Positions 1-34,291 of a stretch of 34,291 bases of DNA are shown here, in pieces. A model generated the notes under the pieces. It saw only the letters and a program-made list of their open reading frames with translations. It did no database searches and was not told the DNA's origin. Both the position numbers and the translations under genes were made by a program. Each line of letters begins with the position of its first letter. Position 1 is the first letter of the stretch. This DNA is from a virus, in the IMG/VR virus record IMGVR_UViG_3300049827_000201, positions 1 to 34,291 of that record; one strand, given 5' to 3'.

Positions 1-37
1 AATAATAAATAGTTGTTTTGTAAGGCATATAACATTG

Positions 38-226
38 CTATTTATTTGGTTCTTTACTAACTGCTCCTCCAGTAACATCGTGGTCTTTCATGACAAATGA
101 TAACGCCGATATTAACGCCGCCAAAACTAAATTTTTATAGTCAATAATACCAGTCTCTAAATATGGCTGTACCGCTATTGCAGTTGCTAATAGCGTTCCT
201 AATAAAGTTGTTTTCCAGTTTTTCAT
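38..226 (-). CDS. holin-like small membrane protein
   Basis: This 62-residue protein has two hydrophobic segments (about residues 7-23 and 31-46). They are separated by a short polar turn and followed by a charged tail beginning KDHDVTGG. Size, two-helix layout and position at the end of the late operon, next to a hydrolase and a secreted protein, fit a phage holin that permeabilises the inner membrane at lysis. Similar short proteins starting MKNWKTTLLG and ending near DVTGG are common in Bacteroidota phages and are usually called holins. The family role is inferred from topology and context; there is no catalytic motif to confirm it. It is the last gene before the left edge. Confidence 0.6.
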   Translation of the reverse strand: MKNWKTTLLGTLLATAIAVQPYLETGIIDYKNLVLAALISALSFVMKDHDVTGGAVSKEPNK

Positions 227-255
227 AGGTATTTTTTGTTTACGAAAATAGTTAA

Positions 256-684
256 TTATTTATCAAACTGCAATACACGAACCGAGTATATCGAATCGCC
301 GTCCTTATACCTTAGAAAAAAGCCAAGAGGTGGCTCTGTGCCATTGTCCTTTTTAGTGGTTCTGCTAGAAAATATTGCGCCACGCGGCGTGTTATTGGTA
401 ACAACTTGGAAGTAGTTATCAAGCGAGGCTTGTAAATTATCTTTTTGCAACGCCTTGTAAACGGCTACTACTTTTTTAAGGCTGTCAAGCTCTTTCCTAC
501 TCGATAATGCCAGTTTTAAACTGTCGATAGTTTTGATGTGTTGCTGCCAATCGGCTGTAACAGTTTTCACTATGCCAGTCGTTGCCGTGCCTATGTATGT
601 ATATGATTTATAAACTACTTTTGTCTGTGCGTCGGATTGCAAGGCTATTAGCAATGCCGTTAAGATTAAGAGGGTTGTTTTCAT
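256..684 (-). CDS. secreted protein of the lysis region, possible spanin-like
   Basis: The 142-residue product begins with a clear Sec signal peptide: MKTT, a hydrophobic core through about residue 15, and an SDA cleavage site near residue 19. The mature part has a Leu/Lys-rich stretch (about 50-85) likely to form a coiled coil. It then has a polar region with PRGAIFSSR and PPLGFFLRYKDGD. The start overlaps the stop of the upstream hydrolase gene by 4 bases, so the two are probably coupled. A periplasmic coiled-coil protein between a hydrolase and a holin could act as a spanin, but no lipobox or transmembrane anchor is seen. The function therefore stays open. Confidence 0.5.
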   Translation of the reverse strand: MKTTLLILTALLIALQSDAQTKVVYKSYTYIGTATTGIVKTVTADWQQHIKTIDSLKLALSSRKELDSLKKVVAVYKALQKDNLQASLDNYFQVVTNNTPRGAIFSSRTTKKDNGTEPPLGFFLRYKDGDSIYSVRVLQFDK

Positions 685-1211
685 ATTTCTAAGTTATAAT
701 GTTCAAATAATTTGGATTCAAATAATGTTTGTGGAGTGGCTTTGTACCAGTCTTTAAATAATACGCCACCGCTGTATACATGCCATATATAAGCCACAAA
801 TTCGCCACAAATAGCACGTTTTAACTTATCGTTATTATCACCTTTGCCAATCCACCAGCGTTTGCCCGATAGCTGCCAAACTAGTTGTATTACTATCAGT
901 TTGAAAAAACCGTATTCGTGTTTGCCTAGGTGGCTGGTAATCAGTTGATCTAGTTTTTTAGCATCAAAATCGAATTTTGGGCGTAAAACAAGTATTTCAC
1001 ACCCTTTAATACTATGTTCAATGTCGTTAGGTACAACACCTTCGCTGTCGGCTTCGGCAACAAACATTCTATACCAACTATCGAAGGCTATAGAGGCATG
1101 GCTATATTTGCCACTGAAGAATCTAATTAACCTACTTCGTAACGTAGTTGATCTATAAAGTGGTACGTCGCCTGTTTGTATATCGTTAATTGTCATCTGG
1201 TTTATTTTCAA
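681..1211 (-). CDS. permuted papain-fold (NlpC/P60-like, YiiX type) hydrolase, candidate endolysin
   Basis: The 176-residue protein shows the circularly permuted NlpC/P60 (YiiX/LRAT-like) pattern. Near the N terminus are TGDVPLYRS and then KYSHASIAFD, with His38 as the likely catalytic base. VAEADSEGV follows at about 51-59, and RAICGEFVAYIWH with Cys135 as the likely nucleophile lies in the C-terminal half. Enzymes of this fold cleave peptide or lipid amide bonds. In a phage late operon beside a holin-like gene, peptidoglycan cleavage is the natural guess, but no lysozyme or amidase domain of a standard endolysin is present. An internal Met6 at 1196 is an equally good start; the longer start overlaps the upstream gene by 26 bases. 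Confidence 0.6.
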   Translation of the reverse strand: MKINQMTINDIQTGDVPLYRSTTLRSRLIRFFSGKYSHASIAFDSWYRMFVAEADSEGVVPNDIEHSIKGCEILVLRPKFDFDAKKLDQLITSHLGKHEYGFFKLIVIQLVWQLSGKRWWIGKGDNNDKLKRAICGEFVAYIWHVYSGGVLFKDWYKATPQTLFESKLFEHYNLEI

Positions 1212-1584
1212 TGGTTATTCCTAATTGATTAAAAATATATGACTCACCATCGCCAATGCTGTTAAGGTAAACAACTGTATGTTCAACTTCTTTATACTTA
1301 GGGTTCTTGGGCTCAGTATTGAGAGCCACTAGCATTTCGGGGAACTGATCGGCAATAACTATTAATTGCTCTGTTGTTACTTTTATTCGGTAATTCCAGT
1401 TAGGTTCTTGCCAATGGTTACGAAGTTGAAAAAAAGCATTGTATGTGCTATCTGGTTGCAACTCTTCACTAATTATTGTATACTCACCTGCATACTTTAA
1501 AATATCATCGGGAGCGTTGTTATATATTTTACCCTCACCTATCCTTGTTATTGCTTGGCAGTCGCCTTGTATTATTACTTTCAT
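1186..1584 (-). CDS. hypothetical phage protein
   Basis: The 132-residue protein has no motif I recognise. It begins MKVIIQGDCQAI and is soluble, mixed alpha/beta and rather acidic, with repeated short strands and a C-terminal NSIGDGESYIFNQLGI stretch. It lies between a large fibre-type gene and the papain-fold hydrolase. It overlaps the next gene, and its own start overlaps the end of the 541-residue protein by 4 bases, so it belongs to the same transcript. A fibre-associated or assembly role is possible from position only. Confidence 0.5.
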   Translation of the reverse strand: MKVIIQGDCQAITRIGEGKIYNNAPDDILKYAGEYTIISEELQPDSTYNAFFQLRNHWQEPNWNYRIKVTTEQLIVIADQFPEMLVALNTEPKNPKYKEVEHTVVYLNSIGDGESYIFNQLGITIENKPDDN

Positions 1585-3206
1585 ATTAAATCTGTTAATA
1601 TATATTCGGAAAATGTTGGAGCATTATAATTGCCGCATACCATTGAGTTAATAGGTGTCGCCACGCACATTGTGTTAATACTGCTATGTGTTGTAATAGT
1701 TTCTTTTATAAATGTCGCGACTCCATTACTTAGCGAATAACTTCTTAATCTCCCTAGTGTGTTGCCAACAATCATATAATTACTATACAATCCGCAAGAA
1801 GCACAGCCTACCATAGTAGCATCGGAGGCTCCTATTAACGTAAAATCTGACAGTCTGATTGAGTTAATACCCTTACTATTAGCTGTAGATGCCATATATA
1901 AGTAACCGCTGTACTCAACTACATTGTAACCAACTCCGCCAGTCCACGTTAATGTTGCGGTTACTGTATTGGTAGTTGTGTTTATTTTGTAAATTGTATT
2001 TGTTGAAAAAGCATAAAGAAAACCATCGGAGGCAATAAACATGAAATTGCCAGTAGCCGCGATAGGGTCGCCTAATCCTGCTTGCATATCGCTAATTTGC
2101 AAAACATTAATATTTCCTGCTGCTAGGGCATGGTAACAATATGTTGCATTATTGGCTGAAGAAAAACTGTTGCCTAAAGATGGACTAGTTGCCCTAAGGG
2201 TAAATGTAGAGATATCATAGGCATACATACTACCCGAATATCTAAAGACTAAAATATCGGTGCCTTGCTTAATTATTTTTGTAACATTAGTAGATAATGT
2301 TGCTGTGAAATCGTAGACCGATGTAATCTTATTTACGCGTGCGATATAATTCTGCGAAGCTCCTGCAGCCCTTAAGATATAGTAATAGCTAGAATCTTCA
2401 ATAAATATATCGTTATAATGATATATGCCTCCAATCCCCCTAGAAATAGTTTGGCAGAAAGGAAATAATAAATTGTCATTGCCGTCTAAGTAGCATTCTT
2501 GTCCCAATCCCTTTACAATACCATAGTTAGGCGAATATTGAGCGCCATACATTTGTGTTAACTTAACTATCTTATTAGCTGCAACCTTAGTAGTGTCGCT
2601 ACTGTCAATCCCTACAACACATCTAATCACTAAGTTATAAGTGCCTGTACTTGGTACAATAGCTCTAATCAAGTCGTTTACCTCTACTGCTGCACCAATA
2701 CTTCCTAATATTCCGTTAATATAGAAATTGGTAACACCAACAAAGCTTTGAATTACGCCTCTATTCCTAATATTAAAATAGCCGCTTAAAGTATTAAATA
2801 TTTCAGGTTGTGTTTGTGTAATAACCAACGCACCTAAGGCATCAACGCTTGTCTGTAAAGCGTCTACCTTAACATCAATAGTATTTAATTTACTAGTTAC
2901 TGTTATGCTTTCGCCATCAACCAATACCTCAATGGCTAGTTTGTCTCCAGTTGCTAAGTTTGGCAAACTTGCAGCTCTTGTTAATAATCCATACCCCACT
3001 GTATAAACGCCTGTGTTAAGCGTTAAGGTAAGTAAATCCAATTCATCAATGGCAAAGTTTATTAATGCTATATTGCCTGTCGATTTTTGCAATACTACAC
3101 TACGAAAACTTTGCTTTGTAAGTTTTCCGTCAAGTCCAGTAATGGTAAATGTTTTTGTTCCATTAACTACTGCGTAACTTGTGTTATTTTCTATTCCTAC
3201 TCTCAT
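1581..3206 (-). CDS. tail fibre or receptor-binding protein with beta-propeller-like C-terminal half
   Basis: This 541-residue protein has an N-terminal beta-rich part, then a short amphipathic helix (SKLNTIDVKVDALQTSVDAL, about 105-124) typical of trimeric fibre necks. The remainder contains recurring blade-like units such as YIARVNKITSVYDF, MYAYDISTFTLRAT, YAFSTNTIYKINTTT and INSIRLSDFTLIG. These resemble the outer-strand repeats of a beta-propeller of the PQQ/Kelch kind. Such C-terminal domains in the last fibre genes usually contact the host surface. It starts 4 bases after the preceding 879-residue fibre gene ends. The structural class is fairly clear; the receptor-binding role is an inference. 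Confidence 0.55.
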   Translation of the reverse strand: MRVGIENNTSYAVVNGTKTFTITGLDGKLTKQSFRSVVLQKSTGNIALINFAIDELDLLTLTLNTGVYTVGYGLLTRAASLPNLATGDKLAIEVLVDGESITVTSKLNTIDVKVDALQTSVDALGALVITQTQPEIFNTLSGYFNIRNRGVIQSFVGVTNFYINGILGSIGAAVEVNDLIRAIVPSTGTYNLVIRCVVGIDSSDTTKVAANKIVKLTQMYGAQYSPNYGIVKGLGQECYLDGNDNLLFPFCQTISRGIGGIYHYNDIFIEDSSYYYILRAAGASQNYIARVNKITSVYDFTATLSTNVTKIIKQGTDILVFRYSGSMYAYDISTFTLRATSPSLGNSFSSANNATYCYHALAAGNINVLQISDMQAGLGDPIAATGNFMFIASDGFLYAFSTNTIYKINTTTNTVTATLTWTGGVGYNVVEYSGYLYMASTANSKGINSIRLSDFTLIGASDATMVGCASCGLYSNYMIVGNTLGRLRSYSLSNGVATFIKETITTHSSINTMCVATPINSMVCGNYNAPTFSEYILTDLI

Positions 3207-3209
3207 CTT

Positions 3210-5849
3210 TTAAACTCCTATTAGTGAGTAATGTAATCCCGTATCTACTAAATCGCCATTGGCATCGCTCATTAGTAGGTTGCCGTTTACTTTTACTGTT
3301 GGTTTGTTGGCTTTCAATGTGTCCAACTCCTGTAATGCTAGTTGTGCGTTAGAACTTGTTATATTGCCAGTTGGTACTACGGTAACGTTACCTGCACTTA
3401 CTGTACTCGGCGAACCTCCGTTTATTGCGGGACCAGTAGAAAGGTTATATAATATATCGGTTTGAATTACCGCAAATGGTAGTGCATTAGTACGTCTTAC
3501 AATTACTCTATACAATTGTTTCCATTCAGCTACCGAAAACCCTGCTAATGTAGGTTGTGCTGCTGCCTGTGCCAAAGCTATTGAGGTATATTCACCTTGA
3601 CCCATTATAGATACTACCTTGGTAGATTCCATTCGGTTGGTGGCATATATCCAGTAAATACCGTAATTGTTATTAGTAATGTCTGTTTCTACACCGTTAT
3701 TTTCCCACCTTGCAATCCCACCGTTTAATTTTGCAAACGCCGTACCAATAGCATCGAATGTCATTGTTGCTGCACCTGTTACCCTGCGACCTATGCGGCA
3801 CGTTGTTTGGTTGCCCGAAAGGGAGTGTAAAATATCCTCGTCGTTTATAACACCGCCTAAAAAAGTAAATGTATTAGCGTTGGTAAATGTTGGTGAAGTT
3901 GTAAATCCACTTCTATAACTTGCACCTTGTGTATTATGTACCCTATCATGTTCAATTAAGTTACGCTTATGTCCGTGGCGTTCCTCAGCTATTATGCCTG
4001 TTGTGCCATCCCAATGAACGGTAGCAATTGGAATAACGGTAACATCGAGAATGTCCCACGCCGTCAAAGAACTCTGTAATGTTGGTACACCAGCATTTAA
4101 GTACATTGAAATAAAATGTTGACCTAATGTGTTAGCTATCTGTACCGATTTATCGGTGCTTATTGTAAACTTTTGCTCGTTAATAAATACGTTATATCCT
4201 GCATTGGCACTTAGTGTAATAGTTCTAGTTCCATTGTTAAAGGTGGCAAAGGTCGATGCTGTTGGCTGTTGTACACCGTGATAGTTAAATGTATTACCAA
4301 AACGTGCAAATAACTCATTTATACCACCTAATAATGTTTTTGCATTTGTACTTAACCCCGAAAACGTACTATTAACAACCCAATACACAAAGCCCTGAAA
4401 GGCTCGTAAGGCTGTTAGCTTCTTGGTATTTTCCGTTGGTGATGTTACTTCGACTTCGGATTGTGCTGTTATTGTTAACGCCGCATCTAAGCCTGTTATT
4501 GCACTTGTTGGGTGTGAATCTGTTGCATCCCTCCCACCTAAATTATTGTGTATGTTGGTTGGTGTTTGGTTTGGATTGGCTGTTAACTCATTCGTTATAA
4601 CACTTGCTAATGCTGCATTATTTTGTATAACTAAACGCCCTAAGAACTTTGTTTGCTTGATAATAACATCAGGTATACCACTCGGCAATGGTGCATTTTG
4701 AGCCTCCGAAATACTGCTATATTCGCTACCTAATATCATATAGGTGTGGTAGTCTGTATCGTTAACACCACGCCATACGAATATAGGCACGTACTTATTA
4801 CCTGTTATACTTGCTAGGTTAGTTCCGTTGTTGTATTGCGTATTCGGATATTGAGCAACCTTCGAAGCCGCATATACGCCACCAACAGGGTAGTAATGGT
4901 GTATCTCATGCCCTGCCGTTGCACTTGTTACTGCTAGTAAGTTAATCACTTGACCATCATACCATAAGCGACCCGAACCAACAGCAATATTGCGAGTTCC
5001 GTATTCCGATAAAATCAACCCGCTTTCATAACCAAACCTTTCGGTATGTATTAGTCTATGACCTATATTGTTTGTCGTGCCTAGTGCATAATTTCCAACA
5101 TAATAACTATGAACTTCATCTATTGAGCCAGTTAACTCCCAGTAAAATTGATAGCAGTTTAGTATTGTGCTATGGTTAATTAGATTATTATCGGTAAGTA
5201 GTACATATATAGGATTACCGCTATTATATTGAACTGTTAAATAGGCGTATGTTTTCGCTGTTAGTTGCACTCCATTTAACGCTGGTATTGTGTACTCGTT
5301 AATCTGACCTGAAAAGTCTGCACTATCATTTAACCGTGCAATGGAGCTGCTTATATTATACAGCCCACTACCTAAATCTGTAATTGTTGGCTGTGTAACC
5401 ATACCACACGCTAGGTATTTGCGTTGTGTTTGTGTTGAGTATAATAAATCGAACTTACCTTTCAAATAAGTATAAGCATTCAACCATGTAGTCTTAATTT
5501 GCCCAAAAGCATTTTCGCTATCATTGCCAGTTACCTCATCGGCATCTACTAAAGTTGTTTTTGTCGTTGTGGGGCGAAGTGGGGCTAATCCAGTAAAATC
5601 GGCATCAATAGTAATATCGTCCGTGCCATTGGTAACGGTAATCTTTGAACTTCCTGCTTTTATTTTCTTAAATACAAGATCGACACCTGTTTTTACTTTG
5701 AAAATTAAGCCAGTTCCTGTGCCACTTGCTGAATTTGAAGCGGTATTCACTTCACCACTTGGCGAGGTGTATAACTCGGTAAAATTATCGTTAATTTTTG
5801 TCCGTGCTTGTAGTCCTGTATCGCCGTTATTTATTGTTTGTTTTGCCAT
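3210..5849 (-). CDS. large tail fibre / distal tail structural protein
   Basis: The product is about 879 residues and Thr/Asn/Ser rich, with long beta-strand regions and no enzyme motif. It starts [20 protein letters not shown] followed by NFTELY, an N-terminal module common in Bacteroidota phage fibre proteins. An upstream Met gives 9 more residues, but the ATG at 5849 lies one base after the stop of the upstream LysM-like gene and matches the usual start of this family. Similar internal stretches ([19 protein letters not shown] and [19 protein letters not shown]-like) resemble modules found in fibres. It is probably part of the adsorption apparatus, between the baseplate genes and the 541-residue fibre protein. 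Confidence 0.6.
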
Positions 5850-5850
5850 A

Positions 5851-6189
5851 TTAGTCTGTCCATATTGCTGTGTCAATCCAAATGCCGCTATCGTTCCACG
5901 ATCCTGTCGCTAATATCCAATTATCACCGCCAAATTTACTAATTTCCTGTGATATTTTCATTAATATATCATTCACCGAACTGTTACTCGCTGGGTATGT
6001 TGTTAATTCTCTTTTAAAAATAGGCTGTAAAGCTTTAACGTCAATGTTTACAGGCGTTTCAATATTTAAAATAGGTGTCCACGTCGTATGGTTATTTTTT
6101 TCAAGTAAATCCGCCCAATTAGCAGCCCCACCCGAACTGTTTAACGCTATGTCAACTATTGAATCGCCTTGCTTTACTTGATATTCCAT
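5851..6189 (-). CDS. LysM-like tail protein, second copy
   Basis: The 112-residue protein starts [20 protein letters not shown], a LysM-type beta-alpha beginning. It is visibly related to the gpX/LysM protein encoded at 8996-9265: both go on with an N-rich NNxTxW segment, then a second half ending in a weakly amphipathic helix (here [16 protein letters not shown]). The C terminus is extended by a Trp-rich tail, [16 protein letters not shown]. LysM-like tail proteins sit at the tail-baseplate junction and can bind peptidoglycan. The start overlaps the metallopeptidase-like gene by 16 bases. A duplicated gpX-like protein is my reading; the Trp tail has no assigned role. Confidence 0.5.
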
Positions 6190-6482
6190 ATTTTACGATG
6201 TGATAAATAGTCTAAGTTTGATTCATTATCGTATGCCTCTTTTTCGAATGATATATTCCGATAACCTTTAAAACACCATTCAATAAAATACCAAATGTAA
6301 AAGCCAATCACTAACAACTCTTTTTGTTGCTGCAAGTGTATCTTTTCGTGGTTTATATCGTATTTCGTTGGTTCGCCTTTGAATAATATAAAAGGGTATA
6401 GTGTTATGCCAAAGGCAAAACCAAAGGTTATTATTGATACTAGGCGGGTGTTTTTTATTATAATCATAAATACGTATAACAA
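6174..6482 (-). CDS. membrane-anchored HExxH protein (putative small metallopeptidase)
   Basis: The 102-residue protein has a hydrophobic N terminus (residues 14-33), then NHEKIHLQQQKEL with the zinc-peptidase motif HExxH (His45, Glu46, His49). A second hydrophobic segment follows (56-70). FEKEAYDNE at 79-87 could supply the third zinc ligand (Glu80 or Glu82). Small HExxH proteins of this layout are widespread in Bacteroidota genomes and phages, but no substrate is known to me. It lies between a fibre gene and a LysM-like gene, an odd place for a protease, and may be a moron. Met6 (6467) is an alternative start. Zinc binding is well supported; catalysis is inferred. Confidence 0.5.
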   Translation of the reverse strand: MLYVFMIIIKNTRLVSIITFGFAFGITLYPFILFKGEPTKYDINHEKIHLQQQKELLVIGFYIWYFIEWCFKGYRNISFEKEAYDNESNLDYLSHRKIWNIK

Positions 6483-6488
6483 ATAATA

Positions 6489-7613
6489 TTAACTTAAAGG
6501 GGTTGCGGGGTAGAAACCACAACACCTAATTATATATGACTGTCCTTCTGCAAAATATGAATTGTCGAATTTTGTTAGACTAAAATATAGTTTATTTTCA
6601 CTAGTACTGAAGGCAGGTATGACAGTTATAGGACTTTTAACAAGAGAATCATTAATTGAACAGTAGCCTACTGTTTCAGATGGAAAATTTAATATATCAT
6701 TATAATAAGATGAAATAACTGGGGTGCTTAATATCATACCGTTACTTGACCCCCAACCTGTTAATAAATTAAAGTTTAATTTTAAATTATAATAAACAAC
6801 CGATCCTATCTTATTGATTACTACTAATGGTAAAGATTCTGGGTTAAAATCAATATATGGAGACAAAGAGCCTAAAGAGTAAGTATTCCAAGACCCATTA
6901 ATTTGTGATAGTCTTGTCAACGCCTCATCATCAATATTCCCCTGCAAACCATCAATTAACGGTTTTACACCAGCTGCAGTTACTGCCTTAGTGGTATCAG
7001 TCCCTGTTGCTACTTCGCCAACCGTCGCTAATGCTACAATACCTGTCCTTGTCTCTGTTGCTGTACGTGATGCTAGTCCTGAGGGCGTTACTGCTCTGGT
7101 TGCATCTATTGATGTGGTCGCCTGTGTTTCGGTACTTGTGGCTAGTTCAACGCGTCCACTATTAGTAGTAGTAGCTGCCGTTTCGGCTATTGTACGTAAA
7201 TATTTCAAATTTAATCTATACGAATCGATAGTTGACGGCGATAATGCTGGCATTCCATTCCATTGCGTATTACTCTGAATAGCTGTATAAATTCTGTAAG
7301 TGGGGTAACTGGACGCATCCGAATGAACCGCTGGATAAACGTCAGTTTCAACGCCTTGAAGGTATTTATCCCAAGTGGTATTTGTAGTGGTTTTATAAAA
7401 TTTACCTTTCATAAATACAATACCAGGCGTAAAATACCCTGCATTAAAAGCAAAACCCGAAATTATAGCAAAAGAGTTATTATCTAATCCATATACATCC
7501 GTTAAAGATTCAAGTAAATTCTCATTAATGTTCACTATATCGGTGTCAAAAACAGGGTTTCCGATTCCACTCTGCGACAATCTTTGATTTGGATATTGAA
7601 TTAATATGCTCAT
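6489..7613 (-). CDS. tail fibre protein with phage fibre repeats
   Basis: The 374-residue protein has an N-terminal baseplate-attachment type region. From about residue 145 to 220 it carries tandem fibre repeats: TTTNSGRVELATSTE, AVTPSGLASRTATE, RTGIVALATVGEVATGTD and KAVTAAGVKPLID. These are the repeats of the phage tail fibre repeat family (Phage_fiber_2, as in lambda Stf). The C-terminal 150 residues are beta-rich and end in CCGFYPATPLS. It follows the gpI-like baseplate gene directly, as fibre genes do in P2- and Mu-like phages. It is the most confidently assigned fibre in the window. Confidence 0.75.
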   Translation of the reverse strand: MSILIQYPNQRLSQSGIGNPVFDTDIVNINENLLESLTDVYGLDNNSFAIISGFAFNAGYFTPGIVFMKGKFYKTTTNTTWDKYLQGVETDVYPAVHSDASSYPTYRIYTAIQSNTQWNGMPALSPSTIDSYRLNLKYLRTIAETAATTTNSGRVELATSTETQATTSIDATRAVTPSGLASRTATETRTGIVALATVGEVATGTDTTKAVTAAGVKPLIDGLQGNIDDEALTRLSQINGSWNTYSLGSLSPYIDFNPESLPLVVINKIGSVVYYNLKLNFNLLTGWGSSNGMILSTPVISSYYNDILNFPSETVGYCSINDSLVKSPITVIPAFSTSENKLYFSLTKFDNSYFAEGQSYIIRCCGFYPATPLS

Positions 7614-7614
7614 T

Positions 7615-8199
7615 TTAATATGGTTTTAAAGTGTAATTTATGCCAGTTATTTTAATTTGTTCTATTACCGATACAATCTTGCTCAATATTTCACTATCGT
7701 TATATATTACCGAAGGTATCATAATAGTTACCAACGAGCCAACAGCCCCCGCGTTAATGTTTGGCGCAAAACTCCTGTAATATGTTGCTGTTGCTGGAAT
7801 TGTCTGCGAATAATACTGATTTATAGGATTACCAACTGCATCACTAACAACTGCATCATCAATATTTGGCGCAAATGGTACATCGGTTGCCGTATCGTCG
7901 ATATTTGGCGCGTAAAGAGTAACATTCTGTTGCTGCCTAATGCTAATTCCTTTATTTGTTGGGTCAAAAAAGTAGTTTAGTAAATTAGTTAATTGCCCAA
8001 TAGTGAACTTACATTGTGCTATTAGTCTTTTTTCTTCCCGCCATATTGCAAAGTTATTAAATATAGACTGCAATGGGTAAATCATTGCAAGCGTGTACTT
8101 ATATTCACGCGATAACGTCGTTGCTTTGTTTATTGCAAGGTCATTGCGCAAAGCCTCGAAGTTCATTGCTCCGTAATCTATCGTCTTAAATTGATACAT
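7615..8199 (-). CDS. baseplate protein, gpI-like (tail wedge component)
   Basis: The 194-residue protein lies between the gpJ-like gene and the fibre gene, the position of gpI in P2-like phages and its counterpart in Mu-like phages. The N-terminal half is helical (ALRNDLAINKATTLSREYKY). The middle carries three copies of a short unit, YAPNIDD, FAPNIDD and FAPNINA, encoded by recurring TTTGGCGC-type DNA on the plus strand. The C terminus (ILSKIVSVIEQIKITGINY) resembles the end of wedge proteins that insert into the fibre-bearing part of the baseplate. It overlaps the gpJ-like gene by 14 bases. The assignment rests mainly on synteny. Confidence 0.5.
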   Translation of the reverse strand: MYQFKTIDYGAMNFEALRNDLAINKATTLSREYKYTLAMIYPLQSIFNNFAIWREEKRLIAQCKFTIGQLTNLLNYFFDPTNKGISIRQQQNVTLYAPNIDDTATDVPFAPNIDDAVVSDAVGNPINQYYSQTIPATATYYRSFAPNINAGAVGSLVTIMIPSVIYNDSEILSKIVSVIEQIKITGINYTLKPY

Positions 8200-8986
8200 A
8201 ATTCACAGTATCTAATAGTTGAGTTAAGGCGTTTGTCGAGTAATCAAAATATCCAGCATCTAATTTTATATTTCCAACATAAGCAACGCCGCCAATTGTA
8301 GGGTTGTTTAACGACACATTTCGAACCCCAGCAACCGATTTTTTTACAAATGCTTCGACATCATTAGTATACAACACCCCATCAAATTCGAAGTTATTAC
8401 GAAATTCAATAAAAGCGGCGTTAACCTCTGTTATTAAAGTTTGCAAATCACTTGTCGCATAATATGTTATAACAGGCGAAAAGTCAAACTCATTAGCTGG
8501 GCGTGTTACTTTTTGAATTGGAAGCCCTGGAATCTCAAAGTTTTGAAAATAACTCTCGAAATATGGCATTTCAGTTACCTCATCCAACGGTGCTAATTTA
8601 TTTGTATTAGTATCAAGTTTAGCAACCTTTAATGTTAACGTATCACCAATAAGTCCTTCAACTATTTCAAAAGCCGCCTGTTTTACTATTTTTTTTGATT
8701 CGTTAATAGTCGTATAAATGGGATCGAGCGTTATTGGGTCGATAGCCAAAGTATCGCCTAGCTGAAACGCCTTTGCTTTTTCAATGTAGTACCCAGAACG
8801 CCCGTAACGTTGTGTTGTTATAATTTCGTCTATTGCGTCCTTAGTTCCGTTAATCTCGGTTGTTGTGTTGTCAATTGATATGGCTATCGCCTGTGCTATT
8901 TTCCTATAAACGGCTAATTGTGATGTACTGCTTAATTCGGGGAGTACATTCGAAATATTGGTTAGTATGTCGTCGTATGTTGCCAT
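8186..8986 (-). CDS. baseplate J-like protein
   Basis: The 266-residue protein has the outline of the baseplate assembly J family (gpJ/gp47-like). It starts with a helical region (MATYDDILTNISNVLPEL). The middle is beta-rich with phrases such as GDTLTLKVAKLD and VTRPANEFDFSPVITYY. The C terminus contains FVKKSVAGVRNVSLNNPTIG, the strand usually placed over the wedge-ring fold (compare V.GV..V in gpJ proteins), and ends in a helix. It follows the LysM/gpX gene and precedes the gpI-like gene, as expected. It would form the wedge ring around the hub. It is shorter than typical 300-400-residue gpJ. Confidence 0.6.
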   Translation of the reverse strand: MATYDDILTNISNVLPELSSTSQLAVYRKIAQAIAISIDNTTTEINGTKDAIDEIITTQRYGRSGYYIEKAKAFQLGDTLAIDPITLDPIYTTINESKKIVKQAAFEIVEGLIGDTLTLKVAKLDTNTNKLAPLDEVTEMPYFESYFQNFEIPGLPIQKVTRPANEFDFSPVITYYATSDLQTLITEVNAAFIEFRNNFEFDGVLYTNDVEAFVKKSVAGVRNVSLNNPTIGGVAYVGNIKLDAGYFDYSTNALTQLLDTVNYVSI

Positions 8987-8995
8987 AGATTTATT

Positions 8996-9265
8996 TTATA
9001 CAAAATTAGTAATTAATTGTGTTATTTCATTGTTAGTCGAAGTTGTTGAATTATTGCATGTTGGGTAAATTTCAACTGATCGCAATACATTTTTTTGTGT
9101 TTCCACAGTATCAGGTATATATATTACCGAACCAACTGGCAATGTAGCATTCCAATTTGTTATGTTATTATATTCTATAATTAAAGGCACGTTTTTAACC
9201 GTTCCAGTTGCGTTTATTGCAACGTCGTTTATCGTTTCGCCATATTTAACCGTATAACTATTCAT
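8996..9265 (-). CDS. LysM / tail protein X-like
   Basis: The 89-residue protein starts MNSYTVKYGETINDVAINATG and continues to LPVGSVIYIPD near residue 50. This is a typical LysM fold outline: YxVxxGETxxDVA, a central NNITNWN helix turn, and VGSVIYIPD. In Mu/P2-like phages gpX, a LysM-domain protein, sits at the end of the tail tube and hub. The gene overlaps the gp25-like gene by 8 bases. The C-terminal 35 residues are Thr/Asn-rich and probably flexible. A paralogue occurs at 5851-6189. Confidence 0.65.
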   Translation of the reverse strand: MNSYTVKYGETINDVAINATGTVKNVPLIIEYNNITNWNATLPVGSVIYIPDTVETQKNVLRSVEIYPTCNNSTTSTNNEITQLITNFV

Positions 9266-9569
9266 AACTACAAGCTGTTTGAAATGTCATTTTGCCTTCA
9301 TTGTCAATATTTATCGTAAAACTAGCCGCTTTTGCGCCGTCCTGTTTTACTTGACTTTGCCAACGGTTTAATTCACGATTCAGAACATCGTATCCAGCGT
9401 TCATCGTTTCCTGACCAATGCCAACACCAGCCAAGGGAAACTCTAAATTGGTGTTTTTGGTGTAGAGGAATAAGCCGCCGTTTTGCTCGGAAATCTTATC
9501 AGTTATAACAAAGTCCCCATTTTCAACCGCCATTTCCATTGTTGCAATATCGTATTTTAGGTCGTTCAT
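9258..9569 (-). CDS. baseplate gp25-like (lysozyme-related wedge) protein
   Basis: The 103-residue protein has the general profile of the gp25/GPW family: an N-terminal strand (DLKYDIATMEMAVENGDFVI), then QNGGLFLYTKNTNLEFPLAGVGIGQETM, and a C-terminal beta hairpin (FTINIDNEGKMTFQT). gp25-like proteins connect wedge and sheath in contractile machines. Position between the spike-associated gene and the gpX/gpJ-like genes agrees. Residue-level identity to gp25 cannot be shown by eye, so confidence is moderate. It ends one base before the next upstream small gene begins, with overlapping neighbours on both sides. Confidence 0.5.
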   Translation of the reverse strand: MNDLKYDIATMEMAVENGDFVITDKISEQNGGLFLYTKNTNLEFPLAGVGIGQETMNAGYDVLNRELNRWQSQVKQDGAKAASFTINIDNEGKMTFQTACSYE

Positions 9570-9787
9570 TAGCTTACTGTATTAGTGATAGTTCCTGTTA
9601 CTGGTCCACTAGGTGATGTCAAAACAGGTACACTTGTAACTGTCATTTGTTTTACATACGCATCTATTGCATCGCTTATCTTTGTAGCCAAGTCATCCAA
9701 CGCCCCATCTGGATTGTCGGTTTTATTTTGTTGAGCTACAAAAGCCGCTTTTATTTGTGTTTTTAACGTTGCTTTATTTAGTGGCAT
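9569..9787 (-). CDS. small hypothetical baseplate-region protein
   Basis: The 72-residue protein has an alpha-helical N-terminal half (KATLKTQIKAAFVAQQN, then DLATKISDAIDAYVKQM) and a Pro/Thr/Ser-rich C terminus, VTSPSGPVTGTITNTVS. Small proteins of this form, a helix pair ending in a helix of type DAYVKxxxVT, occur in Bacteroidota contractile phages next to spike and hub genes. A similar C-terminal unit is present in the spike-like protein just upstream (DAILAMTVTTGTGPSGTPI), suggesting that the two share a local fold or history. Its function is unknown. Confidence 0.5.
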   Translation of the reverse strand: MPLNKATLKTQIKAAFVAQQNKTDNPDGALDDLATKISDAIDAYVKQMTVTSVPVLTSPSGPVTGTITNTVS

Positions 9788-9793
9788 AGCAAT

Positions 9794-10315
9794 TTAAGTT
9801 AAATAATTATCTAAGTCGGTTTTAACTTTGTTGAAATCAGCAAAATTTATAGGCGTTCCACTTGGTCCCGTTCCAGTTGTTACCGTCATCGCTAATATAG
9901 CATCTATTAACGCCGATAACGATTTTTTTAATCCAAAGTTACCATTTTCGATCTTAAACCCATCTGTTGAGGTGTTAAATACAGCCGTTCCAACCTTCAT
10001 TAATATCTTATCGCATTCGTGAACCTCCAAAATATAGGGGCGTGCATTGTTAGCATCTCGAAATATAACAACGCAATTAGTATCTACCTTTGGGATCTCA
10101 ATAAACGACGCTTGGCTCGACAACAACACACGTAATGGAATGCCGCCATAAAGGGTTTTGCCTATCATCACATCGGCGGTGTATTTTGTTTCGTCAATCG
10201 CTTTAACAACACCATCGGCATTATTATAACGAACTGCACTTTTTATTAATCGCATTAAAGCCTCCTTTAAAAGCTGCGACGAACCTGATTTATTAGTTTT
10301 AACTGGATTTTGCAT
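9794..10315 (-). CDS. baseplate spike (gpV-like OB-fold) protein
   Basis: The 173-residue protein shows a probable OB-fold in its first 110 residues: VRYNNADGVVKAIDETKYTA, then TLYGGIPLRVLLS, FIEIPKVDTNCVVIFRD and ARPYILEVHECDKILM. Alternating strands with an IP.V...V...F.....RPYIL pattern fit the spike or hub-cap OB domain of gpV/VgrG-type proteins. The C-terminal part (FGLKKSLSALIDAILAM, FADFNKVKTDLDNYL) is helical and replaces the usual beta-helix needle. It overlaps the hub gene by 17 bases and lies where spike genes are expected. The spike call is an inference from fold pattern and synteny. Confidence 0.5.
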   Translation of the reverse strand: MQNPVKTNKSGSSQLLKEALMRLIKSAVRYNNADGVVKAIDETKYTADVMIGKTLYGGIPLRVLLSSQASFIEIPKVDTNCVVIFRDANNARPYILEVHECDKILMKVGTAVFNTSTDGFKIENGNFGLKKSLSALIDAILAMTVTTGTGPSGTPINFADFNKVKTDLDNYLT

Positions 10316-11366
10316 CTTTCAAAGTTTTTAAATAAGAAACTGTTAATTCACGATGAAAACCATCTTTGTCGAGCGTTGTATTTACACTCCGAACAGTATA
10401 TTTAGCCGAACGCTCTTTATATCTAATATCTTCAAACTCGATAATATCGAATAAGTCAATCGCAGGGTATAGCAATGTAGTAATTTTGCCTTTGTAATGC
10501 CCCATCTTTAAATTATCCGAGAAATATTTTCCGTATTTATTCATCAATGCCGTATCTGCTTTGCCGTCTTTTGTTACCAAAAAATTGAACATCGGTATTT
10601 CGTGGCTCTCGCCTTTAGGGTCGCTTCCAAAAGCTGGTTCTACTTCGAAAATATCTTTTGTGCCATCGGCTTTTTTAAAAGTTACTTTTACATTAATGTT
10701 GTCGAAAGCTCCATCGGGCTTCTGCAATTTCGCATCAATAACATTAGTGTCCGTTCGTAGCTTAATAGTTTTCGCCTCGCTAGTTGCTACACCAATAAAC
10801 AATTGAGTGTTGTACATTGTCATTAATAAAAATGGTAGTTGCTTTTTTAGTTCCTCTAAACAAGCCAAGCGGCTCATTCTCGAAAAATTAAAATTCACTA
10901 AATCGGGTATCTCTATATATGGCGGCTTTAGTGTTATGCCTGTGCCTTCGATAATCTTTTCGACTATTTCCTTGAAGTTGTATGCTCTATCGCTAAATGA
11001 TAGGTTTACTTCGCCGTTGATCTGTAATATATACGCATAGTCTTTGCATCGCATCTTTAGCGGCGTTCCTTCAACAAAATCATAAATATAGCCTGAAAAT
11101 ATCGTTTGTTTGCCGTAGTCGGGTGTCGTTTCGTATCCTTCGTACCATGCCGTTACTTCAATGGTATCGCCTTTTTTAAATAGGTTTGTTGTGTAGTCAA
11201 TTAAATACTGGTTTGTATCCTCGTTTTTTACCCTACATTTTAAAGGTAAAATTATTTCGCACGTTGAACCTATCTGGCTAATGTCGTTGTCAACACTAAC
11301 AGAATTAACGGTTTCCAAAACCATTGTGCCGTTCACCTCTATAAAAAATTTACATCCAAAATACAT
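10299..11366 (-). CDS. baseplate hub protein (gpD/gp27-like, late control D type)
   Basis: The 355-residue protein matches the hub layout. An N-terminal barrel contains GDTIEVTAWYEGYE and TIFSGYIYDFVEGTPLKMRCKD. A middle region contains FKEIVEKIIEGTGI and LEELKKQLPFLL, and a C-terminal barrel contains FDIIEFEDIRYKERSAKYTVRSV. The F.G.I..... ... G..... .. C.D signature followed by an LLKQTG-like helix is characteristic of gpD/gp27-type hubs. It caps the tail tube and receives the spike encoded just downstream. The start ATG at 11366 overlaps the stop of a 17-codon mini-cistron as TAATG, so it is probably coupled to the gene before it. Confidence 0.65.
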   Translation of the reverse strand: MYFGCKFFIEVNGTMVLETVNSVSVDNDISQIGSTCEIILPLKCRVKNEDTNQYLIDYTTNLFKKGDTIEVTAWYEGYETTPDYGKQTIFSGYIYDFVEGTPLKMRCKDYAYILQINGEVNLSFSDRAYNFKEIVEKIIEGTGITLKPPYIEIPDLVNFNFSRMSRLACLEELKKQLPFLLMTMYNTQLFIGVATSEAKTIKLRTDTNVIDAKLQKPDGAFDNINVKVTFKKADGTKDIFEVEPAFGSDPKGESHEIPMFNFLVTKDGKADTALMNKYGKYFSDNLKMGHYKGKITTLLYPAIDLFDIIEFEDIRYKERSAKYTVRSVNTTLDKDGFHRELTVSYLKTLKDAKSS

Positions 11367-11419
11367 TATCTACCCTTTATTGTTGAAATACATTGTTTCC
11401 CTTTTTTGCTGAAATACAT
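11366..11419 (-). CDS. 17-residue TAATG-coupled mini-cistron before the hub gene
   Basis: A 17-codon reading frame (MYFSKKGKQCISTIKGR) exactly fills the gap between the DUF6046-like gene and the hub gene. Its ATG overlaps the upstream stop as TAATG, and its own stop overlaps the hub ATG as a second TAATG. A third in-phase-independent start, MYFNNKG, lies inside. The three ATGTATTT units at 11419, 11392 and 11366 look like a duplicated hub start. The peptide may have no function and may act only as a relay for terminating and restarting ribosomes. Nothing about the peptide itself suggests a fold. Confidence 0.35.
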   Translation of the reverse strand: MYFSKKGKQCISTIKGR

Positions 11420-11967
11420 TATTTAACTATTAAGGTTGTACCCTGCTCTTTGGTCGAATAAATATCTTCAACACACTTTAATTTAATTGGAATGTCAATA
11501 CTACCTCTTACCGTTGTTATTTGTATGTCGGTAATTATAAGGTTGAATATTCCTATTTTATTTAGCGCATTATTTTCAACTGGTAATACGGTGTCGAGTT
11601 TCCAAATCTTATCGAATAGTGTTTGCAATCCTATTGCCTGTGTAGTGCCATTATCGTTCTTAGTGTCATCTAAAGCCACAATCCATTCCTTTTGCGATGG
11701 TCTGTTAAAATCAATATTTTTAAAATATCGGCGATCATTGTTTTGCGCCAAACCACGCAATACGAAATCAAAATCGACATCAAAAGGTTTTCGAGAAACA
11801 CGCTCGAATACCATTGCGCCGTCAAGTACTTGGCTTTGCGCTATTATCTTTGTCGAGTTCAGCGAAAACAATACATCCATCGGTAGGTATTCAGTACCCA
11901 GTTTCACCCTAGATAAATATTTTGAATCTAGGTTTTTGTTTTTAGCGTGTGTATATATATCAGCCAT
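11419..11967 (-). CDS. DUF6046-like tail protein
   Basis: The 182-residue protein follows the tape measure gene (spacing 2 bases) and precedes the hub. This is the slot of the tape-measure-end or hub-adaptor proteins in contractile phages. It has phrases such as YLPMDVLFSLNSTKIIAQ, VFERVSRKPFDVDFDFVLRG and IGIFNLIITDIQITTVRG, which match my recollection of the DUF6046 family of Bacteroidota phages. The beta-rich second half suggests a LysM-free baseplate adaptor. No catalytic motif is visible. The biochemical role is unknown. Confidence 0.5.
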   Translation of the reverse strand: MADIYTHAKNKNLDSKYLSRVKLGTEYLPMDVLFSLNSTKIIAQSQVLDGAMVFERVSRKPFDVDFDFVLRGLAQNNDRRYFKNIDFNRPSQKEWIVALDDTKNDNGTTQAIGLQTLFDKIWKLDTVLPVENNALNKIGIFNLIITDIQITTVRGSIDIPIKLKCVEDIYSTKEQGTTLIVK

Positions 11968-11969
11968 AG

Positions 11970-13688
11970 TTATACGCTTGTTTGTTCAACACTCATTTGC
12001 ATCAACGCGGAAGTAAGATGATCGATTACCTTTTCGGCATCGCTGTGCAAGTCTTCGCCGTCAATGCTTCCTGCCGTTATCTGCATTAAAGGTTGGTTAA
12101 AGTTCATTGTTATTGTTTTCGATGACCCTAGTCCGCCAGTTGTTGCCATGCCTCCAGCTGGAGCGGCTGCATCTCCAAAAGGATTGTCGCCTATTGGTGG
12201 CTTTGTTGGCGTTCCTTTATTATAACCTAACTTTTTATTTTCTTCTTCTAGCCTTTTTAATTCTGCTTCCGCCGTTGCTTGTATTCCTTTTTCCTGTTGC
12301 TGTTTTATTTTTGCTGCAACTTCAGGCTTCACCGATTCCCCTGCCTTTTGATTATATATTACTTTTTCTAGCAACCCTTGTTCAGCAACTGCCTCTTTAT
12401 CTCTTAAATCGGCATAATATTCGAACATTTTCACATAATCAGTGCCAAAATCGCCATAACCTAAATATGCCCCTAATATTCCAACACCAGCACCGCCGAG
12501 TTCATTCTCTAAACCAGCCTTTTCAGCTGTGGTTAAAGTTCCAGTTTTTGCTTTTTCAGCTAAAACGCGGTATCGCGTAGCTTGACTTTGTTTTTTGCCT
12601 ATTTTTTCAGAGGCTTCTTTAATCATTTCATTTTGCGACGCGATGCGTATTTTTTGAATTAGCGTGTCATTGGCTTGCCCTTGAGCTATTGCTATATCGG
12701 TAACAGTTGATTTTTCGGTTAATAAATTACCGTAATATTCGCCAAAATTTGTATTTAATTCATCTATTAATATTTTTTTCTGTTCTAAAGGCAGATTCCC
12801 TTTTTTTAAGACTTCAAACATGGCATTCATTTCCGCTTTTTGTTCTGTCATTACCTCGCTGTTTTTTGGAGTAACCCATGATGAAAAAGCCTTGCCAATA
12901 TCAGTACCTATCGATAAAATACCTTTTAATTCTCCAGACCATGCCTGAAACATACCAAACATACCCGTTTGCCATGTACCTATCATAGTACTTTCCATGC
13001 CGCCTACGGTTTTTGCCATACGTTCACTCATACCATAAAATCGCCCCCCCGCGCTGGTAGCGTCTTCCATAGCCTGTTGAACCATCTTAAAAGATATTTG
13101 CCCTTTGGACATTTTTTCCCTTAAACTTTCGTACGAAACGCCAGTTTTTTGAGCTATTTCTTGCAATGGGTTAAATCCTGCGTTTATCATTTGTAATAAA
13201 TCGCCGCCAGTTAGCTTCCCTGCCGCTCCTACCTGACCAAATACAAGGCTTAACCGTGAAAACCTATCCGTATCGCCGCCCGAAATGTCTGATAACATGC
13301 TTAAATCTTTGCCTACTTTATCCGCCGAAACGCCAAAGTTTAACAAAGTTCGCCCTGCCTCATAAATAGAGCTGTCTGTCATTGGCGTTACGTCCGCCAA
13401 ATGCTTTAATTCGCCTTGTAACGCCTGTGCCTTTTCCTTCGAGCCTGTCATTACTTCGAACGAAAGCATAGTTTGCTCCATTTGCTTACCAAAGTCGTAA
13501 ACCTGTTTCGCCCCTGAACCTAGCAACGATAAACCTTGTTTAAGCATTTCGAACTTAAACAACCCACTAAAAACGCTGCCAGTCTTATCCGCCGATGCGC
13601 TCAACCCTGCCAATTTCTGATCAATAGCCTCAATGCCCTTTACCGCATTACCTTCAACTTGTATCCTAAATCCGTATATTTCAGCCAT
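11970..13688 (-). CDS. tail tape measure protein
   Basis: The 572-residue protein begins with a helical region. It then has the conserved tape-measure N-terminal domain: FGKQMEQTMLSFEVMTGSKEKA, LADVTPMTDSSIYEAGRTLL, SRLSLVFGQVGAAGKLTGGDL and QMINAGFNPLQEIAQKTG. A central amphipathic helical part and a Gly/Ala-rich hydrophobic end follow. It lies directly after the tail assembly chaperone with its frameshift, the canonical arrangement. Tape measure proteins set tail length and are released into the cell during infection. At 572 residues the tail would be short (rule of about 1.5 angstrom per residue). Some glycine- and alanine-rich stretches may cross the host membrane. Confidence 0.8.
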   Translation of the reverse strand: MAEIYGFRIQVEGNAVKGIEAIDQKLAGLSASADKTGSVFSGLFKFEMLKQGLSLLGSGAKQVYDFGKQMEQTMLSFEVMTGSKEKAQALQGELKHLADVTPMTDSSIYEAGRTLLNFGVSADKVGKDLSMLSDISGGDTDRFSRLSLVFGQVGAAGKLTGGDLLQMINAGFNPLQEIAQKTGVSYESLREKMSKGQISFKMVQQAMEDATSAGGRFYGMSERMAKTVGGMESTMIGTWQTGMFGMFQAWSGELKGILSIGTDIGKAFSSWVTPKNSEVMTEQKAEMNAMFEVLKKGNLPLEQKKILIDELNTNFGEYYGNLLTEKSTVTDIAIAQGQANDTLIQKIRIASQNEMIKEASEKIGKKQSQATRYRVLAEKAKTGTLTTAEKAGLENELGGAGVGILGAYLGYGDFGTDYVKMFEYYADLRDKEAVAEQGLLEKVIYNQKAGESVKPEVAAKIKQQQEKGIQATAEAELKRLEEENKKLGYNKGTPTKPPIGDNPFGDAAAPAGGMATTGGLGSSKTITMNFNQPLMQITAGSIDGEDLHSDAEKVIDHLTSALMQMSVEQTSV

Positions 13689-13698
13689 TGAGTAATTT

Positions 13699-13932
13699 TT
13701 ATCTGTTATTCATAAACGGAGCGTGCATCAACCGTAAAACCTCATCTAAAACAATCGATGCGTCTATATACTTGCGCGGTGTCAAGTCTTCGACTTCACG
13801 CTCCGTGTAATTTAAAAAAGCCCTGAATAGTGAGGTTTTATAAAATACAGGGTCTCTAATTATTAATTCGTCTCGGGCTTTTTCGCTGTCTTCACTTGCT
13901 GCCCGTAATTCATCAAATAGTCGAAAAAAAAA
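13699..13932 (-). CDS. -1 frameshift extension of the tail assembly chaperone (GT-like)
   Basis: An open frame follows the chaperone in the -1 frame and ends 10 bases before the tape measure start. Its residues (LFDELRAASEDSEKARDEL, VFYKTSLFRAFLNYTERE, ASIVLDEVLRLMHAPFM) form a compact helical domain with no start codon of its own at its beginning. The slip site is the nine-T run at 13924-13932 on the minus strand, read by the chaperone as CCT TTT TTT TTC; it contains the slippery heptamer T TTT TTC. A -1 shift there gives a chaperone of about 202 residues. This is the conserved gpG/gpGT arrangement of long-tailed phages. Confidence 0.7.
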   Translation of the reverse strand, partial: FFFRLFDELRAASEDSEKARDELIIRDPVFYKTSLFRAFLNYTEREVEDLTPRKYIDASIVLDEVLRLMHAPFMNNR

Positions 13933-14306
13933 GGTGTTGCCGCCTCTAAGAACGATTCTCCAAACGCCAAAACGGCGAATGTATCATTCATAAATTCGGT
14001 TTTATTTTGTAGTGTAAATTTGTTTCCTGTTTTGTCGCCGCTTTCATCAATAATTAATAACGTGTCAATAGCGTGTATCGTAAAATCGTATAAGATATTT
14101 GGATCGGCAATAATAGTAGTTTCTGAATCGCCAATCCGCTGTACACTTCTATACATGGGTTTCATCATAAAGAATAAACGAGCCTGTGAACGGTCGTTTT
14201 GGCTTAGGTCTTTGAACGTAGCAATCATCTCTACGTGTTCATATTCCACTTTCCCATCCACGGTTATGCCGCCCGTTGCCGAAAGGAATTTTAATTTCTG
14301 TTCCAT
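13863..14306 (-). CDS. tail assembly chaperone (gpG-like, zero frame product)
   Basis: The 147-residue product lies between the tail tube and the tape measure, as tail chaperones do. It starts MEQKLKFLSATGGITVDGKV and is helix-rich with YDFTIHAIDTLLIIDESG and FMNDTFAVLAFGESFLEA. The nine-T slippery run lies at codons 125-128. Most ribosomes would end here, giving the short form, and a fraction would shift to -1 to make the longer form. The two forms together coat the tape measure and promote tube polymerisation. The frame after the slip in this ORF is only about 20 codons, which agrees with it being the terminating product. Confidence 0.65.
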   Translation of the reverse strand: MEQKLKFLSATGGITVDGKVEYEHVEMIATFKDLSQNDRSQARLFFMMKPMYRSVQRIGDSETTIIADPNILYDFTIHAIDTLLIIDESGDKTGNKFTLQNKTEFMNDTFAVLAFGESFLEAATPFFFDYLMNYGQQVKTAKKPETN

Positions 14307-14328
14307 TTTTTTTGAGGTTTTAAAAAAT

Positions 14329-14353
14329 AGGCGGTAACAATATGCTACCGCCT
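14329..14353 (-). terminator. rho-independent terminator after the tail tube gene
   Basis: Inverted repeat AGGCGGTA (14329-14336) and TACCGCCT (14346-14353) with a 9-base loop. On the minus strand the stem is followed by six T. It lies between the tube stop and the chaperone start, so the abundant tube and sheath mRNA probably ends here in part, with read-through into the chaperone and tape measure genes. Confidence 0.65.
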
Positions 14354-14360
14354 GTAATCA

Positions 14361-14795
14361 TTAAACTGTGCCATTAACAGCCCGTGCATTCCATTTAAGA
14401 GATGCCTTGCTGTCTTTGTCTTTTGCTTTTATCGAGATGCTTTCTCCATTAACATTTACACCCGAAAAAACACGAGCAAATGGAGGTGTGCCAGTTATCG
14501 AAACTATCGACAAAGCGGCATTTTCTATTTGTGTGCTTTCAGCGAGTAATCCTAATGCGAGTAGTTGGTTTAACTCACCAACTTGTAATTCTAATGATCC
14601 AGAATACTTCGCCGCGTTACGTTTTTCTGCGATAGGCTCTTGTTGACCTATTGCGTATATACTTTCCGTTTCACGCTCTGCGCTCATATCAATGCCTACC
14701 GATGTAAGTACTATCTTACTAACACCGTTGTTTAGCGTTAGTAAAATCTTATAGTCGGCTGCTGTAAATACTTGGTTTTGTGCGTCTAGTGCCAT
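14361..14795 (-). CDS. tail tube protein
   Basis: The 144-residue protein directly follows the sheath gene, the usual order in contractile phages. Features: MALDAQNQVFTAADYKILLTLN, then SVGIDMSAERETESIYAIGQQEP, ELQVGELNQLLA and a beta-rich end ASLKWNARAVNGTV. These resemble the small beta-barrel inner tube protein family in size and in the pattern AERETESIYAIG. Many copies stack to make the inner tube around the tape measure. A terminator hairpin follows, consistent with high expression. The tube assignment comes from context and fold outline. Confidence 0.65.
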   Translation of the reverse strand: MALDAQNQVFTAADYKILLTLNNGVSKIVLTSVGIDMSAERETESIYAIGQQEPIAEKRNAAKYSGSLELQVGELNQLLALGLLAESTQIENAALSIVSITGTPPFARVFSGVNVNGESISIKAKDKDSKASLKWNARAVNGTV

Positions 14796-14808
14796 AATTT
14801 TCTATTTA

Positions 14809-16155
14809 TTAAAGTGTTGCAACAAATTGTATAGTTCCCGAAACGCTACCAAGTGCAGGAGCTGCGAGTATCTCCAGTTTAAACACTAACTTACGTGTTG
14901 CTGTGAAGTTTTCGCCTGTGATAGTCATCTTAGCATCGGTTATGTCGCCACTCAAAATAAGTGGTGCGATATAATCGCTTCTAAAACCGCTTTGTTTGTT
15001 CAAAAGGTAGCTATTATCCACAGCACCAGTCTTTGCATCCAAAGGCAAGGAAGTTCCAATCTCATTAACAAAAAAGTCAAGTGCATTACTTGCAAGTTTG
15101 TTAGCTATTCTGTTAAACTCGATGTATGCGAGTGCTAAGTTCGAAGCTTCGCATGTTGCGCCGTCATTCCAAAAGTAACCGCTCTTACCTAACCAAGTAC
15201 GAGCAAATAAAAATTGTTTTTGCCCTAAACTGGTTATGTCGGAGGGTGTTAATGCGCTAACAATAGTTGAGTTGGTTACTACATAGCCTCCATCAGATGT
15301 TGTGAATGAAGTTTGACCTAAAACGCAGGTAAACGATTGTCCTGAAGTGTAGGTAATAGAGTTGTTTACAATCGTTCCGCCGTAAACGGTATAAACTGTG
15401 CCTACTGTTAAGGCTGTACCCGCTTGTATTGCAATACCGTTGGTTAAGAACATGGTATTGGCATTTATAGCTCCGTCGGCTACTTTGCCTATCGAAGTGC
15501 CAACGGTAATACGTGCAAGTTTGCCAAGTGTAAGCCCTACCGATGCTATGCCGTTGCCTTTCGAACCTGTAATACACAGCGACACACGGTAATCGGTGCG
15601 AGTTGCCATAGTTCCAATGGTCGAAGGTGTTACCGTCGAACTCATATTTGAGCCGTCCAATAATGCCGAAACTTGATAACCCTCATCGAATAAGCTTGTT
15701 AAAGCTGTGTGTAATGGGGTAATAATGTCGGTTACGGTTGTTGGAAAGTCTGCTGAACTTTGCAAAGCCGTCGGCATAGTGTTACATATACCTATTATTT
15801 TTACTTTGTTCAAAGGATCGGCGGCGGCGGTTGCACGGATAAGAGCCTTAAACGTGGTACTTGCTACGAATGTGCTGTAAACAGTGTTCGAAGCCACGCC
15901 ATACACCCATAGTTTAGCACCGTCCCCAGCCTGTCCAAAAAACTCGGTAATATGCTGGTATAGTTCGGGATTGTTTGCAAAGGTTATGCCTAGAGTGGTT
16001 AAATTGTCGAGCTGCGAAAGTAGATATAACTTGTTAAGCTCAAACGTTGTACTCACGGCGGTTGCTTTACATACAATACCCATAACACCATCGTTTGCGG
16101 CTGGTATTCCTAGCGGTGTGTTGAGGACTTGAATGTTAATTGTATGTTCTGCCAT
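14809..16155 (-). CDS. tail sheath protein (DUF2586-like)
   Basis: The 448-residue protein is the contractile sheath. The N terminus MAEHTINIQVLNTPLGIPAANDG resembles the DUF2586 family of Mu-like and Bacteroidota phages, and ELYQHITEFFGQAGDGAKLWVYG follows. The C-terminal half has RTWLGKSGYFWNDGATCEAS, YIEFNRIANKLASNALDFF and, at the end, KLVFKLEILAAPALGSVSGTIQF, the strands that interlock with neighbouring subunits. The sheath, in many copies around the tube, contracts to drive the tube through the cell envelope. The tube gene follows 13 bases later. Confidence 0.75.
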   Translation of the reverse strand: MAEHTINIQVLNTPLGIPAANDGVMGIVCKATAVSTTFELNKLYLLSQLDNLTTLGITFANNPELYQHITEFFGQAGDGAKLWVYGVASNTVYSTFVASTTFKALIRATAAADPLNKVKIIGICNTMPTALQSSADFPTTVTDIITPLHTALTSLFDEGYQVSALLDGSNMSSTVTPSTIGTMATRTDYRVSLCITGSKGNGIASVGLTLGKLARITVGTSIGKVADGAINANTMFLTNGIAIQAGTALTVGTVYTVYGGTIVNNSITYTSGQSFTCVLGQTSFTTSDGGYVVTNSTIVSALTPSDITSLGQKQFLFARTWLGKSGYFWNDGATCEASNLALAYIEFNRIANKLASNALDFFVNEIGTSLPLDAKTGAVDNSYLLNKQSGFRSDYIAPLILSGDITDAKMTITGENFTATRKLVFKLEILAAPALGSVSGTIQFVATL

Positions 16156-16171
16156 TGTTTTTTGGTTTTAA

Positions 16172-16197
16172 AAAAGAGAGTTGTTACACTCTCTTTT
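16172..16197 (-). terminator. terminator hairpin overlapping the end of the gene upstream of the sheath
   Basis: Inverted repeat AAAAGAGAGT (16172-16181) and ACTCTCTTTT (16188-16197) with a 6-base loop. On the minus strand the stem runs into a T tract. It overlaps the stop of the 135-residue gene and lies just before the sheath start, suggesting partial termination between the head and tail parts of the late transcript. The A/T-rich stem could also act in the other direction. Confidence 0.5.
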
Positions 16198-16591
16198 TAT
16201 TGTTAAAATTATTTTGTTTTGGTTCGCTTTCAGCTTTTTTTGCTACTGGGATACTTACAAAGTCATCGTATGTAGTTACTTTCCCATCCTCAACTGTTTC
16301 GCGGGCTTTCGATGATAATAACATTTTTTCAAGTTTGTCGAGCGTATCAGGTATCTGATCCACGTTGGTAAACTTGAAAGTGTATGTTGCCACTTCATTG
16401 CCACTTGCTGCGTATGTCTTAGCTAGGTAACTTTTTTGATGTTTCGGCTCTATCGGTTCGCCTTTAGCGTCGAAGGTTTTATCTATGTAGATATTTCCAT
16501 CGCCGTGTAATATGGCGTGTCCAAACTTTGTAATTATGCCGGGCAAATAATCTGTTAAATGAACTTCTTTGATTTTTGGGAACGTATTCAT
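16184..16591 (-). CDS. hypothetical head-tail region protein
   Basis: The 135-residue protein has no motif I recognise. It begins MNTFPKIKEVHLTDYLPGII, with phrases GHAILHGDGNIYIDKTF and ATYTFKFTNVDQIPDTLDKLEKM, and ends in a basic, Asn-rich tail NNFNNKKRV. It sits between the secreted-type protein downstream of the capsid gene and the sheath. A terminator hairpin overlaps its stop. A neck, joining or assembly role is possible, but nothing in its sequence shows this. Confidence 0.5.
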   Translation of the reverse strand: MNTFPKIKEVHLTDYLPGIITKFGHAILHGDGNIYIDKTFDAKGEPIEPKHQKSYLAKTYAASGNEVATYTFKFTNVDQIPDTLDKLEKMLLSSKARETVEDGKVTTYDDFVSIPVAKKAESEPKQNNFNNKKRV

Positions 16592-16611
16592 AATGAGGTT
16601 TTATTTAATTG

Positions 16612-17115
16612 TTAAAGATTGAATTTAATTTTGTGTGCTAATTTACCTTTTACCGATGCTGTTGAGCTAGTTATATATCTTATTTTTAGATACTTACCTT
16701 CTAATATGGCGGTATCCGTTGCAAAAGATATAAAGTTAGAGCCAGTTGCGGTAATGGTTAAGGTCTTAGCGTATGCAGCTTGATTCTTTCCTTTTACGAT
16801 TTGATTGTAATTTGTACCGTCGTTTGACTGCCAAAAAGTTACTGCTACCGTTGCCGTTCCTGATCCTATCTTAGTCCAGTCAAGTTGAATGAATGGCTTA
16901 ATAACTTTCGAATGATTAACGATAATAGGATATTGCAAAGTATCACTAACCACGATTGTATCACCTGTCGCGCCGCCAAACTGTGCAAAACTTTGGTCTT
17001 TGTCATTGCCGAAAACTACTGCACTATTGTTTGGGCGTGTGCGATCTTTTACACCCATAAAAAACAGTCCGAAAACTGCAATTGCTAAAACTGAAAATAT
17101 TAATGTTTTTTTCAT
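16612..17115 (-). CDS. signal-anchored or secreted protein after the capsid gene
   Basis: The 167-residue protein starts MKKTLIFSVLAIAVFGLFFM, a basic end and hydrophobic core of a signal peptide or N-terminal anchor. It is followed by a Gly/Thr-rich beta domain (TATVAVTFWQSNDGTNYNQI, TATGSNFISFATDTA) and a final KLAHKIKFNL. The last part looks like a beta-sandwich of a head-decoration kind, but a signal peptide is unusual for a virion protein. It could alternatively act at the cell surface, for example in exclusion. It lies just downstream of the capsid gene, after a weak terminator hairpin. Function unknown. Confidence 0.5.
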   Translation of the reverse strand: MKKTLIFSVLAIAVFGLFFMGVKDRTRPNNSAVVFGNDKDQSFAQFGGATGDTIVVSDTLQYPIIVNHSKVIKPFIQLDWTKIGSGTATVAVTFWQSNDGTNYNQIVKGKNQAAYAKTLTITATGSNFISFATDTAILEGKYLKIRYITSSTASVKGKLAHKIKFNL

Positions 17116-17141
17116 TTTTTTGAATTTTTAAAAGGTTAAAA

Positions 17142-17162
17142 GGGAGTGAAATATTCACCCCC
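17142..17162 (-). terminator. weak terminator hairpin after the capsid gene
   Basis: GGGAGTGAA (17142-17150) and TTCACCCCC (17154-17162) form a 9-bp stem with one G-T wobble on the minus strand and a 3-base loop. Four T follow. It lies just after the capsid stop and could stabilise or end part of the capsid mRNA. The T tract is short, so termination would be weak. Confidence 0.4.
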
Positions 17163-17171
17163 CTATATTAA

Positions 17172-19466
17172 TTATACTGGTTCGCCATAAGTATAAAGAG
17201 CTGTACCATAAGCGTTTTTACGCATGATACTAGCACCTGCACGAATATCAGCACTCATTTTGTATCCATAAACTGTTGGATCTTGAATCATAAATACATC
17301 TAAGTTCGACATACCGATTCCCACTTGGTCAGGCACGAATGCAAGTCCGCAAGAAACGGCGGCGGCGGGTACTGCTCCCGATGGATCTATTACTCCGCTG
17401 GTTGCTGGGTTGTAAAGAGCAACTTGCGAACGTGTGCGAAGTTTCGCGTTTTTGTAGCCTACTAATTCGTCGCCTTCGGAATTAACAAAACGGGTTAACA
17501 AAGATTTTGCGTCTTCGCTGCCAGTAATGTATCTATCCATTGTTGGGTCTTGTACCACAACGAATTTTGTACCGTCAACATAATTTTGTTTTTTGAACAC
17601 TTGTTCTAAAATCAAAAGATCTGTCAATGTTGGTTTTGCAAGGCTTCCAGTAAATGCAGGGTTCAACACAAACGAATCAATATCGCCAGTAACGATAGCA
17701 AACGAACCTGATTTTGTTTTAACAACGGTCGGAGTAGCTACTGCGTTAATCTGTGATGCTAAAGTGTAAATCAAATAGTTATCAATAGCGGCGTTAAATT
17801 TAGCCATTGCTTGAGCCCAACCAGTTGACTGTTGATCGTAACGCAACATCTGCATTACAAGCGGTTGCCATACTAAAGGCTGCATGTAGAAGCTCGACAA
17901 TGTCAAAGATACAGCGTCATCGGTGTATTCGTAGTTTGCTGGATTAACAGGACGCGAACCTTGGTAAATAGTAGGGTCTGCGGTTATGTTAGCATAAATT
18001 AAACCTTTGTTTTTACCTGTCGATTGTGCTGCGAAAACTGGAATTTCAGATTTCCAAGCTGCCGAAGGAAATAACTTATAAAGGAAAATGTTTAACCATT
18101 CAACAGCGATAAGGTCAGGCGAAGCCAAAAGGTTATCGGTAGAGTCTAATTCAGTATAGTTCATCAACTTACCTTTTCCGAAGTTCATAACGTCAACGTT
18201 GCCACTTTCGAAACGAGCTGCAAGGTCTGTTAATTTTGCTTTCGGGATGGTGCGATTAGCAGACCCGTCGCTAAAAGTCAATACTTTTACGATTTCCTTG
18301 TATTTAGGATCGTTTAAAATTGACTGTAAAACAACGCGGTGATCTTCGATGTTGTTGGCTTTACCACCAGCATCTCCTACGCGGTTAATTACTTTGCGCC
18401 CTTCTTCTGTGGAACGCATCTCGGTGTACGAAGGTACGGCGGCATTGCCTACCTTAACAATTGTTTTGTCGGCAAGTTGCAATCCCTCGGATGCAAGTTC
18501 CTCTTTGGTTTTTAATTCGGGCATTTGTTCAGATAATTTAATTGGTGAATCGTTATTAATAATTTCTTTAATCACTAGCGGCAGTTCAGCGGCTAATTCG
18601 CTTTCGGTTTTGCAAACCTCAACTTTTTCGGCTATTGCTGCTTCCGCTTGTACTTCGCTTGGAAGTTCCCTTTCAGGTAGGTCAGTAACCTTTATTGGCT
18701 CATCGCCGTCAGGTTCTTTGTGTGGAGCGGCGGCGAATAAGTCTTTAATTGTATTCATTGTTTTTTCAAACATGCCACTCATTGCATTAACTATTTTAAG
18801 CTGTTCGCTTTCAAGTATAACCGTTTCAACCGTTACAGGTTGGTCGGCTTTAGGTTCTTCATTGATAATAACCTCCGTTGGCTTTGCAGTCAATTCGGTT
18901 TCTTCAACCTCGGTAGTTTTATTATCGTTTTCATTTTTCTTTGACATATAATTAGAATTAAAAGTGAGTAATTCCGCTTCGTTGAGTACTTCCTCGGCTT
19001 GGTATAAGTATGCCGAGTTCATTTGTAAGGCTTTGGCATTAGATCCTATTGCTGTGATACTAGCTTCGTAGGTAAGGAAATATTCGCTTTCCCAGTAGCC
19101 GTCGGAGGTGAGTTTTAACTCGGGGACACGTTCGCCGTCTCTATTGGTTATAGTTTTGCCAGTAGTCTTTTTAATACATACACCGCCAATACTCGCTGCT
19201 TTTAAGTTTCCTTCGCTGTACAGTGTTACAATCCATGAAGGGCAAGTTTCTGAGAATACAGGTATCGCGCTGTAATTAACGCCGTCGAACATTAAATCCG
19301 CCCAATGACCTATTGGCACGTCCCTAACTTCGGGATCGCGTCCATGGTGATACAACATAACAGGGTTTGCCGTAAACCGCGTCCAGTCTATTGAGTTGTT
19401 ACGTATAATGCCGCCTTTATCGTTTGGCGATTCGTTGGTAAGTATTATTCTGTTGCCTATTTCCAT
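17172..19466 (-). CDS. fused prohead protease - scaffold - major capsid protein
   Basis: The 764-residue polyprotein starts with an S78-type prohead protease: MLYHHGRD around His46/His47 (counting from the upstream Met), IVTLYSEGNLKAASIGG with Ser98, and LTYEASITAIGSNA with Glu140. An acidic, Glu/Lys-rich linker (about residues 180-330) is a likely scaffold. The rest is an HK97-fold capsid, with NLLASPDLIAVEWLN, WQPLVMQMLRYDQQSTGWA and a conserved end DIRAGASIMRKNAYG. I chose the ATG at 19466 (MEIGNRIIL) over 19484 because the extra 6 residues do not fit the family. An internal ATG at 18947, MSKKNEND, could make scaffold-capsid without protease. Self-cleavage would release the capsid protein. 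Confidence 0.75.
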   Translation of the reverse strand: MEIGNRIILTNESPNDKGGIIRNNSIDWTRFTANPVMLYHHGRDPEVRDVPIGHWADLMFDGVNYSAIPVFSETCPSWIVTLYSEGNLKAASIGGVCIKKTTGKTITNRDGERVPELKLTSDGYWESEYFLTYEASITAIGSNAKALQMNSAYLYQAEEVLNEAELLTFNSNYMSKKNENDNKTTEVEETELTAKPTEVIINEEPKADQPVTVETVILESEQLKIVNAMSGMFEKTMNTIKDLFAAAPHKEPDGDEPIKVTDLPERELPSEVQAEAAIAEKVEVCKTESELAAELPLVIKEIINNDSPIKLSEQMPELKTKEELASEGLQLADKTIVKVGNAAVPSYTEMRSTEEGRKVINRVGDAGGKANNIEDHRVVLQSILNDPKYKEIVKVLTFSDGSANRTIPKAKLTDLAARFESGNVDVMNFGKGKLMNYTELDSTDNLLASPDLIAVEWLNIFLYKLFPSAAWKSEIPVFAAQSTGKNKGLIYANITADPTIYQGSRPVNPANYEYTDDAVSLTLSSFYMQPLVWQPLVMQMLRYDQQSTGWAQAMAKFNAAIDNYLIYTLASQINAVATPTVVKTKSGSFAIVTGDIDSFVLNPAFTGSLAKPTLTDLLILEQVFKKQNYVDGTKFVVVQDPTMDRYITGSEDAKSLLTRFVNSEGDELVGYKNAKLRTRSQVALYNPATSGVIDPSGAVPAAAVSCGLAFVPDQVGIGMSNLDVFMIQDPTVYGYKMSADIRAGASIMRKNAYGTALYTYGEPV

Positions 19467-19505
19467 GCTGAAATGTTTTAACAAAATTAATTGTTTAAAA
19501 AATCA

Positions 19506-19537
19506 TTTGTATAAGTGTATTATTTGTTATACATTTG
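19506..19537 (+). promoter_or_regulatory. Bacteroidota-type promoter for the rightward cluster
   Basis: TTTG at 19506-19509 and TACATTTG at 19530-19537 are separated by exactly 20 bases, matching the Bacteroidota -33/-7 pattern TTTG-N19-23-TAnnTTTG. The start codon of the first rightward gene lies at 19553, so the leader is very short. The position between the capsid gene and the divergent small genes makes it the only strong rightward promoter in the window. Confidence 0.65.
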
Positions 19538-19552
19538 TAAAAAGCATATAAA

Positions 19553-19759
19553 ATGACACTATCCGAAAAAGGTCTGAATTTTCAAGGCGAAAAAATAAGC
19601 GAAGATAATTTAATGTCTGGAATATTAGTACTTTGGAGGAAAAAGCAATATATAACAGGTAACAGAAGGCATTATCTTGTTGAATTGTATAAAGATAATA
19701 AATTTATAAGGGTAGTTTCGACAAAACATTTACAACTAATTCAAGATGAACCAAAATAA
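19553..19759 (+). CDS. small hypothetical protein, first gene of the rightward cluster
   Basis: The 68-residue protein (MTLSEKGLNFQGEKISEDN) is basic and beta-rich, with YITGNRRHYLVELYKDNKF and STKHLQLIQDEPK. No family is recognised. It overlaps the HTH gene by 14 bases, so the two are translationally linked. The promoter is only about 15-20 bases upstream. Being transcribed against all surrounding genes suggests that it belongs to a regulatory unit rather than the virion. Confidence 0.5.
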   Translation: MTLSEKGLNFQGEKISEDNLMSGILVLWRKKQYITGNRRHYLVELYKDNKFIRVVSTKHLQLIQDEPK

Positions 19760-19943
19760 AATCATTGAGGCTAGAATAAAAATAGGAGAACTGTTAAAAA
19801 ACAAGCGTATAGCTATCTCAATAACAAAAATGGCATTATCGGAAAAAACAGGATTAACACGGGCGACAATTGACAATATCGAAAATGCTTATCGTAGCTA
19901 CCATATTGACAGTTACATAATTTATTTGGAGGGTGTAAAATGA
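19746..19943 (+). CDS. small helix-turn-helix (XRE-like) regulator
   Basis: The 65-residue protein carries a helix-turn-helix of the XRE/Cro type. KIGELLKNKRIAISITKMA is the first helix and turn. LSEKTGLTRATIDNIENAYR is the recognition part, with the typical E.TGL.R.TI..IE spacing. A short C-terminal extension (SYHIDSYIIYLEGVK) follows. It overlaps both neighbours by 14 and 4 bases. Being in a rightward operon inside the late genes, it might repress or time late transcription, but its target is unknown. The operator is not visible. Length is at the low end for this family. Confidence 0.6.
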   Translation: MNQNKIIEARIKIGELLKNKRIAISITKMALSEKTGLTRATIDNIENAYRSYHIDSYIIYLEGVK

Positions 19944-20218
19944 TAGGTCAAAAAATATCGCCTATATTAGTGGAACTCGAAGCGGCGTTAATAGAATACG
20001 AAATATACAACGGATCACAACCGAACTATACAATAGAAGGTTTTAGAGCGGCGACAAAGATTTTTATGTCCGTTTTGCTCGATAAAATGTACAACTTGCA
20101 ATGCAATGAAAACTTAGATACAGACGATAAACTCAATATGGCTCATTCGGCTGGTATTGCGTTAAAAGACTTGGTTAAAACTTACACGGATATTGACACA
20201 ACTAAATTATATGCCTAA
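19940..20218 (+). CDS. conserved phage protein, third gene of the rightward cluster
   Basis: The 92-residue helical protein has phrases such as PNYTIEGFRAATKIFMSVLLDKMYNLQ and ALKDLVKTYTDIDTTKLY. I recall similar proteins in other Bacteroidota Mu-like phages, usually of unknown function and often with the same FRAATKIFMSVLMDK core. It overlaps the HTH gene start by 4 bases (ATGA). Its stop overlaps the end of the convergent tail gene by 12 bases, tail to tail. Function is not known; the regular hydrophobic spacing suggests helical oligomerisation. Confidence 0.55.
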   Translation: MIGQKISPILVELEAALIEYEIYNGSQPNYTIEGFRAATKIFMSVLLDKMYNLQCNENLDTDDKLNMAHSAGIALKDLVKTYTDIDTTKLYA

Positions 20219-21013
20219 CTGAACAACACTAATCGTAACATCTGCAATACCACTCAATGGAGCTGACAAAACAATATTGCCAGTTCTATTCGTAGTTGAT
20301 GCGTTTGCCGTTGCTGTAATAGTTACAGTTGCATCTCCAAAGCCTTCATAAATATCAACAGCGAGCCACGGTGGGATAGATTGAATAATCCACGGCGTTG
20401 TTGCTGTTACGTCGAACGTTCCTATACTATTTATTGGTTTATCAATATTAACCGTTAATGGTGTTGCCGAAAACGACAAATCACTTAGCGGCACTTGCTC
20501 GACTTTTTGCAGGGTGGTATCGGAATACACGATATGCGAAGTTCGAGCGTCCAACGCAATAGAGCTGTATATTACTTGATAACCTGGTATCATTCCGCCG
20601 TCGTTTTTTTGCAATGCTGGGGCTTTCGATACATCTTCAAAATTTATCTTAAAGCTATATATTTGCTCGACATCTCTAAAAGCCTGTGTTAACCATTGCT
20701 TGTAATTAAAATGGTTTACAATGGTTTCAATAATTCCGTAACTGCCAGTTGAAAATGCTTGATCGGGAGAGAGGTCGGCGTTTGAGTCAATAAAGTAACA
20801 CCTTAACACCCAGTTCCACTCCGCTTGAGTAACGCCGCCCGAAAGTTGCTGCATGTCAGGGCTGTCACCTAAGCCAACAATAACTAATGGTAGGTTGTGA
20901 CTTGGCGTTTCGCTTTCGTCGAATTGCGTATCACGTAATACGGTTGTGCCAATATCGTTTATAAATATTTCCTGTACTTCGCCGCAAACGGCATCTATTA
21001 GTTGCTGTATCAT
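20207..21013 (-). CDS. tail terminator / neck-like protein with C-terminal BACON domain
   Basis: The 268-residue protein has an N-terminal domain with phrases such as LPLVIVGLGDSPDMQQLSGG, AEWNWVLRCYFIDSNA and IIETIVNHFNYKQWL, like tail-completion or terminator proteins. The last 85 residues are a BACON-like beta domain: TTPWIIQSIPPWLAV, then GFGDATVTITATANASTTNRTG and ISVVQLGI. The TPWI... WL...G.G...V.ITATANAS..NRTG...L...... ISVVQ pattern is characteristic. BACON domains are common in Bacteroidota and in crAss-like phages. The start overlaps the stop of a 53-residue gene as ATGA. The neck role is inferred from order (gpG-like gene upstream). Confidence 0.55.
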   Translation of the reverse strand: MIQQLIDAVCGEVQEIFINDIGTTVLRDTQFDESETPSHNLPLVIVGLGDSPDMQQLSGGVTQAEWNWVLRCYFIDSNADLSPDQAFSTGSYGIIETIVNHFNYKQWLTQAFRDVEQIYSFKINFEDVSKAPALQKNDGGMIPGYQVIYSSIALDARTSHIVYSDTTLQKVEQVPLSDLSFSATPLTVNIDKPINSIGTFDVTATTPWIIQSIPPWLAVDIYEGFGDATVTITATANASTTNRTGNIVLSAPLSGIADVTISVVQLGI

Positions 21014-21171
21014 AATTCAATGTAATTAGCTGGTTTTGTCATTTCCACATGCTTCAAATGTACGACTATTATTTTATCGCTTTCTAAATCACGTATGCGC
21101 ACTTTGCCCGCGAATGTTTCGATATATTCGCCTTCACGCCTTTGTCCTAGTAGTGTGTAGTATATTTTCAT
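21010..21171 (-). CDS. small hypothetical protein between gpG-like and tail terminator genes
   Basis: A 53-residue reading frame starts MKIYYTLLGQRREGEYIET and continues GKVRIRDLESDKIIVVHLK. It fits the gap precisely: 5 bases after the gpG-like gene ends and ATGA overlap with the next start. It is strand-rich and basic (about 8 Lys/Arg). Genes of this size between morphogenesis protein and tail terminator occur in Mu-like phages. The function is unknown. The coupling suggests a real gene. Confidence 0.5.
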   Translation of the reverse strand: MKIYYTLLGQRREGEYIETFAGKVRIRDLESDKIIVVHLKHVEMTKPANYIEL

Positions 21172-21176
21172 AATGG

Positions 21177-21683
21177 TTATAATTTTGCAAACTTCTTAAA
21201 CGCTTCCATGCGTTGTTGTTTGAGTTTATCTTTTATTCTTAATGCTAATTTTCTTGACATTCCTAAAAACTTTCGTTTCGGTATTCGTACCCATTTTTTA
21301 CCGAACTTTTGTGATCCACCCTCGTTATTTTTCTTTGCATAAGGTATTAAGTTGAGGTTAACACCTATGTTCACCCCCTTTGCTGATGTGCGATAGGTAA
21401 TGTTGTCGCGCATGTTGCCAGACTGCAAAAGAATTGGATTTGCAGAATTATAAACGCTGCCTTTTACGCCTTTTCGTGAATCGTAAATATCATTCGTAAC
21501 CTTACTTCGCTCCTTCCACTTTTGCGCGGGACCAACTGATTCAACAAACCCTTGTGCCGTGAAATTCTCTTTTTGCACTATCACCCCTATACGCCCTATT
21601 GTCATTGGTGCGATCTTTTGTTTGCGTTTAAATTCTTCTGCGCTGTTATGAAAATCTCTTGCAAGGTCGCGAAGTGTTTTCAT
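21177..21683 (-). CDS. phage virion morphogenesis protein (Mu gpG-like)
   Basis: The 168-residue protein fits the phage virion morphogenesis / tail completion family (PF05069). It is basic, starts with KTLRDLARDFHNSAEEFKRKQ, and has the conserved cluster YAKKNNEGGSQKFGKKWVRIPKRKFLG, corresponding to the H..GG.....IP.R.FLG signature, followed by a helix with RIKDKLKQQRMEAFK. Mu gpG acts at the head-tail junction during assembly. It is adjacent to the PBECR-like gene with overlapping ends and is followed by a small gene. Confidence 0.7.
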   Translation of the reverse strand: MKTLRDLARDFHNSAEEFKRKQKIAPMTIGRIGVIVQKENFTAQGFVESVGPAQKWKERSKVTNDIYDSRKGVKGSVYNSANPILLQSGNMRDNITYRTSAKGVNIGVNLNLIPYAKKNNEGGSQKFGKKWVRIPKRKFLGMSRKLALRIKDKLKQQRMEAFKKFAKL

Positions 21684-22072
21684 TTTAAGAATTTAATACC
21701 TTTTCGGTATAGGTTAATATTAGAAATTGTATTGATAGCCGTTTTCACTACTTCGCCGCCGTTGGTAGTTACGCAAAATAGGTGTGTATCGTCTTTGAGT
21801 ATGTAGTTTATTATTGCGACTTTCTGATCGTTTTGATTTTCCCAAAGCCCCCATATTTCGTCGGGGCTTGTTATCGCCATTGGTAGGTGTTCAATGCCTC
21901 TAGGGTTCTTCTTTACGATGTTTAGCGACTTGTTAGTAAATTGCACGTTAAACATATATTCACTGTTTTGGAATATTACCGTGCCAGTCTTTTCGAGGTG
22001 GTATTTTCCTTCCCACTCTTTAATGAGTGATAGTAGTGCTGTTATTGGTAGCTTTTTTGTTTTTATAGTCAT
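21680..22072 (-). CDS. PBECR-like nuclease domain protein next to MuF
   Basis: The 130-residue protein resembles the phage barnase-EndoU-colicin E5/D-RelE-like (PBECR) fold found at the C terminus of MuF proteins. Two elements show this: AITSPDEIWGLWENQNDQKV, then INYILKDDTHLFCVTTNGGEV, and TAINTISNINLYRKG at the end. The D.IW...... ... V......... G.V.T.........R.G order is typical. The gene begins 2 bases after the MuF stop. A free-standing copy would act as a nuclease injected with, or packaged in, the head. The catalytic residues of the family are not certain by eye, and toxin activity is inferred. Confidence 0.5.
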   Translation of the reverse strand: MTIKTKKLPITALLSLIKEWEGKYHLEKTGTVIFQNSEYMFNVQFTNKSLNIVKKNPRGIEHLPMAITSPDEIWGLWENQNDQKVAIINYILKDDTHLFCVTTNGGEVVKTAINTISNINLYRKGIKFLK

Positions 22073-22074
22073 GA

Positions 22075-22689
22075 CTAAAACATATTAGGTTTTGCTTTAT
22101 TGGCGTTTTTCAATAGTTCTTTGTATGTGTGTGTAATTGGCATGATGCCGTCAATGCCTACGTTACCTTCGAATCCTTCGCCGATGTTTGATTTATATTT
22201 ATCGAGTTCTTCACTTGTTAGTGGCGTTCCTTCGTCGGTGGCTTCGGCTGTGCAGCGGCAATTCCAATCCAATGGCGGCCAGTAACCTTGTGCTTTTGCA
22301 TCATCAATGCGAAATACTTTTCCGTCTAATTTTTCATGATGTTTACGTACTCGACTATCGCCGCGGGTTTCGTACTGAAAATACGGAAACGCCTCCCTCG
22401 ACTGCCAAATATCTTTCCACTTTTCTGCCATTACCGCTCCACGCCCTGCAAGGTCATATTCGACGCGCATCCATTGTTCAAACTTAGCTGTTACTGTTGG
22501 TGCTACACTTTGGAACTCTGCGAAGGATCGCTTTTTGCCGTTCTCGTCGAAAACCATTTTTTGTAGCATTGCCATTTCTGCGAGAGATTTAGCCGCCGAA
22601 AACTGAAACGTATTAAGAACATACTTCTCCCAATAATCAGTATTAGTAAATTCAGAGTAATCAGTGGAAATAGACATACCAGCAACCAT
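22075..22689 (-). CDS. MuF-like minor head (head morphogenesis) protein
   Basis: The 204-residue frame holds the MuF signature: FPYFQYETRGDSRVRKHHEKL at 101-121 and WPPLDWNCRC at 137-146, with the Y.T..D.RVR..H..LDG and PP..WNCRC pattern. MuF proteins act in head assembly and DNA injection. The first ATG at 22689 gives a short version. The frame stays open for 68 more codons upstream, coding residues in character with the family (PKIPKSLYDAEIEYAYNN, then TPIYTAYNNAFFGVM), but with no ATG, GTG or TTG. It joins the portal frame by a -1 shift at A10 (22863-22872). See the separate entry. Confidence 0.75.
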   Translation of the reverse strand: MVAGMSISTDYSEFTNTDYWEKYVLNTFQFSAAKSLAEMAMLQKMVFDENGKKRSFAEFQSVAPTVTAKFEQWMRVEYDLAGRGAVMAEKWKDIWQSREAFPYFQYETRGDSRVRKHHEKLDGKVFRIDDAKAQGYWPPLDWNCRCTAEATDEGTPLTSEELDKYKSNIGEGFEGNVGIDGIMPITHTYKELLKNANKAKPNMF

Positions 22690-22872
22690 AACGCCAAAAA
22701 AGGCGTTATTGTAAGCAGTGTAAATAGGCGTGTAAAGCTGTCCTTCGTTATTGTATGCATATTCAATTTCGGCATCGTATAGAGATTTTGGAATTTTTGG
22801 ATCGGCAAACGTTTTACCTGCTAAAGTTAAGTATTCACTACCTAACTGGATAACTTCACTACTTTTTTTTTT
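22690..22872 (-). other. start-less N-terminal coding of MuF and candidate -1 frameshift site in the portal 3' end
   Basis: The last codons of the portal gene read TTA AAA AAA AAA GTA GTG AAG (A10 at 22863-22872). One base earlier, the frame becomes AAA AAA AAA AGT AGT GAA and continues into MuF. The extension (VIQLGSEYLTLAGKTFADPK and so on) is protein-like and contains no start codon, so it has no independent initiation. A -1 ribosomal slip or RNA polymerase slippage at the ten A would create a portal-MuF fusion of about 730 residues. A missing A from a sequencing or assembly indel is the simplest rival explanation. Confidence 0.5.
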
Positions 22873-24266
22873 AATGATCCAAACAAAGTAGGTTTAGTAG
22901 CCATTTCAATTTCTTTAGGCTCTTTTTCTATTGGCTCGATTTCGGGCGTTGCAATATCCTCAATATATTCGGGTGAAATGCCTTGATCGATAAAAAAGTC
23001 AGTAGATAGCCGCTTCCCATTTTCTGCAAGTATTGCGCTAAGTTCTTTAATTTCAGGCATCTTATACGATTTGGCTTTGTTAATGCCAAACTTAGCTCCT
23101 TTCGGAAAGTTCTTGTAGAATTGCGATATTTTAGTGAGAAAATCGCCGTTTAGTTCGTTAATATGCCAGTTTATAAGCTGCTTAATGCCTTGCTCTAACT
23201 TTTGCATGTGAATGTCGCCCAAAGCTAATGACCCCTTTGACCCCACCGAACTTGTAAGTGTTGATAGTAAGATCAACTGCATTATGTCGTTAATCTTTTG
23301 CTCGTTAAAATCTTTGTAAATGCGATACGCTCCCGCCGTTCCTTGAGTTCCCTGTGTATATTCAATTTCAATAGTTTTCGCAATAGTACCGTCGGGATTA
23401 CGTGTGTAAGGTGCAACATGTGCCTTTTGTGGGTTCGCATTGGCGGCGATGTTTTCCGCTTCTAGCTTATAAGGATTAAATGTTTGATCTATGTCTGTTG
23501 AATTAGGGTCTTGAGCGTTTGAATTTTCGGGATAAAATACTTGCATAACAGGAAATGCCATGCGTTCCCCTGCTGAAATCCAGTTGTTATTATTCTGATT
23601 CATTGCGATAAAATCGCGACTTATAGGCTGCATCCACCCCAAAAAAGATTCGTAATTGGTAGACGGCTGTACGTATATAAGATTTAGGTAATCTTTGCAG
23701 TATGCACCATTGTAAAAGTTGTACGAATTTTCACGTAAGAACTTGTTTATGGGATCTATATTCTGTTGAGGATACTTGTACACCTCTTTTGTGATAGGGT
23801 CAAAGTTTAACACGGAAAAACCCCAAAACCACGAATAAACTAGCTCTTTGCGAAGTGTATTAAACCATTGCTCGGCGCAAAGAAACTCACTCCATTCTTC
23901 AATTTTGTTACCTTTCGAATCGTATAAGTAAACGGGGTTGTTTTCCACGCCAACGCCAATCTCACGAAATAAGTGTTGAATAAACGCCGATGAATTAAAC
24001 ACCCATGTAGTCATCGCTGCGTATTGAATAGGGTATGACTGGCGCATCACCTGCTCACATGCTGCCCTCCACGTTGTGAAGTTCCACTCTTGGTAGTAGT
24101 TAGAAGGAAATACCGAAGTCGAAACGTTCAGCCCTGCCAGTTTAGGCTGCATCAATGGATTAACGGACGGCGTTTGCCCCTGCGCTGGTATAGCTTGTTG
24201 ATTTGGTGCGCCGTATGCGAGTTGTAAGTATTTGCGGCGTTCCTGACGTGATTTTGATGTACCCAT
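22842..24266 (-). CDS. portal protein (DUF935, Mu gp29-like)
   Basis: The 474-residue protein has the DUF935 layout: N-terminal FTTWRAACEQVMRQSYPIQYAAMTTW, a middle ELVYSWFWGFSVLNFDPITKEV, and a later part IKQLINWHINELNGDFLTKI and AILAENGKRLSTDFFIDQGI. Portals of this family form the dodecameric ring through which DNA enters and leaves the head. It follows the DUF1320-like connector and terminase genes. The C-terminal tail, EIEPIEKEPKEIEMATK and then GSLKKKVVKLSS, carries the A10 run. The 3' end overlaps the start-less MuF region by about 30 bases, so fusion is possible. Confidence 0.75.
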   Translation of the reverse strand: MGTSKSRQERRKYLQLAYGAPNQQAIPAQGQTPSVNPLMQPKLAGLNVSTSVFPSNYYQEWNFTTWRAACEQVMRQSYPIQYAAMTTWVFNSSAFIQHLFREIGVGVENNPVYLYDSKGNKIEEWSEFLCAEQWFNTLRKELVYSWFWGFSVLNFDPITKEVYKYPQQNIDPINKFLRENSYNFYNGAYCKDYLNLIYVQPSTNYESFLGWMQPISRDFIAMNQNNNNWISAGERMAFPVMQVFYPENSNAQDPNSTDIDQTFNPYKLEAENIAANANPQKAHVAPYTRNPDGTIAKTIEIEYTQGTQGTAGAYRIYKDFNEQKINDIMQLILLSTLTSSVGSKGSLALGDIHMQKLEQGIKQLINWHINELNGDFLTKISQFYKNFPKGAKFGINKAKSYKMPEIKELSAILAENGKRLSTDFFIDQGISPEYIEDIATPEIEPIEKEPKEIEMATKPTLFGSLKKKVVKLSS

Positions 24267-24291
24267 TTTTCAATGATATGTTAGGGGCTTT

Positions 24292-24732
24292 TCAGCCTAT
24301 TGTTGCAAAAGATGACCGTATTAATGATGAGTTTGATATTTTCGCCGTGGCGGCTATTTCCATGCCTATTAAAGATTGCTGACCGTTACGTATTGCGAGT
24401 AAAATGTCATCTACCCATTTATTATTTTCGGTCATCTGTTCGGGCATAGCCGCTTGGTTTCCTGTTATATTTTTTATAGCTAATATCGACGTTATCTTGA
24501 CTAACAAAGGAAAACGATCAGTAGTTTTTGCCAGTTCAACATCAATGTTATATCGTTGACTTAGTGCGCTGCGAACCTCTGAATATGCAATGTCACAACC
24601 GATTTGCAAAGAAGTATCATCAACGGATAACTGCTTTTGCAACACTTGAAAAGGGCAATACCTTAGTAAGTCGTTTCCTGTTAAATATCCGAGCGTAAGG
24701 GCTTTTATGTCATCAATAGTAGCGGCTGCCAT
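24292..24732 (-). CDS. head-tail connector, DUF1320-like (Mu gp36-like)
   Basis: The 146-residue protein has the DUF1320 outline of Mu gp36: TIDDIKALTLGYLTGNDLLRY, then CDIAYSEVRSALSQRYNIDVEL, FPLLVKITSILAIKNIT and NNKWVDDILLAIRNGQQSL. The family typically starts with a YLT..DL motif and has a helix pair with an Arg-Tyr element. It acts in the head-neck connector. Its place between the terminase and portal genes is unlike Mu, where gp36 comes after the head genes, but is common in Bacteroidota contractile phages. The next gene (terL) ends 27 bases upstream of its start. Confidence 0.6.
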   Translation of the reverse strand: MAAATIDDIKALTLGYLTGNDLLRYCPFQVLQKQLSVDDTSLQIGCDIAYSEVRSALSQRYNIDVELAKTTDRFPLLVKITSILAIKNITGNQAAMPEQMTENNKWVDDILLAIRNGQQSLIGMEIAATAKISNSSLIRSSFATIG

Positions 24733-24759
24733 AGCAATTTTTTTTACAAATATATGAAA

Positions 24760-26160
24760 TTATAATGTAAATTTAGGCGCGCGTGAAATTTGCATCGTTG
24801 AATTTGGTTTCGAAGGCGTGAAACGGTTTTGGAAACGTTTAAATTCGTCGCTAAATGCTTGTACAATGAGGTCCTTAGAACAATCGAGTTGGTGCCCTAC
24901 AGGCTCATAACTCACGCCTGTTTTAGGGTCTGTAATGCGTTTTTTTAAAGTCCCTCCGTCTTTGTCTTGCTTGACTTCGATATAATCGTTTATACTATCT
25001 TTGCAATGTTCGCCTATTATTATTTCGGCAAACGGTAATGTACCATCAAAAATTGCGTTTACAAAGTCGCCAACCTGCGCAACTGGTGGTGCGTATGAGC
25101 CGAATTTATCCGTTATTCTATACCCTGCATTTTTTAACTGTTGTGTGAAAATATCAAAGAAAGATTGTTTATTTTCGTCGATGTTATTTCGTGCTTTTGT
25201 CGAAACGTCTCCATACATGAAAACCGAACCGCTATAACCTATTGTTTGCAACCATTTCGCCACTTTCTCACCAGCTCTTTTCGCGGTATTGTCAGGATCT
25301 TTACAGGGTAGTTCGTGAACTTGTTTTATTTGCCAAATGTCATTGACTTTTTGAAGCTGCCAAATAGACACAGCAATATACGGAAACACGTTGCTATCTA
25401 TTGAGATGTGAAATGTTTGGTTAATGTCGTACTTAACTGGCTTAACGTGTTTTGCAAGTTCAAAGCCTTTGTAAAATTCGCCGCCCGTTTTTAGTTGGAT
25501 ATCCCACGAACCTTCTACGAATACAATATATTCATATTTAGGCAGCATTTTTAAGCTTTCTAAATATTCTTTTGGAATATATGGGTTATCAAAAATTCTA
25601 GCTGGTATGTATGCTACACTATCATATATAACCTCTTTTAGCCACCCATTTGTCGGATTGGCAGTCATTATTATTTTACTTGGGCAATTTGGCGAATGAA
25701 ACCATGAACCAGCCCTTTCTATTATTTTATTAAATGTTACTAATTGGATTTCGTTTGCTTCGTCTATAAAAGCCCCGTTTATTTCTAAGCCCCTGAATCT
25801 GTTTAACTCCTTATCTGTATCATAGCTTTCAGCTAAAAAAACAAAAACACTACCGTTTTTTAGCTTTACTGTCATATCGTTTTGATTAAACGACTCTACA
25901 TATTGATTAAATCCATTTTCTAATATTTCTCTGAATGAGACTAATAATGTTCTTTTTAAAACAGGCAAACTCTGTCTTACAAATATCCACCTACTGTTTG
26001 GATATTTAAAAGCTAACGTGAAAGCGTAAAGTATTAAAAAATAAGACTTACCTCCTCTTATACTGCCTCCGTAAAGTACAATATTATTATTCTCGCATGC
26101 CTGATATGCTTCTATTTGTTTTGGTGTAGGTTTTATGATTTTATAGCCGTGCGTATTCAA
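24760..26160 (-). CDS. terL: terminase large subunit
   Basis: The 466-residue enzyme has an ATPase and a nuclease half. Walker A is GGSIRGGKS (31-39), Walker B is FIDEA (131-135), and the coupling motif is TANP (167-170). In the nuclease domain Asp255 (HISIDSN), Asp318 (FMYGDVS) and an Asp in GHQLDCSKD are likely metal ligands. It packages DNA into the prohead, using the portal, guided by the small subunit. The start overlaps the 3' end of the homing endonuclease by 20 bases, so it is probably coupled to it. The first 600 bases look more AT-rich than the rest. That could reflect co-conversion with the neighbouring homing gene, a weak idea. Confidence 0.85.
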   Translation of the reverse strand: MNTHGYKIIKPTPKQIEAYQACENNNIVLYGGSIRGGKSYFLILYAFTLAFKYPNSRWIFVRQSLPVLKRTLLVSFREILENGFNQYVESFNQNDMTVKLKNGSVFVFLAESYDTDKELNRFRGLEINGAFIDEANEIQLVTFNKIIERAGSWFHSPNCPSKIIMTANPTNGWLKEVIYDSVAYIPARIFDNPYIPKEYLESLKMLPKYEYIVFVEGSWDIQLKTGGEFYKGFELAKHVKPVKYDINQTFHISIDSNVFPYIAVSIWQLQKVNDIWQIKQVHELPCKDPDNTAKRAGEKVAKWLQTIGYSGSVFMYGDVSTKARNNIDENKQSFFDIFTQQLKNAGYRITDKFGSYAPPVAQVGDFVNAIFDGTLPFAEIIIGEHCKDSINDYIEVKQDKDGGTLKKRITDPKTGVSYEPVGHQLDCSKDLIVQAFSDEFKRFQNRFTPSKPNSTMQISRAPKFTL

Positions 26161-26842
26161 ATGAATATCCTTTACTTTTTAATTGTAAACTTTTTAATAT
26201 ATTGCATATTGATTTTCTATCTATGTTCATTAGTTTTGAACATTCTCTTATTGAAAAATATATTTGCCCAGTCTCTTTACAAATTATACTTTTGGCGTAT
26301 TCCTTATGACCTAATTTTATATTTAGTTTTTGTTTATCTGTTAGTATAGCACCTAATCGTTTTTTATTACCCTTATTAGCTATACTTATTTTTTCTTTTG
26401 TTTCTTGTGATAATTTATTCCCAATGTTCTGAGTCTTTCGTATTGGTATCATTTTTTCTCTAAACTCATCACTCCATTTTATGCCTTCTCTATTTTTATT
26501 GCCATTCCCATATTTGTTACCAATTGCTTTTTTACTCATTTTTTCTTTTGTCTCTACGGAATGTAATCCACTATGCCCTCCTTGTTTTATATTTAACCCT
26601 TTTTTTACAGTATCATACTTTTCAATATAGTATATTTCTTTATCATTTAACTCATTTTGAGTACATTCTAATAACACAGAGAAAACGTGATTTTCAGCCC
26701 CATATTTAACTAAAGAATTATATATTTTGGGCTGGTCTTTGCATTTTAAATTTTTATATCTGCTAAACCTAGTTTCAATTTTTATACTTTGTCCTATATA
26801 GCTTTTACCTAAAGGATTATCTATTTTATATATCCCTATCAT
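26141..26842 (-). CDS. GIY-YIG homing endonuclease with NUMOD modules
   Basis: The 233-residue protein opens with a GIY-YIG nuclease domain: MIGIYKIDNPLGKSYIGQS (GIY at 3-5, YIG at 15-17), a following Arg (FSRYK), and YIEKYDTVKKGLNIKQGGHSG. Repeated NUMOD3-type units follow (VETKEKMSKKAIGNKYG, SQETKEKISIANKGN), then a C-terminal NUMOD1-like helix-turn-helix (CSKLMNIDRKSICNILK). It is a selfish, site-specific DNA cutter. It is inserted between small and large terminase with a 4-base overlap upstream and 20 bases downstream, so it keeps the operon intact. Its DNA is markedly AT-rich, unlike the flanking genes, indicating transfer. Confidence 0.8.
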   Translation of the reverse strand: MIGIYKIDNPLGKSYIGQSIKIETRFSRYKNLKCKDQPKIYNSLVKYGAENHVFSVLLECTQNELNDKEIYYIEKYDTVKKGLNIKQGGHSGLHSVETKEKMSKKAIGNKYGNGNKNREGIKWSDEFREKMIPIRKTQNIGNKLSQETKEKISIANKGNKKRLGAILTDKQKLNIKLGHKEYAKSIICKETGQIYFSIRECSKLMNIDRKSICNILKSLQLKSKGYSFEYARL

Positions 26843-27240
26843 TTTTCATCTAGTTTTCCGCTCCAATCAATAATAATAGGTGCAATTTTTTCGCCTTGAG
26901 TGGTAACATCAATATTCGTTGTTGATTTTCCGATAGCCCTATTTAGCATTTGTTCTAAAACATCGAAGCCTTTCCCTGATATTATCGCCTTACCAACTAT
27001 TCTTACTAATGATGGCTGTTGGTCGTCTGAAATCATTGATTGCAAAGTTGGTATATCTACATTTATAAGCCTCATGTAACAACTTTTGACATCATTATTA
27101 CTAGCTTCTTTAAAACCTAACAACTCTAACTCATTGTTTATCAATGAGATAGTTTTCCTTGGCGGGCCTTTACGATTAATATTTTGCGGATTTTGTTTAA
27201 ATCCGTTAGTTGCGGATTTGTATATGTCTTTTCTGGACAT
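26839..27240 (-). CDS. terminase small subunit-like protein
   Basis: The 133-residue protein starts SRKDIYKSATNGFKQNPQN and continues INRKGPPRKTISLINNELE, a basic N terminus with an NPQNxNRKGRP-like element of a small terminase family of Bacteroidota phages. A helical region LRQSM-like (LQSMISDDQQPSLVRIVGKA) and KGFDVLEQMLNRAIGKS follow. Small terminases bind packaging sites on DNA and hand them to the large subunit. The order (PLD nuclease, small subunit, large subunit) fits, and the homing endonuclease follows by an ATGA overlap. Confidence 0.65.
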   Translation of the reverse strand: MSRKDIYKSATNGFKQNPQNINRKGPPRKTISLINNELELLGFKEASNNDVKSCYMRLINVDIPTLQSMISDDQQPSLVRIVGKAIISGKGFDVLEQMLNRAIGKSTTNIDVTTQGEKIAPIIIDWSGKLDEK

Positions 27241-27270
27241 ATTTTAAAAATATTAAATTGTTATAAATTG

Positions 27271-27372
27271 TTAAAAAGGAGCTGGTTTACTTGATTTTCT
27301 AAGCTCTCTTGGAATTTTAGTTTTTACTGAGCTACTTCCTCCCGAACTACCCCCACCTGCTGTTGAAGCCAT
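27271..27372 (-). CDS. 33-residue Gly/Ser-rich peptide gene
   Basis: A 33-codon reading frame, MASTAGGGSSGGSSSVKTK followed by IPRELRKSSKPAPF, begins 4 bases after the PLD-like gene ends and stops 30 bases before the small terminase start. It has a flexible Gly/Ser N terminus and a basic C terminus. The precise fit in the operon suggests a translated gene. Small peptides at this location are seen in other Bacteroidota phages. No function is assigned. Confidence 0.4.
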   Translation of the reverse strand: MASTAGGGSSGGSSSVKTKIPRELRKSSKPAPF

Positions 27373-27375
27373 AAT

Positions 27376-27876
27376 TTAAGTTTTTAGTGATTGGTAAAAC
27401 TTGTAATTAAAATCGTAAAGATACTCATTTTCTTGAATTATTATCTGTTCTATTGATTGTGAACTACGTAGGTTAGCTGAACCGTGAATAGTTACTTTAC
27501 CTCCCCCTACTGTTTTTATTAAAACAAGTTTTGCATGAACCCTGCCTGTATGCAATTCTATTTTGCCTCTATTATTTTTTAAAGCCGTTTTTAAAAACTC
27601 AACAGCTTTTGGAGAATGTTTTTTATCCATTGCGATAGTATATTCGCTTAAAAAAAGATTCATTTTTTTTACCCACCCTTTTTCTACTAATGCAACAAGT
27701 AACCCATATACTTCAAGATTTCCAGCTAATGAAATTATTGATAGTTCTTGAACATCTAAGTTATTCTCCTGAATAAAAGCTCCTATAAAATCTCCAAAGA
27801 TAAACTTACCTGTTAAATTGACATATATTGTTTCGCCTTTTTTCACGTCAATTGCTTGGGCTAAGGTTATGGGCAT
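27376..27876 (-). CDS. PLD-like (phospholipase D superfamily) nuclease-like protein
   Basis: The 166-residue protein has one HKD-type motif. HAKLVLIKTVGGG (His114, Lys116) is followed by VTIHGSANLRSS (Gly132, Ser133, Asn135), the form HxK...GSxN of the PLD superfamily. The first half is a mixed domain with ELSIISLAGNLEVYGLLVAL. A protein with a single HKD motif usually works as a dimer, for example in nucleases. It is next to terminase genes, as in other Bacteroidota phages, so it may process DNA in packaging. Its upstream neighbour overlaps it by 29 bases. The third-ligand Asp of classical HKD is not obvious. Confidence 0.65.
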   Translation of the reverse strand: MPITLAQAIDVKKGETIYVNLTGKFIFGDFIGAFIQENNLDVQELSIISLAGNLEVYGLLVALVEKGWVKKMNLFLSEYTIAMDKKHSPKAVEFLKTALKNNRGKIELHTGRVHAKLVLIKTVGGGKVTIHGSANLRSSQSIEQIIIQENEYLYDFNYKFYQSLKT

Positions 27877-28012
27877 TTGAATATGCTACTTCATAAGTGG
27901 TAATTTTATTGTTTTGAAGTTTTATAAAATCGTCTGGAATACCATCACCGAAATTATGTTCTGGTAAAAACTCTGAAGAAGTATTGAATGTGATCTCTTC
28001 ATTATCCCACAT
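27848..28012 (-). CDS. 54-residue hypothetical protein
   Basis: A 54-codon frame starts MWDNEEITFNTSSEFLPEHNF and is acidic and Asn/Phe-rich. It contains DGIPDDFIKLQNNKITTYEV. Its stop lies 29 bases inside the PLD-like gene, and its start lies 11 bases inside the preceding 46-residue gene, so it is chained to both. No known family. The overlaps and clean codons support it as a gene. Confidence 0.4.
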   Translation of the reverse strand: MWDNEEITFNTSSEFLPEHNFGDGIPDDFIKLQNNKITTYEVAYSNAHNLSPSN

Positions 28013-28142
28013 ATATACAATTTTTTAAGTTACTTACTTGTTCTTCGAATTTCGAAATAGCATTAACCATGTTATCTCCGAAACCACTTTTAACAGCTAA
28101 TACTAAGTTTGTGTAAGCGATATTTATTTTTGTTGTTTTCAT
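28002..28142 (-). CDS. 46-residue hypothetical protein, first gene of the late operon
   Basis: A 46-codon frame, MKTTKINIAYTNLVLAVKSG, then FGDNMVNAISKFEEQVSNLK, is helical and basic. It lies just after a strong promoter (-7 box at 28171-28178) and is the first gene after the shared operator block, so it probably opens the packaging and head operon. It overlaps the next gene by 11 bases. The function is unknown. Confidence 0.45.
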   Translation of the reverse strand: MKTTKINIAYTNLVLAVKSGFGDNMVNAISKFEEQVSNLKNCIYVG

Positions 28143-28170
28143 GTGTCGTATGTTTTTAATTAATTATACC

Positions 28171-28202
28171 CAAAGATACACTAACCTATAACGACTTACA
28201 AA
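28171..28202 (-). promoter_or_regulatory. Bacteroidota-type promoter for the packaging/late operon
   Basis: On the minus strand TTTG (28199-28202) and TATCTTTG (28171-28178) are separated by 20 bases, a perfect fit to the Bacteroidota -33/-7 pattern. The first downstream ATG is at 28142. The -33 box and upstream region lie within the 38-bp repeated operator shared with the promoter at 32.76 kb. Confidence 0.65.
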
Positions 28203-28235
28203 TCGTTCGTCAAAGAAAAACGTATATTCGTCAAA
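28198..28235 (-). repeat. 38-bp operator-like repeat, copy A
   Basis: A 38-bp block identical to 32781-32818 at 36 of 38 positions. On the minus strand it contains TTTGACGAA twice, with starts 21 bp apart, and a following ATTTG that is the -33 box of the promoter. The two TTTGACGAA boxes, about two helical turns apart, are a plausible binding site for a dimeric or tandem activator. The last five bases fall in the stop region of the upstream 70-residue gene. Confidence 0.65.
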
Positions 28236-28443
28236 TATATCGTTTTCTATGCAAATAATCTTTAATAGACTGAATGCCTTTTTCTTTGGTAGCGCACCAA
28301 AAGACTGTATTGAATGGGTCATCTGGCACTTTGTAAGGTTTAAGTCCTTTGCGAGGTTTTACAGATTTTAGAACTTTTAGGGCTTTGTTTTGTTCTATCT
28401 CTTTTTGTTGTACGTCGTAAACTGATGAGGCGGCTGTTTTCAT
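28231..28443 (-). CDS. 70-residue hypothetical protein
   Basis: Reading from the ATG at 28443 the product is 70 residues (MKTAASSVYDVQQKEIEQNK), basic, with a KPRKGLKPYKVPDDPFNTVFW turn and a helical end. A 14-residue N-terminal extension to 28485 is open but overlaps the previous 33-residue membrane peptide. The ATG at 28443 shares ATGA with that gene's stop, so I prefer it. No family is recognised. The late promoter lies within its downstream end. Confidence 0.45.
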   Translation of the reverse strand: MKTAASSVYDVQQKEIEQNKALKVLKSVKPRKGLKPYKVPDDPFNTVFWCATKEKGIQSIKDYLHRKRYI

Positions 28444-28541
28444 ATGGATATAAGGAATAGAATGAATAATGCGAGTAGTAGCCAAGCGACTAGCTCGTTA
28501 AATCTGTTATCGTTGTTTTCTTTTAGTATTGTTGTGTTCAT
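28440..28541 (-). CDS. 33-residue single-pass membrane peptide
   Basis: A 33-codon frame, MNTTILKENNDNRFNELVAW, then LLLALFILFLISI, is a short polar head with one strong C-terminal hydrophobic segment. It starts with a 4-base overlap with the DUF4406 gene stop and ends in an ATGA overlap with the next gene. This exact chaining on both sides supports it. It may be a small membrane modulator. Confidence 0.45.
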   Translation of the reverse strand: MNTTILKENNDNRFNELVAWLLLALFILFLISI

Positions 28542-28828
28542 TCGTAATAAATTATTATTCCTGTTTCTTTTGCTATTGCGTGTTCTATGCGAGCGCCTCG
28601 CGAATCGCGCCAATCGTTCAACATGAGTATAGCTTCGCAGTTGAAAAGTTCTTTAATATCGCGGCACATGTGTTGCTTCCACGTCAAAGATACGTCATAT
28701 CCTTCAATTTTCAAAGGGTTAATAGGTTCGTGTCCGCTAGCTATTATTGTTTTTTCGGCTAGGTTGAACTTAGTCATTACGTCGTTAATTGGCAGCCCTG
28801 ATATGCGCCCTGATATGTAAGTCTTCAT
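28538..28828 (-). CDS. DUF4406 protein (nucleoside deoxyribosyltransferase-like)
   Basis: The 96-residue protein begins MKTYISGRISGLPINDVM, followed by ASGHEPINPLKIEG, KQHMCRDIKELFNCEAILML and NDWRDSRGARIEHAIAKETG. This is the DUF4406 pattern: Y.SG.ISG, P.NP, a D...L...CD.I.ML..W..S.GA..E...A elements, in the nucleoside 2-deoxyribosyltransferase-like fold. In phages it is thought to act on nucleotides, but no substrate is known. The gene overlaps both neighbours. Confidence 0.75.
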   Translation of the reverse strand: MKTYISGRISGLPINDVMTKFNLAEKTIIASGHEPINPLKIEGYDVSLTWKQHMCRDIKELFNCEAILMLNDWRDSRGARIEHAIAKETGIIIYYE

Positions 28829-28997
28829 AAAAATATGGGTGTTTAAATAAGTAAATTGTATCGTTTTTGTATTTGCCTACAATTAAATCAAAGATAAGTG
28901 TATCGTCGACTACTGTACGCTCGATAACTAAGTCGTATATGTTATCGTTGTGAATAGCACAGGAAGTAAATAGTGATAGTAGTAGTAATAGTTTCAT
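28785..28997 (-). CDS. small putative lipoprotein
   Basis: The 70-residue protein starts MKLLLLLSLFTSCAIHN, a short hydrophobic core ending in a lipobox-like LFTSC (Cys13), so it is probably exported and acylated at Cys13. The rest is beta-rich (LVIERTVVDDTLIFDLIVGK). It overlaps the DUF4406 gene by 44 bases and the next upstream gene by 4 (ATGA). Phage lipoproteins are often superinfection-exclusion factors, but this is only a guess here. Confidence 0.5.
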   Translation of the reverse strand: MKLLLLLSLFTSCAIHNDNIYDLVIERTVVDDTLIFDLIVGKYKNDTIYLFKHPYFYEDLHIRAHIRAAN

Positions 28998-29230
28998 TGA
29001 TTGTCGATTACGAATTTTACGTTAAAAATTTCAACTATATTACGAAAATTTTTAACTCCATTATAGCTAAGGTTATTTTCTTTGGCGTAGTCTGGTATAG
29101 TTTTTAAGTTAAGATAAGACCCTGTTAGTTCAATTAATTGAACTAATGATTCGTTACTCCATTGCCCTTTTTGAATAGATATGTGTAGTTTTTCTATTGC
29201 TAATTGTTGATATTCAGACATTTTACTCAT
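28994..29230 (-). CDS. small HTH-like protein
   Basis: The 78-residue protein (MSKMSEYQQLAIEKLHISIQK) has a likely helix-turn-helix in LKTIPDYAKENNLSYNGVKNF, where IPDYAKENNLSYNGVK resembles the excisionase-like or small phage HTH pattern. It ends FNVKFVIDNQ. An alternative start at Met4 is possible. It overlaps the lipoprotein gene by 4 bases. It could bind DNA, but a partner or target is not visible. Confidence 0.45.
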   Translation of the reverse strand: MSKMSEYQQLAIEKLHISIQKGQWSNESLVQLIELTGSYLNLKTIPDYAKENNLSYNGVKNFRNIVEIFNVKFVIDNQ

Positions 29231-29263
29231 AGTACAATTAATTGAATGGTGTATATTCAGTTG

Positions 29264-30274
29264 TTATGCACCACTTAAAGAAGCCTCGTGCATATTTATA
29301 GCTTTGAAAATTTCAAAAGCAACCTGGGGTACAATCGCATTTCCTAAAGCCTTAATTCTGTCCACCCAATCGGAAAGCCCATCATCTCCTCTACAAAGCG
29401 TGGGTTCAACTTGTGGTTCTCCTGTTTGAAAATAGTGGTTACGGAAGTTTGGTGCTGACAACCCCCAGCGTTCTTGCTGTCTCCTACGTTCGGGGTCGGT
29501 AACATTCCATTCTTTGCATAATTCGTCAATCCCCATTGTTTGCTCTTGTCGCTCCGTCTGTCCGAGCAGTCCGGCGTTGGCAATAGTCCGTAAAACATTA
29601 TTCCGTCCATTATGCTGTTCGGTCTGTTCTCTCCATTCTTGCGGCTCATCATTGTTGTTGCTCCAGCTTCCAAAAGTCCGTTCACTCGTTCGGGGTGGTC
29701 TCTTTGTACACTTGTTGGAGTAGGCAATAAACCAAACTCTTTCTCTCCTATGTGGCGCACCAACGGCACAAGCTGGAAGTATAACCGGTTGTACTTCGTA
29801 CCCTTCATTTTCCAAGTCAGCTTGCACCTCGTTGAATACCATTCCCCCGTTCCAATTAACAATCCCATAAACGTTTTCCCCCACAACGTAGCGCGGGGCA
29901 ACCTCCCGAATTGTTCTAAGCATTTGGGGCCATAGGTGGCGTGGGTCTTCTTTACCTTTTCTACTTCCAGCGAGGCTGTATGGTTGGCATGGGAATCCAC
30001 CGGAAATAACATCAATTGTGTTTGCATATTCAGTACCATCAAAGTTTTTAATATCAGTGTAGCATTTAGAGTTTGGAAAATGTTGTTTAACAACCTTATT
30101 ACACCATTCGTTTATTTCTACGTGAGCGATATTTTGCCACCCAGCCCAATTTGCAGCTAATTGAAAACCTCCAATACCGTTGAATAAAGCCAAATGAGTA
30201 AGCGGTGCATAACATCGGTTCATACCCAATTGGGGTTTAAGTGGTTCGGCAAGGTTCGTTTCTCGTTCTGTCAT
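29264..30274 (-). CDS. dcm: DNA (cytosine-5) methyltransferase
   Basis: The 336-residue enzyme has the C5-methyltransferase motifs: motif I FNGIGGFQLAANWAG (31-45), motif IV GGFPCQPYS (92-100) with catalytic Cys96, motif VI ENV (133-135), motif VIII RRERVWFIA (176-184), and motif X ALGNAIVPQ near residue 310. It methylates cytosine in DNA, most likely protecting phage DNA from host restriction. The stretch between motifs VIII and X is the variable target recognition part. Met18 is a possible alternative start. A second frame, 29344-30093, is open inside it. It is followed by an 88-residue gene and inverted repeats that resemble a cassette. Confidence 0.85.
   Translation of the reverse strand: MTERETNLAEPLKPQLGMNRCYAPLTHLALFNGIGGFQLAANWAGWQNIAHVEINEWCNKVVKQHFPNSKCYTDIKNFDGTEYANTIDVISGGFPCQPYSLAGSRKGKEDPRHLWPQMLRTIREVAPRYVVGENVYGIVNWNGGMVFNEVQADLENEGYEVQPVILPACAVGAPHRRERVWFIAYSNKCTKRPPRTSERTFGSWSNNNDEPQEWREQTEQHNGRNNVLRTIANAGLLGQTERQEQTMGIDELCKEWNVTDPERRRQQERWGLSAPNFRNHYFQTGEPQVEPTLCRGDDGLSDWVDRIKALGNAIVPQVAFEIFKAINMHEASLSGA
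29344..30093 (-). CDS. overlapping reading frame inside dcm, LPTP-repeat protein
   Basis: A 249-codon stop-free frame lies wholly inside dcm, shifted +1. The product has three LPTP motifs (residues 123-126, 171-174, 198-201), RATLWGKTFMGLLIGTGEWY, CKLTWKMKGTKYNRLYFQLV, and a conserved end HKLNPRFVEEMMGFPIGWTE. I recall proteins with this LPTP and LNPxFVExMMGFPxxWT pattern encoded beside or inside phage dcm genes. I think both frames are real, with the conserved part starting near residue 50, so the true start is uncertain. The function is unknown; it could be a methyltransferase accessory subunit. If untranslated, the conserved look would need another explanation. Confidence 0.45.
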   Translation of the reverse strand: MLNNIFQTLNATLILKTLMVLNMQTQLMLFPVDSHANHTASLEVEKVKKTHATYGPKCLEQFGRLPRATLWGKTFMGLLIGTGEWYSTRCKLTWKMKGTKYNRLYFQLVPLVRHIGEKEFGLLPTPTSVQRDHPERVNGLLEAGATTMMSRKNGENRPNSIMDGIMFYGLLPTPDCSDRRSDKSKQWGLTNYAKNGMLPTPNVGDSKNAGGCQHQTSVTTIFKQENHKLNPRFVEEMMGFPIGWTELRL

Positions 30275-30331
30275 TGGTTATAGTTTGATAATTTTGTACT
30301 TCGTAATCCCCAACTGGGCATAACCGTGAGC

Positions 30332-30651
30332 GTTAGCAGTAATTTAATTACCCCCGCTCAAACTAAACTGCAATTGTTCTTTACACTCGCTCGACCTATC
30401 TTTTACCGAATTGAAAATTTTGGTAGCGGTTTCCATATCTCCGCACACTAAATTAAACGGTAAGTCAAAACAATGCCATTTACCTTTTGCAATATTACTC
30501 GCTTCCGATTGGTGCGTTTTATTCATAAACTCTCTGATTTCTTCTGGAAATTCAATTCCTAACCTTTTTTCAATCTGACTTACAGACTGGTTTCCTAACA
30601 TAATACTCATATACTTTATTTTTAAATGATTAATAAAAAACTACTGCTAAC
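30332..30651. repeat. inverted GTTAGCAGTA / TACTGCTAAC pair flanking an 88-residue gene
   Basis: GTTAGCAGTA at 30332-30341 is the exact inverse of TACTGCTAAC at 30642-30651. The pair encloses the 88-residue gene. The left copy lies just outside the dcm start. Such boundaries fit a cassette inserted as a unit, but 10-bp inverses could also be chance. The right copy is the start of a larger inverted repeat. Confidence 0.4.
30344..30610 (-). CDS. 88-residue conserved hypothetical protein
   Basis: The 88-residue protein (MSIMLGNQSVSQIEKRLGIE) has FPEEIREFMNKTHQSEAS and KGKWHCFDLPFNLVCGDMETA. I recall closely similar proteins in Bacteroidota genomes with the same EFMNKTHQ and KWHCFD elements, but no function. 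Cys residues at 48 and 57 with His make metal binding possible. It lies 69 bases from dcm and between inverted GTTAGCAGTA repeats, suggesting it travels with dcm as a cassette. Met4 is an alternative start. Confidence 0.6.
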   Translation of the reverse strand: MSIMLGNQSVSQIEKRLGIEFPEEIREFMNKTHQSEASNIAKGKWHCFDLPFNLVCGDMETATKIFNSVKDRSSECKEQLQFSLSGGN

Positions 30652-30733
30652 ACCGTGTATAAGCAATGGCACATAAACAGTGTGCTAATTTGAAAGTGAG
30701 TACAAGTGCCACTTCTCATACACAAAACGTTAT
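30647..30733. repeat. imperfect inverted repeat element 1
   Basis: The left arm CTAACACCGTGTATAAGCAA continues to TGGCAC (30647-30672). The right arm GTGCCACTTCTCATACACAA continues to AACGTTAT (30706-30733) and is its imperfect inverse. A 33-base loop separates them. It could form a long hairpin. The form, with GTGTATAAG and GGCAC ends, resembles dispersed intergenic elements of Bacteroidota. Confidence 0.55.
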
Positions 30734-30838
30734 ATACAAGTAGCGGCACGTTGGTTAGCTCATTTCCAACCTCTGAGTTTATTCGGGAGTTCTCTCTCCT
30801 TGATAGGCATTGTAGAGTGCCACCACCTGATATATAAC
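30729..30838. repeat. imperfect inverted repeat element 2
   Basis: The left arm GTTATATACAAGTAGCGGCA, ending C at 30749, pairs with the right arm GTGCCACCACCTGATATATA, ending AC at 30838, with a 67-base loop (30750-30816). It shares five bases with element 1, so the two are tandem. A fragment like a third left arm, AACATTGTGTATAAG, follows at 30836. Two adjacent copies suggest a repeat array. Confidence 0.55.
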
Positions 30839-30957
30839 ATTGTGTATAAGAAATATGGGTTTATACCATCCTACTTTATTTCTTCGAGTTAAATATAGGT
30901 ATTTGCTCACCCTATATAAATGCTTTTACACTCCCCTCTTCTCATACAAAAGTACTG

Positions 30958-31185
30958 TTATCGTTCAGTTTTCAAAGACAGCCAGTAAGTATATTCGGTT
31001 ACTAATTGATTAAGGTCGCTTTCGGAATCAACATACATCGTAAATCCGTTATAATCTATCGTAGTACCTATTATCCCATATTCTTTACAAAATTCGATAC
31101 AAGCGTTAATAGCCTGTGTTGGGGTTGCTCCTTTTTTTGGGACTAAGTCTATTTCTTGTTTTTCTGCAATTTCAATGTAATTCAT
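30958..31185 (-). CDS. 75-residue hypothetical protein
   Basis: The 75-residue protein starts MNYIEIAEKQEIDLVPKKGA and has a helical middle (TPTQAINACIEFCKEYGIIG) and a C-terminal strand-helix region (FTMYVDSESDLNQLVTEYTY). No family is recognised. It is in the leftward accessory cluster, 11 bases after the 65-residue gene, and its own end is in the repeat-rich gap. It is small and acidic. Confidence 0.45.
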   Translation of the reverse strand: MNYIEIAEKQEIDLVPKKGATPTQAINACIEFCKEYGIIGTTIDYNGFTMYVDSESDLNQLVTEYTYWLSLKTER

Positions 31186-31196
31186 AATTATTTGAT

Positions 31197-31394
31197 TTAA
31201 TGATAATCCTGACAGTCGTATATTACTTTTATCTTTTCAAAGATGACATTACCTGTTAGTAACATATTTTCGGCGCGCTTTAGCTTAATTTTAGCCTCTA
31301 GTTCGCCGTACCCTCGCTTTTTTAGGTTGGTAATTTTTTGCTCTGTCGTCAATGACTTCGATATTGCGATCAACTCTTTGTGTAAATTTTCCAT
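31197..31394 (-). CDS. 65-residue basic helical protein
   Basis: The 65-residue protein is highly charged and helical: MENLHKELIAISKSLTTEQK, then LKKRGYGELEAKIKLKRAEN. No family is recognised. It overlaps the membrane peptide gene upstream by 104 bases in another frame, an unusually long overlap. The start could be later. The clean charge pattern supports it, but both frames should be tested. Confidence 0.4.
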   Translation of the reverse strand: MENLHKELIAISKSLTTEQKITNLKKRGYGELEAKIKLKRAENMLLTGNVIFEKIKVIYDCQDYH

Positions 31395-31494
31395 GTTGAA
31401 TTCGATTTATAAATTTATCTCCTGCTTTCTTTGCGCTACTTAGTAGCCAGTAAACTATCGCCATGAAGGCGCATATTGCTAAGAATCCGCTCAT
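31291..31494 (-). CDS. small membrane-anchored basic protein
   Basis: The 67-residue protein has one N-terminal hydrophobic segment (MSGFLAICAFMAIVYWLLSS, residues 3-19) and a long basic tail (KKAGDKFINRIQHGK, ending KKARVRRTRG). It starts with a 4-base overlap (ATGA) on the coiled-coil gene, which supports the start. The last 35 codons overlap the 65-residue frame. The basic cytoplasmic tail could bind nucleic acid. Confidence 0.45.
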   Translation of the reverse strand: MSGFLAICAFMAIVYWLLSSAKKAGDKFINRIQHGKFTQRVDRNIEVIDDRAKNYQPKKARVRRTRG

Positions 31495-31796
31495 AGTCTT
31501 TTTTTTAGTCTGTCAATGCCTCGTTGAATAGTGTCAATTTTGTTTAAAAATTTTTTCTTTAAATCAGGAAAAGTACCTGCAAGACCTTCAATATGTTCTA
31601 CATACAATGATCTTCGCTTTTCTAAATCTAAAATTAACTCTAATAGCTCTAATCTTCTGTATGTTTTATGCAACATTTCTTCAATTGTTTCTCGTTTTGG
31701 TTCTTTTACTTCATTTTGACGCATCGCCCTCGCGAGCATTGTTTCACGCTCTAATTCGTCCTCTTCGTCGTGAATTTTTGATAAAATGTTACTCAT
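31491..31796 (-). CDS. coiled-coil protein
   Basis: The 101-residue protein is almost fully helical and charged: DEEDELERETMLARAMRQNE, IEEMLHKTYRRLELLELILD, then KKKFLNKIDTIQRGIDRLKK. The heptad pattern indicates coiled-coil oligomerisation. No domain is recognised. It overlaps the next gene by 4 bases. It could be an adaptor or antitoxin-like protein, but there is no partner to support this. Confidence 0.5.
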   Translation of the reverse strand: MSNILSKIHDEEDELERETMLARAMRQNEVKEPKRETIEEMLHKTYRRLELLELILDLEKRRSLYVEHIEGLAGTFPDLKKKFLNKIDTIQRGIDRLKKRL

Positions 31797-31801
31797 TTTG
31801 T

Positions 31802-31879
31802 TTAAAATTTACGTGATATTAACCATAGAATAATTCTAAATAAGGCTATAATGCCTATAACAAATAAAGCTAGTTGCAT
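31802..31879 (-). CDS. 25-residue membrane peptide
   Basis: A 25-codon frame, MQLALFVIGIIALFRIILWL followed by ISRKF, is one hydrophobic helix with a basic end, the shape of a membrane modulator. It overlaps the stop of the preceding 33-residue frame by 10 bases and ends 5 bases before the coiled-coil gene. Small size means chance is possible. Confidence 0.35.
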   Translation of the reverse strand: MQLALFVIGIIALFRIILWLISRKF

Positions 31880-31971
31880 ATAAAGATAAATTGAGTGAAT
31901 AGTTTACGGTCTTTTTCTTGTCTTAAAAATTCGTAGCTCACTATGTAGGCTAATTGTTCGATCTCATTCAT
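31870..31971 (-). CDS. 33-residue hypothetical peptide
   Basis: A 33-codon frame, MNEIEQLAYIVSYEFLRQEK and so on, starts inside the end of the zinc-ribbon gene (8-base overlap) and is followed by an overlapping membrane peptide. It is helical and polar. No family. Linkage on both sides supports translation. Confidence 0.35.
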   Translation of the reverse strand: MNEIEQLAYIVSYEFLRQEKDRKLFTQFIFICN

Positions 31972-32149
31972 TGTTGTAATTTTTTAGGTATGCAAAATAA
32001 CATTCATCACAATAAAGTACAGCAAAGCCACTTTCATTTGCGTGGTTAAGGCGCGATTCATTCTCTAACCCCCCACAACTATCGCAAGACGCAAATACTT
32101 CTTCGTTGTCATCTAGTGGGGGGTTTGTTGGTTGTAATTCGTAGTACAT
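31964..32149 (-). CDS. small zinc-ribbon protein
   Basis: The 61-residue protein has two CxxC pairs: ASCDSCGG (Cys22, Cys25) and LYCDECY (Cys47, Cys50), separated by 21 residues. This fits a single zinc ribbon. The N terminus is acidic and Pro-rich. Such proteins in phages may bind nucleic acid or host polymerase, but no target is visible. It begins one base before the end of the WCWGDI-containing gene. Confidence 0.55.
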   Translation of the reverse strand: MYYELQPTNPPLDDNEEVFASCDSCGGLENESRLNHANESGFAVLYCDECYFAYLKNYNNE

Positions 32150-32302
32150 CTAATTATTTTTTTTATAGTTACGTCTACTTTCTCTGACATAGCCTTTAGT
32201 AATGTCACCCCAGCACCATGACCTACTTGTTAATTCAAATCTTTTTAACTTTGAATTAAACTCTACTAGCGACCCCTCTGAATTAATTTTTAAAATTTTC
32301 AT
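32150..32302 (-). CDS. 50-residue hypothetical protein
   Basis: A 50-codon frame, MKILKINSEGSLVEFNSKLK, then RFELTSRSWCWGDITKGY, basic at both ends. It starts 7 bases after the 139-residue gene and ends as the zinc-ribbon gene begins (no gap). The WCWGDI stretch is notable. No family is recognised. The perfect fit in the operon supports it. Confidence 0.45.
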   Translation of the reverse strand: MKILKINSEGSLVEFNSKLKRFELTSRSWCWGDITKGYVRESRRNYKKNN

Positions 32303-32309
32303 AGTTTTT

Positions 32310-32729
32310 TTATAAAGTTGATAAAAAAGCGTTAACCGATTCTTGTGTATATTTTTTTGAAAAATGCTCTTTGCGAAATTTATTACCAGACTTATTCAAC
32401 CAGTTACCGAACTCGCCTAATTTTTTCATTGATTTAATCGTAGCTAAAATGTCAGCAGATGCTTCTTTATTAGCTGCTAATTTTGCTTTGCTTGCTTCTG
32501 CTTTTTGGTCGGCTTTTACTTCTTCTTTTAAAAAGAAAAGTTTCCATTCTTTTTCTAATTCTTTGTTACCTGAGAAAATTGCATTTACAATATTATTGTT
32601 ATATTGCATTCTCTGTTCAGCTTCTTCTCTACCAATTACTTTTACGTCGAAGTCTGCAATAGTTTGTAACCTTAAAAAGGCGTTGTAGTTTCTTTTTGCA
32701 TTTTCGATTTGTCTGTCTGTGTAGTTCAT
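32310..32729 (-). CDS. 139-residue conserved hypothetical phage protein
   Basis: The protein starts MNYTDRQIENAKRNYNAFLR and is helical, with a Lys/Ala-rich middle (KADQKAEASKAKLAANKEAS). The end is KFRKEHFSKKYTQESVNAFL. I recall similar N termini in other Bacteroidota phages, without a function. It is the first gene after the promoter at 32.76 kb and thus heads the accessory operon. The charged helices suggest nucleic-acid or protein contact. Confidence 0.55.
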   Translation of the reverse strand: MNYTDRQIENAKRNYNAFLRLQTIADFDVKVIGREEAEQRMQYNNNIVNAIFSGNKELEKEWKLFFLKEEVKADQKAEASKAKLAANKEASADILATIKSMKKLGEFGNWLNKSGNKFRKEHFSKKYTQESVNAFLSTL

Positions 32730-32753
32730 AATTTTTTGTTTTTAATTATGATG

Positions 32754-32785
32754 TAAAGATACAGGGTAGAAAGTCGTTTTACAAA
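32754..32785 (-). promoter_or_regulatory. Bacteroidota-type promoter for the accessory operon
   Basis: On the minus strand TTTG (32782-32785) and TATCTTTA (32754-32761) are separated by 20 bases. This is the Bacteroidota pattern with one mismatch in the -7 box. The start codon of the 139-residue gene is at 32729. The -33 box lies in the 38-bp operator repeat shared with the late promoter. Confidence 0.6.
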
Positions 32786-32818
32786 TCGTTCGTCAAAGAA
32801 AAACGTACGTTCGTCAAA
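32781..32818 (-). repeat. 38-bp operator-like repeat, copy B
   Basis: The block matches 28198-28235 at 36 of 38 positions; the two differences are adjacent (CG here, TA there). It has two TTTGACGAA boxes on the minus strand, 21 bp apart, plus the -33 box. It stands at the same distance from the -7 box in both copies, so regulation by a common factor is likely. Confidence 0.65.
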
Positions 32819-32823
32819 ATATT

Positions 32824-33063
32824 TTAAAATAAATCTTCTACCATTTGAAAAGTAATATCTATAATGTGGTATTTACTTTCGTAGTTTTTTTTCTTGATGT
32901 AAAGCTTAGGTACGTTTAATTCACTAGAATAAACCTCGATGCTCATGTTATCGTTTAATGATTTTATTAAAATATAGCCATAATAGCCAGATTCTCGAAA
33001 TTCAACTTCATCGACCATGTCTATTCTTTTAAATCCTAAATCAATGTATCTTTGGTAGGTCAT
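32824..33063 (-). CDS. 79-residue hypothetical protein
   Basis: The protein starts MTYQRYIDLGFKRIDMVDEV and is beta-rich (YYGYILIKSLNDNMSIEVYS) with a KKKNYESKY turn and an acidic end, FQMVEDLF. No family is recognised. It lies downstream of the antirepressor gene, before the operator repeat, and may be in the antirepressor transcript. Function unknown. Confidence 0.5.
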   Translation of the reverse strand: MTYQRYIDLGFKRIDMVDEVEFRESGYYGYILIKSLNDNMSIEVYSSELNVPKLYIKKKNYESKYHIIDITFQMVEDLF

Positions 33064-33091
33064 AGTTATTTGTTGTTAATCGGAAAAAATT

Positions 33092-33841
33092 CTATAATAG
33101 TTTTTTAACTTGGGTATAGTTATTTTGCCTTTCTAAGACATCTGATTGATTTATTTGTAATGGGTTATCTTTAGTGTCATCCCAAATAATATTTCCAAGT
33201 TGCATTTTTGCTGAAATTGACTTACAAAGATTTCCTACGTTAGTAGCATATTCTGAAGTTTTCCCCATTGCAATCATAAAATCAATTACTCCAGTTCTTA
33301 TTAATTCATTTGAATCTAATTGAACTAATGAAGCTCTAATTGAATGATGTTTTTTATTAACTTTACGCATAGCCTCAATTACATCATTAGTACTATAACC
33401 TAATAATGCAGCACGATATTGATACCAAGTGTATTTATCATTAAATATATCAAAATGTTTTTTTTCTACTTCCTTTTGAATCGACACTAATGTCATTGCG
33501 CGACTTAAATCCATTAAAGCCTCAATTTGTTGCGCGGTAAAAGCTAAGCCAGTATCATGTTGATTATAAAGTTCAACTACTTTTTTTCTCAATTCTTTTG
33601 CAAACTGACCTCCTGACATTATTATTATCTGAATGGCAGATTCTTTTGTGATTAAATAATCTATACTTGGACGACCTCCAGTACTTTCTAACGTATGCGT
33701 AAGAAAGTCCTTATTTACCTCTAAATAAGCTCTTTCAATACTGTCTTTTATCCATGTAGAATATATCCTTTTCATTCCAAGCTCTTTATGTAATTCCTTT
33801 GCGGAAATTAAATTTCTATTTTCACTTTTTATTAATTGCAT
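33092..33841 (-). CDS. AntA/AntB-type antirepressor-like protein
   Basis: From the ATG at 33841 the protein is 249 residues. The N-terminal AntA/AntB domain reads LISAKELHKELGMKRIYSTW, then FLTHTLESTGGRPSIDYLIT, ESAIQIIIMSGGQFAKELRK. The C-terminal half is helical (IEAMRKVNKKHHSIRASLVQ). AntA/AntB proteins inactivate phage repressors. I reject the 28-residue extension to 33925 because a promoter (TTTG-N20-TATCTTTG at 33864-33895) lies inside it, and the family begins close to LISAKEL. It is the likely regulator upstream of the middle genes, though its target is not visible. Confidence 0.7.
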   Translation of the reverse strand: MQLIKSENRNLISAKELHKELGMKRIYSTWIKDSIERAYLEVNKDFLTHTLESTGGRPSIDYLITKESAIQIIIMSGGQFAKELRKKVVELYNQHDTGLAFTAQQIEALMDLSRAMTLVSIQKEVEKKHFDIFNDKYTWYQYRAALLGYSTNDVIEAMRKVNKKHHSIRASLVQLDSNELIRTGVIDFMIAMGKTSEYATNVGNLCKSISAKMQLGNIIWDDTKDNPLQINQSDVLERQNNYTQVKKLL

Positions 33842-33863
33842 AGTTTTATTATTAATTATAACA

Positions 33864-33895
33864 CAAAGATAATAACTTTTTACTGAAATTACAAA
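33864..33895 (-). promoter_or_regulatory. Bacteroidota-type promoter for the antirepressor gene
   Basis: TTTG (33892-33895) and TATCTTTG (33864-33871) on the minus strand are 20 bases apart. The ATG at 33841 is 23 bases after the -7 box. It does not carry the 38-bp operator, so it should be under different control from the middle and late promoters. Confidence 0.65.
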
Positions 33896-33899
33896 ATTA

Positions 33900-34217
33900 T
33901 TATCTATTTTGTATTGTATCGTCAAAATGTTTTACTAAACCTTCGAAACACTTTTCTGCACGCTCTTTTGAATTAAAAGACCATGCTGTTTTCCCAAACT
34001 CTTCATCAGATGGAAATAACTCTTTTGCTTTAAAATCAATTGTAGCCCCCTTAATAACTGCCTGTCCCTCTTTTTGGTTACGAACTATAAATACTTCATA
34101 AGCTACTGGCAACATACCACCAAGGTAACATTGCATGTACATCGCTACATTTTGTGATCTTTTTTCGAGTATATACTCAAAGCCATTTTTTTTTACATTA
34201 CTACTTAAACTTTCCAT
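33900..34217 (-). CDS. 105-residue hypothetical protein
   Basis: The protein starts MESLSSNVKKNGFEYILEKR and contains QCYLGGMLPVAYEVFIVRNQ, IKGATIDFKAKELFPSDEEF and FNSKERAEKCFEGLVKHFDD. It is alpha/beta with no recognised motif. It precedes the antirepressor gene and may have its own promoter at 34.25 kb. It is separated from the antirepressor start by the latter's promoter. The function is unknown. Confidence 0.5.
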   Translation of the reverse strand: MESLSSNVKKNGFEYILEKRSQNVAMYMQCYLGGMLPVAYEVFIVRNQKEGQAVIKGATIDFKAKELFPSDEEFGKTAWSFNSKERAEKCFEGLVKHFDDTIQNR

Positions 34218-34247
34218 AGTTTTTAAATTAGAGTATTAATAGAGTAC

Positions 34248-34273
34248 AAATATAGTCAAATTATAATACAAAA
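34248..34273 (-). promoter_or_regulatory. possible promoter at the right edge
   Basis: TATATTTG on the minus strand (34248-34255) fits the Bacteroidota -7 box, 30 bases before the ATG at 34217. A TTTTG lies 13 bases upstream (34269-34273), too close for the usual 19-23 base spacing, so the -33 box is uncertain. The window ends 18 bases later. Confidence 0.35.
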
Positions 34274-34291
34274 GTCATATATTTATATCAC

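Follow-up and report, generated by a model that had tools for sequence, protein, structure and literature searches.

The window, which is the whole of the 34,291-base virus record IMGVR_UViG_3300049827_000201, codes for a terminase, a gp36-like adaptor, a portal, and a MuF protein in Mu-like order on the minus strand. The features at and around the portal-MuF joint are as follows.

24760 to 26160, minus strand: terminase large subunit, located 5' of the adaptor gene; gene order as in Peternella_1
24292 to 24732, minus strand: head-tail adaptor (gp36/DUF1320-like), the 5' neighbour of the portal gene (phrog_195, E 8e-6)
22842 to 24266, minus strand: portal gene (Mu gp29-like; Pfam Portal_Mu) with an ATG start and a zero-frame product of 474 aa
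22842 to 22893, minus strand: portal/MuF overlap in which both frames are open and within which any slip must fall
22863 to 22872, minus strand (T10 on the plus strand): A10 run, the putative slippery site, with two in-phase A_AAA_AAA heptamers inside
22075 to 22872, minus strand: MuF (Phage_Mu_F) frame as read after a slip, -1 relative to the portal and 265 codons long between run and stop
22690 to 22872, minus strand: 61 start-less MuF codons corresponding to a linker and N-terminal helices, with no ATG, GTG, or TTG and with coding-like substitutions in relatives
22687 to 22689, minus strand: earliest ATG in frame with MuF, at residue 62 and inside a predicted helix

Both products meet the cut-offs for family membership: the portal matches Portal_Mu (PF06074; E 5e-13, 49.4 bits against a cut-off of 23.9), and MuF matches Phage_Mu_F (PF04233; E 5e-14, 53.5 bits against 29.6) as well as phrog_19194 (E 3e-32), which confirms the family-like MuF sequence noticed in a preliminary description of this DNA. 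Solved structures related to the portal part are 9khx and 8rka, and a PDB fold search with the window MuF model gave no match. The portal ORF ends in GGA TCA TTA AAA AAA AAA GTA GTG AAG TTA TCC AGT TAG, and the MuF frame is open from 22893 to 22075, with 68 codons between the preceding stop and the first start codon; the preliminary description had placed MuF in the -1 frame relative to the portal end TTA AAA AAA AAA GTA and had reported the 68 codons as free of ATG, GTG, and TTG, and both statements are correct. One criterion for programmed frameshifting, a downstream ORF that overlaps the upstream one in a different frame and lacks its own start, is thus met. In an AlphaFold model, the window MuF has helices at residues 29-41 (pLDDT ~91) and 48-65 (~56-83); translation begun at residue 62 would omit the first of these and break into the second, and from the model the ATG at 22689 is therefore unlikely to be the true start. 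The gene directly after MuF (21680 to 22072, minus strand) resembles a PBECR2 nuclease domain at E 2e-5, which falls short of the curated cut-off; PBECR2 domains are also found linked to MuF. Inside the structural module, at 20207 to 21013 on the minus strand, lies the gene for a protein whose C-terminal part is a BACON domain (E 2e-9).

The window portal as the sole query found no relatives in the viral collection, and alignments were required; using the portals of the window and of a second locus (L012) as scan queries yields 19 further loci with 41-54% portal identity. With these two included, 20 contigs span the joint, and collapsing those with identical joints leaves 14 distinct loci, 12 of which have exactly A10 (18 of the 20 contigs, the window counted), so that the comparison of run length in relatives proposed at the outset comes out in favour of a conserved run. 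The others are L277, with an A12 joint, and L276, which has no run and starts MuF at an ATG 13 nt before the portal stop; one of the twelve A10 loci (L265/L266) has MuF in the +1 frame, not -1. In most members of the lineage a KKK-x-ILIG-x-EY peptide at the MuF N terminus follows directly after the run, with no start codon between, and differences in the pre-start part of MuF number 1305, 1039, and 1862 at codon positions 1, 2, and 3, respectively (all pairs, not independent). The cultured phage Peternella_1 (NC_062754) also has an A10 joint. In this phage (L003, NC_062754.1, 2741 to 4032), MuF gp33 is annotated from a TTG with a 98-nt gap after portal gp34, and the joint suggests that the annotation misses the N terminus. 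A separate feature of this lineage is a large MuF insert in L275 (4356 to 6725) at the conserved Cys of a WNCRC motif; it begins CFPAGTQILT and ends HNC, and looks like an intein.

Relatives in the wider family were gathered by protein alignment from IMG/VR, a phage collection, and Bacteroidota genomes, and MuF proteins were collapsed at ≥80% identity to give 175 non-redundant adjacent portal-MuF loci, with the caveats that related loci are not independent and that most are metagenome assemblies. MuF is in the -1 frame relative to the portal in 126 loci, fused in frame in 33, in the +1 frame in 12, and in frame 0 in 4. An in-phase A6N or T6N heptamer lies within the overlap in 112 of the 126 -1 loci, compared to 2.9 predicted by windows of equal size taken from other parts of these portal genes, and 121 loci qualify when any X_XXY_YYZ is counted, with 11.5 expected; most heptamers are T_TTT_TTC and A_AAA_AAA/G, with G_GGA_AAG, A_AAT_TTC, and A_AAT_TTT being rarer. 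A10 runs are found 43 times at the junction in the 175 relatives, whereas the remaining 417,585 nt of these genes contain a single one, and the criterion that a slippery sequence be conserved in the overlap beyond chance is satisfied both in the family and, through A10, in the window's own lineage. Pre-start MuF differences in 25 wider-family pairs (one pair counted twice) are distributed over codon positions 1, 2, and 3 as 250/219/402, with a pN/pS of 0.51, a pattern indicating that this stretch is translated in the MuF frame.

MuF could also be made as a separate protein, either from the ATG at 22689, from a non-canonical codon, or by ribosomes that re-initiate once they have passed the portal stop. 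This is the arrangement in a minority clade (L041, L051, L080, and L244) and also in L276, where a MuF ATG adjoins the portal stop, and relatives of this kind had been named in advance as grounds for refuting a slip; they do exist, but only without a slip site, and are thus exceptions that fit slippage. For the window, a separate MuF is improbable, as coding constraint reaches up to the run and a start at 22689 not only cuts a predicted helix but also removes 61 residues conserved across the lineage.

The slip sites are of two main classes. Where the -1 loci have T runs, 61 of 64 have six Ts followed by a C and share one codon phase, and T_TTT_TTC is followed 5-6 nt downstream by a GC-rich stem in ~90% of cases, mostly of 6-8 bp and typically GCCCCG...CGGGGC. 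The mean stem score in this T6C class is 18.3 versus 4.4 for shuffled sequences, several base-pair types occur at each stem position, and the 60 nt downstream have a mean MFE of -19.4 versus -12.3 for background; structure is also present downstream of mixed heptamers and short A runs (MFE -15.8 and -15.5, respectively). The A9-A11 class, in contrast, has no downstream structure beyond the shuffled level (stem score 4.4 versus 3.7; MFE -9.5 versus -8.6 for background), its run lengths peak at 10, and its codon phases are used about equally (14/10/7; chi-square p 0.30). A stimulatory structure 5-9 nt after the heptamer, as expected for ribosomal slippage, is therefore present in the T6C class but absent from the window and the A9-A11 class, whereas A10 meets the criterion for transcriptional slippage, a homopolymer of ~9 or more acting independently of codon phase. 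The window does have a modest hairpin ~15 nt after the run (60-nt MFE -14.5, z -2.0), unlike the class average; for the A9-A11 class, a hairpin as a stimulator at A10 was considered and rejected, structure there being not above the shuffled level. The RNA-DNA hybrid in RNA polymerase has a length close to ten.

These two signal classes are observed by sequence comparison, as are conservation of the joint, the relation between the frames, the lack of a start, and the pre-start coding constraint; the mechanisms assigned to the classes are readings. Given the hairpins of one class and, for the other, the even phases, the length peak, and the lack of structure, the T_TTT_TTC group is read as ribosomal -1 frameshifting in its textbook form, and the A10 group, window included, more probably reflects slippage by RNA polymerase. 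The preliminary description had invoked tail chaperones, implying a ribosomal slip; this holds for the T_TTT_TTC class, but for A10 the evidence leans toward the polymerase. In Escherichia coli reporters, poly-A cassettes of another gene give 10%, 40%, and 63% frameshift product at 7, 9, and 11 As (PMC3711429).

Ribosomal -1 frameshifting at A_AAA_AAA nonetheless remains the main alternative for the window, with the length of A10 only adding tandem slippery codons. It is kept alive by the frame bias at A9-A11 sites, where MuF is nearly always in -1 (41 loci) and is in +1 in L081 and, less cleanly, in L265/L266; a ribosomal slip gives this bias directly, whereas polymerase slippage accounts for it only if insertions dominate. 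Moreover, sister loci with A6-8, G_GGA_AAG, A_AAT_TTC, or T_TTT_TTC and downstream structure look ribosomal, and an in-phase A_AAA_AAA is inevitable in an A10 by construction. However, the A9-A11 loci lack the structure that the other main classes have, the codon phase that gives A_AAA_AAG is not preferred, and A10 or T10 runs with MuF in +1 (L081 and L075) are out of reach for a -1 slip, such that a ribosomal slip at A10 is possible but is the less favoured route. We divide the likelihood at the window A10 about 60:35 between polymerase and ribosome. L265/L266, with A10 and MuF in +1, were dropped as clean proof of polymerase slippage, because a MuF-frame ATG lies upstream of the run and independent initiation cannot be excluded there.

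Most loci with in-frame fusions retain the slip signals. An in-phase slip site is kept at the joint in 28 of the 33 (3.1 expected), all 12 fused relatives of the T6C type keep the hairpin at a spacer of 5-6, and a -1 slip in the fused relatives reaches a stop within 3-36 codons, which would leave the portal alone. Either product is thus reachable at these loci, whichever is the default. The arrangement resembles that of the unrelated gene dnaX (gamma/tau), in which the long product is in frame and a slip yields the short one. In a model of one fused relative (L204; overall model confidence low), the slip falls at about residue 420, in a low-confidence stretch (402-458) between portal and MuF. 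On a portal tree (FastTree, with many weakly supported forks), there are at least 13 changes between the hairpin and A10 types and at least 20 between slip and fused loci.

That 33 of the 175 relatives are fused in frame, and that homopolymers are error-prone, could suggest that the A run of the window was simply misread by one base in sequencing or assembly, in which case the real gene is an in-frame fusion, or a former fusion now broken. This rival, raised in the preliminary description, fails generally and is barely tenable: A10 recurs at the joint in many independent contigs, in relatives with only 41-54% portal identity, and in the cultured Peternella_1, the T_TTT_TTC class has the same -1 layout with just six Ts and a hairpin, and the fused relatives themselves keep the slip signals.

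The best explanation is programmed slippage at the joint, by either mechanism, to make a portal-MuF fusion, to which we assign a probability of about 0.86 in the absence of transcript, reporter, or protein data. Unslipped reading would give the plain portal of 474 aa and a slip at A10 a portal-MuF fusion of ~729 aa, in line with the fusion of about 730 residues first proposed, a proposal that the comparison strongly supports. By the most likely route at the window A10, RNA polymerase would add one A, and in the resulting A11 transcripts the frames would join without a ribosomal shift. A fraction of portal subunits would carry MuF on a flexible C-terminal linker, with programmed slippage setting the portal to portal-MuF ratio. 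Slippage itself, its efficiency, and incorporation into the virion are inferred, as is the purpose, namely, to bring a set number of MuF domains into the head while keeping them attached to the portal.

In the window phage and in most of its relatives from Bacteroidota hosts, a conserved slippery site lies at the end of the portal gene and, judged from sequence, should give both plain portal and portal with a MuF tail. A mixed portal ring is predicted, and we infer that partial fusion would control how many MuF domains sit at the portal. The portal is the DNA gate of the virion and would extend the short list of phage proteins whose programmed recoding is conserved; the fusion would provide a direct handle on the role of MuF, with stoichiometry and placement becoming testable. 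The family also offers a natural series at one joint where one kind of slippage, ribosomal or polymerase, appears to take the place of the other, and recoding would explain truncated or start-less MuF genes in databases, such as Peternella_1 gp33. With confidence only somewhat better than even, we propose that a large group of Bacteroidota phages has mosaic portal rings in which a set share of subunits carries an internal MuF, that slippage sets the ratio, that the ribosomal and polymerase mechanisms have been repeatedly swapped, and that fused genes run the switch in reverse, releasing plain portal.

Elsewhere in the window, a 147-aa gene (13863 to 14306, minus strand) just upstream of the tape measure gene (11970 to 13688) contains T9 at 13924 to 13932 followed by C. 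This is an in-phase T_TTT_TTC from which the -1 frame runs ~75 codons on to its own stop; it looks like a classical tail assembly chaperone frameshift, and a second slip site thus seems to be in use in the window phage.

A search of open-licence papers found no account of a programmed frameshift from portal into MuF, and the preliminary description knew of none; because the search was limited to such papers, the claim to novelty is provisional. A possible earlier hint is that PRFect lists MuF-like genes as 'false positive' predictions in actinobacteriophages, ascribed to fusions (PMC10885494). In-frame portal-MuF fusions are reported for Microbacterium phage clusters EA and EB (PMC7302621) and are also present in Porphyromonas phages, with the same two domains in the same order in one chain; these genes are described as plain fusions, whereas the Bacteroidota loci of this comparison mostly need a slip or keep a slip site that would also release the portal alone. 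In SPP1, the MuF-like gp7 binds the portal gp6 and is taken into the procapsid at low copy number (PMC6316719), but this association is non-covalent and involves two separate genes, whereas a covalent fusion is proposed for the window. The portal of the Mu-like phage JBD30 is a dodecamer with its crown and wing inside the head (PMC11445458).

Run-length-dependent frame changes with fused homologues in other species are known in the magnesium chelatase fs-genes, which use poly-A programmed frameshifting (PMC3711429) and in this resemble the proposed A10 slip, but are not phage structural genes. A minority of a virion protein gains a C-terminal extension by recoding in the T3/T7 major coat protein and in Lactobacillus phage A2 and Listeria phage PSA (PMC5009743), although there it is the major capsid or tail protein that is extended, and here a MuF domain would be added to the portal. 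The tail assembly chaperones G/GT of lambda and others, as summarized in PMC6316719 from Xu, Hendrix and Duda 2004, likewise join adjacent ORFs of the structural module in a fraction of the product by a -1 slip, and SPP1 17.5 uses UUUUUUC, the heptamer of the T6C class (PMC6316719). The portal-MuF system differs from these chaperones in that the pair consists of the portal, which forms a 12-mer in the virion, followed by MuF, that many of its sites are A10 without a stimulator, and that in its fused genes the switch can work in the opposite direction.
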